Below, piece after piece: positions 1 to 64,000 of a stretch of 64,000 nt of DNA. The position numbers and the translations under genes were made by a program. The notes beneath the pieces were generated by a model. It saw nothing but the letters and a program-made list of their open reading frames with translations, did no database searches and had not been told where the DNA came from. Source of the DNA: Pedobacter aquae (GTDB taxonomy: Bacteria; Bacteroidota; Bacteroidia; Sphingobacteriales; Sphingobacteriaceae); assembly GCF_008195825.1 (NCBI RefSeq), contig NZ_CP043329.1:1-64000 (forward strand), given 5' to 3'. The first letter of the stretch is position 1. The number at the start of each line of letters is the position of its first letter.

Positions 1-1428
1 ATGGAAAAAACGTGTACCCATGTTTGGGAAAACTGTCTTCAAATCATAAAGGATAATATCCCGAGCCAGAGTTTTAAGACCTGGTTTGAGCCTATAACCC
101 CACTAAGATTAGAAGGAAGTATTCTTACTATTCAGGTACCTAGTTTGTTCTTTTATGAATGGCTGGAAGAACATTATGTAGGTCTTTTAAGAAAGACAAT
201 TAAAAACCAGTTGGGCGACTCTGGCAGATTAGAATACAATATTGTTGTAGAAAAATCTTCGTCTCAGAAGCCTTACACTACAAATATTCCTTCAAGTGGT
301 AACGGGGCAGAAGGTAAAAACCAGTCTATCCCTATGCCTGTTGCTTTAAATAAGGATATCAAAAATCCTTTCGTAATCCCCGGATTAAAAAAGCTTCAGG
401 TAGACCCTCAGTTAAATCCAAATTATACTTTTGAGAATTTCATTGAAGGAGATTGTAACCGTTTGGCTCGCTCTGCAGGTTATGCCGTGGCAGCAAAGCC
501 AGGAGGTACCTCATTTAATCCTTTAATGATTTACGGAGGCGTAGGTTTAGGTAAAACTCACCTTGCACAAGCCATTGGTAATGAAATCAAAAGAAACATG
601 CCAGATAAATTGGTTATTTATGTTTCTTGCGAGAAATTTTGCCAGCAGTTTGTAGACTCATTAAAAAACAATACCATTAATGATTTTGTGAATTTCTATC
701 AAGCAATGGATGTCATCATCATGGATGATATACACAACTTTGCCGGAAAAGATAAAACACAAGATATTTTCTTCCATATCTTCAATCACTTACACCAATC
801 TGGTAAGCAATTAATCATCACTTCAGACAAAGCCCCTAAAGATTTAGCCGGTTTAGAAGAAAGATTGCTTTCAAGATTTAAGTGGGGTTTATCAGCAGAT
901 CTTTCTGTTCCTGATATTGAAACCCGTATGGCTATCCTGAAAAAGAAAATGTATCAAGATGGTATAGAGCTTCCAAATGATGTTATCGAGTACGTTGCCC
1001 ACAACATAGACAATAACGTTCGTGAGTTAGAAGGGGCAATGGTTTCTTTACTGGCGCAATCAACCTTAAATAAGAAAGAGATAGATATTTCGTTAGCTAA
1101 ACAAATGCTAAAGAATTTTATCAAAAATACCAGCAAAGAAATATCAATGGAGTATATCCAAAAACTGGTTTGCGAATATTTTGAAGTTCCGGTAGAGATG
1201 GTGAAATCAAAAACCAGAAAAAGAGAAATCGTTCAAGCTCGTCAAATTTCTATGTACTTGGCAAAAAGCCATACCAAAACATCATTAAAATCAATCGGAG
1301 CATTCTTTGGCGGTAGAGACCATTCAACCGTCATTTACGCTTGCCAAACCGTAGAAGACTTAATAGATACCGATAAGAAATTTAAAGCTTACGTTCACGA
1401 TATTCAGAAAAAGCTTAAAATGAGCTAA
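1..1428 (+). CDS. dnaA: Chromosomal replication initiator protein DnaA
   Basis: DnaA binds DnaA boxes at oriC as an ATP-dependent oligomer and opens the origin. The 475-residue product has the usual family length and all four domains: an N-terminal DnaB-interaction domain (about 1-90), a short variable linker, an AAA+ ATPase (about 140-350) and a C-terminal DNA-binding domain (about 380-475). Walker A GGVGLGKT is at residues 179-186, Walker B with MDDIH at 241-245, sensor I LIITSD at 271-276, and the DnaA signature GGRDHSTV near 437-444. The start codon is the first base of the window, so its promoter is not visible. A strong hairpin terminator follows 18 nt after the stop, so dnaA appears to be monocistronic. 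Confidence 0.98.
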   Translation: MEKTCTHVWENCLQIIKDNIPSQSFKTWFEPITPLRLEGSILTIQVPSLFFYEWLEEHYVGLLRKTIKNQLGDSGRLEYNIVVEKSSSQKPYTTNIPSSGNGAEGKNQSIPMPVALNKDIKNPFVIPGLKKLQVDPQLNPNYTFENFIEGDCNRLARSAGYAVAAKPGGTSFNPLMIYGGVGLGKTHLAQAIGNEIKRNMPDKLVIYVSCEKFCQQFVDSLKNNTINDFVNFYQAMDVIIMDDIHNFAGKDKTQDIFFHIFNHLHQSGKQLIITSDKAPKDLAGLEERLLSRFKWGLSADLSVPDIETRMAILKKKMYQDGIELPNDVIEYVAHNIDNNVRELEGAMVSLLAQSTLNKKEIDISLAKQMLKNFIKNTSKEISMEYIQKLVCEYFEVPVEMVKSKTRKREIVQARQISMYLAKSHTKTSLKSIGAFFGGRDHSTVIYACQTVEDLIDTDKKFKAYVHDIQKKLKMS

Positions 1429-1445
1429 CTTAAATTTTCTGAAGA

Positions 1446-1480
1446 AATCCCGTTAGGTACGCACTTAACGGGATTTTTTG
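1446..1480 (+). terminator. Rho-independent terminator of dnaA
   Basis: A perfect 10-bp stem (AATCCCGTTA at 1446-1455 pairing with 1466-1475) around a 10-nt loop runs directly into a T tract, 18 nt past the dnaA stop. Confidence 0.9.
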
Positions 1481-1503
1481 TTTCATTTTTCTGAAAAGGT
1501 AAT

Positions 1504-1567
1504 GTATTGCAGCTTCGGTAAAAACAGTCGGGTGGTAAAACCATCCCTTCGGGACTGTATGCAATAC
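1504..1567. repeat. Nested inverted-repeat element between dnaA and the Nudix gene
   Basis: Three nested palindromes share one axis. GTATTGCA (1504-1511) pairs with TGCAATAC (1560-1567). ACAGTC (1524-1529) pairs with GACTGT (1553-1558). An inner GGTGGT/ACCATC stem with one G-T pair has a 3-nt loop. The element is more GC-rich than its surroundings and contains no reading frame. There is no T tract beside it, so it is not a plain terminator. Function unknown; it could be a REP-like dispersed element or a structured RNA. The rest of the 1481-1686 gap shows nothing else recognisable. Confidence 0.6.
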
Positions 1568-1686
1568 TCCGTTGCTCCCATCCCGTTTATTTTACGCAGG
1601 CTTGTGCTGCTAGGTGTAAATTCTAAACTATAGTTTTTAATTTAACTAATCTTCTAATTTCAGCCCTCAAACTTCCGTTTAACAAC

Positions 1687-2238
1687 TTAACTCAATACCC
1701 CCATCTTCAAAAAAGCATACATCAATCCCGTAACATGTAAAGCTTGCGGGATTTCATTATTCAAAAGCATTTGTTTTACTTCATCAATACTATAAAATTC
1801 AATATCAATATCTTCATGTTCATCTAAATCCTGTTCCTGTACTTTTTTACCCCCTTTAGCCAAATAGCAATAAGTAACATTGTTAGAAGTAGCTGGGTTT
1901 GGGTAAATGGTAGAAACTAGTTCTAAATCTTCAAACAAATAGCCTGTTTCTTCCAAAAGTTCTCTTTTAGCAGCATCAGCAGGGTTCTCATCCCCATCTA
2001 TAACCCCACCCGGAATTTCTAACGAAATAATATCACCACTATGGCGATATTGCTTCACCATAATAACCTTTTCATCCTCAGTAATAGCCACAACATTAAC
2101 CCAATTAGGGTATTCTAAAACATAATATTCTTTAGCTATTCTGCCATCAGGTAGTTTGCATTCATCAACCCTTAAAGTTGCCCAAGGGCGCTTAACAATA
2201 TATTCAGAAGAGCAAGTCTCCCATTTTTCTATACTCAT
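1687..2238 (-). CDS. Nudix hydrolase, ADP-ribose pyrophosphatase-like
   Basis: Predicted to hydrolyse a nucleoside diphosphate linked to another moiety, most likely ADP-ribose or a related nucleotide sugar, in the cytoplasm. The 183-residue product carries a perfect Nudix box, Gx5Ex7REUxEExGU: G78, E84, R92-E93, E96-E97 and G99. The Glu residues bind the catalytic metal. The upstream strand VKQYRHSG and the box position fit the ADP-ribose pyrophosphatase (NudF-like) subgroup, but substrate cannot be fixed from sequence. The ATG lies only about 7 nt after the end of a terminator-like hairpin on the same strand, so expression may depend on read-through or on a promoter I could not identify. Confidence 0.9.
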   Translation of the reverse strand: MSIEKWETCSSEYIVKRPWATLRVDECKLPDGRIAKEYYVLEYPNWVNVVAITEDEKVIMVKQYRHSGDIISLEIPGGVIDGDENPADAAKRELLEETGYLFEDLELVSTIYPNPATSNNVTYCYLAKGGKKVQEQDLDEHEDIDIEFYSIDEVKQMLLNNEIPQALHVTGLMYAFLKMGVLS

Positions 2239-2245
2239 GCTATAA

Positions 2246-2275
2246 AAATAAAAAATCCCGAATTATTTCAGGATT
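2246..2275 (-). terminator. Terminator-like hairpin after the LemA/TPM operon
   Basis: Read on the minus strand, AATCC-GAA pairs with TTC-GGATT around a short AT loop and is followed by a long T-rich tract. It lies downstream of the LemA/TPM genes and their 8-bp repeat array. The T tract ends a few bases before the Nudix start codon, so it could also act as an attenuator for that gene. Confidence 0.7.
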
Positions 2276-2306
2276 CTATAAAACAATTTGTGCTAATATG
2301 TTTTGG

Positions 2307-2402
2307 CACCTAACCACCTAACCACCTAACCACCTAACCACCTAACCACCTAACCACCTAACCACCTAACCACCTAACCACCTAACCACCTAACCACCTA
2401 AC
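2307..2402. repeat. Tandem repeat, 12 perfect copies of an 8-bp unit
   Basis: The unit CACCTAAC is repeated 12 times without a mismatch, ending 3 bp before the stop codon of the minus-strand TPM gene. On the minus strand it reads GTTAGGTG, so that strand carries regularly spaced GG pairs separated by TTA and T. The array is noncoding and falls in the 3' untranslated region of the LemA/TPM transcript. Confidence 0.97.
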
Positions 2403-2404
2403 CA

Positions 2405-3100
2405 CTACCAACTACCACTACTTCCGCCTCCACCAAAACTTCCACCACCAAATCCACCGAAGCCGCCGCCTCCGCCACCAAATCCACCTGATGAGCCACC
2501 GCCCCAACCGCTATTTCCTCCTCTACCCATACCAGCCAACATAGACCACCAAACTAAATCAGCAGCACCTCTTCCTCCAATCACGCTTCTTCCGCCATTT
2601 CCTCCGCCACCTTTACTCACGCCTAAAATAATAATGACTATAATAACCAATATCACCAAGCCTATAGGGAAACCACGTCCTTTACCTTTTATCGGTTTAT
2701 CATTTTTATACTCACCTTTAGTGTAAGCAATAATAGCATTTGTTGCAGCATCTAAGCCCTCAAAATAGCGTTCTTGCTTAAAATTAGGTTTAATTTCATT
2801 TTCAATAATCCTCTTAGTTATAGCATCTGGCAAAGCGCCTTCCATGCCATAACCAGTTTGTATAGTTATTTTTCTATCTCCTAAAGAAGCTAATAAAACA
2901 ACCCCAGTGTTTTTTTCTTTGCCACCAACACCCCAAGCTCTGCCCAATTGGTAAGCATAATCATTAACCTCATATCCATCTAAAGATTTTATTATAACCA
3001 CCGTTACCTGTATAGATGTAGAGTCATCAAAGGCAACAAGTTTTTGTTCTAAATGGTTAATTTGTTCTGGTGATAAGGTACCTGTATAGTCATTTACCAA
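2405..3100 (-). CDS. TPM-domain protein (YgcG-like) with Gly-rich tail; N-terminus probably frameshifted
   Basis: The TPM domain (about residues 1-135 of this frame) is a periplasmic/extracytoplasmic fold usually found beside LemA. It is followed by a membrane segment (about 144-163) and a long Gly/Ser-rich tail ending SSGSW, as in YgcG-type proteins. The only permitted start in this frame is a TTG at 3098-3100, which would give no signal peptide. The frame stays open upstream and encodes a good hydrophobic leader ending in SGFTQ, but the only ATG (3181-3183) is one base out of phase. One extra A in the six-A run after it would restore an MKKILLLILI-type signal peptide and a 259-residue protein (2405-3183). 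A true mutation or a consensus error are both possible. Confidence 0.82.
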   Translation of the reverse strand: MVNDYTGTLSPEQINHLEQKLVAFDDSTSIQVTVVIIKSLDGYEVNDYAYQLGRAWGVGGKEKNTGVVLLASLGDRKITIQTGYGMEGALPDAITKRIIENEIKPNFKQERYFEGLDAATNAIIAYTKGEYKNDKPIKGKGRGFPIGLVILVIIVIIILGVSKGGGGNGGRSVIGGRGAADLVWWSMLAGMGRGGNSGWGGGSSGGFGGGGGGFGGFGGGSFGGGGSSGSW

Positions 3101-3193
3101 AGTACTAGGCTGCGCTGGAAAATTTTGAGTAAATCCCGAAAAAGTAAAAAGAGTAATCAGAATTAATAAAAGTATTTTTTCATTTTTTACGGG

Positions 3194-3622
3194 TTATTTC
3201 AAGAAAACAATATCATCAGATAGCTCATTTGTGTCATTATCAGCATATGGAAAAAACTTTTTCAGTTGTTTACCTGCTTCAATAATCCCAACACTTAAAC
3301 CTTCGGCAATATCTCCATTTTTAAATTGTTCAAGCATTAACTCTTTAGTGCTATCCCAAAAATTGTTAGGCACTAAGCTATTAATTCCGCTATCGCCAAT
3401 AATGGCAAATTTATGATCCTCTATAGCTAAATAAATAAGTACTCCATTTTTAAGTCTAGTCTTATCCATTTCTAGATCAAAAAAACAGGCAATAGCTCTT
3501 TCATAAGCATCTATAGCACAATTTTTTTCTAAGCAAACCCTTATTTCTCCAGAGGTTGCTTTCTCTGCCCATTCTATAGAATGCTTAATTTTTTCTTGGT
3601 CCTTATCAGATAACTGTGGCAT
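3194..3622 (-). CDS. TPM-domain protein, short cytoplasmic-type
   Basis: A 142-residue protein made almost entirely of one TPM domain: the N-terminal SGEIRV segment, the central NGVLIYLAIEDHKFAIIGD strand pair and the C-terminal helix preceding KKFFP are recognisable. It has no signal peptide or membrane segment. It lies between lemA and the Gly-rich TPM gene on the same strand, with the apparent start of the next gene only about 10 nt beyond its stop, which indicates one lemA-TPM-TPM operon. This trio recurs widely in Bacteroidota. The biochemical role is not established; an envelope-associated function is inferred from LemA and YgcG. Confidence 0.85.
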   Translation of the reverse strand: MPQLSDKDQEKIKHSIEWAEKATSGEIRVCLEKNCAIDAYERAIACFFDLEMDKTRLKNGVLIYLAIEDHKFAIIGDSGINSLVPNNFWDSTKELMLEQFKNGDIAEGLSVGIIEAGKQLKKFFPYADNDTNELSDDIVFLK

Positions 3623-3697
3623 TTTAAACCAATTAGATGTATGTGAATATAAAACGTGAGTTTCTATTTAGAAACTCACGCCAATTTATTTTGAAGC

Positions 3698-4276
3698 TTA
3701 GAACTTTACTTCTGGTGCTTTATCAGCACCAGCTTCTGCTGCAAAGCTTCCTTTTGCTGTAAAACCAAACATACCAGCAAAAATATTATTAGGGAAAGTC
3801 CTAATATTGGTGTTGTATTCTTGTACAGCTTGGTTAAAATCTCTTCTGGCAACAGTAATTCTGTTTTCTGTCCCTTCAAGCTGTGCCTGTAACTCTAAAA
3901 AGTTTTGGTTAGCTTTTAATTCAGGGTATTGCTCAGAAACAACCATTAATCTTCCTAGTGCTTGAGATAACTGTCCTTGTGAAGCTTGAAACTTCTGTAA
4001 AGTTTCTGGTGTTAATTTAGTAGGGTCAATTTGTACAGAAGTAGCTTTTGCTCTAGCTTCAATCACTTGCGTAAGTGTTTCTTTTTCAAAATTAGAAACT
4101 CCTTTTACTGTATTTACCAAATTAGGTATTAAGTCTGCTCTTCTTTGGTACTGGTTTTCAACCTCACCCCATTGCGCTTTAACTTTTTCATCTAATTTAA
4201 CAGAACTATTGTAACCGCAAGAACTTAATGATGTTGCAATAACAACTGCAAGAAATCCATAAAGTAATTTTTTCAT
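3698..4276 (-). CDS. LemA family lipoprotein
   Basis: LemA-family proteins are envelope proteins with a predicted helical bundle and no firmly established activity. The 192-residue product begins with a short signal peptide ending in the lipobox LSSC (Cys20), so it is probably a lipoprotein. The family signature QYQRRADLIPNLVNTVKG follows at about 43-60, and the helical core runs to about residue 170. It is the first gene of an operon with two TPM-domain genes. The gap to the divergent FAD-dependent oxidoreductase gene is short, so the two promoters must lie close together. Confidence 0.93.
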   Translation of the reverse strand: MKKLLYGFLAVVIATSLSSCGYNSSVKLDEKVKAQWGEVENQYQRRADLIPNLVNTVKGVSNFEKETLTQVIEARAKATSVQIDPTKLTPETLQKFQASQGQLSQALGRLMVVSEQYPELKANQNFLELQAQLEGTENRITVARRDFNQAVQEYNTNIRTFPNNIFAGMFGFTAKGSFAAEAGADKAPEVKF

Positions 4277-4327
4277 TTTTCGTTTTTTTAATTTTTTTTC
4301 AATTTAATGTTTAGATTTCAATTTTCA

Positions 4328-4335
4328 TACCTTTG
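4328..4335 (+). promoter_or_regulatory. Bacteroidota -7 element, FAD-dependent oxidoreductase gene
   Basis: TACCTTTG matches the TAnnTTTG -7 consensus. It lies 33 nt before the ATG at 4369. An in-frame TTG at 4333 falls inside this element, which argues against using that TTG as the start. I see no clear -33 TTTG at the usual distance. Confidence 0.65.
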
Positions 4336-4368
4336 TTACAATTTGGGATAAATACCCGACAAAATAGC

Positions 4369-5934
4369 ATGAAAAAGGAAATAGAAATTGTTGTCCTTCC
4401 GGATGATATTGATAATCAAGACAAAATTTTATCTCTGATTTTAAATCAGGCTTCTTTAAAAAAAGCCGATTTAAGCCATTTTAATATCAGAAAGCGCTCT
4501 ATAGATGCTCGTGGAAAGCAAGTAGTATTTCGTTTAAAAGTAGAGCTATACATTAAAGAAACACCTTCTTTAACCATCCAAAATATAAAGTATCAAAATG
4601 TCAGTAACGCTAAACCTGTAATTGTGGTAGGTGCTGGTCCTGCTGGTTTATTCGCTGCATTAAGATTAATCGAACTCGGCTTAAAACCAATTGTTTTAGA
4701 AAGAGGAAAAGACGTTAAACAAAGACGTAGAGATCTCGCAGATATCAACAAACAAGGTTTAGTAAACCCCGATTCTAATTATTGTTATGGCGAAGGTGGA
4801 GCTGGAACTTATTCTGATGGTAAATTATATACGCGTTCTAACAAAAGAGGCGATGTTAATAAGATGTTGCAAATTTTTGTCGATCATGGCGCAACAAACG
4901 ATATTTTGATAGATGCAAGACCGCATATCGGGACAAATAAGTTACCTCAAATTATAGTATCTATCAGAGAAACCATACTAAATAATGGAGGCGAAATTCA
5001 TTTTAATACCAAACTAACAGATTTAGATTATAAAGGCGGGAAAATCAGAAAAGTATCTACCAATCATGGTGAAATCACTACCGATTCCCTTGTTCTAGCA
5101 ACCGGGCATTCTGCCAGAGATATTTACTACCTACTTAGAGAAAAAGGTATTTTAGTGGAAGCCAAGCCTTTTGCTTTGGGAGTTCGTATAGAGCACCCTC
5201 AGCAAATCATAGATAGCTTGCAATACCACTGCGATATCAGACATCCTAATTTACCTCCTTCTTATTATAGTTTAGTAGAACAGATTGAAAATCGTGGTGT
5301 ATTTTCTTTTTGTATGTGCCCAGGTGGTATTATTGCGCCTTGCGCTACTGATCATGAAGAAATTGTTGTTAACGGTTGGAGCCCTTCTAAAAGGAACAAT
5401 CCTTTTGCAAATTCAGGCACCGTAGTACAAATCAATATAGAGGATGTAAAAGGTGCCGCTGACGATCCTTTCAAAATGCTTAATTTTCAATCAGAAATAG
5501 AAAAACTAGCATTTAAAATAGGAGGAGGAGATCTTAAAGCACCAGCACAAAGAATGGTTGATTTTGTTGAAAGGAAGATTTCTAATACTTTACCAGATAA
5601 TTCATACCTACCAGGGCTAACGTCTTCAAGTTTAGACGATGTTTTACCACCAATGGTCGCCAATAGATTAAGAAAGGCACTTCCTGTTTTTGGGGGTAAA
5701 ATGTTCAATAGAGATAAGAACGTAGGATATTATACTAACGAAGCAGTTTTAGTAGGGGTAGAGTCAAGAACATCATCTCCAGTAAGAATTCCAAGAGATA
5801 AGGAAACTTTACAGCATCCCCAGGTTAAAGGTCTTTTCCCTTGTGCCGAGGGTGCTGGTTATGCGGGTGGTATAATTTCTGCTGCAATAGATGGTCAGGC
5901 TTGCGCCGATGCAGTATTCAATTTCTTAAAATAA
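4369..5934 (+). CDS. FAD-dependent dehydrogenase (COG2509-type)
   Basis: A cytoplasmic flavoprotein of unknown substrate. An N-terminal domain of about 80 residues precedes a Rossmann FAD-binding motif VVGAGPAG at about 86-93. The family-typical CYGEGGAGTYSDGKLYTR follows, and the C-terminal segment CAEGAGYAGGI contributes to FAD binding. Length (521 residues) is normal for this uncharacterised family. I chose the ATG at 4369 (MKKEIEIVV) because the alternative upstream TTG lies inside the promoter -7 element. The CoA-binding gene begins 5 nt after the stop, so the two are probably cotranscribed. Confidence 0.92.
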   Translation: MKKEIEIVVLPDDIDNQDKILSLILNQASLKKADLSHFNIRKRSIDARGKQVVFRLKVELYIKETPSLTIQNIKYQNVSNAKPVIVVGAGPAGLFAALRLIELGLKPIVLERGKDVKQRRRDLADINKQGLVNPDSNYCYGEGGAGTYSDGKLYTRSNKRGDVNKMLQIFVDHGATNDILIDARPHIGTNKLPQIIVSIRETILNNGGEIHFNTKLTDLDYKGGKIRKVSTNHGEITTDSLVLATGHSARDIYYLLREKGILVEAKPFALGVRIEHPQQIIDSLQYHCDIRHPNLPPSYYSLVEQIENRGVFSFCMCPGGIIAPCATDHEEIVVNGWSPSKRNNPFANSGTVVQINIEDVKGAADDPFKMLNFQSEIEKLAFKIGGGDLKAPAQRMVDFVERKISNTLPDNSYLPGLTSSSLDDVLPPMVANRLRKALPVFGGKMFNRDKNVGYYTNEAVLVGVESRTSSPVRIPRDKETLQHPQVKGLFPCAEGAGYAGGIISAAIDGQACADAVFNFLK

Positions 5935-5939
5935 TCAAC

Positions 5940-6299
5940 ATGAAAAAGACTTTAATCGTAGGTGCTACACCTAATCCTTCAAGATATGCCTACTTGGCCG
6001 CTAATAAATTGGTTGCTCATGGCCACGAAATTATAAACGTGGGCATCAAAAGTGGCGAAGTAGCCGGTCAGCCCATAGAAAAGCCCGAAAAAATTCATAC
6101 TGATATCGATACAATTACAATGTATGTAGGTGCTGCAAATCAACCTGATTTATACGATTACATATTAAAAACAAATCCGAAACGTATTATTTTTAATCCT
6201 GGTTCAGAAAATCCCGAGCTGGAAGAGCTCGCTTTAGAGAAAGGAATTGCTACAGAAGAAGCTTGTACTTTAGTATTATTAAGTACTAACGCTTATTAA
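5940..6299 (+). CDS. CoA-binding domain protein (YccU-like)
   Basis: A single-domain Rossmann-fold protein of 119 residues, of the CoA_binding_2 type. It starts MKKTLIVGATPNPSRYAY, and the conserved C-terminal region with NPGSENPELE and EEACTLVLL is present. It resembles the CoA-binding part of succinyl-CoA synthetase alpha but has no catalytic partner domain. The reading frame extends further upstream inside the preceding gene, but the ATG at 5940 gives the conserved N-terminus. It lies 5 nt after the FAD-dependent oxidoreductase gene, which supports a two-gene transcript. Function unknown. Confidence 0.9.
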   Translation: MKKTLIVGATPNPSRYAYLAANKLVAHGHEIINVGIKSGEVAGQPIEKPEKIHTDIDTITMYVGAANQPDLYDYILKTNPKRIIFNPGSENPELEELALEKGIATEEACTLVLLSTNAY

Positions 6300-6385
6300 T
6301 TTCTATAAGGGATATAGCTTTTTTAAACTTTTTCTATAAGATATACAGTGAGTTATGATTAAGGGATAAAAAAGGGTATAAAGTA

Positions 6386-6417
6386 TTTGTGAGAGAAGAA
6401 AAAGATATGCACCTTTG
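6386..6417 (+). promoter_or_regulatory. rRNA operon promoter P1
   Basis: TTTG at 6386-6389, a 20-nt spacer, then CACCTTTG (one mismatch to TAnnTTTG) at 6410-6417. The predicted transcript begins near CAG-CCC-GCAA-GGG, a 3-bp stem with a GCAA tetraloop at 6421-6430. Confidence 0.75.
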
Positions 6418-6508
6418 CAGCCCGCAAGGGGGGAAAGGTTGACATAAGTTAGAGGGAATAATGAGAGAGAGAAAGAAAAGAAGGGGTTAAAAATTATTTT
6501 CAAAAACA

Positions 6509-6540
6509 TTTGGATATTAGGAGTTGGATAATTACCTTTG
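6509..6540 (+). promoter_or_regulatory. rRNA operon promoter P2
   Basis: TTTG at 6509-6512, a 20-nt spacer, then a perfect TACCTTTG at 6533-6540. The predicted transcript start is followed by CCCC-GAAA-GGGG (6544-6555), a GNRA tetraloop hairpin like the one after P1. The rest of the 6300-6767 gap is rRNA leader. Confidence 0.85.
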
Positions 6541-6665
6541 CAGCCCCGAAAGGGGAAAGAGTTACAGCGATTGTAATTTTAAGACAAGACAAAATAGAAA
6601 TACTAAGTAGATAAGTAATTATCGAAATAGGAATAAAAGTTGATCCGAGATGGTGAGGCGCAAAA

Positions 6666-6693
6666 GTTCTTTAAAAAGATATCATATAACGTA
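6666..6693 (+). promoter_or_regulatory. boxA-like site and 5' half of 16S processing stem
   Basis: GTTCTTTAAAAA (6666-6677) resembles the rRNA antitermination boxA. CATATAACGTA (6683-6693) is exactly complementary to 8319-8329 downstream of 16S and would form the stem that RNase III normally cuts to release pre-16S RNA. Confidence 0.7.
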
Positions 6694-6767
6694 GCGACAC
6701 TGAGAGATCAGTAACCTAGAGACGGAAGAAAACAAATATTAACGAAAGTTAGTATCAAACTACATTA

Positions 6768-8291
<1,524 letters not shown>

Positions 8292-8318
8292 AGAGAAGTC
8301 GAAAGGTTTTTAAGTTGT

Positions 8319-8329
8319 TACGTTATATG
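8319..8329 (+). other. 3' half of 16S processing stem
   Basis: TACGTTATATG is the exact reverse complement of 6683-6693 in the leader, giving an 11-bp stem that brackets 16S rRNA. Confidence 0.7.
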
Positions 8330-8405
8330 TATATTTTTTTATAAAAGGAAATGAACCTGAAGAGATGAGAATCGGTGGTTCTACCGATGAGGTAAGGGGA
8401 TAGAA

Positions 8406-8479
8406 AGTCTCGTAGCTCAGTTGGTTAGAGCACTACACTGATAATGTAGGGGTCAGCAGTTCAAATCTGCTCGAGACTA
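8406..8479 (+). tRNA. tRNA-Ile (GAT)
   Basis: A 74-nt cloverleaf. Acceptor strands AGTCTCG and CGAGACT pair over 7 bp, a D-arm begins GCTC, anticodon GAT is at 8440-8442, and the T-arm carries GTTCAAATC. CCA is not fully encoded. It occupies the usual position in the 16S-23S spacer. Confidence 0.96.
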
Positions 8480-8567
8480 CAAGAGAGAAGTTAAAGAGTT
8501 AAGATAAGAGTCTATGTAATAGACTTTAAATAACTGTAAAGACGATAACTCAAAAAACATCTTTAAA

Positions 8568-8641
8568 GGGGGATTAGCTCAGCTGGCTAGAGCACCTGCC
8601 TTGCACGCAGGGGGTCAACGGTTCGAATCCGTTATTCTCCA
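8568..8641 (+). tRNA. tRNA-Ala (TGC)
   Basis: A 74-nt cloverleaf with acceptor GGGGGAT/ATTCTCC (including G-U pairs), anticodon TGC at 8602-8604, T-arm GTTCGAATC and discriminator A. It is the second tRNA of the usual Ile-Ala pair in the rRNA spacer. Confidence 0.96.
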
Positions 8642-8687
8642 CGTTTAAGTAAAAGTAGCATACGCAATGTAAACTACAGCTTAAAAA

Positions 8688-8700
8688 AGTTCTTTGACAT
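8688..8700 (+). promoter_or_regulatory. boxA-like antitermination site before 23S rRNA
   Basis: AGTTCTTTGACAT matches the motif commonly seen before 23S in Bacteroidota rRNA operons. The adjacent 8697-8727 is partly complementary to 11670-11710 beyond 23S and probably forms the 23S processing stem. Confidence 0.6.
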
Positions 8701-8771
8701 ATTGGAAGAAGTTATTGAAAGAGAAGACAACAGGTAGAGACATCTACGCTTGTATGTAATCATACAAGAAA

Positions 8772-11645
<2,874 letters not shown>

Positions 11646-11803
11646 GAAACAGATAGATAAAAATCAAACTGTTGTTTTCTCGAACAATATCTTCTTTCAA
11701 TAATATGTCATTGTTGTATGTTTTGAGTTATAAGTAATAGGTTAAAAGTTGATAAACTGATAACTAGCAACTATTAACTGAGAAACGAATCAACATAAAG
11801 ATA

Positions 11804-11915
<112 letters not shown>

Positions 11916-11934
11916 TTTTATTAATCAATAAACT

Positions 11935-11974
11935 AAAAAGCTCTTGATAGAAATGTCAAGAGCTTTTTGCTTTT
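11935..11974 (+). terminator. Terminator of the rRNA operon
   Basis: A perfect 13-bp stem (11935-11947 with 11956-11968) with an 8-nt loop, ending in a T-rich tract. From 11975 to 12195 I see no gene, only an AT-rich stretch with an imperfect direct repeat (GATTG-nn-AATCCTAATAT, near 11981 and 12055). Confidence 0.93.
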
Positions 11975-12195
11975 ATTGAGGATTGTAAATCCTAATATCT
12001 TGCTTTAGTAGAGATAGCTATCTAAATGAAAATGATGCCTCCAAACATCTTCGATTGCTAATCCTAATATAATAATGCTTCTTCTTTAAGCTTAGCATAA
12101 TATATTCTTATAATTTGATATCATAAGATTTATTCCCTATGATGATGCTGGTTAAGTTACTTATAACATCTGTCACTATTTTAGTATAAAACAAA

Positions 12196-12225
12196 AAAAC
12201 CAGCACTTTTTAGGATGCTGGTTTT
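12196..12225 (-). terminator. Terminator of the acyl-ACP desaturase gene
   Basis: AAAACCAGCA (12196-12205) pairs with TGCTGGTTTT (12216-12225), 36 nt past the desaturase stop on the minus strand. A T tract follows on that strand. Confidence 0.85.
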
Positions 12226-12260
12226 AATTCATAAGTGGATATTAGTATGTTATTTATGGA

Positions 12261-13241
12261 TTATAAAATCCAGGTGAATTTATATTCTAATGATGGAGCT
12301 TTCATTCTATCTGCGATTCTTAGAAGTCTATCAGGTAATCTTATTAGGTAATCTCTAGCTTTTTCTCCGGCTTCGTTTAAGTCTGTAGCATCTTCAATTT
12401 TCCAGTCAACAATTAGCTCTTTTAAAATATCAACATAATCAAGAGCTGTGTAAACTCCTAATCGTTGTGCAGCATCAGTAAAATGACCAAATGTTTGTCC
12501 CATTTTAACACCTATCTCTCTTAAAAAATGTGCAGGCATAACAATTTTCTTTCTCATCATATCTTCAAAAGCAATCATTACTTCACTAGCGTCTACTTCA
12601 AATGCTTTGCTGATAAATGCTTTGTAAGCTTTAGCGTGTCTTGCTTCATCCGAGGCTATAACTCCACACATTTTAGATAACAACTTATCTCCAGCTACTT
12701 TAGCTAAGCTTGCTACTCTTCTATGGGATACGTTAGTAGCCATCTCTTGAAAAGATGTATAGATAAAGTTTCTATATGGGTCATTTCCGGTTCCTATATC
12801 AAAGCCGTCTTGGATTAAGTATTGAGTAGAGGCTTCCATCATTCTCATGTTAACACGACCTGATAAATAGAGGTATTTATTTAGTAGATCTCCGTGTCTA
12901 TTTTCTTCTGCTGTCCAAGCTCTTACCCATTTCATCCAACCGCCTTGTTCATTTCTAGAGACATCATCAACCATAGTTAACCATGATTCATATGTTGGTA
13001 ATGCTTCTTCAGTGATTGTATCACCAATTAAAACAGCTAATAAATCGTAAGAAATTTCTTTAGTATTGCGTTGTAGTTCTTTAACTTCTTCAAAAAAAGT
13101 CTCTTTGCTAGAGTCTGGTAAAAAGTCTGCAGGTTGCCACATCTCTTCAACAGGCTTCAAATATTCAGACATTTCATTTAGCATGAAAGGTTCTAAATAT
13201 GTCATTACTTCTTTTCTTGATCCTACTGGTAATTCTAACAT
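12261..13241 (-). CDS. Acyl-ACP desaturase (stearoyl-ACP Delta9-desaturase family)
   Basis: A soluble di-iron desaturase that introduces a cis double bond into fatty acyl chains on acyl carrier protein, adjusting membrane fluidity. The 326-residue product is a ferritin-like helical protein. Its two metal-binding motifs are intact: EENRH at 112-116 and DEARH at 198-202, matching the EExxH/DExxH pattern of the plant-type FA_desaturase_2 family. It lies alone, with its own terminator and a -7-like TATATTTG upstream. The position of the double bond cannot be fixed from sequence. Confidence 0.92.
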   Translation of the reverse strand: MLELPVGSRKEVMTYLEPFMLNEMSEYLKPVEEMWQPADFLPDSSKETFFEEVKELQRNTKEISYDLLAVLIGDTITEEALPTYESWLTMVDDVSRNEQGGWMKWVRAWTAEENRHGDLLNKYLYLSGRVNMRMMEASTQYLIQDGFDIGTGNDPYRNFIYTSFQEMATNVSHRRVASLAKVAGDKLLSKMCGVIASDEARHAKAYKAFISKAFEVDASEVMIAFEDMMRKKIVMPAHFLREIGVKMGQTFGHFTDAAQRLGVYTALDYVDILKELIVDWKIEDATDLNEAGEKARDYLIRLPDRLLRIADRMKAPSLEYKFTWIL

Positions 13242-13263
13242 AAAAAAATATTGATATTATATT

Positions 13264-13271
13264 CAAATATA
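13264..13271 (-). promoter_or_regulatory. Possible -7 element of the desaturase gene
   Basis: The minus strand reads TATATTTG, a perfect TAnnTTTG, 22 nt before the ATG. No clear -33 TTTG is visible. Confidence 0.5.
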
Positions 13272-13354
13272 AGCATCTAGCATTAGATAATATGTAAGAA
13301 GTTTAATTTATTAAAGTAATGACTTGATTACATGAATAGGTAAAATCTGATTTT

Positions 13355-13386
13355 AAAAAAAAGGCCACTATTTCTAGCAGCCTTTA
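13355..13386 (-). terminator. Terminator of the aconitase gene
   Basis: On the minus strand AAAGGC pairs with GCCTTT, with an inner CTA-GAAA-TAG stem, followed by an uninterrupted T tract. It begins about 22 nt past the aconitase stop. Confidence 0.8.
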
Positions 13387-13407
13387 AGTATACAAAAAGA
13401 GGAAGAA

Positions 13408-15675
13408 TTAAGCTCCCATATTTTTTCTGATGATATTTAATGCACCACCTGCTTTAAACCATTCTATTTGTTGTTCATTATAAGTATGGTTTACTTCAAA
13501 TGTATCTTTAGTATCATTAGCATGATTTAATACTATTTGAAGAGATTTTCCAGGTGCGAATTCATTTAATCCGATGATATCAATTAAATCATCTTCTTGA
13601 ACTTTATCATAATCAGCAGGGTTAGCAAACGTTAAAGCTAGCATACCTTGTTTTTTAAGGTTAGTTTCATGAATACGAGCAAAGGATTTCACCAATATAG
13701 CTCTCACTCCTAGGTGACGTGGTTCCATAGCTGCGTGTTCTCTTGAAGAACCTTCACCATAGTTTTCATCGCCAACTACTATAGAGCCAATGCCAGCAGC
13801 TTTGTAAGCTCTTTGTGTAGCTGGAACAGGACCATATTCACCTGTTAAGTGATTTTTTACTGTATCAGCTTTATCATTAAAGAAGTTGATAGCGCCAATA
13901 AGCATATTATTAGAAATATTATCTAAGTGACCACGGAATTTTAACCAAGGACCAGCCATTGAAATATGATCTGTTGTACATTTTCCTTTAGCTTTAATTA
14001 AGAGTTTTAAGCCTTTGATATCTGTACCTTCCCATGCTTTGAAAGGATCTAATAATTGTAGTCTTGATGATTTTGGATCTACAAGTACTTCAACTTTACT
14101 TCCGTCTTCTGCTGGAGCTTGATAGCCTGCGTCTTCAACTGCAAATCCTTTAGCTGGTAATTCCCATCCTTTAGGTTCATCAAGTTTAACTTGCTCACCT
14201 TTTTCGTTTGTTAAAGTATCAGTTAAAGGGTTAAAAGTTAAATCACCAGCAATTGCTAACGCAGTAACCATTTCTGGAGAGGCAACAAAAGCATGGGTAT
14301 TTGGGTTACCATCAGCTCTTTTTGCAAAGTTACGGTTGAAAGAAGTGATGATAGAGTTCTTTTCTTGTTTTTCTGCGCCATGACGAGCCCATTGACCAAT
14401 GCATGGACCACAAGCATTTGCTAAAACAACACCACCCATTTTACCGAATGTATCTAAGAAGCCATCACGGTCTACCGTGTATCTTACTTGTTCTGAACCT
14501 GGAGTGATTGTATATTCTGATTTAGCAATTAAGTTTTTATCAATAGCTTGTTGAGCAAGAGAGGCTGCTCTTGAAATATCTTCGTAAGAAGAGTTTGTAC
14601 AAGAGCCAATTAAACCAACGTCTAATTTAGCTGGCCATCCGTTTTCTTTAACGGCTGCTGCGAATTTAGAAATAGGCCAAGCCAAATCAGGAGTGAAAGG
14701 ACCATTGATATGTGGTTCTAATTCTGATAAATTGATTTCAATTACTTGATCAAAATATTGCTCAGGATTATTATAAACTTCGTCATCACCAGTTAAATGT
14801 TCTTTAACTGCATTTGCTAAATCAGCGATATCAGCTCTAGCTGTATTTCTTAAATAAGCTTCTGATTTTTCATCATAACCAAAAATTGAAGTTGTTGCAC
14901 CAATTTCTGCACCCATGTTACAGATAGTGCCTTTACCAGTTGCAGATAAAGAACGAGCGCCTTCTCCAAAATATTCAACGATATAACCTGTACCACCTTT
15001 AACTGTTAAAATGCCCGCTACTTTAAGAATAACGTCTTTAGCAGAAGTCCAGCCTGATAGTTTTCCAGTTAATTTAATGCCAATTAGTTTAGGGAATTTA
15101 AGCTCCCAAGCTAAACCAGCCATTACGTCACAAGCATCGGCACCACCAACACCAATAGCAACCATTCCTAAACCACCAGCATTAGGTGTATGAGAATCTG
15201 TACCAATCATCATTCCGCCTGGGAAAGCATAGTTTTCTAAAACTACTTGGTGAATGATACCAGCACCTGGTTTCCAAAATCCTAAACCATATTTATTAGA
15301 AACAGAAGAAAGGAAATCGTAAACTTCTTTATTTTGGATATTAGCAGTTGCTAAATCTTTATCGGCACCAACTTCTGCTTGTATTAAGTGGTCACAATGA
15401 ACGGTTGAAGGAACCGCAACTTGTGGTCTGCCTGCTTGCATAAATTGCAATAATGCCATTTGTGCGGTAGCATCTTGCATAGCCACACGGTCAGGTGCAA
15501 AATCAACGTAATCTGTACCTCTTTTGAAGGCTTTGCTAGCGTTTCCGTCCCAAAGGTGAGCGTAAAGAATTTTCTCTGTTAAAGTTAAAGGTTTGCCTAC
15601 AACTTTACGGGCAGCATCAACTTTGCTTCCGTAATTGCTATAAACCTTTTTGATCATGTCTAAATCAAATGCCAT
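13408..15675 (-). CDS. acn: Aconitate hydratase
   Basis: Interconverts citrate and isocitrate in the TCA cycle using a [4Fe-4S] cluster. The 755-residue product has the length and domain order of the mitochondrial-type aconitase common in Bacteroidota: three N-terminal alpha/beta domains, then the mobile swivel domain from about residue 570. Cluster cysteines are Cys359 in GSCTNSS, and Cys422 and Cys425 in ACGPCIG. The swivel domain has the [10 protein letters not shown] loop that binds substrate. It stands alone on the minus strand with its own terminator. Elsewhere in the window only sucD belongs to the same cycle. Confidence 0.96.
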
Positions 15676-15861
15676 GGTATTGAATTGATTATAAGTTTAA
15701 TATACGTTTCTATGTTGGGCGGCTAATTTACAAAAAAAAGCACTCTAGAATGCCATTTATGTGTACTTTTATTATTTATATAGAGTCTAAATAGGGTAAA
15801 AGGTTAATTATTTAGTGGATTTAGTAAAATCCTGAAAAATAGATAGTGAAATCCTGAAAAA

Positions 15862-16485
15862 TTAATGGATTAGATGAAATTCATAACCCTTTGATTGCCA
15901 AAATTCCAATGCCTTTGGTAGGGTATATTTAAGACGATCAAAAGCTTTTAAACTATCATGAAAAACCACAATGGAGCCGTTAGTAGCGTGTTTACAAACG
16001 TTTTTTAAACATTTTTCTGAAGATAGTTGCGTGTCAAAATCACCGCTTAAGACATCCCACATGATAATTTTTTGATTTTTGATTTTTGATTCTAGATTTT
16101 TGATTTGAGATTTTTTAATTCTCCCGTAAGGAGGTCTGAATAAATTTGTTTGAGTTAATTCCTGACATTTTAAAATATTATGGAGATAGATTTCGTTATC
16201 TGATTTCCAGCCGTTGAGATGGTTGTAAGTGTGATTTCCGATAGCATGTCCATCAGCTTTAAGCTGAAAAAATATATCCTCGTGTTTAGCTATATTGTCT
16301 CCAATACAGAAGAAAGTAGCCTTCGCATTAAACTTTTTTAAAATTTCTAGTACAAATGGTGTAACAATAGGTATAGGTCCGTCGTCAAACGTGAGATAAA
16401 TGATTTTTTTATCTCTGGATTTATTCCAAATTAGATTTTGAGGATAGAACTTTTTTAATAACCAAGGTGTTTTTACCAGATACAT
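15862..16485 (-). CDS. Polysaccharide deacetylase family protein (NodB domain)
   Basis: A carbohydrate esterase family 4 enzyme predicted to remove acetyl groups from an N-acetylated glycan such as peptidoglycan. NodB motifs are present: TFDDGP at 32-37, the metal-binding H-x3-H in NHTYNHL (His85, His89), RPPYGR at 117-122 and the late motif IVVFHDS. At 207 residues it is close to a minimal NodB domain, without a clear signal peptide, so localisation is uncertain. Codons about 124-136, between RPPYGR and the strand IIMWDV, are made of a repeated AATCAAAAAT-like sequence, which looks like a small repeat expansion within the frame. Confidence 0.9.
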   Translation of the reverse strand: MYLVKTPWLLKKFYPQNLIWNKSRDKKIIYLTFDDGPIPIVTPFVLEILKKFNAKATFFCIGDNIAKHEDIFFQLKADGHAIGNHTYNHLNGWKSDNEIYLHNILKCQELTQTNLFRPPYGRIKKSQIKNLESKIKNQKIIMWDVLSGDFDTQLSSEKCLKNVCKHATNGSIVVFHDSLKAFDRLKYTLPKALEFWQSKGYEFHLIH

Positions 16486-16531
16486 TGCTTAAGATTGTTA
16501 AGTAATTGCAAGCAAAGATGAAAATATAAAT

Positions 16532-17908
16532 ATGAAATATATCAATCAGATCTCTGTTCATTCGAAAAACTTATTCATGTTAGCTTTAACATTGACTATA
16601 GGTTATCATAATTTGAATGCGCAAGAGTCGCCACAGAAAGTAGACTTAAAGGCTGTTTTGGAATCAGCCTTAGCCAATAATCTTCAAATTAAACAAGCAC
16701 AATTTCAAGAAGCTGTAACAGACGAAAATTTTAAACAAAGTAGGTATCAATTGTTGCCTAATTTAAATGGAAGCATGTCTGGTAATAAACAATATGGTTT
16801 GTTTTTTGACCAAACTGCTGGTACGCTAATTAACGGAAGTACAAACGCTGCAAATGCTAGTTTATCATCTAATTTATTAGTTTTCAATGGATTTAGGCTG
16901 CAAAATCAAATAAGACAAAATAAAAGTTTGTTAATGGCCGATAAAAGTAATGTAGAAAAGATAAAGAACGATTTAACACTAACCGTAATTAATACCTATT
17001 TACAAACGCTTACCAATAAAGATTTAATTACCGCATCACAACAACAAGTGGATTTATCTAGAGCACAGTTGAATGTTGAGCAGCGTAATTTTGATGTTGG
17101 TAATAAGACTTTAGCAGACTTGTCTCAGGCCAAGGCACAATTAGCTACTAACGAGCTAAATTTGACCAATGCCCAAAATGCTTATGATTTATCATTATTA
17201 GATTTAAAGCAATTGATGGAGATTAATCCGGAAACTCAAATAGAGCTTGTTGTTCCAACGCTTCCTGAGCTTACAAGTGTAACAAAGAATTATACAGGTA
17301 AAGAAGTATTTGATATAGCTTTAAATAATTATCCTGATATAAAATTGGCTAAATATAATTCAGAAGCTTTTAAATACGGGGTAAAGGCTGCAAAAGGAGG
17401 TTTATATCCTTCTTTAGGAATAGGGGGACAATTATTTAATAGCTATTCTAGTAATGCTATTGATTTTACAACAAGAAGAAAATTGGGTTTTTCTGATCAA
17501 ATAGACCGAAATTTTTTACAGGTAATTGGTTTGAATCTCCAAATTCCGATTTTTGATAATTACAGAAATAGGTCATCATTAAACATCGCTAAAATTAGAT
17601 ATCAAGATGCTTTAGTAACAGAGCAGTTGGCAAAGAATAACTTAAATAAAATTATCAATCAGGCAGTTTTGGATTTACGTTCTGCCGAGAAAAGGTATGC
17701 TTCTACACAATCTAGCTTAACTTCATCTCAGGATGCATTTGAAGTTATTAAGAAAAGATATGATGTTGGTTTAGCAAACGCCATAGAATTAAATACATCT
17801 CAAACTAATTACAATAGAGCTCAGTTTGATTTTATACAAGCAAAATACGACTTACTTTTTAGAGCAAAAGTTATCGACTTTTATTTAGGAAATCCTATCA
17901 ACTTATAA
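16532..17908 (+). CDS. TolC family outer membrane efflux protein
   Basis: The outer membrane channel component of a tripartite efflux system. It has an N-terminal signal sequence ending near NLNAQ, then two repeats of the TolC long-helix/beta-strand pattern with conserved segments around ALANNLQIKQA and the second-half ALNNYPDIKLAKY. The length of 458 residues is normal. It precedes the periplasmic adaptor gene by 11 nt, so the two form one unit. No inner membrane pump gene follows, which is unusual for this arrangement in Bacteroidota. Confidence 0.93.
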   Translation: MKYINQISVHSKNLFMLALTLTIGYHNLNAQESPQKVDLKAVLESALANNLQIKQAQFQEAVTDENFKQSRYQLLPNLNGSMSGNKQYGLFFDQTAGTLINGSTNAANASLSSNLLVFNGFRLQNQIRQNKSLLMADKSNVEKIKNDLTLTVINTYLQTLTNKDLITASQQQVDLSRAQLNVEQRNFDVGNKTLADLSQAKAQLATNELNLTNAQNAYDLSLLDLKQLMEINPETQIELVVPTLPELTSVTKNYTGKEVFDIALNNYPDIKLAKYNSEAFKYGVKAAKGGLYPSLGIGGQLFNSYSSNAIDFTTRRKLGFSDQIDRNFLQVIGLNLQIPIFDNYRNRSSLNIAKIRYQDALVTEQLAKNNLNKIINQAVLDLRSAEKRYASTQSSLTSSQDAFEVIKKRYDVGLANAIELNTSQTNYNRAQFDFIQAKYDLLFRAKVIDFYLGNPINL

Positions 17909-17919
17909 TATAAATAGAA

Positions 17920-19257
17920 ATGAATAAAAAATTAATAAATATATTAATTGCTTTAGGCGTAGTAGCTATTGCATTGATTGTAAGTAAGAAAATGGGCTGG
18001 ATAGGCAAGCCTAAAACAGTACAAGTAGCCGTAGCAAAAGTAGAAGTTAAAGACGTTATTGAGACAGTTTCTGCAAGTGGAAAAATACAGCCAGAGGTAG
18101 AAGTAAAGCTTAGTCCGGAAGTTTCAGGCGAAATTGTTGAGTTAAATGTTAAAGAAGGTGATATTGTAAAGAAAGGACAGCTTTTATGTAAGATAAGGCC
18201 TGATATTTTAGCTTCTGGATATGAACGTACAGTAGCTTCTTACAATGCACAAAAAGCTACAGTTGCTAGTGCCCAACAGCAAATTGTACAAGCACAGGCT
18301 AATTTCAAAAACATAGAAGCCAGATACAAAAGAAATCAAACACTTTATAAAGAAAAAGTAATATCGGCGGCGGAGTATGATGCCGTACAAGCGGAATATT
18401 TAACAGCAAAGTCTAATCTTGAAACAGCTAAACAAAATCTTATTGGAGCAAAATTTGGCTTAGAGCAATCAGGCGCTGTTGTAAAAGAAGCTAGTGATAA
18501 CTTAGCCCGTACCAATATTTATGCGCCTGTAGATGGTGTGGTTTCTAAACTTTCTGTAGAAAGAGGAGAGCGTGTTGTTGGAACTGCACAGATGACAGGT
18601 ACAGAGATTATGACCATAGCTAACTTAAACAGTATGGAAGTTAATGTTGATGTAAACGAGAACGACATTAATAGACTAAGCTTAGGCGATACAGCTGTTA
18701 TAGAAGTAGATGCCTTTTTGGATAAAAAATTTAAAGGTATTGTAACAGAAATTGCAAGTTCTGCAAATGTGGTAGGAGAAACAGCAGACCAAGTAACTAA
18801 TTTCAAAGTTAAGATTAGAATTCTTAAAGAATCTTATCAGAATTTAGATCAACAAAATGCAGATGTTTCGCCGTTTAGGCCAGGCTTGTCTGCAACGGTA
18901 GATATCCAAACGGAAAAAACTAGAGGCTTAGTTATTCCTATACAAAGCGTAACCATTAGGCAAGAAGAAAATAAAGAAGAGAAGAAGGAAGATGTACCTA
19001 ATAATAACGATGAGAAAAAGGAAAAAAATAAAGAAAAGCCAAAGGAATATGTTTTTATAGTAGAGAAGGGTTTGGCTAAACAAGTGGCTGTTAAAACGAG
19101 TATTCAGGATGACCAAAACATTATTGTTTTGTCTGGCTTAAAAGCTGGTCAGCAAGTTATTAGCGCACCTTATTCTGCTATTTCTAAGACATTGAAAGAT
19201 AAGACAGAAGTTGAGGTAGTTGATAAATCTAAGCTTTTTAATGCCGAAAAGAAGTAG
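17920..19257 (+). CDS. HlyD/MacA-type periplasmic adaptor subunit
   Basis: Membrane fusion protein that links an inner membrane transporter to TolC. The 445-residue product has an N-terminal membrane anchor (about 6-24), a biotinyl-lipoyl-like domain whose GEIVELNVKEGDIVKKGQLL strand lies near 67-86, a long coiled-coil hairpin (about 105-190), a returning lipoyl half with IYAPVDGVVSKL, then beta-barrel and membrane-proximal domains. A Lys/Glu-rich insert (about 348-374) interrupts the C-terminal part. It resembles MacA adaptors that work with ABC transporters, but no MacB gene is adjacent. A terminator follows. Confidence 0.92.
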   Translation: MNKKLINILIALGVVAIALIVSKKMGWIGKPKTVQVAVAKVEVKDVIETVSASGKIQPEVEVKLSPEVSGEIVELNVKEGDIVKKGQLLCKIRPDILASGYERTVASYNAQKATVASAQQQIVQAQANFKNIEARYKRNQTLYKEKVISAAEYDAVQAEYLTAKSNLETAKQNLIGAKFGLEQSGAVVKEASDNLARTNIYAPVDGVVSKLSVERGERVVGTAQMTGTEIMTIANLNSMEVNVDVNENDINRLSLGDTAVIEVDAFLDKKFKGIVTEIASSANVVGETADQVTNFKVKIRILKESYQNLDQQNADVSPFRPGLSATVDIQTEKTRGLVIPIQSVTIRQEENKEEKKEDVPNNNDEKKEKNKEKPKEYVFIVEKGLAKQVAVKTSIQDDQNIIVLSGLKAGQQVISAPYSAISKTLKDKTEVEVVDKSKLFNAEKK

Positions 19258-19315
19258 TAACAAATAAATGACTTGCTATAAGCGATGATTTGATTATCGA
19301 GGAAAATCTGTAATT

Positions 19316-19350
19316 TGTCCCGTTCTGAATTAAAGAGCGGGACATTTTTT
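19316..19350 (+). terminator. Terminator of the TolC/HlyD operon
   Basis: TGTCCCG (19316-19322) pairs with CGGGACA (19338-19344), extended inward by TCT/AGA, then six T. It closes the operon before gpsA. Confidence 0.9.
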
Positions 19351-19373
19351 ATTTATAAACTATTTATTCAGCC

Positions 19374-20381
19374 ATGCAGGATAAGTTAAACAGAATAGCA
19401 GTTATAGGTGGCGGTAGTTGGGCAACAGCAATAGTGAAGATGCTGAGCGACAATTTATTGGAAAAAGAAATCTATTGGTGGATGAGAAGTGAAGATGCTG
19501 CCCAGCATATTCGTAAATACAAGCATAATCCTAACTATTTATCATCTGTAGAAATTAAAGTTGATGCAGATCATATCTATACCGATATAAGAAAAGCTAT
19601 TGCAAATGCACAAATCTTGTTGCTAAATGTGCCTGCTGCATTTCTAAAAGACGCTTTCGCTGATTTAACTCTGGAAGATTTAAAAGGGAAGAAAATTATA
19701 TCGGCAATAAAAGGTATTGTTCCTGATGAAAATCAGATTATAGCTGAATTTATTCATCACAAATATGAAATTCCTTTTCAGGATATTGTTGTGATTAGCG
19801 GCCCTTGCCATGCAGAAGAAGTTGCTTTAGAGAAATTGTCTTACTTAACTATTGCTTCTCCGGATATGCAATTGGCAGAATTGTTTGCTTCACAAATTAG
19901 TAATAGATATATTAAAACCATTGTATCTGATGATATTTATGGTACAGAATACGCAGCTGTATTAAAAAATATTTATGCCGTAGCTAGTGGTATTTGCCAT
20001 GGAATAGGTTACGGAGATAATTTCCAAGCGGTATTAATTTCTAATGCTATAAGGGAAATAGGAAGATTTGTGGCCGCTATTCATCCTATTAATAGAGACA
20101 TTAAAGAATCTGCCTATTTAGGAGATTTGATGGTAACAGCTTATTCTCAATTTAGTAGAAATAGAACTTTTGGTAATATGATAGGGAAAGGCTATACCGT
20201 AAAATCTGCTCAGCTAGAAATGAATATGATAGCGGAAGGTTATTATGCGGTTAACTCTATTCATCAAATTAATAAAATCTATAAAGTAAATATGCCTATT
20301 GCAAGAGCTGTTTATGCTATTCTCTATGAAAAACATTCGCCTCAAATAGAAATGAAATTATTAACAGAGGTTTTAACTTGA
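19374..20381 (+). CDS. gpsA: NAD(P)-dependent glycerol-3-phosphate dehydrogenase
   Basis: Reduces dihydroxyacetone phosphate to sn-glycerol 3-phosphate, the backbone for phospholipids, in the cytoplasm. The 335-residue product starts with a dinucleotide-binding loop, GGGSWATA, near residues 12-19. The family blocks SAIKGIVPDEN, SGPCHAEEV and EYAAVLKNIYAVASGIC are recognisable, and the C-terminal domain with the conserved YLGDLMVTAYSQFSRNR segment carries the substrate-binding residues. It lies between a terminator and an AT-rich region before sucD and appears monocistronic. Confidence 0.95.
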   Translation: MQDKLNRIAVIGGGSWATAIVKMLSDNLLEKEIYWWMRSEDAAQHIRKYKHNPNYLSSVEIKVDADHIYTDIRKAIANAQILLLNVPAAFLKDAFADLTLEDLKGKKIISAIKGIVPDENQIIAEFIHHKYEIPFQDIVVISGPCHAEEVALEKLSYLTIASPDMQLAELFASQISNRYIKTIVSDDIYGTEYAAVLKNIYAVASGICHGIGYGDNFQAVLISNAIREIGRFVAAIHPINRDIKESAYLGDLMVTAYSQFSRNRTFGNMIGKGYTVKSAQLEMNMIAEGYYAVNSIHQINKIYKVNMPIARAVYAILYEKHSPQIEMKLLTEVLT

Positions 20382-20503
20382 GTTTAGGAGTTTAAGTTGA
20401 AAGTATAAAGTGAAAAGTCGAAAGACTAAAAAAATGGCTTTATAAGTTGTTTTATCTGTGAAATGCCACAAATTATTTTTTTAGAAAGTTATTTGCCAAA
20501 TCT

Positions 20504-20534
20504 TTTGTGGTTTTAGCCGATTATCTTAGTTTTG
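20504..20534 (+). promoter_or_regulatory. Promoter of sucD
   Basis: TTTG at 20504-20507, a 19-nt spacer and TAGTTTTG at 20527-20534, a perfect TAnnTTTG. The ATG at 20553 follows 18 nt later, so the 5' untranslated region is very short. Confidence 0.85.
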
Positions 20535-20552
20535 CGATACAAAAAATTGACC

Positions 20553-21431
20553 ATGAGTGTACTTGTAAATAAAGATTCGAAAGTTATTGTTCAAGGTTTT
20601 ACCGGAAATGAGGGTACTTACCATGCTACCCAAATGATTGAGTACGGAACTAACGTTGTTGGAGGTGTAACACCAGGAAAAGGTGGACAAACTCATTTAG
20701 ATAAACCAGTATTTAACACTGTTAAAGAAGCGGTAGAAAAAGCTGGTGCAGATGTTTCTATCATTTTCGTACCGCCTGCATTTGCGGCAGATGCTATTAT
20801 GGAAGCTGCTGAAGCTGGAATTAAAGTTATCGTTTGTATTACTGAAGGTATTCCTACTAAGGATATGATTCAGGTTAAAGAATATATTGCAGATAAAGAT
20901 TGCCGTTTAATTGGCCCTAACTGTCCGGGTATCATCACTGCTGATGAAGCTAAGATTGGTATTATGCCAGGTTTCATTTTCAGAAAAGGTAATGTTGGCG
21001 TGGTTTCTAAATCAGGTACTTTAACTTACGAGGCAGTAGACCAAGTAGTAAAAGCGGGTTTAGGTATTACAACTGCAATAGGTATAGGTGGTGATCCTAT
21101 TATTGGTACACCAACCAAAGAAGCTGTTGAGTTATTAATGAACGATCCAGATACTCACGGAATCATCATGATTGGTGAAATTGGTGGTGGTATGGAAGCA
21201 GAAGCGGCTCGTTGGATTAAAGAATTTGGTACAAAACCAGTAGTTGGTTTTATAGCTGGTCAAACAGCGCCTCCGGGACGTAGAATGGGCCATGCTGGTG
21301 CTATTGTTGGTGGTGCAGAAGATACTGCTGCTGCTAAAATGAAAATCATGAGGGAGTGCGGTATCAGAGTAGTAGAGTCTCCTGCTGGTATTGGTGCTGC
21401 TATGGCAGAAGAATTAGCAAAACTTGCATAA
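20553..21431 (+). CDS. sucD: Succinyl-CoA synthetase (ligase) alpha subunit
   Basis: Forms succinate and ATP or GTP from succinyl-CoA with the beta subunit in the TCA cycle. The 292-residue product has the N-terminal CoA-binding Rossmann fold with GFTGNEG at 15-21, and the phosphohistidine segment [10 protein letters not shown] with His247. I chose the ATG at 20553 because the in-frame TTG at 20532 overlaps the promoter -7 element. The beta subunit gene sucC is not adjacent. A strong terminator follows the stop. Confidence 0.97.
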
Positions 21432-21456
21432 ACAATAATAATCTAAAATAAACTTT

Positions 21457-21487
21457 AAAGGCTGGAATCTCATTCTGGCCTTTTTTG
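21457..21487 (+). terminator. Terminator of sucD
   Basis: AAAGGC-GGAAT pairs with ATTC-GGCCTTT (two wobble pairs) around a 3-nt loop and is followed by a T tract. Confidence 0.88.
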
Positions 21488-21545
21488 TTTAGATGTTTTA
21501 TGTTTTTATGATAAACTTTCGTTAATACCAATTGTTACAATTGAT

Positions 21546-21911
21546 ATGAGTTACAATAAATTAACACCCGAAGAAGAATATATTATTTTGCATAAAGGTA
21601 CCGAGATGCCTTTTACAGGAGCCTATACTAACTTAAAAGATGCCGGAACTTATATTTGCAAAAGATGTAACGCATCTTTATATAAATCTGAGGATAAATT
21701 TGAATCTCATTGCGGTTGGCCAAGCTTTGACGATGAAATACCCGGAGCAGTTAAAAGAGTAATAGATAGAGATGGTAGAAGGGTAGAAATTGTTTGTGCA
21801 AATTGCGATGGACATTTGGGTCACGTTTTTGAAGGAGAGCGTTTTACAGCAAAAAATACACGCCATTGTGTAAATTCCCTAAGTATGATTTTTGTACCTA
21901 AAGAGGGTTAG
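21546..21911 (+). CDS. msrB: Peptide-methionine (R)-S-oxide reductase MsrB
   Basis: Repairs oxidised methionine (R-sulfoxide) in proteins. The 121-residue product is a complete single-domain MsrB. Two zinc-binding CxxC pairs are Cys38/Cys41 and Cys84/Cys87. The catalytic cysteine is Cys108 in RHCVNS, and Cys56 in HCGWPSF is a likely resolving cysteine. No MsrA gene is adjacent. Without a signal peptide it should act in the cytoplasm. Confidence 0.96.
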   Translation: MSYNKLTPEEEYIILHKGTEMPFTGAYTNLKDAGTYICKRCNASLYKSEDKFESHCGWPSFDDEIPGAVKRVIDRDGRRVEIVCANCDGHLGHVFEGERFTAKNTRHCVNSLSMIFVPKEG

Positions 21912-21976
21912 ATTTTTATTTTAGCACTAATTCTTTTATCTTCGGATAATTTCTAATTATCTGTTAATCAATAAGT

Positions 21977-22360
21977 ATGAAAGTTTTACTCCTTTTAAGT
22001 GCGTTTTTACTGATAAATTTCAGCAATTCTTTTAGTAATGATAAAGAGAAAAATCTCATACAAAAGCAGGTAAGAGCTACCTATTATGCTAGTAAATTTG
22101 TTGGTAGAAAAACCAGTAGCGGGCAAGTTTACACTCATGATAAATTTACTGCGGCACACAAAACCCTACCTTTTGGTACCGAGGTTACAGTTGTAAATCC
22201 CAGAAATGGAAAATCTGTTGTAGTTGTTGTAAATGATAGAGGACCTTTTGGTAAAGGCTTAGCTATTGATTTATCACAATCTGCCGCAAGAGAGATTGGA
22301 ATTATAGGGCAGGGAATAGCTACTGTTGAAATTTCATACTCCTTACCAGAGGCAGAATAG
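21977..22360 (+). CDS. RlpA-like double-psi beta-barrel protein (first of two)
   Basis: A secreted double-psi beta-barrel protein related to RlpA septal lytic transglycosylases, acting on peptidoglycan. It has an N-terminal signal sequence (about 1-20), then the conserved features [36 protein letters not shown] and IDLSQSAAREIG. There is no SPOR domain, and at 127 residues it is the minimal barrel. The next gene, 13 nt on, encodes a close paralogue, so this is a tandem duplication. Whether it cuts glycan strands or has become non-catalytic cannot be told here. Confidence 0.9.
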   Translation: MKVLLLLSAFLLINFSNSFSNDKEKNLIQKQVRATYYASKFVGRKTSSGQVYTHDKFTAAHKTLPFGTEVTVVNPRNGKSVVVVVNDRGPFGKGLAIDLSQSAAREIGIIGQGIATVEISYSLPEAE

Positions 22361-22373
22361 AAATCTATAAAAA

Positions 22374-22730
22374 ATGAGATTATTAAAATTTGTATGCTTT
22401 TCTAGTGTACTAGGGTTGTTATATGCCTGTTCTCCAAAAGTTTCACAACAAGGTAAAGCATCATATTATGCTGATAAATTTGATGGAAGAAAAACCGCAA
22501 GCGGTGAAATATTTAGAAATCATAAATTAACAGCTGCTCATAAAACACTTCCTTTTGGTACAAAGGTTAAAGTAACCAATCTTAATAATGGTAAAACTGT
22601 TAAGGTAAGGGTAAATGATAGAGGGCCATTTGTAGCCGGCCGCATTATCGATTTATCTAAAAAGGCAGCAAAAAAGATAGATATAGATAAAGAAGGAGTT
22701 GCCAAAGTGAAAATTACCTACAAGAAATAA
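22374..22730 (+). CDS. RlpA-like double-psi beta-barrel lipoprotein (second of two)
   Basis: A 118-residue paralogue of the preceding gene with the same blocks ([46 protein letters not shown]). Unlike the first copy it ends its leader with a lipobox (LLYAC, Cys19), so it should be lipid-anchored. The pair therefore consists of one predicted soluble and one lipid-anchored barrel. It converges on the ABC exporter gene with only 6 bp between the two stops. Confidence 0.9.
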
Positions 22731-22736
22731 AATCGC

Positions 22737-24521
22737 TTATTTTTCTATTCCACTAGAGTTAAATTGCAAATCGTATAGGTTTTTGTAATAACCATTTAGC
22801 CTGAGTAATTCTTGGTGAGTACCCATTTCTTTAATCTCACCATGGTCTAAAACAATAATTCTATCAGCGTTTTGTATGGTTGATAATCGATGCGCAATCA
22901 CAATAGAAGTTCTTCCTAGCATCAGTTTTTCTATAGCTTGTTGAATTAAAATTTCTGTTTCGGTATCTACAGAAGAAGTGGCTTCGTCTAAAACTAAAAT
23001 CTTTGGGTCGTAAACTAAGGCTCTAATAAATGAAATTAACTGTGCCTGCCCAGAAGATAAAGTAGCGCCTCTTTCTTGCACCTGATAATCATAACCTCCG
23101 GGTAAACGCATAATAAAATCATGAGCACCAACATCTTTTGCTGCTGCTATAATTTTTTGTCTACTGATAGCCGGATTTTTTAGGGTGATGTTATTTGCAA
23201 TGGTATCAGAAAATAAAAACACATCTTGCAATACTGTAGCTATTTGATTTCTTAAGAATGTAAGCTCAAAATCTTTGATGTTAATGCCATCTATCTTAAC
23301 ACTTCCTTTACTTATTTCATAAAATCTATTTAAGATATTAATGGTAGAAGATTTTCCAGCTCCTGTTGCACCTACTAGCGCTAAAGTTTCTCCTTCTTTA
23401 ACCCCGAAAGAAATGTTCTTTAATATCCAATCTTCATCCTTAATGGTAGCTTGACTTTGTTGATAAGAAAACCAAACATTTTTAAACTCAATTTCTCCTT
23501 TTAAGCTTTGTGGCGATAGTTTACCCTCGTTAACGGTTTGCTCTTGGGTATCTAAAACTTTAAAAATTCTATCGGCACCAACCATACCCATTTGTAAAGT
23601 GTTAAACTTATCTGCCAGTTCTCTGATAGGCCTAAACAACATGTTAACATACATGATGAAGGCTACTACAACTCCGGCAGAAATTTCATTATTAAGAATA
23701 CTTTTAGAGCCATACCAAACCAATAAGCCAATAGAAAGGGCAGAAATAATCTCTACTACCGGAAAAAATATGGAATAATACCAGTTAGAACGGATATGAG
23801 CATCGCGGTGAACCGCATTGATTGCTTTAAATTTTTTATATTCTTGGTCTTCTCTAGCAAAATATCTGATGATACTGATACCGCTAATGTGTTCTTGTAA
23901 GAAAGTATTGAGTTGTGCTACCTGAGTTCTAACATCCTGAAAAGCAGATTTTATAGCTTCTTTGAAGATATAAGTTGCTAGCATCAATAACGGCATCGGA
24001 ATTAAAACTATCAAAGTAAGTTTCCAATCGGTATATAACATCACCCCGATAATGGTTACCAGCTGTAAAATGTCTCCAATAATAACAATTAAACCTTCAG
24101 AAAAAATATCGGCAATGGTTTCTAAATCAGATACAGTACGGGTTATGAGTTGCCCTAGTGGAGTTTTATCAAAATATTTTAATCTGAGTTGGGTTATATG
24201 GTTAAAAACATCTTTCCTTAAATCTTTAATTACCGATTGCCCTAGCGTATTGGTTAAAAAAGTATGGTAATATTGAATAATGGTTTGTATAATTAATAAA
24301 GCAACCAAAATCATGGTCATGTTTATCAATCCTGATTTATTATCGAAAAGAATAAAATCGTCAACAGTTTTTTGAATAAGGAGAGGCCTTAACGGAGCAA
24401 CAATGGCCAAACTAAGTGTTAGAAAAATAGCTAAATAAAAAAGTCTTTTATATGGGTTTGTGTATTTAAAAAGCCTTCTTAATAAGCTCCAGTCGTAAGT
24501 TTTTCCGGTTACCTCTGCCAT
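22737..24521 (-). CDS. ABC transporter, fused permease/ATPase (MsbA/MdlB-like)
   Basis: A half-transporter of exporter type that would form a dimer in the inner membrane and export lipids or drugs. Of its 594 residues the first ~310 carry six predicted membrane segments, and the rest is the ATPase: Walker A GATGAGKS at 384-391, signature LSSGQ at 488-492 (Ser replaces the usual second Gly) and Walker B ILVLDE at 508-513. Its ATG overlaps the stop of truA by one base (TAATG on the minus strand), indicating translational coupling. Substrate unknown. Confidence 0.92.
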   Translation of the reverse strand: MAEVTGKTYDWSLLRRLFKYTNPYKRLFYLAIFLTLSLAIVAPLRPLLIQKTVDDFILFDNKSGLINMTMILVALLIIQTIIQYYHTFLTNTLGQSVIKDLRKDVFNHITQLRLKYFDKTPLGQLITRTVSDLETIADIFSEGLIVIIGDILQLVTIIGVMLYTDWKLTLIVLIPMPLLMLATYIFKEAIKSAFQDVRTQVAQLNTFLQEHISGISIIRYFAREDQEYKKFKAINAVHRDAHIRSNWYYSIFFPVVEIISALSIGLLVWYGSKSILNNEISAGVVVAFIMYVNMLFRPIRELADKFNTLQMGMVGADRIFKVLDTQEQTVNEGKLSPQSLKGEIEFKNVWFSYQQSQATIKDEDWILKNISFGVKEGETLALVGATGAGKSSTINILNRFYEISKGSVKIDGINIKDFELTFLRNQIATVLQDVFLFSDTIANNITLKNPAISRQKIIAAAKDVGAHDFIMRLPGGYDYQVQERGATLSSGQAQLISFIRALVYDPKILVLDEATSSVDTETEILIQQAIEKLMLGRTSIVIAHRLSTIQNADRIIVLDHGEIKEMGTHQELLRLNGYYKNLYDLQFNSSGIEK

Positions 24522-25300
24522 TATTTTTCTTCTTCTACTGCCCTCATGATGTATGGATAATTAACCTCGGTTAAGAAAAGCCCGCAGGCAGGAACAGAAG
24601 CACCAGCGGCAGATCTGTTCTTACTCTCTATAACCTCACGCATATAGTCGGGCGAGAATTTCCCTCTTCCAATATCAGTTAAAGTGCCTACAATAGCTCT
24701 TACCATGTTTCTTAAAAATCTATTTGCTGTAATATGGAAGATAATCCCATCCGCAGTTACTTCCCATTCTGCTCTTGAAACTAAGCAGTTATTAGTAAAA
24801 TTATCGGCATTTGACTTGCAAAATGCACCAAAATCTTCATATTCTAAAAGATATGCCGCTGCAATATTCATTGCTTTAATATCTAAACTTTCTTTTACAA
24901 GCCAGCTGGTGTGAGTTTTAAAAGGATTTTTATTAAAATGAATATGGTATTGATAAGACCTAAACGTTGCATCAAAACGAGCATGCGCATCTGGCGCTAC
25001 TGGATAGATATGATGAACGGCAATATCATAAGGTAAAAGAGAATTTATACTTCTTAAGAATTTAAGCTCTTGATTTTCTAAATCTATGATGCTACAATCA
25101 AAATGTGCGAAAAATTGAGTGGCATGTACACCAGTATCTGTTCTACCGCAGCCTAAAGTTTCTATTTTGCTTTTAAAATAGATACTTAAAGCTTCATCAA
25201 TTTTTTGCTGAACAGTAATGGCGTTTGGTTGAGTTTGCCAACCATGATAGTTTCCTCCATGGTAGCTCAACTCTAGAAAATATCTATTAACTTGATGCAC
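24521..25300 (-). CDS. truA: tRNA pseudouridine(38-40) synthase TruA
   Basis: Isomerises uridines 38-40 in the tRNA anticodon stem-loop. The 259-residue product has the catalytic motif GCGRTDTGVHA with Asp55, the N-terminal ELSYHGGNYHGWQ block and the C-terminal FLRNMVRAIVGTL. The start appears to be a GTG at 25298-25300 (MHQVNRYFLEL), since no in-frame ATG lies nearby. It is the first gene of a two-gene unit with the ABC exporter, linked by a one-base overlap. Confidence 0.95.
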   Translation of the reverse strand: MHQVNRYFLELSYHGGNYHGWQTQPNAITVQQKIDEALSIYFKSKIETLGCGRTDTGVHATQFFAHFDCSIIDLENQELKFLRSINSLLPYDIAVHHIYPVAPDAHARFDATFRSYQYHIHFNKNPFKTHTSWLVKESLDIKAMNIAAAYLLEYEDFGAFCKSNADNFTNNCLVSRAEWEVTADGIIFHITANRFLRNMVRAIVGTLTDIGRGKFSPDYMREVIESKNRSAAGASVPACGLFLTEVNYPYIMRAVEEEK

Positions 25301-25397
25301 CTTGCAAATTTAATCTAATTAAGCGTATCATTTTAGTTGAACTGGCAACATTTATGTAATTTCTTTTATAAACAATTTTAATAAGGCCAGATGTTTT

Positions 25398-25405
25398 TAC
25401 ATTTG
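25398..25405 (+). promoter_or_regulatory. -7 element of the DUF4293 gene
   Basis: TACATTTG is a perfect TAnnTTTG, 27 nt before the ATG at 25433. No clear -33 element is visible. Confidence 0.6.
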
Positions 25406-25432
25406 CTTAATTATTTATTTTAAAAAAATATC

Positions 25433-25894
25433 ATGATACAAAGAATACAATCTGTTTATTTTTTCTTGGCTTCTTTAGCTCTTGCTGCTTTATTTATGTT
25501 TCCAATAGCTACCGTGTTTGAAACCGGTGGAGCAAAAAAAATAAGTGTTACCGGTGTAAGCCAAACTATTGATGGTAATGTAGTGCAAACAGAAAACTTT
25601 TTATTGCTAACCATTATTACCGCTTTATTGGCTTTAAATTCATTGGTGTTGATATTTCTTTACAAAAACAGAAAGCAGCAAATGATATTTACTTATATAC
25701 ATGTAGTTGTTGTTATTGCTTATAGCTTTTGGCTATCGCAAACAGTTAAAAATGCTACAATAGCAATATTAGAAATAGGAGATTACGGTATTGGTGCAGG
25801 TTTATCATCTATAGCAGTTTTATTTTTGGTGCTAGCAGTAAAGGGAATTAAGAGGGATGATAAGCTAATAAAATCTGCAGATAGATTAAGATAG
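25433..25894 (+). CDS. DUF4293 family membrane protein
   Basis: A 153-residue integral membrane protein with four predicted membrane segments (about 9-25, 59-78, 86-102 and 119-137) and a basic C-terminus. It begins MIQRIQSVYFFLA, the typical start of the Bacteroidota-specific DUF4293 family. In relatives it often lies close to truA, as here, but no function is established. It is transcribed alone, with its own -7 element and a terminator after it. Confidence 0.88.
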   Translation: MIQRIQSVYFFLASLALAALFMFPIATVFETGGAKKISVTGVSQTIDGNVVQTENFLLLTIITALLALNSLVLIFLYKNRKQQMIFTYIHVVVVIAYSFWLSQTVKNATIAILEIGDYGIGAGLSSIAVLFLVLAVKGIKRDDKLIKSADRLR

Positions 25895-25916
25895 TTTTTA
25901 TAGATTATAAAGATTT

Positions 25917-25953
25917 AAAAAGCTGGCTCATGAATATTGAACCAGCTTTTTTG
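25917..25953. terminator. Bidirectional terminator between convergent genes
   Basis: AAAAAGCTGG-TCA pairs with TGA-CCAGCTTTTT, with one mismatch, and has A and T tracts on both sides. It can serve the DUF4293 gene and the convergent small membrane protein gene. Confidence 0.88.
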
Positions 25954-25954
25954 T

Positions 25955-26245
25955 TTAAAGATTTTCTGCAACCAAAACAGGTTCAGGACCTTTTGGCTCA
26001 TGTTCAAGTTTTTCTGAAATAGCGCAATAGCCAGATACTCCTCTGTTAAGCAAGGTATAACCTAATGTTAATTCTGTAGCCGCAATAAATGGATGAGAAA
26101 AGATATTTCTTAAGCCTTTAAGGGCGATATAAGTTCCTCCGGCTATAGAAAGTATTCTTTCTGTTTTACTCAAATTTGTATTGATGTTTTCTTTTAATAA
26201 AGAATCTTCTAAAGTATTCTTTAATTGTTCTACGGTGTTTATCAT
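25955..26245 (-). CDS. Small YgaP/DUF2892-like membrane protein
   Basis: A 96-residue protein with a polar N-terminal helix (1-28) and two predicted membrane segments (about 31-50 and 52-70), followed by the segment LLNRGVSGYCAISEKLE. That last block resembles the RGxTGxCPLY region of YgaP-type DUF2892 proteins. The two small membrane proteins of the TlpA operon are related in type. Role unknown. Confidence 0.72.
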   Translation of the reverse strand: MINTVEQLKNTLEDSLLKENINTNLSKTERILSIAGGTYIALKGLRNIFSHPFIAATELTLGYTLLNRGVSGYCAISEKLEHEPKGPEPVLVAENL

Positions 26246-26483
26246 ATGAAGATGTGTTTTTGTTTAGAAATACAATTATAATGCCTAAGAAGATTTGATA
26301 CTTGTTGGTTTTTGTATGAAATATGAGTAGGTGTTTAAGTTTTTAAGTGTGTTTTCTTTGTAATCAGCAGTTTATTTTGTTGAGATTAAATATATAGCTA
26401 TAAATTGTTGATAATTTCATATAAAATTAATGTTTTCTCTTTATATTTAGCATCAACTACTCAAACTCTCAAATTTTAAACAA

Positions 26484-27752
26484 ATGAAAAAAATTTTACT
26501 CTTTTTATTGGGGTTATCAAACTCTGTATTGGCCCAAACAACTATATTTTCACAAGATTTTAGTTCTTCTGCTGTGGTAGCAGATTATGTAAGTGCAACG
26601 CCTAATAGCGGGCAGTTTAATGCTATTGGTGCTCCTTCTGGAGCTAATAATAACATTAATATTACCAACTCTAAGTTAAATTTTACTAGAGGATCAGCTA
26701 GTGGTGGTGGTGGCACTTTTTCAAGAACTACAGATTTTTCTCCAGTTCCTTCCATTATAATTTATAAATTCGATTTAGAGGTTACTAATAATTTATTAGG
26801 TATTACTACAGCTGCTGTATTTCAAGTAGGTTCTGGCTTTGGTACAGCAAATGGTGCAGAGGCAAACGCAAGTGTTCATTCTAGAATTGGGATTGGTATT
26901 ACGGATACTCCAGGAGAATTTAGAGTTAGAAATATAGGAGACTTAGTAAATGGTTCGGTAATTCACACAGGTAGTAAAACTATCACTTGGGTAGTTAATA
27001 ATTCCTCATCCACTTATACATATGTAGCTCCTAATGGTAGTTCAGAGACAGTTGCTCCTGATACATGGGATTTATTTGTAGGTACATTAAAAGAATTTAA
27101 TGATAATTCTGCTCAAACAGCATCACAAGTTTTATCCGATTTAAAATTTTCTTTTGTAGACGGGTTAGCAACAATATCTTTAGATAATATCAGTATAGAA
27201 TCAGTCACTCCCCTCCCCATCCAACTATCCTCTTTCACCGCACAAGCTATTGATAAAACTATTTTATTAAACTGGGAAACTTTATCAGAAACTAACAATG
27301 CATTTTTTGAAATTGAAAGATCAATAGATGGAAAAACGTTCACCAAAATTGGTTCAAAGGATGGTTCTGGAACTACTACAGCCTTAACCAAATACCGTTT
27401 TGTAGATGAAAATCCTGTGCCAGGTACTAACTATTATAGGTTAAAGCAAATAGATTTTGATGGAAAAAGTGAAACGTCAGCTGTTAAATCAGCAATATCC
27501 AATATACCTTTTGCTACTTTAAGTATTTTACAAGGATCTAATTTAGTGACTGCTCAGGTATTATCTCCCGTAAAGGAAAAAGCGAAATTAAGTTTATTTG
27601 ATGTAGGAGGTAAGGTTTTGGCTCAGCAAGAAATCTTAATAGAAAAAGGTTTGAATCAGTTTGAGTTCAATCAAAACTTAGTTAGCGGGGTGTATTTCTT
27701 TAAGCTAACAAGTGCTTCAAGTCATATCAACACTAAATTTGTAAAGCCATAA
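26484..27752 (+). CDS. T9SS cargo protein with C-terminal sorting domain
   Basis: A secreted protein predicted to cross the inner membrane by a signal peptide (about 1-18, ending LAQ) and the outer membrane by the type IX secretion system. Residues about 19-240 form a beta-rich domain of unknown function. A conserved linker LPIQLSSFTAQ near 246-256 starts a fibronectin-like module with WETLSETNNAFFEIERS and YYRLKQIDFDGK. The last ~75 residues, ending GVYFFKLTSASSHINTKFVKP-like strands, are a type A sorting domain. Codon use changes abruptly to C-ending codons around 27205-27245, where the module begins, which hints at module transfer. Confidence 0.85.
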   Translation: MKKILLFLLGLSNSVLAQTTIFSQDFSSSAVVADYVSATPNSGQFNAIGAPSGANNNINITNSKLNFTRGSASGGGGTFSRTTDFSPVPSIIIYKFDLEVTNNLLGITTAAVFQVGSGFGTANGAEANASVHSRIGIGITDTPGEFRVRNIGDLVNGSVIHTGSKTITWVVNNSSSTYTYVAPNGSSETVAPDTWDLFVGTLKEFNDNSAQTASQVLSDLKFSFVDGLATISLDNISIESVTPLPIQLSSFTAQAIDKTILLNWETLSETNNAFFEIERSIDGKTFTKIGSKDGSGTTTALTKYRFVDENPVPGTNYYRLKQIDFDGKSETSAVKSAISNIPFATLSILQGSNLVTAQVLSPVKEKAKLSLFDVGGKVLAQQEILIEKGLNQFEFNQNLVSGVYFFKLTSASSHINTKFVKP

Positions 27753-27764
27753 ACGTATGAATTT

Positions 27765-27800
27765 GCCTGATATGCAAAAGCTATATCAGGCATGTTTTGC
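27765..27800 (+). terminator. Terminator of the T9SS cargo gene
   Basis: GCCTGATAT (27765-27773) pairs perfectly with ATATCAGGC (27783-27791), then a T-rich stretch. That stretch overlaps the -33 element of the next promoter. Confidence 0.8.
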
Positions 27801-27827
27801 TTTTCAGGTATAAATATTGTACCTTTG
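27796..27827 (+). promoter_or_regulatory. Promoter of the DEAD-box helicase gene
   Basis: TTTG (27796-27799), a 20-nt spacer and TACCTTTG (27820-27827) form a full-consensus Bacteroidota promoter 39 nt before the ATG. Confidence 0.87.
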
Positions 27828-27866
27828 CACTTTATTTGGCAATGTTGCCATATTTTATAAATTATC

Positions 27867-29723
27867 ATGAACCCATTCAATGAATTGGGGATACGACATG
27901 ATATTGTTAATGCGATAACTGAGTTAGGTTTTACCAACCCAACTCCAATCCAGGAAAGTGCCATTCCAGTTTTGTTATCAGGCAGCAACGATTTTGTCGG
28001 ATTAGCCCAAACAGGAACAGGAAAGACAGCCGCATTTGGCCTTCCTTTATTAGAACTGATCGACTACAGTAAAAATCACCCACAAGCACTTATTCTTTGC
28101 CCAACACGTGAACTTTGCTTACAAATCAGTAACGATTTAAAAAATTATTCTAAAAACCTTCCTAATGTTAATATAGTTGCAGTTTACGGTGGTGCAAACA
28201 TCGTAAACCAATTAAGAGACATTAAAAGAGGCGTACAAATTGTGGTGGCAACACCTGGTCGTATGCTAGACATCCTTAACAGAAAAGCTATTGATTTCTC
28301 TCAAGTGAAATATGTAGTTTTAGATGAAGCAGATGAGATGTTAAACATGGGTTTTCAGGATGATATTAACGATATCCTTTCTACAACCCCAGACACCAAG
28401 AAAACGTGGTTGTTTTCTGCTACTATGCCTAAAGAGGTTAGAGCAATTGCTAATAATTACATGACCAACCCACATGAGTTAACCATGGGGACAAAAAACA
28501 CTGGTAATGTTAATATTGAGCATGAGTATTACATTGTTAAAGCTAGAGATAAATACGCAGCTTTTAAACGTATTGTAGATTTTAACCCAGAGATTTTTGG
28601 TATTGTATTTTGTCGTACTAAAATAGAAACTCAAGAAATTGCAGAATCTTTAGTAAAAGATGGTTACAATGCAGATTCTTTACACGGAGATTTATCTCAA
28701 CAACAGCGTGATAAAGTAATGAAGCGTTACCGCGATAGAAGTTTGCAATTATTAATTGCTACTGATGTTGCTGCCCGTGGTATTGATGTTAGCGATGTTA
28801 CACACGTTATCAACTATTCTTTACCTGATGAGATAGAAAACTATACACACAGAAGTGGTAGAACAGGAAGAGCTGGTAAAACAGGTATTTCTATTGCCAT
28901 TATCAATTCAAAAGAATTATATAAAATACGCCAAATAGAAAAAGTAATTGGTAAGCAATTTACAAAAGCAGAAATTCCAACTGGTTTTGATGTTGTTGAG
29001 AAACAATTATTTGGTTTGGTACATAAAGTTCATAATGTAGAAGTTAATGATTCTCAAATAGAACAATACCTTCCTAGGATTATGGACGAGTTTAAGGATT
29101 TAACTAAAGAAGACGTTATTAAACGTTTCGCATCTTTAGAGTTTAACAGATTCTTAGATTATTACAAAAATGCTCCAGATTTAAATACTGCTTCAGATGA
29201 GCGTGGCGGTAGAGAAAGAGATGGCGGCAGAGCAGGACAAAGTGGATTTACACGTTTGTTTATCAACCTTGGCTCTGTTGATGATTTTACAAGAGGAGAT
29301 CTTTTAGGTTATATCTGTAATAATGCAGGTATAAGCGGCAAATCTGTTGGTAAAATAGATATGAAAGGTGTTTTCTCTTTCTTTGAAGTAGAAAATGAAA
29401 TTGCAGAGAAAGTAATTGAAGGCTTCAAAAAAGTAGATTTCCACGGTAGAGATGTACGAATTGAAGTTTCTGGAGAAGGAAAAAGTGAGAGAAGAGGCGG
29501 CGGCGGCGGTGGTAGTCGTGGTGGAGACAGAGAGAGAAAAAGCTATGGCGGTGGCGGTAGCAGAAGTGGTGGCGGCGAGCGAAGAGAAAGAAGTGATAGA
29601 GGAGGAGAAAGAAGCAGCGGCGGCGGCGGATTTAGAGATTTTTCTGGCAAAAGAAAAGAAGGTGGAAGCGGTAGTGGCGGAGAAAGAAGACCTTCTAGCG
29701 GAGAAAGAAAAAGAAGATATTAA
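27867..29723 (+). CDS. DEAD-box RNA helicase with DbpA-like RNA-binding domain and Gly/Arg-rich tail
   Basis: An ATP-dependent RNA helicase, probably acting in ribosome assembly, RNA decay or cold adaptation. Motifs: Q-motif PTPIQE at 25-30, Walker A AQTGTGKT at 47-54, PTREL at 79-83, DEAD at 153-156, SATMP, and HRSGRTGRAG in the second RecA domain. Residues about 460-535 match the DbpA RNA-binding domain. The last ~75 residues are a low-complexity Gly/Arg/Ser tail of RGG type. The tail's GGC/GGT-rich DNA produces long open frames on both strands that are not genes. Promoter and terminator make it monocistronic. Confidence 0.94.
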   Translation: MNPFNELGIRHDIVNAITELGFTNPTPIQESAIPVLLSGSNDFVGLAQTGTGKTAAFGLPLLELIDYSKNHPQALILCPTRELCLQISNDLKNYSKNLPNVNIVAVYGGANIVNQLRDIKRGVQIVVATPGRMLDILNRKAIDFSQVKYVVLDEADEMLNMGFQDDINDILSTTPDTKKTWLFSATMPKEVRAIANNYMTNPHELTMGTKNTGNVNIEHEYYIVKARDKYAAFKRIVDFNPEIFGIVFCRTKIETQEIAESLVKDGYNADSLHGDLSQQQRDKVMKRYRDRSLQLLIATDVAARGIDVSDVTHVINYSLPDEIENYTHRSGRTGRAGKTGISIAIINSKELYKIRQIEKVIGKQFTKAEIPTGFDVVEKQLFGLVHKVHNVEVNDSQIEQYLPRIMDEFKDLTKEDVIKRFASLEFNRFLDYYKNAPDLNTASDERGGRERDGGRAGQSGFTRLFINLGSVDDFTRGDLLGYICNNAGISGKSVGKIDMKGVFSFFEVENEIAEKVIEGFKKVDFHGRDVRIEVSGEGKSERRGGGGGGSRGGDRERKSYGGGGSRSGGGERRERSDRGGERSSGGGGFRDFSGKRKEGGSGSGGERRPSSGERKRRY

Positions 29724-29760
29724 GATTAATATTATCACATAAATTTTAAAATTTAATAGT

Positions 29761-29796
29761 AAAAGGTATTCTTCAACAAGAATGCCTTTTGCTTTT
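29761..29796 (+). terminator. Terminator of the DEAD-box helicase gene
   Basis: AAAAGG-ATTCTT pairs with AAGAAT-CCTTTT around a 4-nt loop (one wobble pair), followed by a T-rich tract. Confidence 0.85.
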
Positions 29797-29861
29797 TATA
29801 AGGTTTGTATGCTTATCAAAAAAAAAATGATAATTTCACGCCTTTATCTTAATCAAATAAA

Positions 29862-30605
29862 ATGAAGTTATTACAAGGAAAAACCGCATTAATTACCGGT
29901 GCGTCTAAAGGAATAGGAAAAAGAATTGCAGAGAAATTTGCAGAGCAAGGTGCAAATGTTGCTTTTACATATTTATCATCAGTAGAAAAAGGCGAAGCTT
30001 TAGAAAAAGAATTGCAGCAATATGGTACCCAAATAAAAGGTTACCGTTCTGATGCTTCAAAGTTTGCCGAGGCAGAGCAATTGATTAATGCTATTGTTGC
30101 TGATTTTGGTACTATAGATATTGTTGTAAACAATGCGGGTATCACTAAAGATGGTTTATTAATGCGTATGTCTGAAGAAAATTGGGATGATGTATTAGAA
30201 GTTAACCTAAAATCAATTTTTAATACCACAAAAGCAGCATCAAAAATTATGATGAAAAACCGTCATGGTGTTTTTATTAATATGAGTTCTGTAGTTGGTG
30301 TACAAGGAAATGCTGGTCAGTCTAATTATGCAGCATCTAAAGCTGGTATTATAGGTTTTTCTAAATCAATAGCTAAAGAATTAGGTTCAAGAAATATCAG
30401 AACCAATGTTGTGGCTCCGGGTTTTATCAGAACAGAAATGACAGCTGTTTTAGATCCAAAAGTTGTAGAAGGATGGGAAAAAGATATTCCTTTGAAGAGG
30501 GCAGGTGAAACAGATGACGTAGCTAATGTTTGTGTTTTCTTAGCTTCAGATATGAGTGCTTACGTAAACGGCCAGGTAATTTCTGTTTGTGGTGGTATGC
30601 TGTAG
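29862..30605 (+). CDS. fabG: 3-oxoacyl-[acyl-carrier-protein] reductase (FabG-type SDR)
   Basis: A short-chain dehydrogenase that reduces 3-oxoacyl-ACP with NADPH in fatty acid elongation. The 247-residue product has the cofactor loop TGASKGIG at 12-19, NNAG at 90-93 and the catalytic Ser142, Tyr156 and Lys160 (NYAASK). The C-terminal block YVNGQVISVCGGM is typical of FabG. It is not near other fatty acid synthesis genes, so a related 3-oxoacyl reductase role outside the main pathway cannot be excluded. Confidence 0.88.
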   Translation: MKLLQGKTALITGASKGIGKRIAEKFAEQGANVAFTYLSSVEKGEALEKELQQYGTQIKGYRSDASKFAEAEQLINAIVADFGTIDIVVNNAGITKDGLLMRMSEENWDDVLEVNLKSIFNTTKAASKIMMKNRHGVFINMSSVVGVQGNAGQSNYAASKAGIIGFSKSIAKELGSRNIRTNVVAPGFIRTEMTAVLDPKVVEGWEKDIPLKRAGETDDVANVCVFLASDMSAYVNGQVISVCGGML

Positions 30606-30655
30606 GAAGTTATAAGTATAATGTAAAAAGTTATAAGTTTAAAGTTATAAGTAGA
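30606..30655. repeat. Degenerate short tandem repeat after fabG
   Basis: Three copies of an AAGTTATAAGT-like unit lie directly after the fabG stop, separated by 8-10 nt. A similar degenerate stretch (GTTTAAGTTGAAAG and relatives) follows gpsA near 20388-20425. Confidence 0.7.
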
Positions 30656-30682
30656 AAATATTAAGCTGTTATAAGCTTTCAG

Positions 30683-30717
30683 AAAAATCTCTAGCAAGTA
30701 GTTAGGGATTTTTTTAT
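30683..30717 (+). terminator. Terminator of fabG
   Basis: AAAATC-CT pairs with AG-GATTTT around an 11-nt loop and leads into a T tract. Confidence 0.75.
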
Positions 30718-30734
30718 TTTAAAATTTGGGCTAA

Positions 30735-30779
30735 AGTGACTTATGTCACCTAAATCCAAGTGCTATTATTTCATATTTG
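30735..30779 (+). promoter_or_regulatory. Crp/Fnr-like operator and promoter of the TlpA operon
   Basis: GTGAC-TTAT-GTCAC (30736-30749) is a perfect palindrome with the GTGA-N6-TCAC spacing of Crp/Fnr-family sites. CATATTTG (30772-30779) is a one-mismatch -7 element. The palindrome centre lies about 42-43 nt upstream of the predicted start, the usual place for a class II activator site, and no -33 TTTG is present, which fits activator dependence. Confidence 0.65.
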
Positions 30780-30803
30780 TTATAAGATTAAAGAAACAGG
30801 TTT

Positions 30804-31004
30804 ATGAGAAGTTTATTGCTAAATAATTGGAATGTTATGCGAATCATAAAAATCCTAGCGGGTATTTATATCGCTTATGAAGCTATTACTCGTGAAGAAG
30901 TGTTGATAGGTGTTTTAGCAGCAATTTTACTTTATCAAGGACTTTTTAATGTTTCTGCTTGTGGTATTGGCGGGTGTAATGTATCAAATAGAAATAACCA
31001 TTAA
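30804..31004 (+). CDS. Small membrane protein, DUF2892/YgaP-like, Cys-containing
   Basis: A 66-residue protein with two predicted membrane segments (about 14-29 and 35-50) followed by SACGIGGC near the C-terminus, a short Cys-Gly motif. It begins with the pattern NNWNVMRIIK seen in small Bacteroidota membrane proteins of this type. It is the first gene of an operon with another small membrane protein (11 nt apart) and a TlpA thioredoxin, which suggests a thiol or redox role in the envelope. That role is an inference from context. Confidence 0.75.
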   Translation: MRSLLLNNWNVMRIIKILAGIYIAYEAITREEVLIGVLAAILLYQGLFNVSACGIGGCNVSNRNNH

Positions 31005-31015
31005 AATTTAGAAAT

Positions 31016-31219
31016 ATGAGAAACAATATGGGAGGCTTAGATAGAAGCCTAAGAGTAATTATAGCCTTATTAATTACGTTATTGTACTTTAATGAAATGA
31101 TAGGCGGAACTTTAGGTATTGTATTATTGGTGTTAGCTATTGTATTTGTTCTGACAAGTTTAGTGAGTTTTTGCCCCTTATACGTACTTTTTAAACTGAA
31201 TACTTGTAAGCGGGATTAA
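31016..31219 (+). CDS. DUF2892 family (YgaP-like) membrane protein
   Basis: A 67-residue protein with the DUF2892 pattern: N-terminal NMGGLDRSLRVIIA, two membrane segments (about 12-26 and 32-49) and the terminal block SFCPLYVLFKLNTCKRD containing two cysteines. DUF2892 proteins commonly accompany rhodaneses and thiol proteins. Here the gene lies between another small membrane protein and a TlpA-like thioredoxin, 5 nt before the latter, so all three are probably cotranscribed. Confidence 0.87.
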   Translation: MRNNMGGLDRSLRVIIALLITLLYFNEMIGGTLGIVLLVLAIVFVLTSLVSFCPLYVLFKLNTCKRD

Positions 31220-31224
31220 ATTAG

Positions 31225-31836
31225 ATGATGATGGTAGAGAAAGAGAAAAATGATAAAAAGTTATTAAGTTGGTCTAATATTTCAACTACTTTATTGCTTC
31301 TTTTTGCTTTAGCGATGGTATTTAGTCCGCAAGTTAAAGGAAAAGTAATAGAAGGCTTAATGAAAGTGGGTTTGTTTCAGCCTGATTTACCTAAGGACAA
31401 AGAAATTAAAACTCCTCTAGTTTTAGAAAATGAGGTTGTTTTTATTGATAAAACAGGTAAGGAAGTAAGATTATCTAGTTTAAGAGGTAAAGTAGTGTTC
31501 ATTAACTTTTGGGCTACTTGGTGTCCGCCTTGTATTGCAGAAATGCCGTCTATCCATCAAATGGCAAAGCAGTTTAAGGAAAATGATAAGCTTGTTGTTT
31601 TAACTGTTGATGTTGATCAAGATTTTCCGAAATCGTTAAAGTTTATGCAAAAAAGGAATTTCGATTTACCTGTTTACGCCCTCGCTAGTGCAGTGCCAAG
31701 TGCTTATTTAGGAAATAGTATTCCAACAACTATTGTTTTAAGTAAGCAAGGTAAATTGGTGTTCAAGCATGAAGGCGGTGCAGATTATACCAATCAAGAA
31801 TTTATAGGATTTTTGAATAAGCTAATTAGAGAATAG
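31225..31836 (+). CDS. TlpA-like membrane-anchored thioredoxin
   Basis: A thiol-disulfide oxidoreductase anchored in the inner membrane by one segment (about 17-32) with its thioredoxin domain in the periplasm. The active site is WCPPC, Cys100 and Cys103, and the cis-proline is in SIPTTIV. A CPPC site is common in TlpA/ResA-type reductases. It is the last gene of an operon preceded by a Crp/Fnr-like site, so it may be induced when oxygen or redox state changes. Several ATGs stand together at the start; the first is used here. Confidence 0.9.
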   Translation: MMMVEKEKNDKKLLSWSNISTTLLLLFALAMVFSPQVKGKVIEGLMKVGLFQPDLPKDKEIKTPLVLENEVVFIDKTGKEVRLSSLRGKVVFINFWATWCPPCIAEMPSIHQMAKQFKENDKLVVLTVDVDQDFPKSLKFMQKRNFDLPVYALASAVPSAYLGNSIPTTIVLSKQGKLVFKHEGGADYTNQEFIGFLNKLIRE

Positions 31837-31847
31837 TGCAAATAAAA

Positions 31848-31885
31848 AAGCGGAGTAGAAGATTATTTTTACTTCTACTCCGCTT
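31848..31885. terminator. Bidirectional terminator between the TlpA and dapA genes
   Basis: A perfect 14-bp stem (31848-31861 with 31872-31885) with a 10-nt loop lies between the convergent stops. The T tract is better on the minus strand, so it serves dapA most clearly. Confidence 0.9.
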
Positions 31886-31903
31886 AAAATATTTTATCTC
31901 AGC

Positions 31904-32782
31904 TTATCTTAAAAAGTCTACTTCTGTTTTAATCTTAGCTCTGGTTGATGAGCTAACAGGAACTAGAGGTAAGCGTAAATAATCTTCACAAATGCCTAAT
32001 TCTTTCATAGCTGCTTTTACGCCACCCGGATTACCTTCTGCAAAACATAATCTGGTAAACTCTAGCAAATCAGAATGACTTTTTCTAGCACCTTTAAAAT
32101 CATTTTTTAAGCAAGTGCGCACCATTTCAGAGAACTTCAATGGGAAAGCATTCCCAACAACAGAAATAACACCCACGGCACCCAAAGCAATCATAGGGAG
32201 CGTTACTGGGTCGTCTCCAGAAATCAAATCAAAACCTTCTGGTTTATGAGCAGCTATTTCATTAAACTGGTCAAAATTACCTGAAGCTTCTTTAATCCCG
32301 ATTATGTTTTTAACTTCTTTAGCCAATCTTAATGAAGTTTCTGCACTCATATTAGAGCCTGTTCTACCCGGTACGTTATATAATATAATAGGTAATTTAG
32401 AAGCTTCTGCAACAGCTTTATAATGCTGAAAGAAACCTTCTTGTATAGGTTTGTTATAATAAGGTGCTACAGAAAGTATAGCTTCATATCCTTTTATAGA
32501 AAAATTACTTACCTCGGCTACTACTTCAGCTGTATTATTACCACCAATGCCAGCAACTAAAGGGATTCTTCCGTTTACTTTCTCAGATACAAATTCAAAA
32601 ACCTGTTTCTTTTCTTCTTTTGTTAATGTAGCAGATTCAGCGGTTGTGCCTAAAACCACTATATACTCAATTTTACCATCTATTAAATGGTTAATGGTTT
32701 TTTCTAAGGCGTTAAAATCAATTGTGTAATCAGCATGAAAAGGTGTAATCATGGCTACACCAGTCCCTAAAAATCTACTCAT
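31904..32782 (-). CDS. dapA: 4-hydroxy-tetrahydrodipicolinate synthase
   Basis: Condenses pyruvate with aspartate semialdehyde, the first committed step to lysine and meso-diaminopimelate for peptidoglycan. The 292-residue TIM-barrel has GTTAES at 45-50, the catalytic Tyr135 in YNVPGRTG and the Schiff-base Lys164 in IGIKEASG. Its ATG overlaps the stop of the DUF6913 gene by four bases (ATGA-type), so it is the third gene of a ligA-DUF6913-dapA operon, an order also seen in other Bacteroidota. Confidence 0.97.
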   Translation of the reverse strand: MSRFLGTGVAMITPFHADYTIDFNALEKTINHLIDGKIEYIVVLGTTAESATLTKEEKKQVFEFVSEKVNGRIPLVAGIGGNNTAEVVAEVSNFSIKGYEAILSVAPYYNKPIQEGFFQHYKAVAEASKLPIILYNVPGRTGSNMSAETSLRLAKEVKNIIGIKEASGNFDQFNEIAAHKPEGFDLISGDDPVTLPMIALGAVGVISVVGNAFPLKFSEMVRTCLKNDFKGARKSHSDLLEFTRLCFAEGNPGGVKAAMKELGICEDYLRLPLVPVSSSTRAKIKTEVDFLR

Positions 32783-33315
32783 TTTATTTTCTCTAAATAA
32801 TATCTCAACTCTGTAGAAAAGCCTGCAATGCTTTCCTGTTGTGTTTCTATCATGAAATCAAAAAAAGGTGCTTGCTTAGGGTTATAAGCAGCAACTTTAA
32901 AAACCGATTTTGAAACCGCAGCCACATAAACTAGCGGGAAGCATAAATCAGTACAAAGGTTTATTAAAATATCAAATTCATGATTAATGAAATTGCCTAT
33001 TTTTTCTTTCTTAGGAATATAATTCCAATCAATATCCTCAACAGAAATAAGCTCTATATTGGTTCTTGATTTTAGTTTTAAGCCTTTGTCTAACACAAAA
33101 CCGAGCAATTTTACCTTTTTATTATCAGTTTGCAAAGTTTTTGCAAAATGTTCTGCTTCAACAATCTGTTCAGCATCTTTTATAGGCACTAAAATACCAA
33201 TATTTTGTGCATCTTTTAATGATATAGAATGATTGTTACGCTTAAGTTTTTTAAGTTCATGCTTTAATTTTGCAAAACCAGACCTAAGCCTTAAACTATT
33301 GAAGAATTGCTTCAT
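32779..33315 (-). CDS. DUF6913 family protein
   Basis: A 178-residue soluble protein of the Bacteroidota-restricted DUF6913 family, recognisable by the basic N-terminal helix, NIGILVPIKDAEQI near 39-52 and FDILINLCTDLCFPLVYV near 113-130. No catalytic motif is obvious. It is translationally coupled to dapA (4-bp overlap) and lies 14 nt after ligA. The constant neighbourhood is the only functional clue. Confidence 0.82.
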   Translation of the reverse strand: MKQFFNSLRLRSGFAKLKHELKKLKRNNHSISLKDAQNIGILVPIKDAEQIVEAEHFAKTLQTDNKKVKLLGFVLDKGLKLKSRTNIELISVEDIDWNYIPKKEKIGNFINHEFDILINLCTDLCFPLVYVAAVSKSVFKVAAYNPKQAPFFDFMIETQQESIAGFSTELRYYLEKIK

Positions 33316-33329
33316 CTCTTTCCCTTTTT

Positions 33330-35357
<2,028 letters not shown>

Positions 35358-35416
35358 CTATTTTAGAGAAATATTAGAACAGGCTTCTTTAACAGAAAAG
35401 AAGGAGTTTTCTATGA

Positions 35417-36181
35417 TTACATCCCTAATGCAGCTCTTAATTTTGGATAACCATTTTTGCTTACGGGGAGTTTTTGGCCATTTCTAAGTAACACGATATG
35501 ACTATCTTTTTCGTAGTTTTCTATTTTAGTAATTTGATCTAGCTTTACGATATAGGAGCGATGAATCCTAATAAATTCTTTTTCAGATAGGTTTTTCTCA
35601 AAAAAGCTCATGGTTTTATTTTTTAGAAAAGCGCCTTCTGGAGTATGTATGTTCACATAATCATCATCGGCTTCTAAATAGATAATATCATAAACAGGGA
35701 GGATTTTAATTTTACTACCTGTTTTAACTACAACACGTTCATTTTGTGCCGGGGTTAAAGAAGCTTCTTCTAAAACAGTTTTAAAATTTTGTGTTAGCTG
35801 TTCTGACAAGCATTTTGTTATGGCTTTATTAAAACGCTGTTGATCAAAAGGTTTTAGTAAATAATCTATGGCATTTGCCTCAAAAGCTTTGATGGCATAT
35901 TCTTCAAAAGCAGTGGTGAAAATAACTTGAGGTTTTTGATCTAGCAGTTCAAGCATCTCAAAGCCAGTAATTTTAGGCATTTGTATGTCTAAGAAAATCA
36001 AATCAGGTTCATGTTCTTTGATGGCTTTTAAGCCCTCAAAACCATTATTGCATTCTTCTAAAACAGTAATGTTTGGATCCATTTGTTTAGCTAATAATGC
36101 CGAGCCTATAACGAGGAAGGCACCTCCAACAACTTGTTTGTTGTATCTTTTTTTATTGTTTTTTATTTCTTGATTTTCCAT
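35417..36181 (-). CDS. LytTR response regulator with atypical N-terminus (apparent LiaF-like/receiver fusion)
   Basis: A 254-residue DNA-binding response regulator. Residues ~40-125 match the receiver domain from its second strand on (TVLEECNNGFEGLKAI, phosphoacceptor Asp65 in FLDIQMP, TTAF, AIDYLLKPF), and ~150-254 form a normal LytTR domain (IYLEADDDYVNI, RIHRSYIV, LPVSKNGY). The first strand and the Asp-Asp acidic pocket, normally VDDEPLA, are missing. In their place residues 1-36 contain a basic stretch and the hydrophobic run VVGGAFLVIGSALLAKQM, resembling the first membrane segment of LiaF/DUF5668 proteins. No histidine kinase gene is adjacent. It may be a deletion fusion; if translated, normal Mg2+-dependent phosphorylation is unlikely. 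Confidence 0.8.
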   Translation of the reverse strand: MENQEIKNNKKRYNKQVVGGAFLVIGSALLAKQMDPNITVLEECNNGFEGLKAIKEHEPDLIFLDIQMPKITGFEMLELLDQKPQVIFTTAFEEYAIKAFEANAIDYLLKPFDQQRFNKAITKCLSEQLTQNFKTVLEEASLTPAQNERVVVKTGSKIKILPVYDIIYLEADDDYVNIHTPEGAFLKNKTMSFFEKNLSEKEFIRIHRSYIVKLDQITKIENYEKDSHIVLLRNGQKLPVSKNGYPKLRAALGM

Positions 36182-36260
36182 GTCTTTAATGATTATGGTT
36201 CAAAGATGTGATAGAAACCCTTAAGCACTCATATCTAAATGGGGAAACAGGGTGTTTTCT

Positions 36261-36290
36261 CGGTAAAAGGCAGTAAAAAATCGGTGAAAA
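36261..36290. promoter_or_regulatory. Three tandem CRGTRAAAA units upstream of the LytTR gene
   Basis: CGGTAAAA (36261), CAGTAAAA (36271) and CGGTGAAAA (36282) lie one helical turn apart in the gap between the MFS and LytTR genes. Direct repeats at helical phasing are typical of LytTR operators, so autoregulation is possible but unproven. Confidence 0.4.
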
Positions 36291-36292
36291 TT

Positions 36293-37489
36293 TTAGGCGT
36301 GATATTTCTTTGCTTGCCTTTGGCCAATATAAACCAAAGAAAAACTACAAATAATACAGAAGGCCATTACCCCTATCATAGGAAAGGCTGTACCATCATG
36401 TAAAAAACTTACAGCAAAGGATGCTAAAGCACTAAAAAGCATCTGGAAACACCCTAATAAAGCAGATGCTATACCCGCTTTTTTATCAAATGGCGCCATA
36501 GATAATGCTGAGGTATTGGGAGAAAAGAAACCTAAAGCCGACATGAATATCCATATCAAAATTAAAGTGCTGTAAACATTTAACAATTGTGCTGCTGATA
36601 ATATAGCGAGTAATAAAACTGTAGTAAGTTGTACCCTACTTGAGTTTTTTATAATCATCCCTATAGGATATTTCTTAAGTAATTTACTGTTTAATTGGCT
36701 GGCACTTATTAAACCAATAGCATTTAATGCAAATAACCAGCCATATTGTTTTTCTGTAAAACCAAAAAGTTCAATAAAAACAAAGGTAGAACCCGCTATA
36801 TAAGCAAACATAGCTGCTGATGCTATACCGCCAGCAAGAGCGTAGTAAATAAAGCGTGGTTCAGAAAAAGCAAACCAAAAATCTTCTAATACTGCTTTGG
36901 GTTTTAAAGACATGGTTTTATCTGCAGGTTTACTTTCTGGCAAATATTTATAGCACATGTAAATGGTGAAGACAGCTAATAGAATTAAAAAAATAAATAT
37001 AGAGCGCCAGCCTAAACCGCTACTCATATAACCACCTAATGTAGGAGCAAGTATAGGCGATACGCCAATAACCAACATCAATAAAGAAAAAATTCTTGCG
37101 TTTTCACTTACCGGGAAAATATCCCTTACCATGGCTCTGGAAATAACCATGCCTGCACAACTTCCTAAAGCCTGAAAAAATCGCATCACAATTAAAGTAT
37201 CGGCAGTGTTTGCAAAGGCACAAGCAATACAGGTAAGTAGGTATATAAATAGGCCTGTAAAAAGAGGAATTAATCTGCCAAACCTATCTATTAGAGGACC
37301 GTAAATAAGTTGGCCTAAAGAAATTCCAATAAAATAGCTGCTTAAAGATAGTTGTATATGCGGTACTGTAGTATTTAAATTATCTGCCATTACCGGGAAA
37401 GCCGGTAAATACATATCAATGCTAAACGGACCCACGGCAGATAAAATTCCAAGTGATAAAATGATATAGAACCTGTTTTTTTCTGCCAT
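36293..37489 (-). CDS. Multidrug efflux MFS transporter, Bcr/CflA family
   Basis: A proton-driven drug exporter of the inner membrane. The 398-residue product has 12 predicted membrane segments. Family features are the first segment FSIDMYLPAFPVM near 22-34, the loop GPLIDRFGRLIPLF near 64-77, and the motif C region GVSPILAPTLGGY near 150-162. Length is normal for Bcr/CflA. It is transcribed toward the LytTR gene with about 110 bp between them, but regulation by it is not shown. Confidence 0.92.
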   Translation of the reverse strand: MAEKNRFYIILSLGILSAVGPFSIDMYLPAFPVMADNLNTTVPHIQLSLSSYFIGISLGQLIYGPLIDRFGRLIPLFTGLFIYLLTCIACAFANTADTLIVMRFFQALGSCAGMVISRAMVRDIFPVSENARIFSLLMLVIGVSPILAPTLGGYMSSGLGWRSIFIFLILLAVFTIYMCYKYLPESKPADKTMSLKPKAVLEDFWFAFSEPRFIYYALAGGIASAAMFAYIAGSTFVFIELFGFTEKQYGWLFALNAIGLISASQLNSKLLKKYPIGMIIKNSSRVQLTTVLLLAILSAAQLLNVYSTLILIWIFMSALGFFSPNTSALSMAPFDKKAGIASALLGCFQMLFSALASFAVSFLHDGTAFPMIGVMAFCIICSFSLVYIGQRQAKKYHA

Positions 37490-37554
37490 GGCTGCAAAAA
37501 TAAAAGAATCAGGCTTAAGCCCGAGTATTATTTCTGCTATAAATATAGTGTCAT

Positions 37555-38312
37555 TTAGATGATTTTAATATTGTGATAAAACCAAGGTTGCTTGGTAAAG
37601 GCTGTTAGTAGACCTTCGTTTTGAATGTTTTCTTTAAGTATTTTTTTGAAAGTGATTTTTATCTCAAAAGGCTTTTCAAACAAATTGCTATTAAACTTAA
37701 TGATGTTTTTATCCTGATAATTAGCAATAATCCTTTGCTCTCCATTATCATGAAAAAATTCGGAGTTATTAAAGCCATCTTTAAAAAGCGGATGCTCGTT
37801 TTTCTTATCTACACCAGGGTTATTCATGCAGGCGTATAAAGATAAGTCATCACAAAGCTGTAATACCTTTAACTGGTAATTTAAATAAGTAGATGTTTGT
37901 ATTTTTAAGCGTTGTATTAAATGTTTTTGCCTTAAAGTTTCTCTTTCATAAAAAGATATACCATACTCGGTTTCAGAATTTGCAAAAAAGCTACTGTAGT
38001 GCATGCTGCAAATTAAAGCGGCATAAGAATTTGCTTGGTCTACTTGCTCAATTCCAAGTTTGTAAAAGTGTAGTTTTATGTTCTCAGGATACGCTATAAA
38101 ATCAAAAGGTTTTTGAAGCTTATCGTTCCAAATTGGCTCAGAGTCTGGAATAATCCAAGCCCTATCATGTTGGTAAATAGCAAATTTTAACGATTCAAAA
38201 TGTTCTGTAGGTATAAACTCTTTCTTTAAGTTTACAAAAATTCTCCTGAGATAGTAGCATGTTCATGCTGCGTTATAAAAATAAATGAATCTTTCGTTTC
38301 CCTCGTAATCAT
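37555..38312 (-). pseudogene. DUF3891 family protein, frameshifted
   Basis: Two overlapping frames together make a normal DUF3891 protein. The N-terminal part starts at the ATG at 38310-38312 (MITRETKDSFIFITQHEHAT) and stops at 38236 region after SGEFL. The remaining ~225 residues continue in another frame, with FAIYQHDRAWIIP and CDDLSLYACMNNPGV, to 37555. One extra A in the five-A run at 38236-38240 (plus strand) would join them into a 252-residue protein. As read, only a fragment starting at the internal ATG at 38004 would be made. Cause may be mutation or a homopolymer base-call error. The family's function is unknown. Confidence 0.85.
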
Positions 38313-38475
38313 AGATATAATAAAATCCAAAATTACACTTTCTTTAAAATTTAAAAAATTATAATTTGAACAATATTCATGCATTTTAAAAAAATTACAA
38401 TCAAATAAAAATAAGTTCAAATAAATAGCTATTTTGTTAATGATTTTTTATTTATTTGTTTAAAACTTTGACAAA

Positions 38476-39606
38476 ATGATTATAGGAGTGCCTCGCGAAA
38501 TTAAAAATAATGAAAATAGAGTAGGTATTACGCCCGCTGGTGTGCATGAATTAGTGAAAAGAGGGCATGAAGTTTTAATAGAAACTCATTCTGGCGCAGC
38601 AAGTGGCTTTAGAAATGACGACTATGAAGAAGCTGGCGCTCAAATTATTTTAACAGGAGATGAGGTTTGGGGTAGGGCAGATATGATTGTTAAAGTTAAA
38701 GAACCTGAAGAACGCGAGTATAAACTTGCCAGAAAAGATCAATTGATTTTTTGTTTCTTTCATTTTTCTTCACATAGAAAGCTTACATATGCCATGATGG
38801 ATAGTGGGGCTGTATGTTTAGCTTACGAAACGGTAGAATGTACAGATAAATCTTTACCTATTTTGGTGCCTATGTCTGAAGTTGCTGGCAGAATGGCTAT
38901 TCAACAAGGTGCAAGATATTTAGAGAAACCAGTAATGGGCAGAGGAGTACTTTTAGGTGGCGTACCGGGTGTAACACCAGGGAAAGTTTTAATTATTGGT
39001 GCCGGTGTGGTTGGTGTGCAAGCTGCTAAAATGGCTTCCGGTTTAGGCGCTCATGTAACCATAGTTGATACCAATATAGAGCGATTAAGATATGTGAATG
39101 ATATTCTACCGCCTCATGTAGTTACCATGTTTAGTAGCGAATATAACATCAGAAAGTTAATCACAAATCATGATTTAATAGTTGGTGCAGTTTTAGTTGC
39201 CGGAGCAAAATGCCCTACCGTTATTACCAGAGATATGCTAAAGCTCATGAGGCCAGGAACTGTTATCGTAGATGTGTCTGTAGACCAAGGTGGATGTATT
39301 GAGACTTGTAAGCCTACTACTCATGAAAATCCAACATATATTGTTGATGGTATTTTACATTATTGCGTAACCAATATGCCGGGCGCTGTACCTTATACTT
39401 CAACCATAGCACTCACTAATAGTACATTCCCTTATATTTTGCAACTTGCAGATAAAGGTTGGAAAAAAGCTTGTTTAGATAATTATGAACTGCTTAAAGG
39501 ATTAAATATCATTAGCGGAGAAGTAGTTTATCGTGAAGTTGCAGCCACTTTTGATTTACATTATAAACCTGTACATCAATTTCTAGATACCAAAGAAGAG
39601 TATTGA
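38476..39606 (+). CDS. ald: Alanine dehydrogenase
   Basis: Reversibly oxidises L-alanine to pyruvate and ammonia with NAD+. The 376-residue product begins MIIGVPREIKNNENRVG, the family signature containing the pyruvate-binding Arg, and has the conserved Lys in VKVKEP near residue 74. Its NAD-binding Rossmann loop is IIGAGVVGVQAA near 174-185. The CEETHSGAASGF-like start block and DVSVDQGGC confirm the family against the related transhydrogenase alpha chain. It is transcribed alone after a 163-bp AT-rich gap in which I see no clear promoter match. Confidence 0.94.
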   Translation: MIIGVPREIKNNENRVGITPAGVHELVKRGHEVLIETHSGAASGFRNDDYEEAGAQIILTGDEVWGRADMIVKVKEPEEREYKLARKDQLIFCFFHFSSHRKLTYAMMDSGAVCLAYETVECTDKSLPILVPMSEVAGRMAIQQGARYLEKPVMGRGVLLGGVPGVTPGKVLIIGAGVVGVQAAKMASGLGAHVTIVDTNIERLRYVNDILPPHVVTMFSSEYNIRKLITNHDLIVGAVLVAGAKCPTVITRDMLKLMRPGTVIVDVSVDQGGCIETCKPTTHENPTYIVDGILHYCVTNMPGAVPYTSTIALTNSTFPYILQLADKGWKKACLDNYELLKGLNIISGEVVYREVAATFDLHYKPVHQFLDTKEEY

Positions 39607-39679
39607 TAAATCTAGATCAATAACAAATTTCAATATCAGCTGTTAAATATTTAGCTTCGTAAGTTTAGTTAAATATAAT

Positions 39680-40030
39680 ATGAGCGTTAAAGTATTTGGT
39701 ATACCTAACTGTGGGTCTGTAAAAAAAGCAAGAACATGGTTAGAAGAAAATAAGGTTGAAGTAAATTTCCATGATTTTAAAAAGCTTGGTATAGATGAAG
39801 AACATCTAACTAAATGGTGTAATGCCTTAGGCTGGGAAAAAGTAGTCAATAAAAAAGGTTTAACTTGGCGTGGATTAGACGAAAAAGTTAAAGAAGCTGT
39901 AAAAGACCAACACACTGCCGTACAGCTGATGTTGAATCATACCAGTGTAATCAAAAGACCAGTTATAGAAACTTCCAAAGCCATAATTATTGGTTACGAC
40001 GAAGCAGAACTTAATAAATTGTTTTCTTAA
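39680..40030 (+). CDS. ArsC/Spx family protein (YffB-like)
   Basis: A 116-residue thioredoxin-fold protein of the ArsC/Spx family. It starts SVKVFGIPNCGSVKKARTWL with a single active-site-position Cys11, and retains the RPV motif (KRPVIE) typical of the family. The YffB-like subgroup lacks demonstrated arsenate reductase activity, and neither ars genes nor RNA polymerase-binding features of Spx are seen here. It is transcribed alone. Function uncertain. Confidence 0.85.
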   Translation: MSVKVFGIPNCGSVKKARTWLEENKVEVNFHDFKKLGIDEEHLTKWCNALGWEKVVNKKGLTWRGLDEKVKEAVKDQHTAVQLMLNHTSVIKRPVIETSKAIIIGYDEAELNKLFS

Positions 40031-40140
40031 GGAAGCGTTAAATAATGTTAATAAGTTGTTTTCTAAGGTTTATTAACAGATTTTTGACATTGTAGGATAC
40101 AAAATGGTTGTTAATTTGTTAATACAATTAAACATAATTT

Positions 40141-40860
40141 ATGAAAGGCTTCTGGTTAATTTTGTTTCTTATAGCACCTGGGTTTTTATGCGCACAAAGC
40201 ATATTAACCGGTACCGCTTATGATGCCGATACAAGAAGTAAGTTAAAATTGGTTTTTGTTAATAATCTTACCCAAAGAGAAGTAGACCACAGCGGACAAA
40301 AAGGTGATTTTAAAGTTAAAGCCGAGATTGGAGATTTAGTTGTTTTCTCTTGCCCAGGCTACCAAAGTGATACCTTAATTGTTGAAAATTTAGAACCTCG
40401 TATTGTTTTGTTAAGAACTAGGATGATTGTTTTAAATGAAGTTATTGTATCTGCTCAAGCTAATAAAACCGATGCTCAAATTAGAGCCGCTTATTCTGCT
40501 GCTTATTCTGCCGCCAATACTACTATTTTAACCAAAGATGGCGGTTTGAGTTTATATAATGCTTTTAGTAAGCAATCTCAACAAAAAAGAGAATTTCAAA
40601 AGTTTATGGATACCGAACTTAATGAACGTTTAATAGATAGACGTTTTAACAGAGAATTGGTAACAGAACTTACTAAAGTGCGGGGGCAACTTCTAGAAGA
40701 TTTTATGTCTTATTTTAGGCCAACTTATTCAGAGATAAAAGAAATGAGCGATGTAGAATTAAGAACTTATATCATTAAATCTTACAATGAATACATCAAA
40801 TTACCAGCAGAAATGAGAATATATCCTCCTTTACCAAAAACATCATTTGGGGATTTTTAA
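40141..40860 (+). CDS. Secreted protein with carboxypeptidase-regulatory-like domain
   Basis: A 239-residue protein with a signal peptide (about 1-19, ending LCAQ) and one carboxypeptidase-D regulatory-like beta-sandwich (about 20-110), the same module found at the N-terminus of TonB-dependent outer membrane receptors. The C-terminal ~120 residues are helical and charged. No anchor or catalytic site is visible. Similar short proteins recur in Bacteroidota without known function. Confidence 0.75.
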   Translation: MKGFWLILFLIAPGFLCAQSILTGTAYDADTRSKLKLVFVNNLTQREVDHSGQKGDFKVKAEIGDLVVFSCPGYQSDTLIVENLEPRIVLLRTRMIVLNEVIVSAQANKTDAQIRAAYSAAYSAANTTILTKDGGLSLYNAFSKQSQQKREFQKFMDTELNERLIDRRFNRELVTELTKVRGQLLEDFMSYFRPTYSEIKEMSDVELRTYIIKSYNEYIKLPAEMRIYPPLPKTSFGDF

Positions 40861-40930
40861 ACTCTTATTAAAGTTCTTTATGTTGGATGTAAATACTGTG
40901 TTACTTGAAAGATAGCTCTTTAATTTCATG

Positions 40931-40938
40931 CATATTTG
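40931..40938 (+). promoter_or_regulatory. Possible -7 element of the S9 peptidase gene
   Basis: CATATTTG, one mismatch from TAnnTTTG, 18 nt before the first ATG. No -33 element at the usual distance. Confidence 0.4.
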
Positions 40939-40956
40939 ATAAACACAAAAAATAGC

Positions 40957-43380
40957 ATGATGAAAAAATTAGTTCTATTTTCCTTCTTTTTAACTTTTAA
41001 CTTTATATCTGGTACTGTTCTGGCTCAAGATGATATTAGTTATCAAGTACCAGTAAAAGAAATTGCTGATTTACTACTAGCAAAGCCTACACCTTCAGTA
41101 AGTATAGATGACCAAGCAAGCTGGTTACTTTTAAGTGATCGTAATTCTTATCCTTCTGTAGAAGAATTAGCTCTTCCTGAGTATAGGATTGCAGGTTTAA
41201 GGATTAATCCTAAAAATTATGCTCCAAGTAGGCAAGTTTTTATAAATAATTTCAGTTTAAAAAGCTTAAAATCTCAGCAAATTTTTCAAGTAAAGGGTCT
41301 TCCAACTCCAATGTTTGCTTCCAATATTAATTGGAACCCATCAGAAAATAAAATTGCTTTTACCAATACATCTAGTTCTGGTGTAGATCTTTACGTTATT
41401 GATATTGCTACTCAAACTGCAAAAAAAATTAATAAGTCTTATCTTAATACAGTTCTTGGGGCAGGTATTATTTGGCTTAATGATCAAACCTTAGTTTACA
41501 GAGTAATAACAAAACCAGCTTTGGCTGCACCAGTAAAACCTTTAAAGCCAAAAGGACCTACAATTCAAATTAATTTGGGTAAAACAGCACCTAGTGCAAC
41601 CTTTCAAGATTTAATAAAATCTCCTTACGATGAAAGTTTATTTGAGTTTTTCGCAACTTCTCAATTGGTTAAAAATACTAATGGTTTAGAAACTAAAATT
41701 GGTAAGCCCGCAATTTATAGTAGTGTTTCTTTATCTCCTGACAGAAAATACTTCCTAACCAGTACAATAGAAAAACCCTTTTCTTATTTAGTATCTGCTT
41801 ATGGTTTTCCTTCAACTGTTAGTATTACAGATTTAGCAGGTAAAACAGTAAAAGTGTTAGCAAATTTACCATCAAGAGAAGGAACTCCATCTGGTTATGA
41901 TAATTTGCAGGATGTTCCTAGGGGTTTTGATTGGCGTGATGATGAGGCGGCTACAATAATATGGGCTAAGCCTTTAGATGGAGGATTAATTAAAGCTGAT
42001 GTGCCCTTTCATGATGCAGTTTATTCATTAAGTTCCCCTTTTATCGGTACAGAAAAAGAATTATTTAAAACTGAAACGCGTTTCCGTGGAGTGCAATGGG
42101 GAAATTCAGATTTGGCATTGGTTTATGAAGGTTTAAGAAGTAAACAAACTACAAAAGTGAGTTTATATAATCCTACTACAAAAAAAGTTGAATTGTTGTA
42201 CTCTCGTAATCAAACAGATGCTTATAACGATCCCGGAAATCCAATAACAGCTAAAAATAAATATGGAAGAAATGTTATTATTACTGTAGATAATGGCAAA
42301 AAATTATTACTTAACAATACTACAGGGGCTTCGCCAAAAGGCGATATGCCTTTTCTAGCTAAGTTTGATTTAACGACGAAGAAAAATGAGATTATTTGGA
42401 GAAGTGCAGAAGGTACTTTTGAATATGTGACTAGTGTGATAAATCCAGAGAAATTAATAATAGTAACTCGTAAAGAGAGTCAGAAGATGGCCCCAAACTA
42501 TTATCTTAAAAACTTTAGTTCTCCAGAGAATGATATTGTATTAACAGATTTTAAGAATCCATATCCATCTTTAGAAGGTGTTAAAAAGGAAAAAATATCT
42601 TACAAAAGAGCAGATGGGATAGATTTAACTGGAGATTTGTATCTGCCTAAAGGATATGATAAAGTTAAGGATGGACCTCTACCTACTATAATTTGGGCAT
42701 ATCCACGCGAATTTAATTCTGCTGCAGATGCAGCTCAGATTAGAGGTTCTGAAAATAGGTTTACTACCATTAGTTGGGCTTCACCCATATTTTGGGCTAC
42801 AAGAGGTTACGCAGTTTTAGATAATGCAGAAATGCCAATTGTTGCCAAAGGCGATCAAAAACCTAACGATACTTTTGTCCAACAACTTACATTAAATGCA
42901 GAGGCTGCAATTAATAAATTAGTTGATTTAGGTGTGGGCGATAGAAATAGAATGGCAGTTGGAGGGCATAGCTATGGCGCTTTTATGACAGCAAATTTAT
43001 TGGCTCATACTAAATTATTTGCAGCTGGTATCGCTAGGAGTGGAGCATATAATCGTACTTTAACACCTTTTGGCTTCCAAAATGAAGAGCGTACCTATTG
43101 GCAAGTTCCTAAATTGTATTATGAGATGAGTCCGTTTAGTTATGCCGATAAGATTAAAACACCAATACTTTTGATACACGGAGATAGTGATGATAACCCA
43201 GGGACTTTTCCAATAAATAGCGAGCGTTTATTTAACGCTATTAAAGGTGCCGGCGGAACAGTGAAATTTGTTTTCTTACCTTATGAAGCACACAGCTACA
43301 GAGGTCGGGAAAATATTTTGCATATGCTTTATGAGCAAGATCAATGGTTAGAAAATTATGTGAAAAATAAAGCTAAATAA
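40957..43380 (+). CDS. S9 family serine peptidase (glutamyl endopeptidase-like)
   Basis: A secreted alpha/beta-hydrolase peptidase. The 807-residue product starts MMKKLVLFSFF with a signal peptide ending near VLAQD; I chose the ATG pair at 40957 over an upstream in-frame TTG. The N-terminal ~500 residues form a predicted beta-propeller, and the C-terminal ~260 the catalytic domain: Ser672 in GHSYGAF, an Asp in HGDSDDNPG and His779 in EAHSYRG. The sequence PRGFDWRDDE resembles the S9D branch, which includes plant chloroplast glutamyl endopeptidase; that specificity is an inference. Confidence 0.9.
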   Translation: MMKKLVLFSFFLTFNFISGTVLAQDDISYQVPVKEIADLLLAKPTPSVSIDDQASWLLLSDRNSYPSVEELALPEYRIAGLRINPKNYAPSRQVFINNFSLKSLKSQQIFQVKGLPTPMFASNINWNPSENKIAFTNTSSSGVDLYVIDIATQTAKKINKSYLNTVLGAGIIWLNDQTLVYRVITKPALAAPVKPLKPKGPTIQINLGKTAPSATFQDLIKSPYDESLFEFFATSQLVKNTNGLETKIGKPAIYSSVSLSPDRKYFLTSTIEKPFSYLVSAYGFPSTVSITDLAGKTVKVLANLPSREGTPSGYDNLQDVPRGFDWRDDEAATIIWAKPLDGGLIKADVPFHDAVYSLSSPFIGTEKELFKTETRFRGVQWGNSDLALVYEGLRSKQTTKVSLYNPTTKKVELLYSRNQTDAYNDPGNPITAKNKYGRNVIITVDNGKKLLLNNTTGASPKGDMPFLAKFDLTTKKNEIIWRSAEGTFEYVTSVINPEKLIIVTRKESQKMAPNYYLKNFSSPENDIVLTDFKNPYPSLEGVKKEKISYKRADGIDLTGDLYLPKGYDKVKDGPLPTIIWAYPREFNSAADAAQIRGSENRFTTISWASPIFWATRGYAVLDNAEMPIVAKGDQKPNDTFVQQLTLNAEAAINKLVDLGVGDRNRMAVGGHSYGAFMTANLLAHTKLFAAGIARSGAYNRTLTPFGFQNEERTYWQVPKLYYEMSPFSYADKIKTPILLIHGDSDDNPGTFPINSERLFNAIKGAGGTVKFVFLPYEAHSYRGRENILHMLYEQDQWLENYVKNKAK

Positions 43381-43431
43381 GATTGTAATGCTTTAATTGC
43401 TAAAGTATAAAAATTAGATTTACACAATAGA

Positions 43432-43470
43432 TTGGGGCTGGTTTTAGAAAAATCAGCCCCTGTTTTTTTT
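43432..43470 (+). terminator. Terminator of the S9 peptidase gene
   Basis: GGGGCTG (43434-43440) pairs with CAGCCCC (43454-43460), with further A-T pairing toward the loop, then eight T. Confidence 0.92.
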
Positions 43471-43499
43471 ACTGAATTACAGGAAACCCTTTATTATTT

Positions 43500-43507
43500 T
43501 ATCTTTG
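43500..43507 (+). promoter_or_regulatory. -7 element of the PhnA-like gene
   Basis: TATCTTTG matches TAnnTTTG exactly, 17 nt before the ATG at 43525. Confidence 0.6.
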
Positions 43508-43524
43508 CGTCTTTAATTTAATTG

Positions 43525-43869
43525 ATGAGCAATAACAATAACTGTCCACAATGTGGGTCTGAATTTACCTATCCAGAACAAGATCATATGGTTTGTTCTC
43601 AGTGTTTCAACGAATGGATACCAAAGGAGGAGGAAGAAATGGAAACTAACGTTACAGATAAAGTATTAGATGCAAATGGGAATGAGTTAATTGATGGAGA
43701 TACGGTTATTTTAATAAAAGACCTCCCTGTAAAAGGTTCTCCTAAACCTATGAAAATTGGCACTAAAGTGAAGAATATTCGCCTTACCGCTGGCGATCAT
43801 AACATTTCTTGTAAGGTAGATGGTTTTGGAGCTATGTATTTAAAATCAGAGTTTGTAAAGAAGGCTTAG
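43525..43869 (+). CDS. PhnA/YjdM-like zinc-ribbon protein
   Basis: A 114-residue protein with an N-terminal zinc ribbon (Cys7, Cys10, Cys24, Cys27) and a C-terminal SH3-like domain with VLDANGNELIDGDTV and KVDGFGAMYLKSEFVKKA. This is the PhnA/YjdM family. Despite the historical name, a role in alkylphosphonate use has not been supported for the family, so none is claimed. I use the ATG at 43525; an in-frame TTG directly before it is unlikely. A 14-bp hairpin follows the stop. Confidence 0.9.
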   Translation: MSNNNNCPQCGSEFTYPEQDHMVCSQCFNEWIPKEEEEMETNVTDKVLDANGNELIDGDTVILIKDLPVKGSPKPMKIGTKVKNIRLTAGDHNISCKVDGFGAMYLKSEFVKKA

Positions 43870-43877
43870 GTAATTTC

Positions 43878-43912
43878 AACAAGGTTTGGCTTTTTATGAG
43901 CCAAACCTTGTT
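43878..43912. terminator. Strong hairpin between convergent genes
   Basis: A perfect 14-bp stem, AACAAGGTTTGGCT with its complement, around a 7-nt loop. There is little T tract on either strand, but its place between a plus gene and a small minus gene suggests termination or transcript protection. Confidence 0.75.
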
Positions 43913-43922
43913 ATAAATGGTG

Positions 43923-44045
43923 TTATTTTTTCTTTTTAGAGCTGCCCAATTCTTTAGCAGCTTCACTTTTTTGTTCTTTACTAGTTTTTGGGTCTTTTAA
44001 CTCTTTAGAAGCCTTGCTCTTTGAGTTGTTTTTTGATGTAGGCAT
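43923..44045 (-). CDS. Small Lys-rich protein of 40 residues
   Basis: An ATG at 44043-44045 opens a 40-codon frame ending TAA at 43923. The product starts MPTSKNNSKSKASKELKDPK and ends in a run of lysines; about one third of residues are Lys and Ser is common. The pattern AS-x2-L-x-DPKTSK-x-x-KS-x-A resembles short basic proteins seen across bacteria that carry a repeated A-x3-L-x5-T-x-K motif. Its reading frame fills an otherwise empty gap and starts and stops cleanly. No function can be assigned; expression is not shown. Confidence 0.6.
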   Translation of the reverse strand: MPTSKNNSKSKASKELKDPKTSKEQKSEAAKELGSSKKKK

Positions 44046-44274
44046 ATTTTTCAGTTTTAAATAAATGTAAATAAGACTTTACAACAAGTTTGCCAAAAGA
44101 ATAGGATTTTATAGTGTTAGCCTTTAATGATTATAGAGCACTCCAATAAAAACCGATCCCTATCCTTTATTAATACGAACTGGTTTAAATATCTTAAGTA
44201 CATCTTTTTATTTAGGGTTTATCCAAACAATTTTTAAACATTTTTAATTGTCATTTTGATAATCAATTTCTTTA

Positions 44275-45231
44275 ATGATGTTAGATTTAAATAAGTTTAG
44301 ACAAGTAGGGGACCCACTTGCAGATGATTTTATTGCAGGCTATTTTTCTAATACAGACAATAAAAAGAAATTAGATTTAGCATTAGCCAAATTAAAAACC
44401 AATGTCAATTGGCCTAAATTTTTAACTGAAATACCCGAAGCTGCATTTTTTGATGAAGAATTAAAAAGAATTGGATTTGTAAACTTGAAAGTAAGAAAAG
44501 ATGCTTTAGCGTTTTACAGGAGTAAATCAACCTACATTCTCCAGCTTTTAGGCTTATTATCTTTACCTTACTGTTACGCTGCTGCTGATGGCGCCATGGT
44601 TCTTTACCAAACAGAAAGAATGTATAAGGATGTAGCCAAGAGATTAGAAGAAACAGGAATGTTTGTAGCTTCTATGATGAACCCAAAAGGCTTTGATGAA
44701 GCTGGTGATGCTAAAGTTCAGCTCTTTAAGGTAAGGATTATGCATGCTGCTGGTAGATATTATATTTTAAAAGGGAATTGGGATGATAATTTAGGCTTGC
44801 CAGTGAATCAAGAAGATTTAGCTGGAACCAACCTTTCTTTTTCTTTGATTATAATTAGAGGATTAAGAAAAATGGGTTTTACTATTTCTTATCAGGAACA
44901 AATGGCTTATATTAATTATTGGAGTTGGATTGGAGCTGTTTTAGGGCTCACACCAGAGCTATTACCCCAAAATGGAAAACAAGCTTTAGATTTAGAAAAG
45001 GCAATTAGTAGCAGGCATTTTAAACCATCAATTGCTGGAAAACAATTGACTAAATCTTTACTCGACTGTTTTTACAGTTTAAATGATGAGAAACAAATCA
45101 AAAATATAGAAATAGCTGGTTTTATGCGGTTTTTATTAGGAGATGAGGTTTCGGATATATTGGATATTCCTAAACAGAAATTCCCGGTTTCTAAACAGTT
45201 ATTGTTAAAATTGAAAGCAACGGTTTCTTAA
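44275..45231 (+). CDS. MpaB-family oxygenase-like protein (DUF2236)
   Basis: A 318-residue protein matching the DUF2236/MpaB/rubber-oxygenase type: the N-terminal ADDFIAGYF segment, a hydrophobic helix with LLSLPYCYAAADGA, and the conserved KVRIMHAAGRYYIL near 150-163. Related proteins bind heme b and use O2, and the His in RIMHAAGR is the likely axial ligand. No signal peptide is evident. Substrate unknown. It is followed by a structured intergenic region, not by a cotranscribed gene. Confidence 0.82.
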   Translation: MMLDLNKFRQVGDPLADDFIAGYFSNTDNKKKLDLALAKLKTNVNWPKFLTEIPEAAFFDEELKRIGFVNLKVRKDALAFYRSKSTYILQLLGLLSLPYCYAAADGAMVLYQTERMYKDVAKRLEETGMFVASMMNPKGFDEAGDAKVQLFKVRIMHAAGRYYILKGNWDDNLGLPVNQEDLAGTNLSFSLIIIRGLRKMGFTISYQEQMAYINYWSWIGAVLGLTPELLPQNGKQALDLEKAISSRHFKPSIAGKQLTKSLLDCFYSLNDEKQIKNIEIAGFMRFLLGDEVSDILDIPKQKFPVSKQLLLKLKATVS

Positions 45232-45302
45232 ATAAAACTATTTTAATTATAAGGCCGGGAAAGAGGAAACTCTGTTTTATGTATCAATTGTGGCCACCTA
45301 AA

Positions 45303-45371
45303 CCCGATTGAAGCATTTGTTTGAGCTCTTTAGCAATTGATAAATTGCTAAAAGCGAGTGCGGAAAGCGGG
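45303..45371. repeat. Nested hairpin element in the gap before rpsL
   Basis: CCCG (45303-45306) pairs with CGGG (45368-45371), and inside it TTTAGCAATT (45329-45338) pairs perfectly with AATTGCTAAA (45343-45352). The frame CCCGATTGAAGC ... GCGGAAAGCGGGA looks like an intergenic element I recall from Sphingobacteriaceae genomes; copy number needs a genome search. Confidence 0.55.
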
Positions 45372-45427
45372 ACTACCTTTAATAGTAATACTAAATAAGC
45401 TTTTCTAATTGTTAATACATCCTCGGC

Positions 45428-45476
45428 GTTTAAATCAGACTTCCGACATCGGTCATGGGACATTTAAACTTTTTTC
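45428..45476 (+). terminator. Terminator-like hairpin upstream of the rpsL promoter
   Basis: GTTTAAAT (45428-45435) pairs with ATTTAAAC (45462-45469), with a smaller CCGA-CA-TCGG palindrome inside, and is followed by a T tract. It would insulate the str operon from upstream transcription. Confidence 0.6.
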
Positions 45477-45486
45477 ACTCAAACTA

Positions 45487-45517
45487 TTGAATATCAAAAA
45501 ATAAAAACCTACTTTTG
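45487..45517 (+). promoter_or_regulatory. Promoter of the str operon (rpsL)
   Basis: TTG (45487-45489), a 20-nt spacer and TACTTTTG (45510-45517), a perfect TAnnTTTG, 80 nt before rpsL. Confidence 0.8.
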
Positions 45518-45597
45518 CAGTCCTTTTAAATGGGTGTGTTATGTCATGTTCAAATTTAAGGGTAGTTAAAAGAAATTTTTAAACATAAATTCATTAA

Positions 45598-46011
45598 ATG
45601 CCAACCATTCAACAATTAGTTAGGAAAGGTAGAGTAGCTCTGGAGGATAAGAGTAAATCCCCAGCGTTGGACAGCTGTCCACAGCGAAGAGGAGTATGTA
45701 CCCGTGTATATACAACTACCCCTAAAAAACCAAACTCTGCAATGCGTAAAGTTGCCCGTGTACGTTTAACCAATGGTAAAGAGGTTAATGCTTACATCCC
45801 GGGTGAAGGCCATAACTTACAAGAGCACTCAATTGTGTTAGTAAGAGGTGGAAGAGTAAAAGATTTACCAGGTGTTCGTTATCACATCGTTCGTGGTGCT
45901 TTAGATACTGCAGGTGTTGCAGGTCGTAATCAGCGTCGTTCTAAATATGGTACTAAGAGACCAAAACCAGGACAAGCAGCAGCAGCTCCAGCAAAAGGTA
46001 AAAAGAAATAA
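45598..46011 (+). CDS. rpsL: 30S ribosomal protein S12
   Basis: Decoding-centre protein of the small subunit. The 137-residue product is complete, with [10 protein letters not shown] at the start, the [16 protein letters not shown] segment that contains the classical streptomycin-resistance lysine, and [12 protein letters not shown]. Its C-terminus is extended by an Ala/Lys-rich tail. It is the first gene of the str operon, 80 nt after a clear promoter. The conserved Lys in PKKPNS is the wild-type residue. Confidence 0.98.
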
Positions 46012-46030
46012 TTAAACGGAGGAAAAGAAC

Positions 46031-46498
46031 ATGAGAAAGTCGAAACCAAAAAAGAGAATTATTCTTCCTGATCCAAAGTTTAACGACGTTATGGTTACCA
46101 GGTTTGTGAATAATATGATGTACGATGGAAAAAAATCTATCGCTTACGATATATTTTATAAAGCTATTGATTTAGTTGAGTCTAAAACTAGTGAAAACGG
46201 TTTAGAGCAATGGAAAAAAGCTTTAAATAATGTAATGCCAGGAGTAGAGGTTAAATCACGCCGTGTGGGTGGTGCTAACTTCCAGGTACCTACAGAAGTT
46301 CGTCCTGAGCGTAAAATTGCTTTAGGTATGAAATGGTTAATTAGCTATTCAAGAAAACGTGGTGAAAAAACCATGATGGAAAAATTAGCTGGTGAAATTA
46401 TTTCTGCTGCTAAAGGTGAAGGTGCTGCAGTGAAGAAAAAAGAAGATACACATAAAATGGCAGAAGCTAACAAGGCCTTCTCTCATTTCAGATTCTAA
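46031..46498 (+). CDS. rpsG: 30S ribosomal protein S7
   Basis: Initiates assembly of the small-subunit head and contacts tRNA in the E site. The 155-residue product has the usual length, with [15 protein letters not shown] at the start and the beta-hairpin around [17 protein letters not shown] good Shine-Dalgarno-like GGAGG lies 9-13 nt before the ATG (46018-46022), unusual in this phylum. It follows rpsL by 19 nt. Confidence 0.98.
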
Positions 46499-46504
46499 AT
46501 TTTA

Positions 46505-46575
46505 AATGATAGAATGAGGGATTGATTGACTGGAGGAATATATTATTCAATCATTCATTCAATCCTTCAATCATT
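46505..46575. repeat. Degenerate tandem repeat between rpsG and fusA
   Basis: ATTCAATC-like units are repeated and partly inverted (GGATTGATTGA against TCATTCAATCC), so the RNA can fold into alternative hairpins in the rpsG-fusA gap. Confidence 0.6.
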
Positions 46576-46586
46576 AATAACATAAG

Positions 46587-48695
46587 ATGTCAAGAGATTT
46601 AAAATTCACAAGAAACATTGGAATTGCTGCTCACATTGATGCTGGTAAAACTACCACAACAGAGCGTATTCTATATTATGCAGGTGTGAACCACAAGATT
46701 GGTGAGGTACACGACGGTGCATCTACTATGGACTGGATGGTTCAAGAGGCTGAAAGAGGTATAACAATCACTTCTGCTGCAACAACTGTAAACTGGAAAT
46801 ACAGAGGAGATAACTACCATATCAATATTATTGATACCCCGGGTCACGTTGACTTTACCGTAGAGGTAAACCGTTCTTTACGTGTTTTGGATGGTTTAGT
46901 TTTCTTGTTTTCTGCTGTTGATGGCGTTGAGCCTCAATCTGAAACTAACTGGCGTTTAGCTAACAACTATAGCGTATCACGTATCGGTTTTGTTAACAAA
47001 ATGGATAGAGCTGGTGCCGATTTCTTAAAAGTTGTTAAGCAAGTAAAGGATATGTTAGGTTCTAACGCTATTCCTTTGCAAATTCCTATTGGCGCAGAAG
47101 ATTCTTTCAAAGGTGTGGTAGATTTAATTAACTGGAGAGGTATTGTTTGGAATGAAGCTGATAAAGGTATGACTTTTACAGAAGTTCCAATTCCTGATGA
47201 TTTAGTTGAGGAAGCAACCGAGTGGAGAGAGAAATTATTAGAAGCTGTTGCTGAATATGATGAGTCTTTAATGGAGAAATTCTTTGATGACCCGTCTAGC
47301 ATTACAGAGCGTGAAATTTTAGACGCTTTACGTAAGGCAGTATTAGATGCGAGAATTGTACCTATGGTTTGTGGTTCATCTTTCAAAAACAAAGGTGTAC
47401 AAACCATGCTTGATTACGTGATGGAATTATTGCCTTCACCACTAGATCAAGAAGGTATTAATGGAACTAACCCTAACACTGGCGAAGAAGTAATTCGTAA
47501 ACCAGATATTAAAGAGCCTTTTTCTGCCCTAGCATTTAAAATTGCAACCGATCCTTTTGTGGGTCGCTTATGCTTTATCCGTGTTTATTCGGGTAATCTT
47601 GAGGCTGGTTCTTACGTTTACAATGCTCGTTCAGAAAATAAAGAGCGTATTTCTCGTATTTTCCAAATGCATGCAAACAAGCAAAACCCTATTCCTAATG
47701 TTGGAGCTGGTGATATTGCTGCTGTTGTTGGTTTTAAAGATATTAAAACCGGAGACACGCTTTGTGACGAGAAAAACCCTATCGTTTTAGAGTCAATGAA
47801 TTTCCCTGATCCAGTTATCGGATTAGCCATTGAGCCAAAAACTCAAGCTGATGTTGATAAATTAGGTATGGCTTTAGGTAAATTAGCTGAGGAAGATCCT
47901 ACTTTCCGCGTTCATACTGATGAAGATTCAGGACAAACCATTATCCAAGGTATGGGTGAGCTTCACTTAGATATCTTAATGGACCGTTTAAAACGTGAGT
48001 TTAAAGTAGAGGTTAACCAAGGTGCGCCACAAGTAGCTTACAAAGAAGCTATTACTGGTACTGTTCAACACCGTGAAACTTACAAAAAACAAACTGGTGG
48101 TCGTGGTAAATTTGCTGATATCCAGATTGTTATTTCTCCTGCTGATGATGAAACTAAAATAGGTCTTCAGTTTGAGAACGAGATATCTGGTGGTTCTATT
48201 CCTCGTGAATTTATCCCATCTGTACAAAAAGGATTTGAAGCTTCTTTACCAAATGGTGTGCTAGCAGGTTTCCCTGTAACTTCAATGAAAGTTCGTTTAA
48301 TTGATGGATCTTTCCACCCAGTGGATTCAGATGCATTATCATTCGAATTAGCAGCTCGTAACGCTTTCCGCGAGGCACTTCCAAAATGTAAACCAGTATT
48401 AATGGAGCCAATCATGAAAATTGAGGTATTAACTCCAGAAGAGAACATGGGTGACGTAATGGGAGACTTAAACCGTCGTCGTGGTCAGTTACAAGGTATG
48501 GATACAAGAGCTGGTGCTCAAGTTATCAAAGCCTTAGTGCCACTTTCTGAGATGTTTGGTTATGTTACGCAATTACGTACAATTACTTCTGGTAGAGCAA
48601 CTTCTACGATGGAATTTGATCATTATGAGCCAGCTCCAAGAAACGTACAAGAAGAAGTAGTAGCTAAAGCTAAAGGTGCTAAATCAAACGCATAA
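46587..48695 (+). CDS. fusA: Elongation factor G
   Basis: GTPase that drives translocation of tRNA and mRNA on the ribosome and, with RRF, ribosome recycling. The 702-residue product has G1 AHIDAGKT at 15-22, the DTPGHVDF motif, NKMD, and the later domains including the tip of domain IV. No second truncated copy or fusion is seen. It is part of rpsL-rpsG-fusA-rpsJ. A repeat-rich gap separates it from rpsG and an inverted-repeat gap from rpsJ. Confidence 0.98.
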
Positions 48696-48701
48696 ATGTA
48701 A

Positions 48702-48767
48702 GATTACACAGATTATATAGATTGCACCCATTAATAATATCTGTGTAATCATTTAAATCTGTGTAAT
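48702..48767. repeat. Inverted and direct repeat between fusA and rpsJ
   Basis: GATTACACAGAT (48702-48713) and ATCTGTGTAATC (48739-48750) form a perfect 12-bp inverted repeat. A third, near-identical ATCTGTGTAAT copy follows at about 48758-48768. There is no T tract, so simple termination is unlikely. Confidence 0.75.
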
Positions 48768-48830
48768 TACTTAAAATAAACCCGTTTCTCGTTACAAATA
48801 GCTCTAACGAAGAAGCAAAAAACAAACAAA

Positions 48831-49136
48831 ATGAGCCAAAGAATTAGAATTAAATTAAAATCTTACGATTACAATTTGGTAGATAAGTCTGCTGAGAAAA
48901 TCGTTAAAACTGTTAAGCCTACGGGTGCAGTAGTTAGTGGTCCAATTCCTCTTCCAACTGAGAAGAAAATTTACACTGTATTACGTTCTCCACACGTTAA
49001 CAAAAAAGCAAGAGAGCAATTTCAATTATGCTCTTACAAAAGATTATTAGATATCTATAGCGCTTCGGCAAAAACTGTAGATGCTTTAATGAAACTGGAA
49101 TTACCTTCAGGTGTTGAAGTAGAAATTAAAGTCTGA
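48831..49136 (+). CDS. rpsJ: 30S ribosomal protein S10
   Basis: Small-subunit head protein that also acts as NusE in antitermination. The 101-residue product is complete ([59 protein letters not shown]). In most bacteria it is directly followed by rplC. Here a strong terminator ends the transcript and four unrelated genes come next. Confidence 0.98.
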
Positions 49137-49157
49137 TAGTCCAAATACATTGATTTT

Positions 49158-49195
49158 AAAGCCCTTTCCTTTCATTAGGAATGGGCTTTTTTTTA
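49158..49195 (+). terminator. Terminator after rpsJ
   Basis: AAAGCCC-TTCCT pairs with AGGAA-GGGCTTT (one wobble or mismatch) around a short loop, followed by T8. It separates rpsJ from the rest of the S10 operon. Confidence 0.92.
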
Positions 49196-49210
49196 TCTTA
49201 AAATAATGCC

Positions 49211-49240
49211 TATATTTGTCATGACTAATTTTGTCATCAT
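49211..49240 (+). promoter_or_regulatory. Promoter and operator-like repeats of the XRE-Fic gene
   Basis: TATATTTG (49211-49218) is a perfect -7 element. TTTGTCAT occurs at 49215-49222 and 49230-49237, 15 bp apart, and the palindrome GTCATGAC lies at 49218-49225. The repeats cover the region from -7 to the start codon, where binding would block transcription, so autoregulation by the gene's own XRE domain is plausible. Confidence 0.5.
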
Positions 49241-50287
49241 ATGAATATTCTTATTAAAACAGCTAGAATTAATAAAGGCCTAAAAGTTAGAGAACTTGCT
49301 CAGTTACTCAAGATAGACTCTTCTTTAGTAAGTAAATTTGAGTCTGGAATAAGAAAACCTACCAGAGATCAAGTTATTCAAATAGCACAAATACTAGATT
49401 TAGATGCACATGAATTACTCATAGATTGGTTAAGCGAGCAAGTTGTTGACCAAGTAGGCTATGGTAATTTTGCATTGGAAGTTCTTTCTCTTGCTGAGGA
49501 GAAGATAAGATATTATAAAAAAAGCGAATTAATAGTCTTAAATAAGCTAACTGATATTTTAGCGGAAATTGATGAGTTAAAGCAAAAGTTGTCACATCAT
49601 AGGGCTTTAGAAAGTTTTAAAATTATTGAAGCCTTAGAGTTAGAATATACTTTTGAAAGTAATAGGATAGAAGGAAATACGCTTACGCTTAAAGAAACAG
49701 ATTTGGTAATTAATGAGGGGATTACTATTTCTGGAAAAAGTATGCGAGAACATTTAGAAGCTATAAATCATCAAGAGGCTTTAGATTATCTTAAAGATTT
49801 AGTAAATAAGAATAATGATTTTTCAGAAAGGGATTTATTATTATTGCATTCGCTTATCCTTAAAGGTATAGATTCTAAGTATGCAGGTATATATAGGGAT
49901 GTACAAGTTATGATAAGCGGGAGTAGACATTTGCCTCCACAACCATATTTAATAAAGAAGCAAATGGAGGATTTATTTTTTTGGTATCAGGCTAATAAAA
50001 AAGAACTCCATCCTGTTGTTTTGGCTGCAGAATTATCTGAAAGATTAGTCACCATTCATCCTTTTTTGGATGGTAATGGCAGAACTTCAAGGCTTATCAT
50101 GAATCTTATTTTATTAAAGAATGGCTATATAATTGCCAATATTAAAGGCGATGCAGAAACCCGTATGAAATATTATGAAGCTTTAGAAAATGCTCAAGTA
50201 GATAATCAAAAGGAAGGTTTCCATCTTTTTATAGCCCAAGTAGAGTTAGAGGCTATGAAAAGATATTGCTCAATTTTAGGGGTCTAA
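49241..50287 (+). CDS. XRE helix-turn-helix / Fic domain fusion protein
   Basis: Fic proteins transfer AMP or another nucleotide part onto target proteins. The 348-residue product has an XRE-type helix-turn-helix at about 1-60 (GLKVRELAQLL, SSLVSKFESGIRKPTRDQV), a linker with coiled-coil character (about 80-125) and a Fic domain with the active-site motif HPFLDGNGR at 273-281. An inhibitory-helix motif S-x3-E-G (SNRIEG, Ser140, Glu144) lies N-terminal to the Fic core, the class II arrangement, so the enzyme is probably self-inhibited. It sits inside the S10 ribosomal operon region. Target unknown; no separate antitoxin gene is adjacent. Confidence 0.92.
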   Translation: MNILIKTARINKGLKVRELAQLLKIDSSLVSKFESGIRKPTRDQVIQIAQILDLDAHELLIDWLSEQVVDQVGYGNFALEVLSLAEEKIRYYKKSELIVLNKLTDILAEIDELKQKLSHHRALESFKIIEALELEYTFESNRIEGNTLTLKETDLVINEGITISGKSMREHLEAINHQEALDYLKDLVNKNNDFSERDLLLLHSLILKGIDSKYAGIYRDVQVMISGSRHLPPQPYLIKKQMEDLFFWYQANKKELHPVVLAAELSERLVTIHPFLDGNGRTSRLIMNLILLKNGYIIANIKGDAETRMKYYEALENAQVDNQKEGFHLFIAQVELEAMKRYCSILGV

Positions 50288-50316
50288 AATCTATATCTTT
50301 TAATATCTTAGCAACG

Positions 50317-51579
50317 ATGAATATAGGATTAATAGGTCTTGGCGATATGGGTAAGCTATATGCAAAGAAATTTGCAGCAGCAGGGCTTTCTGTTTTTGGG
50401 TGTGATTTACCTGACCGTACTCTAGAACTGCAAGAAGAATTAGATCCTTTGGGTATCATAGTTCTGAATAATGGTTTAGAAGTATCAGCAAAATGCGATT
50501 TTATTTTTTACGCTGTTGAAGCAGAGAAGATTAAAGAAGTTGTAGCTGCTTGTGCTTTTTCTACAAAAAAAGGAGCTATCGTAACAGGTATGACATCGGT
50601 TAAAACTCCTGAAGTTGAAGCCTTTGAGTGTTATTTATCTAAAGATATTGAATTAATTATCACCCATTCTTTACATGGCCCAGGGTTTAGTACTAAAGGT
50701 CAAAAATTAATTGTTGCGCCACATCGCATATCTGCAGAGTCTTATGCCAAGGCTATGCAAGTTTTACAACTTCTAGAGTCTGAAATTATTGAGCTTGATG
50801 ATTATCATCAACATGACCAAATCATGGCTGATACACAAGCGGTAACGCACATGGGGTTTGAAAGTATGGGGACGGCATGGAAAAATGCTGGTACTTATCC
50901 GTGGGAAAGTGGTGCTTATGTTTCTGGGATAGATAATGTTAAAATCTTAACTACCTTAAGAATCTTTAGTTATAAGGCACATATATACGCTGGTTTGGCC
51001 ATATTAAATCCTTATGCAACGGCTCAAATTATTGCTTACGCTCAATCGGAATCAATTTTATTTAAAATGATGATTCAAGAGGATGAGGCTAATTTTAGAG
51101 AAAGAATTTATAAGGCAAGGGATTTTGTTTTTCATGAACAAGCAAATCTTATTTTGTTTGATGATGATATTATGCAAGAATTTAGTATAGGCGATAATCA
51201 GGAACTAGCTAAACATAATTCTCATCTTAGCTTACTTGCTATGGTTGATGCTTGGCATCAATTAGGAATTAATCCTTATGATAACATGATATGCCAAACA
51301 CCTCCTTTTAAGCTCAGACTAGGAATTGTAGAGTATCTTTTCAAGAATGAGACTTTATTAGAAGACACTATTAAAACAGCTTTATACGATAAGAGTATAA
51401 GAGGAGATGATTTAGAATTTCATACCGCAGTTAGAGAATGGGCCTCTCTTATTAGATATAAAGACATGGAAGGTTATAAAACTCACTTTAAAGAAGCTAA
51501 AGACTTTTTTGAGCCCCTTCTAGAAAAGGGTCGTATACAAAGTGCAGAATTAATTAAGCGTTTATCAACGTCTAAATAA
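50317..51579 (+). CDS. Prephenate dehydrogenase resembling yeast Tyr1
   Basis: Predicted to convert prephenate to 4-hydroxyphenylpyruvate with NAD(P)+ for tyrosine synthesis. The 420-residue product starts MNIGLIGLGDMGKLYAKKF, a dinucleotide-binding loop. The whole length resembles the fungal Tyr1 prephenate dehydrogenase as I remember it: HSLHGP, IMADTQAVTHMGF, YAGLAILNPYA, SHLSLLAMVDAWHQLGI-NPYD, YDKSIRGDDLEF and REWASLI. It differs from the shorter bacterial TyrA. I chose the ATG at 50317 because upstream codons overlap the Fic gene. Its 3' end overlaps the convergent next gene by 15 bp. Confidence 0.83.
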   Translation: MNIGLIGLGDMGKLYAKKFAAAGLSVFGCDLPDRTLELQEELDPLGIIVLNNGLEVSAKCDFIFYAVEAEKIKEVVAACAFSTKKGAIVTGMTSVKTPEVEAFECYLSKDIELIITHSLHGPGFSTKGQKLIVAPHRISAESYAKAMQVLQLLESEIIELDDYHQHDQIMADTQAVTHMGFESMGTAWKNAGTYPWESGAYVSGIDNVKILTTLRIFSYKAHIYAGLAILNPYATAQIIAYAQSESILFKMMIQEDEANFRERIYKARDFVFHEQANLILFDDDIMQEFSIGDNQELAKHNSHLSLLAMVDAWHQLGINPYDNMICQTPPFKLRLGIVEYLFKNETLLEDTIKTALYDKSIRGDDLEFHTAVREWASLIRYKDMEGYKTHFKEAKDFFEPLLEKGRIQSAELIKRLSTSK

Positions 51580-52155
51580 CTCGTCTAATTTGTTCCTTTC
51601 GTCTTGTAAAGCTCTGGCAAGTTTTTTCTCGTTATCATTGGCTTTTGCTTTGTAGTTTTTAAACTCTTCGTTTAAATCGTTAAAAAGCTTTGTTCTATAG
51701 AGTGCCTCATTTCTGAAGCTTTTTGTTCTAAATATCAAGAAAGCAGATAAGCTTGCTAAAAGGATAATTAAGCCCCACATAGTAGATTGATAGCTAGCTT
51801 TAGAAAGTGGTATAAAACCTAAAAGTAATATTTCATCTTTAGTATTTAACGCTGTAGACAAGCTATTGTCTTTTTCAGATAAAAGCTTTTGAAGTTGATT
51901 TATTTCTGATTGTTGTTTCTTAAGCTGGCTTTGAGCTTGGTTTAGCTTAGCCTGTTTAGACTGTAAAGAGTCGGTTGTATTTTTCCATAAATTTTTAATC
52001 TGATTTTGATTAATAACCTTGTATTCTTGATAATTATTGGCTTTTTCTACAACATTTTGGTATTGGGTATTTAGGCTGGTTTGCGCTTTCGATGAATTTA
52101 TTGTTCCAATCGTCAGAAGCGTAATACTTGTAAATAGATAGGGTTTAATTTTCAT
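51565..52155 (-). CDS. Secreted/anchored coiled-coil protein, conserved in Bacteroidota
   Basis: A 196-residue protein with a signal peptide (about 1-24, ending SSKAQ), a coiled-coil region rich in Gln and Lys (about 62-102), a membrane segment (about 127-142) and a charged C-terminal helix. The pattern NNYQEYKVINQNQIKNLW and KLARALQDERNKLDEL is found in related Bacteroidota proteins, some of which carry a misleading tRNA methyltransferase name in databases. No methyltransferase motif is present here. Function unknown. It overlaps the Tyr1-like gene by 15 bp, tail to tail. Confidence 0.75.
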   Translation of the reverse strand: MKIKPYLFTSITLLTIGTINSSKAQTSLNTQYQNVVEKANNYQEYKVINQNQIKNLWKNTTDSLQSKQAKLNQAQSQLKKQQSEINQLQKLLSEKDNSLSTALNTKDEILLLGFIPLSKASYQSTMWGLIILLASLSAFLIFRTKSFRNEALYRTKLFNDLNEEFKNYKAKANDNEKKLARALQDERNKLDELFRR

Positions 52156-52269
52156 TTGTATTAGGAATTTGTTCCCAATAAAACAGTGAAAATGTTAGAT
52201 TATTATAATTTTTACCGACTAAAATCTTATGAAATGAAGTAATTTGCGCTTAATAAGCTGATTTTCTTT

Positions 52270-52656
52270 TTATAAAATAATAATTTGCTCCCCATTAATT
52301 TTAACTTTTCTTTCATCAAAAGTATATGTCCCTTCTTTGGTTTTAAGGAGTAGATGGTTTACTTTCAAGCCTGTTTGATAGAAAGTGTCTTGGGTAATTT
52401 TATCCAGATAAAATTCAACAGGCATACTGCTTGAGCTGTCTACAGCCAAACCAGTTAAAGAATCAGCAATAACTTTTATTTTTTCGCCCGAGTTTAAATT
52501 ATAGTAGTTGCCGCTTTTAACAATAGGTTTTTCAAATGAAGTACCTGTTGGTGTGATATCTACATTCTTGTTTTCCTCTTTGGAAGATGTTTGATAACAA
52601 GCGGTTAAGATTGTTGTAGAAAAAGTAATGAGAACTTTAAGCGATAATGATTTCAT
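52270..52656 (-). CDS. Hypothetical lipoprotein
   Basis: A 128-residue protein with a lipoprotein-type signal ending LTAC (Cys20), followed by a Ser/Glu/Lys/Asn-rich stretch and a predicted beta-rich region (about 45-128). I do not recognise the family. It is on the minus strand between the coiled-coil protein and the rplC promoter, with 114 bp to the next gene on its strand. Confidence 0.65.
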   Translation of the reverse strand: MKSLSLKVLITFSTTILTACYQTSSKEENKNVDITPTGTSFEKPIVKSGNYYNLNSGEKIKVIADSLTGLAVDSSSSMPVEFYLDKITQDTFYQTGLKVNHLLLKTKEGTYTFDERKVKINGEQIIIL

Positions 52657-52789
52657 ATTAAAGTGATAGGTTCTGTATTTATGACAACAATTAGTCCGCT
52701 TTTCTTAAGGCTCTTAAATCTTTAAAACAGAGATTAAATTTTGGGCTATTACAGTCAGAAGAAAAATATGAAAAATAAACTTATAACTG

Positions 52790-52820
52790 TTTGATTATTA
52801 ATAACTGTTTCTTATCTTTG
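52790..52820 (+). promoter_or_regulatory. Promoter of the rplC (S10-type) operon
   Basis: TTTG (52790-52793), a 19-nt spacer and TATCTTTG (52813-52820), perfect consensus. The leader up to the ATG at 52897 contains two small hairpins, TCCC-TTTT-GGGA near 52824 and CGAAGC/GCTTCG at 52855-52872. Confidence 0.85.
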
Positions 52821-52896
52821 CCGTCCCTTTTGGGAATATTGTATCCACCTTGAACGAAGCCCTACTGCTTCGATGGGTGTTAATTTAATTATAGAA

Positions 52897-53514
52897 ATGT
52901 CAGGAATTATTGGAAAAAAAGTAGGAATGACCAGCATTTTCGACGCAGAAGGTAAGAATATACCTTGTACTGTTATCGAAGCTGGACCTTGTGTGGTAAC
53001 ACAAGTGAGAACCGTCGAGAAAGATGGCTATGCTGCTGTTCAGTTAGCTTACGACGAGAAGAAAGAAAAAAACACCACTGCTTCATTGAAAGGTCATTTT
53101 GAGAAAGCTGGAACTACTCCTAAGCGTAAGCTTGTTGAGTTTAAGTATTTCGTAGAAGAGAAATCTTTAGGTGATGTTGTTGATGTTAATCTTTTCTTAG
53201 AAGGTGATTACGTAGATGTAGTTGGTACTTCTAAAGGTAAAGGTTTTCAAGGTGTTGTAAAACGCCACGGTTTTAGCGGTGTGGGTATGCAAACTCACGG
53301 TCAGCATAATCGTTTAAGAGCTCCAGGTTCATTAGGTGCGTCTTCATTTCCTTCAAGAGTATTTAAAGGAATGAGAATGGCAGGAAGAACAGGTGGTTCT
53401 AGGGTTAAAATTCAAAACCTTCAGATCGTTAAAGTTTTTGCTGAGCAAAATTTATTAGTTGTTAGTGGTTCTATACCAGGAGCAAAGGGTTCGTACGTAT
53501 TAATCGAGAAGTAA
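52897..53514 (+). CDS. rplC: 50S ribosomal protein L3
   Basis: Early-assembly large-subunit protein near the peptidyl transferase centre. The 205-residue product starts [15 protein letters not shown] at the ATG at 52897; an upstream in-frame ATG lies in the leader hairpin and is not used in related L3. The central loop with [20 protein letters not shown] and the methylation-site glutamine region are intact. It is the first gene of the main ribosomal operon with its own promoter. Confidence 0.97.
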
Positions 53515-53515
53515 G

Positions 53516-54145
53516 ATGGAAGTTAAAGTATTAAACATCTCAGGTAAAGAAACAGGTGCCAAGGTGCAACTTTCTGAGGAAATCTTCGGTATTGAGCCTA
53601 ATGACCATGCGATTTATTTAGACGTAAAACAGTATTTGGCAAATCAACGTCAAGGTACTCACAAGTCTAAACAACGTAATGAAATTGCTGGATCAACTAG
53701 AAAATTGTACAAGCAAAAAGGTACAGGTGGCGCTAGAGCAGGAAGTATTAAATCTCCATTATTTAATGGTGGTGGTAGAATCTTCGGTCCTCAACCACGT
53801 GATTACAGCTTTAAATTGAACAAAAAGTTAAAAGAAGTTGCTCGTAGATCTGCGCTTTCTTACAAAGCTCAAGATAACAGCGTTTTAGTATTAGAAGACT
53901 TCACTTTTGATTCTCCAAAAACTAAAAACTTTATCAGCTTATTAAACGCTTTAAATTTTGCTAATGAGAAAACATTAGTTGTGTTAGCAGAAGCAAACCA
54001 AAACGTTTATTTAGCAAGCAGAAATCTTCAGAAGGCTAAAGTTATTACAGCAGATCAGTTAAATACATATGATGTATTAAACGCAGGAAAATTAGTATTA
54101 ACTACCGGTTCGGTAAAAACATTGGAGGAGGCATTAGCTAAGTAA
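53516..54145 (+). CDS. rplD: 50S ribosomal protein L4
   Basis: Large-subunit protein lining the exit tunnel; in E. coli it also represses its own operon. The 209-residue product has the long tunnel loop around [20 protein letters not shown] and the RRSALSYKA helix. It follows rplC after one base. No leader matching the E. coli L4-binding structure could be recognised by eye. Confidence 0.97.
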
Positions 54146-54146
54146 T

Positions 54147-54437
54147 ATGGAAATTTTAAAAAGACCCGTTCTTACAGAAAAAGCCGCTGTGTTAACTGAA
54201 AAATTGAACCGTTATATTTTCCAGTGTGATCACAGAGCTAATAAATTGCAAATTAAATCTGCAATTGAGGCCATGTATGGTGTTACTGTAGATGCAGTAA
54301 ATACTATGGTTGTGGTAGGTAAAAACAAAACCAGATCTACTAAGACTGGTGTAGTACAAGGTAGAATAGCTAAATATAAAAAAGCTATTATTACTTTAAA
54401 AGAAGGTGAAACTATTGACTTTTATAGCAATATATAA
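54147..54437 (+). CDS. rplW: 50S ribosomal protein L23
   Basis: Protein at the tunnel exit where SRP and trigger factor bind. The 96-residue product is complete: MEILKRPVLTEKAA at the start, YIFQCDHRANKLQIKSAIEAM and VNTMVVVGKNK. It follows rplD by one base in the usual order. Confidence 0.97.
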   Translation: MEILKRPVLTEKAAVLTEKLNRYIFQCDHRANKLQIKSAIEAMYGVTVDAVNTMVVVGKNKTRSTKTGVVQGRIAKYKKAIITLKEGETIDFYSNI

Positions 54438-54444
54438 TTAAAAA

Positions 54445-55269
54445 ATGGGCTTAAGAAAATTTAAACCAGTAACCCCAGGAACACGTTTCAGAGTTGGCGC
54501 TGATTTCACTGAAATCACTACAAGAACTCCTGAAAAGACTCTTGTTGTAAAAAGCAAGAAATCTGGTGGTCGTAACAATACTGGTAAAATGACTATGCGT
54601 TATCTCGGTGGGGGTCACAAGCAATTGTACCGATTGATAGATTTTAAACGCGATAAAAAAGATATCCCCGCAACTGTAGCAACAATCGAGTACGATCCAA
54701 ATCGTACTGCCCGTATCGCCCTGTTACATTACGCTGATGGAGAGAAGAGATATATCATCGCTCCAGAAGGCTTACAGGTTGGACAGAAAGTTGTTTCTGG
54801 TGACAATGTAGCTCCTGAAGTAGGAAATACAACAACATTAGCTGGTATTCCATTGGGTTCTATTATTCATAACATTGAATTGAATCCAGGAAGAGGAGCT
54901 CAAATTGCAAGAAGTGCTGGTTCTTACGCTCAGTTAGCGGCAAGAGATGGTAAATATGCAACTATTAAAATGCCTTCTGGTGAAACTCGTCTGATTTTAG
55001 TTACTTGTACAGCAACTATTGGTACTGTATCTAATTCAGAACATTCAAATGAAGTTTTAGGTAAAGCCGGCAGAAAACGTTGGTTAGGCCGTCGTCCAAG
55101 AGTTAGAGGTGTTGCAATGAACCCTGTTGATCACCCTATGGGTGGTGGTGAAGGTAGATCTTCTGGAGGTCACCCACGTTCAAGAAAAGGTTTATTGGCG
55201 AAAGGCTATAAAACTCGCGACAAAAAGAAATATTCAGATCGTTTCATCATTGAGAGGAGGAAAAAATAA
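54445..55269 (+). CDS. rplB: 50S ribosomal protein L2
   Basis: Core large-subunit protein required for peptidyl transferase activity and subunit joining. The 274-residue product is full length, with the SH3-like core ([20 protein letters not shown]) and the C-terminal segment [20 protein letters not shown] containing the conserved histidine. Its stop overlaps rpsS, and a Shine-Dalgarno-like AGGAGG near its end serves rpsS. Confidence 0.98.
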
Positions 55270-55535
55270 TGGCTCGTTCAATTAAAAAAGGACCATATAT
55301 AGATCATAATGTAGAGAGAAAAGTTTCTACAATGAATGATTCAGGTAAGAAAACTGTAATCAAAACTTGGTCAAGAAGATCAATGATATCTCCGGATTTC
55401 GTAGGTCACACATTCGCAGTACACAACGGAAATAAATTTATTCCGGTTTATGTAACCGAGAACATGGTTGGTCATAAGCTTGGAGAGTTTGCTCCAACCA
55501 GAACATTTAGAGGTCACTCTGAAAAGAAAAGATAA
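55269..55535 (+). CDS. rpsS: 30S ribosomal protein S19
   Basis: Small-subunit head protein that forms a pair with S13. The 88-residue product is complete: [19 protein letters not shown] and [16 protein letters not shown]. The ATG at 55269 overlaps the last base of the rplB stop, and AGGAGG (55255-55260) precedes it. Confidence 0.98.
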
Positions 55536-55541
55536 TAAGAA

Positions 55542-55901
55542 ATGGAAGCAATAGCAAAATTAAATAATTGCCCTACTTCTCCTCGTAAAATGAGACTGGT
55601 TGTTGATTTAATCAGAGGTGAACGCGTAGAAAAGGCACTTTATATCCTAAAATATACCAATAAAGAAGCAGCTATAAGAGTTGAGAAACTATTATTATCT
55701 GCCATTAAAAATTGGGAGTTAAAAAATGAGGGTCAACGTCCTGAAGATGCTCAACTATTTGTGAAAACAATTATGGTTGATGGTGGTCGTCAGTTGAAAC
55801 GTTTAAGACCTGCACCTCAGGGTCGTGGTTATAGAATACGTAAGCGTTCTAACCATGTAACTTTGGTAGTAGATAGCAAAAATGTAGAACCTCAAAACTA
55901 A
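55542..55901 (+). CDS. rplV: 50S ribosomal protein L22
   Basis: Binds 23S rRNA and its long beta-hairpin reaches into the exit tunnel. The 119-residue product has the N-terminal helix block [21 protein letters not shown] and the hairpin [24 protein letters not shown]. Length is slightly longer than in E. coli. It follows rpsS by 6 nt. Confidence 0.97.
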
Positions 55902-55911
55902 TTAAGAAGAA

Positions 55912-56703
55912 ATGGGACAAAAGGCTAATCCAATAGGGAACAGATTAGGAATCATCAGAGGATGGGATTCTAACTGGTATGGTGGTAATAACTATTCTGA
56001 TAAATTAGTTGAGGATGAAAAGATTCGTAAATACCTTTCAGTGCGTATAGCAAAAGGTGGCGTATCTAAAGTTGTTATCGAGAGAACATTAAAACGTATA
56101 ACTGTTACTATTCACACTGCTCGCCCGGGTATTGTAATCGGTAAAGGTGGTTCAGAAGTTGATAAAATCAAGGAAGAGTTAAAGAAATTAACTAAGAAAG
56201 ATGTTCAAATCAACATTTTTGAAATCAAGAGACCTGAACTTGATGCAAAATTGGTTGCAGACGGTGTTGCGAAACAATTAGAAGCTCGTATCTCTTTCAG
56301 AAGAGCTATGAAAACTTCTATCGCATCAACTATGAGAATGGGCGCAGAAGGAATTAAAATTATGTGCTCTGGCCGTTTAGGTGGCGCAGAGATGGCTCGT
56401 TCTGAACAATATAAAGACGGTAGAATTCCTCTACACACTTTCAGAGCTGATATTGATTATGCTTTAGGTGAAGCATTAACTACTTATGGTAAAATCGGTA
56501 TCAAAGTATGGATTTGTAAAGGTGAAGTTTACGGTAAGAGAGATTTATCTCCAAATATCGGAGCTAGCGCAGGTAAAGGTGGAAAAACTGAAGGTTCTTC
56601 AAACTTTGCTCCAAGAGGTGGTGATCGTGGTGATAGAAAAGGTGGTAACAACCGTGGTGGAAACCGTGGTGGAGCCGGAGGAGCCAATAGAGGTAAAAGA
56701 TAA
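55912..56703 (+). CDS. rpsC: 30S ribosomal protein S3
   Basis: Small-subunit protein at the mRNA entry channel with helicase-like activity. The 263-residue product has the KH domain ([18 protein letters not shown] near 60-80) and the C-terminal domain ending near [10 protein letters not shown]. The last ~40 residues form a Gly/Arg/Asp-rich basic tail not present in E. coli S3, similar in style to the tail of the DEAD-box helicase. Confidence 0.97.
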
Positions 56704-56744
56704 TTCAGTTAGAAACTATCGTTTAACGATTAAAGAATAAAGTA

Positions 56745-57167
56745 ATGTTACAGCCAAAAAGAACGAAGTTCAGAAAAATGCAGAAGGGCAGAATGAAAGG
56801 CCTAGCCACTCGTGGTGCTGAGCTTGCATTCGGTTCATTCGGAATAAAATCACTGGAAGAGTGCTGGATTACCAGCCGCCAGATAGAAGCAGCCCGTATC
56901 GCGGTAACACGTTTTATGAAACGTGAAGGCCAAGTATGGATTCGTATTTTCCCAGACAAACCAGTTACCAAAAAACCTGCAGAAGTACGTATGGGTAAAG
57001 GTAAAGGTGCGCCTGAGTATTGGGTTGCAGTTGTAAGACCAGGTAGAATCCTTTTCGAAGCAGAAGGTGTACCTTTTGAAGTTGCAAAAGAAGCTATGCG
57101 TCTTGCAGCTCAGAAATTACCGGTTCAAACTAAGTTTGTAGTACGTAGAGATTACGTAGAAGCATAA
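56745..57167 (+). CDS. rplP: 50S ribosomal protein L16
   Basis: Large-subunit protein that positions tRNA in the A site. The 140-residue product is complete: [19 protein letters not shown] at the start and [22 protein letters not shown], containing the residues next to the antibiotic-sensitive loop. It follows rpsC by 41 nt. Confidence 0.97.
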
Positions 57168-57242
57168 AACCAGTTTTTAGTTTTTTTTGTTGGCCGTTAC
57201 CTAACAAAGACAGCTTAAACTAAACTAATTACTAATAGTAAA

Positions 57243-57461
57243 ATGAAATACGCAGAAATTAAAGCGCTGGCCACAAATGAAATTGTTGCCAGAATTCAGG
57301 AAGAAAAAGCGACTATGACCAAGTTGAAATTTGCACATGCAGTTTCTTCAATAGAGAATCCTACTAGAATTCATAATTCTAGAAAGATTATTGCTCGCTT
57401 AAGTACAGAATTAACTCAGCGCCAAGCGCAAGCTAAGGCAGCTTCTGAAAGTAACTCATAA
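57243..57461 (+). CDS. rpmC: 50S ribosomal protein L29
   Basis: Small two-helix protein near the tunnel exit. The 72-residue product starts [18 protein letters not shown] and has [17 protein letters not shown] in the second helix. A 75-nt gap with no gene separates it from rplP; the space before the ATG is AT-rich with no clear ribosome-binding site. Confidence 0.95.
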
Positions 57462-57475
57462 TTTTTAGAGTCGAA

Positions 57476-57729
57476 ATGGAAAGAAAATTAAGAAAAACAA
57501 GAATTGGGTTAGTGGTGAGCAATAAGATGGATAAATCTATTGTAGTGAGTGTGGAAAGAAAAGTAAAGCACCCAATTTATGGTAAGTTCGTAAAGACGAC
57601 TACCAAATTTATGGCTCATGACGAGAAAAATGATTGCGGTGTTGGAGATACCGTTTTGATCATGGAGACACGTCCTCTGAGTAAGAACAAAACTGGAGAT
57701 TAGTTGAAATTTTAGAAAGGGCTAAGTAA
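57476..57729 (+). CDS. rpsQ: 30S ribosomal protein S17, 3' end frameshifted as read
   Basis: Small-subunit protein binding 16S helices 7 and 11. The frame as given ends early at 57703 after SKNKTGD (75 residues). One extra A in the four-A run at 57689-57692 would continue with [13 protein letters not shown], the conserved S17 C-terminus, to a stop at 57727-57729 and an 84-residue protein, right before the rplN ATG at 57731. I give the full-length span. Because two other neighbouring ribosomal genes show the same kind of lesion, a consensus error is likely. Confidence 0.9.
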
Positions 57730-57730
57730 G

Positions 57731-58098
57731 ATGGTACAACAGGAATCACGATTAAACGTAGCCGACAATTCTGGAGCTAAAGAAGTTTTAGTTATCAGAG
57801 TGTTAGGTGGTACCGGTAAAAGATATGCTTCTATTGGTGATAAAGTGGTAGTAACTGTGAAAGCAGCACTTCCATCAGGAAACATCAAAAAGGAACAGTA
57901 TCTAAAGCTGTAGTAGTTAGAACGAAGAAAGAAATCAGAAGAAAAGATGGTTCTTATATCCGTTTTGACGATAACGCGGCAGTATTGTTAAATAACCAGG
58001 ACGAACCAAGAGGTACTCGTATCTTTGGCCCGGTTGCAAGAGAACTGCGTGAAAAACAATTCATGAAAATAGTATCATTAGCACCGGAGGTTTTGTAA
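57731..58098 (+). CDS. rplN: 50S ribosomal protein L14, frameshifted as read
   Basis: Large-subunit protein at the subunit interface. The frame as given stops at codon 61 (57913) after [11 protein letters not shown]. Adding one A to the five-A run at 57887-57891 restores [23 protein letters not shown] and the normal C-terminus [15 protein letters not shown], ending at 58098, for 122 residues, the normal length. L14 is essential in bacteria and no second copy is in this window, so loss of half the protein is implausible; a missing base in the assembly is the simplest explanation. Confidence 0.9.
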
Positions 58099-58099
58099 A

Positions 58100-58440
58100 A
58101 TGGAAAATAAGAAAAAATCACAACCTAAATTAAATATCCGTAAAGGAGATTTAGTAACGGTTATCGCCGGAGACTCTAAAGGTCAACAAGGTAAAGTAGT
58201 TGAAGTAAGAATTAAAGAAAACAGAGCTATCGTTGAAGGTGCTAATATGGTTTCTAAACATTCTAAACCTAGTGCTACTAATCCTAATGGTGGTATAAGT
58301 AAAATGGAAGCTCCTATTCATATCTCTAACTTAGCATTAGTTGATCCTAAAACAGGTAAAGCTACAAGAGTTTCAAGAAAGAGAACTGAAGACGGAAAAG
58401 TTGTTAGAATAGCTAAAAATCTGGGGAGGAAATTAAGTAA
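58100..58440 (+). CDS. rplX: 50S ribosomal protein L24, 3' end frameshifted as read
   Basis: Early-assembly large-subunit protein with a KOW motif ([18 protein letters not shown] near 19-36). As given, the frame runs past the rplE start to 58468 and ends in an unusual [10 protein letters not shown] tail. One extra A in the five-A run at 58415-58419 gives KKSGEEIK and a stop at 58438-58440, overlapping the rplE ATG as TAATG, for 113 residues. That ending is the family-typical one, so the shorter, corrected span is reported. Confidence 0.88.
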
Positions 58441-59009
58441 TGGCTTACGTACCAAGATTAAAAGATAAATACAAGGCAGAAATCGTTGATGCTCTTAAGG
58501 ATAAATTCCAATATAAGAGTGTTATGCAAGTGCCTAAGTTGACGAAAATTGCAATCAACCAAGGTGTTGGTGCAGGCGTTACTGATAAAAAAATAGTTGA
58601 AGCTGCTATCGTAGAATTAACTACCATAACCGGACAACAAGCTGTTGCAGCAAAGTCTAAAAAAGATATCTCTAACTTTAAATTGCGTAAAGGTATGCCA
58701 GTAGGTGTACGTGTAACTTTACGTGATAACAAGATGTATGAGTTCTTAGACCGTTTAATCGCAGTTGCTTTACCACGTATCCGTGACTTTAAAGGTATTA
58801 ATGATAAAGGTTTTGATGGAAACGGAAATTATACTTTAGGTGTATCAGAACAAATTATCTTCCCTGAGATTAACATTGATAAAATCAATAAAATCCAAGG
58901 TATGGATATCACTTTTGTAACTAGCGCTGGAACTGATGTTGAAGCCTTAGAGTTACTTAAACAATTCGGATTACCATTTAAAAATCAAAATAAAGTTAAC
59001 AATGGCTAA
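58440..59009 (+). CDS. rplE: 50S ribosomal protein L5
   Basis: 5S rRNA-binding protein of the central protuberance. The 189-residue product is complete: [44 protein letters not shown] and [12 protein letters not shown] Shine-Dalgarno-like GGGGAGG lies at 58423-58429, inside the end of rplX. Its ATG overlaps the corrected rplX stop. Confidence 0.97.
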
Positions 59010-59271
59010 AGAAGGTGTAAAAGCTCGCGAAATTAAGCGTCAAAAGTTAGTAGCAAAGTTTGCTGCTAAAAGAGAAGAATTAAAAGCTGCTGGAGATTTT
59101 GCGGGATTAGATAAATTACCAAAAAACTCTTCACCTGTTCGTTTACACAATCGTTGTAAATTAACTGGTCGTCCAAGAGGTTACATGCGTCAGTTCGGTA
59201 TTTCAAGGGTTACTTTCCGTGAAATGGCACTTGCAGGTAAGATTCCAGGGGTTAGAAAAGCAAGCTGGTAA
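59002..59271 (+). CDS. rpsN: 30S ribosomal protein S14
   Basis: Small-subunit head protein. The 89-residue product lacks zinc-binding CxxC pairs, so it is the zinc-independent long form, with [35 protein letters not shown] present as separate conserved blocks. Its start overlaps the end of rplE by 8 bp. An inverted repeat carrying a promoter -7 element follows before rpsH. Confidence 0.96.
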
Positions 59272-59286
59272 TTAAATTAAAAGAAT

Positions 59287-59327
59287 AAAGAATTTTTTTG
59301 TACTTTTGCGGTCCAAAAAAATTCTTT
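59287..59327 (+). promoter_or_regulatory. 14-bp inverted repeat with a -7 element in its loop, upstream of rpsH
   Basis: AAAGAATTTTTTTG (59287-59300) is the exact complement of 59314-59327, and the 13-nt loop contains TACTTTTG (59301-59308), a perfect TAnnTTTG. It lies between rpsN and rpsH. It could be an internal promoter, a terminator or both; no -33 TTTG lies at the usual distance. Confidence 0.6.
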
Positions 59328-59346
59328 TTATTTATATAACAATAAA

Positions 59347-59745
59347 ATGTATACAGATCCAATAGCAGATTATCTTACAAGAGTAAGGAATGCCATCAAG
59401 GCCAACCATAGGGTTGTTGAAATTCCTGCATCGAACCTGAAAAAAGAAATTACAAAAGTTCTTTTTGATAAAGGTTATATCACGAACTATAAGTTTGAGG
59501 ATAACGATGCGCAAGGCACAATTAAAGTTGCATTAAAGTATCATCCAATTACTAAAGTTCCTGCTATTCGCACCATAACAAGAGCGAGTAAACCAGGTTT
59601 GAGAAAGTATGCAGGTGTTAGTACTATGCCACGAGTATTAAACGGTTTAGGCGTTGCAATTATGTCAACTTCAAAAGGAGTTATGACTGATAAAGAAGCC
59701 AGACAGTTAAATGTAGGTGGTGAAGTTTTATGTTACGTTTATTAA
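59347..59745 (+). CDS. rpsH: 30S ribosomal protein S8
   Basis: Binds central 16S rRNA and, in E. coli, regulates the spc operon. The 132-residue product is complete: MYTDPIADYLTRVRNAIKA, the KPGLRKYAGVSTMPRVLNGLG segment and the C-terminal GGEVLCYVY. It is preceded by an unusual inverted repeat with an internal promoter-like sequence, so transcription of this part of the operon may be adjusted separately. Confidence 0.97.
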   Translation: MYTDPIADYLTRVRNAIKANHRVVEIPASNLKKEITKVLFDKGYITNYKFEDNDAQGTIKVALKYHPITKVPAIRTITRASKPGLRKYAGVSTMPRVLNGLGVAIMSTSKGVMTDKEARQLNVGGEVLCYVY

Positions 59746-59761
59746 TTAGGAGGAGAAAGAG

Positions 59762-60319
59762 ATGTCAAGAATAGGAAAAGCCCCGATTTCAATCCCTAGT
59801 GGAGTAACGGTTACAGTTTCTTCAAATAATTTAGTTTCTGTAAAAGGACCTAAAGGAGAATTAAGTCAACAAGTTGATGTTGATATCATCGTTGAGCAAG
59901 AAGATAATACTTTATTAGTTAAACGTCCTTCAGATCAAAAACGTCATAAAGCTTTACACGGCTTATACAGAGCCTTACTTAACAATATGGTTGTTGGTGT
60001 AACAGAAGGTTACAAATTAGAGCAAGAATTAGTAGGTGTTGGTTACAAAGCGTCTAACCAAGGAAATACACTAGATTTAGTTCTAGGATATTCTCACCAT
60101 ATCGTTTTTGCTTTACCTCAAGAGATTAAAGTTTCAACAACTTCTGAAAAAGGTAAAAACCCAACGATCATTTTAGAATCTATAGATAAGCAATTGCTTG
60201 GTCAAGTTGCAGCTAAGATTCGTTCATTCAGAACTCCAGAACCTTACAAAGGTAAAGGTATTAAGTTTGTAGGTGAGCAGTTAAGAAGAAAAGCAGGTAA
60301 GTCAGCAGCTAAAAAATAA
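59762..60319 (+). CDS. rplF: 50S ribosomal protein L6
   Basis: Large-subunit protein near the factor-binding site. The 185-residue product has the two L6 repeats, [17 protein letters not shown] at the start and the [22 protein letters not shown] motif near the end. A strong AGGAGG (59748-59753) lies 8 nt before its ATG, unusual for this phylum. Confidence 0.97.
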
Positions 60320-60324
60320 TTGTT

Positions 60325-60681
60325 ATGGCAGGAAAAGTAAAATTATCCCGTAGGGAAAGAATAAAAAAAGGTATCAGAAAAAGAGTTTCTGGTTCTACAG
60401 AGCGCCCTCGTTTATCTGTTTTCAGAAGTAACAAAGGTATTTATGCTCAAATTATTGATGATATAGCTGGTAAAACTATTGTTTCAGCATCATCAGTAGA
60501 GAAGGATTTCAGTGCAAATGGTAATAAAGTAGATCAATCAAAAGAGGTTGGTAAAAAAGTTGCAGAGAAGGCTATTGCTGCTGGAATTAAACAAGTAGTT
60601 TTTGATAGAAACGGTTACTTATACCACGGACGTATTAAGTCTTTGGCTGAAGGTGCCCGTGAAGCAGGTTTAATATTTTAA
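60325..60681 (+). CDS. rplR: 50S ribosomal protein L18
   Basis: 5S rRNA-binding protein. The 118-residue product has [26 protein letters not shown] at the start in separated conserved blocks and [24 protein letters not shown] at the end. It follows rplF by 5 nt in the usual order. Confidence 0.97.
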
Positions 60682-60693
60682 TTTCAGAAGCAG

Positions 60694-61212
60694 ATGTCAA
60701 CTATCAATATAAAAAGAGTAAAAGCAAACGAGATTGAATTAAAGGATCGTTTGGTTAGCATCCAACGTGTTGCTAAAGTTACCAAAGGTGGTCGTACTTT
60801 CAGCTTTTCAGCTATCGTAGTTGTAGGTGATGAAAACGGCGTTGTAGGTTATGGTTTAGGAAAAGCAAAAGAGGTTACTGAAGCAATTGCTAAAGGAATT
60901 GATGATGCGAAAAAGAACTTAGTTAAAGTTCCTATCATTAATGCTACTATACCTCATGAGCAAATCGGTAAATTTTCTGGAGGTTTTGTTTTCTTAAAAC
61001 CTGCTTCAAATGGTACTGGTGTTATTGCTGGTGGTGCGATGAGAGCAGTTTTAGAATCTGCAGGAATTCATAACGTACTTGCAAAATCAAAAGGTTCTTC
61101 AAATCCACATAACGTGGTTAAAGCTACAATTTCAGCATTGTCTCAATTGAGAGATGCTTATACTGTAGCCCATAACAGAGGTGTTTCATTGAGTAAAGTA
61201 TTTAACGGTTAA
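60694..61212 (+). CDS. rpsE: 30S ribosomal protein S5
   Basis: Small-subunit protein involved in decoding accuracy. The 172-residue product has the RNA-binding loop [21 protein letters not shown], the segment [10 protein letters not shown], and [16 protein letters not shown] in the C-terminal domain. Normal length. It is followed 4 nt later by rpmD. Confidence 0.97.
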
Positions 61213-61216
61213 TACG

Positions 61217-61396
61217 ATGGCTAAGATCAAAATAACTCAAATTAAGAGCGTGATCGATAGAAGTGAACGCCAAAAAAGAACTATCCAAGCTTTAGGATTA
61301 ACTAAAATTAATCAAAGCGTTGAGGTAGAAGCTACTCCGTCAATCATCGGAATGGTTAAAGCAGTAAATCATTTGGTAGCAATCGAAAAAGTTTAA
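61217..61396 (+). CDS. rpmD: 50S ribosomal protein L30
   Basis: A short 59-residue protein that fills the gap between rpsE and rplO. It starts [19 protein letters not shown] and contains [27 protein letters not shown], the L30 pattern in split form, ending KV before TAA at 61394-61396. Order and length match L30 in other spc operons. Confidence 0.96.
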
Positions 61397-61401
61397 TTAC
61401 C

Positions 61402-61848
61402 ATGAATTTAAGTAATTTAAAACCTGCAGAAGGTTCAGTAAAAAATAGAAAAAGAATTGGTCGTGGTACTGGTTCTGGACGTGGAGGAACATCTACACGT
61501 GGTCATAAAGGAGCTGGTTCACGTTCTGGCTATTCTTCAAAAGTTGGTTTTGAAGGTGGACAAATGCCTTTACAACGTCGTGTTCCTAAAGTTGGATTTA
61601 AAAATCCTAACCGTATCGAGTATGTAGGTATCAATCTAGATGTTCTACAAGGTTTAACAGAGAAATTTAATCTTTCTCTAGTAGATTTTGAAGTAATGAA
61701 AGAACACGGTTTAGTATCTAAAAATGATTTGGTAAAGATTTTGGGTAGAGGCGAATTAAAAGCTAAATTAGAAGTAAAAGCACATGCATTTACAGCTGCC
61801 GCATCAAAAGCAATTGAAGCTGCCGGTGGTTCTGTTGTTAAATTATAA
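61402..61848 (+). CDS. rplO: 50S ribosomal protein L15
   Basis: Late-assembly large-subunit protein. The 148-residue product has the Gly/Arg-rich N-terminus ([20 protein letters not shown]), the [15 protein letters not shown] motif and [19 protein letters not shown] at the C-terminus. It follows rpmD by 5 nt and precedes secY by 3 nt. Confidence 0.97.
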
Positions 61849-61851
61849 TTA

Positions 61852-63186
61852 ATGAAGAAGCTGTTCACAACTTTATCCAATATTTGGAAAATTGAAGAAT
61901 TAAGAGTGCGTATTTTATACACACTCTTAATTCTTTTAGTTTATAGAATTGGTTCATTTATCGTATTGCCAGGAGTAGATCCTGCGTCTTTAGATACAGG
62001 TGAGGCCAAAGAAGGTTTATTAGGTTTACTTAATATGTTTGCAGGAGGTTCTTTCTCTAGAGCTTCTATTTTCGCATTAGGGGTAATGCCTTATATTTCC
62101 GCATCTATCGTGATTCAATTATTAGGGATTGCGGTTCCTTATTTTCAGAAATTGCAAAAGGAAGGTGAAAGTGGAAGAAAGAAGATTAATCAAATCACGC
62201 GTTATTTGACTATTGTAATCACTGCTTTACAAGCTATAGGGTACGTTAAATCTCAAATTACTCCTGATGCCAGACTTATCGCTGAGCCGCTTTTTAGTAT
62301 TACCTCTATGGTAGTATTAACAGCCGGAACAATGTTTGTGATGTGGATGGGTGAGAAAATAACGGATAAAGGTATTGGTAATGGTATTTCATTATTAATC
62401 ATGGTGGGTATTATTGCCCAGCTTCCTTATGGTATTTCAGCAGAGTTCTTAAGTAGACAAAATGGTCAAGGAGGTTTAATTGCTTTCTTTATTGAGTTTG
62501 TTGCCTTATTTGCAGTTGTGATGTTCACGGTATTGATTATTCAAGGAACTAGAAAAGTGCCTGTACAATACGCTAAAAAGATTGTTGGAAACAAACAATA
62601 TGGTGGTGTTAGACAGTACATCCCTTTGAAGCTTAATGCTGCTGGTGTTATGCCTATCATTTTTGCTCAAGCAATTATGTTTATTCCTTCAACTATCGGA
62701 CAGTTTTTTCCAGAAGCTCAATCTTCTTTATTAACTTCTTTTAGTGATTATACATCTTTAGCTTATAATTTAACTTTCGCTATTTTAATCATCCTGTTCA
62801 CTTTCTTTTATACAGCCATTACGATTAATCCTAATCAAATGTCTGATGATATGAAAAAGAATGGCGGTTTTGTACCAGGTGTAAAACCAGGAAAAACAAC
62901 GTCCGATTATATTGACGGAGTTATTTCCAAAATCACCTTACCAGGTTCTATATTTTTAGCTATTATAGCAATTTTACCTTCAATAGCAATTATTGCTGGA
63001 GTTAACTCACAGTTTGCACATTTCTTTGGAGGTACATCTTTATTGATATTAGTAGCTGTAGTTTTAGATACTTTACAGCAAGTAGAAAGTCATTTGTTAA
63101 TGCGTCATTACGATGGATTAATGAAAACAGGTAGAATTAAAGGACGTAATCCTGTAGGTGCAACAACTACTGGTCCTGCTATTTAA
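61852..63186 (+). CDS. secY: Protein translocase subunit SecY
   Basis: Central channel of the Sec translocon, exporting and inserting proteins at the inner membrane. The 444-residue product has ten predicted membrane segments, the plug region after the first (ASLDTGE-LLGLLNMFAGGSFSRAS), the family signature VMPYISASIVIQLL near 77-90 and the cytosolic loop around GTRKVPVQYAKK. Normal length. It is placed after rplO as in most spc operons. Confidence 0.97.
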   Translation: MKKLFTTLSNIWKIEELRVRILYTLLILLVYRIGSFIVLPGVDPASLDTGEAKEGLLGLLNMFAGGSFSRASIFALGVMPYISASIVIQLLGIAVPYFQKLQKEGESGRKKINQITRYLTIVITALQAIGYVKSQITPDARLIAEPLFSITSMVVLTAGTMFVMWMGEKITDKGIGNGISLLIMVGIIAQLPYGISAEFLSRQNGQGGLIAFFIEFVALFAVVMFTVLIIQGTRKVPVQYAKKIVGNKQYGGVRQYIPLKLNAAGVMPIIFAQAIMFIPSTIGQFFPEAQSSLLTSFSDYTSLAYNLTFAILIILFTFFYTAITINPNQMSDDMKKNGGFVPGVKPGKTTSDYIDGVISKITLPGSIFLAIIAILPSIAIIAGVNSQFAHFFGGTSLLILVAVVLDTLQQVESHLLMRHYDGLMKTGRIKGRNPVGATTTGPAI

Positions 63187-63192
63187 TATTCC

Positions 63193-63978
63193 ATGCCTAG
63201 AGTTATTTTAAAGACAGCAGAAGAGATAGAGATGATTAGGGAGAGTTCTTTGTTAGTAGCTAAAACCCATGGTGAGGTTGCTAAGATAATTGGTCCAGGA
63301 ATTACTACTCAGAAGTTGAATGATTTAGCAGAAGAGTTTATTAGAGATAACGGTGGCATACCAGCTTTTCTAAATTATAATGGATTCCCTTACTCGCTAT
63401 GTATTTCTTTAAATGATCAGGTAGTGCATGGCTTTCCTGGAAAGTATGTTCTTAAAGAAGGAGATATTGTTTCTGTTGATTGTGGTGTAGTTAAGAATAA
63501 TTTTTACGGTGACTCTGCCTATACTTTCGCAATTGGTGATATAGATGAGGAGGCTGAAAAATTATTAAGAGTAACCAAAGAATGTCTTCTTAAAGGAATA
63601 GAAAAAGCTGTAGCAGGTAACAGAATAGGTGATTTAGCTTATGCTATTCAAGAGCATGCAGAAAGCAATGGTTTTGGAGTGGTAAGAGAGTTGGTAGGAC
63701 ATGGCGTTGGCCATAGATTACATGAAAAACCAGAAGTACCTAATTACGGTAAAAGAGGAGTAGGCATAAAGTTGGAAGAAGGAATGGTTCTAGCAATAGA
63801 GCCTATGATAAATGCGGGAAGAGCTGGTGTTAAATTTTGGGATGATGGATGGACAGTATCAACTGTAGATAAGAAACCATCAGCTCATTTTGAACACACG
63901 GTGGCAGTTAAAAAGGGCAAAGCAGATGTCTTATCGTCCTTTACGTACATTGAAGAAGTTTTAAATAATAAAATTTAA
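63193..63978 (+). CDS. map: Methionine aminopeptidase type I
   Basis: Removes the N-terminal methionine from nascent proteins, a dimetal pita-bread enzyme. The 261-residue product has the metal ligands in order: Asp in VSVDCGV, Asp in NFYGDSA, His in GHGVGHRLHE, Glu in AIEPMI and Glu in HFEHTVAV. It lies 6 nt after secY, as in many spc operons, where infA usually follows; the window ends 22 nt after its stop with no further gene visible. Confidence 0.97.
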   Translation: MPRVILKTAEEIEMIRESSLLVAKTHGEVAKIIGPGITTQKLNDLAEEFIRDNGGIPAFLNYNGFPYSLCISLNDQVVHGFPGKYVLKEGDIVSVDCGVVKNNFYGDSAYTFAIGDIDEEAEKLLRVTKECLLKGIEKAVAGNRIGDLAYAIQEHAESNGFGVVRELVGHGVGHRLHEKPEVPNYGKRGVGIKLEEGMVLAIEPMINAGRAGVKFWDDGWTVSTVDKKPSAHFEHTVAVKKGKADVLSSFTYIEEVLNNKI

Positions 63979-64000
63979 ATATTAAAAAATTTTATTTAAT

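Follow-up and report, generated by a model that had tools for sequence, protein, structure and literature searches.

One-base losses in short A/T runs of three adjacent ribosomal protein genes and many others in a Pedobacter assembly are most likely consensus errors

Introduction

Frameshifts in homopolymers have been described both as features of living genomes and as products of assembly. In Blochmannia, slippage may correct frameshifts that lie in poly-A or poly-T tracts, and the available part of that report describes many tracts of 9 or more bases (PMC3017870). In E. coli and Buchnera, insertions during transcription grow exponentially with run length, and within the portion of that work at hand no transcription error restoring a reading frame was found (PMC5574713). 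On the technical side, the indel errors in a long-read assembly of P. syringae 508 were mostly false deletions in homopolymers of 2-8 bases, commonest after homopolymers of 4-5 and in A/T, according to the accessible text (PMC12007338). In nanopore assemblies, homopolymer indels that break frames survive polishing, and the excerpted figures give 151-5298 annotated pseudogenes after Racon-Medaka, compared to 12-136 in the truth genomes (PMC8011154).

The window analyzed here comprises the initial 64 kb of a source genome (G000) that consists of a single contig of 3,854,044 bases, with an estimated completeness of 99.92% and contamination of 0.77%. An ordinary ribosomal protein cluster occupies 54-62 kb of the window, and within it rpsQ, rplN and rplX lose frame at A runs (Table 1). 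The locus resembles Blochmannia, as far as the available text of that report goes, in that the frameshifts lie in A runs and the genes are otherwise intact, but it differs in that the runs are 4-5 bases long instead of 9 or more, the genome measures 3.85 Mb and the near relatives are intact (PMC3017870). It also resembles the long-read assemblies in the described portions of those studies, because the changes are mostly one-base deletions in A/T homopolymers that affect many genes at sites where relatives keep their frames (PMC12007338, PMC8011154). If 37 losses per 443 kb of gene sequence are extrapolated, roughly 300 losses may lie in the assembly, which is far below the 7,891-11,753 deletions given for some polishing pipelines in the part of the source available (PMC8011154).

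Results

Three one-base deficits in the ribosomal protein cluster

The L2 protein of the source genome had its best named match in Pedobacter cryophilus (L021, 94% identity). The near relatives used in the alignments were G007, G004 and G003, whose ribosomal stretch is 97% identical in DNA to that of G000. We found a full-length match to the L29-S14 stretch (window 57243-59271, 2029 bases) in 16 of the 17 other genomes of the genus and no match in the remaining one, G015, which is 77% complete; a sequence search of phage records gave no match to the ribosomal stretch. The L29-S14 stretch is 2032 bases long in all three near relatives, and the three extra bases fall at the A runs of rpsQ, rplN and rplX, with nearly identical flanks around each site.

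Table 1. Positions in the window of genes and a run with apparent one-base losses
Feature	Coordinates	Strand	Remarks
rpsQ (S17)	57476..57703	+	apparent frame loss at A run 57689-57692; C-terminus truncated
rplN (L14)	57731..58098	+	apparent frame loss at A run 57887-57891; second part open in next frame
rplX (L24)	58100..58468	+	apparent frame loss at A run 58415-58419; end enters rplE
One-base loss in A/T run	38236..38240	-	gene intact in G007; longer run in all three near relatives

Inspection of the sequence confirmed the runs reported in the preliminary description (AAAA, AAAAA and AAAAA in gene order). That description had also proposed that one added A restores the frame in each case. 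The lack of one base at each site was borne out against all three relatives, and the identity of the letter requires an amendment at rplN, where two relatives carry an extra A and the third a G in the same alignment column, so that the missing letter is A or G.

The consequences for the three products differ in size. The S17 product has 75 aa in the window compared to 84 in G007, and its Pfam profile is reached to position 62 of 68 instead of 68 of 68. The L24 product, normally 113 aa, has 122 aa as a result of the overrun, with the profile reached to 63 of 65 (65 of 65 in G007). The damage is thus small in S17, in which the C-terminal dozen or so residues are affected, and in L24, in which the last few are. 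Because these two are affected just at their C-terminal ends, rplN is the sole severe break of the three: its product stops after 60 aa, compared to 122 in G007, the remainder forms an open stretch in the next frame (57886-58095), and the L14 profile, whole in G007, is matched in two pieces (1-58 and 54-122).

In a survey of 101 sequences, a few of which represent the same genome twice, rplN was matched in 96 loci and was intact in 94, the exceptions being the window and L003, which holds the same DNA. The test applied, 85% in one frame, was not strict enough for S17 and L24, as the window's own copies scored intact; these copies are included in the resulting counts of 96/96 for S17 and 94/96 for L24, where the loci that failed were L042 (73% matched, away from the locus end) and L053 (cut by the locus end). 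We therefore judged S17 and L24 by the Pfam profiles and the alignments with relatives. Of 64 S13 loci, 63 were intact, with G000 as the exception, and S11 was not intact in 8 of 57, all 8 at a locus end.

One-base losses across the genome

For the window, all indels relative to the three relatives were computed where the sequences aligned, and the one- and two-base indels were listed. On a larger scale, G000 was compared with G007, a single genome pair, over 0-464 kb and over a distant 200 kb at 2.26-2.46 Mb. We kept 443 of 585 G007 ORFs (289/410 and 154/175 in the two regions), dropping those shorter than 80 aa and those with a match below 80% of the ORF or below 84% identity. Changes less than 45 nt from the ORF start or less than 15 nt from its end were also dropped, which removes rpsK and others, as were those with a second frame-changing gap no more than 60 nt away.

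Within these 443 genes (443,407 bp), all intact in G007, G000 carries 37 isolated one-base losses in 33 genes, together with one +1, one +2 and one -2 change. The imbalance of 37 losses to 1 gain has a p of about 3e-10. By region, the 289 genes (282 kb) at 0-464 kb had 27 losses and the 154 genes (162 kb) at 2.26-2.46 Mb had 10. In the reverse test on 451 genes intact in G000, G007 had 2 isolated losses and 24 gains; 20 of the 24 are the G000 loss sites seen from the shortened G000 frames, and 4 lie elsewhere. A looser count for region 1, made without the event filters, found a shifted stretch in 40 of 303 G000 genes and in 24 of 310 in the reverse direction. G000 carries an excess of one-base losses beyond chance, and the S17-L24 stretch is denser still.

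The preliminary description had attributed the three breaks to a local deletion bias. The same type of loss is present in both sampled regions, and also just past the window in rpsM (S13, 64546) and rpsK (S11, 64824), where one base of an A run is lost and all three near relatives keep the longer run (G000:C1:64427-65200, L111), so the bias is not local, and the losses in the distant 200 kb sample rule out a purely local patch of errors. The clustering was assessed by 5000 simulations with pooled per-run rates, the three sites themselves included. In 14% of them a triple within 730 bp arose at some point along 460 kb; for the S17-L24 stretch itself 0.095 losses are expected, and three were never reached. 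The cluster represents a local surplus added to a process that acts genome-wide, which partly explains why the place drew notice.

Genes affected

The affected genes with an identified product encode S13, S11, S17, L14, L24, NusG, RodA, NAD kinase, LeuA, IspH, shikimate kinase, UvrA and NAD(P)H-hydrate dehydratase/epimerase. Also affected are transporters, a REP-associated transposase, a Fic-like protein and several proteins that match no family. The losses in rpsM, rpsK, rodA, the NAD kinase gene, ispH, leuA and aroK all lie in A/T runs of 6-7 bases, and that in uvrA in a run of 2. The affected ribosomal protein genes, rodA, ispH and NAD kinase are regarded as essential; with five ribosomal protein genes and these three others hit, the losses ignore essentiality. 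The G007 copy of the gene with the minus-strand loss in Table 1 had no NCBIfam match.

Run length, base type and coding context

A/T runs of 5-8 bases hold 25 of the 37 losses, A/T runs of 4 hold 2 and a C run of 4 holds 1. The other 9, in runs of 1-2 bases, may be genuine differences or effects of the alignment. Among coding A/T runs, losses were found in 2 of 6774 at length 4, 3 of 2222 at 5, 12 of 798 at 6, 7 of 209 at 7, 3 of 26 at 8 and 0 of 3 at 9; the rate thus climbs with run length, from about 0.1% at 5 to 1.5% at 6, 3% at 7 and 12% at 8. G/C runs showed 0/2911 at 3, 1/449 at 4 and 0/61 at 5.

In A/T runs of 6-7 bases, with both regions pooled, losses were about as frequent inside genes (22/643) as outside (12/242, p = 0.33), in a range that was picked after the region 1 table had been seen, with region 2 added afterwards as a check, and for one genome pair. 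Gains in the same runs were depleted in genes (1/643 coding and 11/242 non-coding, p = 5e-6). For runs of 4-5 bases, depletion in genes was found both for losses (6/6619 and 22/1161, p = 9e-14) and for gains (1/6619 and 10/1161). Losses in runs of 5-9 numbered 27/2204 coding and 30/624 non-coding, and in runs of 6-9 they numbered 24/655 and 17/273 (p = 0.11). The equality of coding and non-coding losses is limited to runs of 6-7 and, less exactly, 6-9. Outside the genes of both genomes, losses (38) and gains (40) were even, with real indels mixed in there.

The one-base gains should represent real divergence. The depletion of losses in genes at runs of 4-5 is the pattern expected of real indels, and rpsQ, with a run of 5 in the relatives, belongs to that class; taken alone, this short-run class gives no argument for errors. 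Our reading is that real indels dominate the non-coding short runs, where they mask a low rate of error, and that errors dominate the coding runs of 6-7.

Discussion

We suggest that the three breaks reflect single-base deletions left uncorrected in the assembly consensus and that the genes would be intact in the cell, a reading to which we assign a probability of about 96% on the basis of sequence comparison. The preference of the preliminary description for a consensus error over true mutation is supported by losses that are one-sided, genome-wide and located at sites intact in a relative. Sequencing or polishing may have under-called short A/T homopolymers throughout the genome, more often the longer the run, and the A-rich ribosomal cluster would then have collected several of the under-called runs. 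As to the cause, we infer that it lies in the sequencing consensus, probably of long reads without accurate short-read polishing, given one 3.85 Mb contig. The value of the observation is that of a quality flag only: claims of gene loss, pseudogenes or recoding that are based on G000 are untrustworthy without polishing.

Loss of mismatch repair typically gives indels in A/T runs, and the deletions might accordingly be real if the strain were a hypermutator that sheds homopolymer bases. Against this, mutS and mutL are nearly full-length and free of stops (profile positions 2-839 of 840 and 1-552 of 555, respectively), gains are almost absent (1 versus 37 losses) and single-copy ribosomal genes are among those affected. 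We consider a hypermutator very improbable.

Alternatively, the deletions might be real and full-length S17, L14 and L24 might be produced through slippage of RNA polymerase or the ribosome at the A runs, as the preliminary description had contemplated for L14. The idea found no support here. The runs are 4, 5 and 5 bases long, compared to the many tracts of 9 or more in Blochmannia genomes in the available part of that report (PMC3017870). The growth of transcription insertions with run length in E. coli and Buchnera, and the lack there of errors restoring a frame (PMC5574713), speak against it as well. G007, G004 and G003, at 97% identity, have ordinary frames at each site. Rescue would also be needed, wherever the gene matters, for the 33 genes that carry losses in the two samples. 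Slippage at these runs therefore has hardly any probability, and the same holds for the related proposal that the short runs are real and that an RNA polymerase or ribosome unusually prone to slippage yields L14 together with dozens of other proteins.

The preliminary description had called for a search for second copies, and whole-genome family searches over the 3.85 Mb of G000 found none for L14, S17 or L24: the L14 family matched a single gene in two overlapping pieces, S17 and L24 gave one place each, and a DNA search with the L29-S14 stretch also gave one place. A genome search found no second intact copy of S13 or S11; among the affected genes, these searches covered the ribosomal genes and nusG. 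A decaying duplicate of the operon with intact copies elsewhere, which we regard as next to impossible, is ruled out for the present assembly, as L14, S17 and L24 occur in one place each, the genome is one contig with an estimated completeness of 99.92%, and nothing was found in its favor. A real loss of L14 would be expected to be lethal, and the lack of second copies counts in favor of consensus errors.

For NusG, positions 11-171 of the 172 in the profile are matched in G000 within an open frame of 190 aa, and the loss in nusG, close to the gene start, may be mild. A second, distant NusG-like gene lies at G000:C1:157246-157662 (L156), scoring below the family cut-off, with an open frame of 173 aa. 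Elsewhere in the window, an rRNA operon with 16S, tRNA-Ile, tRNA-Ala, 23S and 5S occupies positions 6769-11916, and the GC content is higher there because of this operon.
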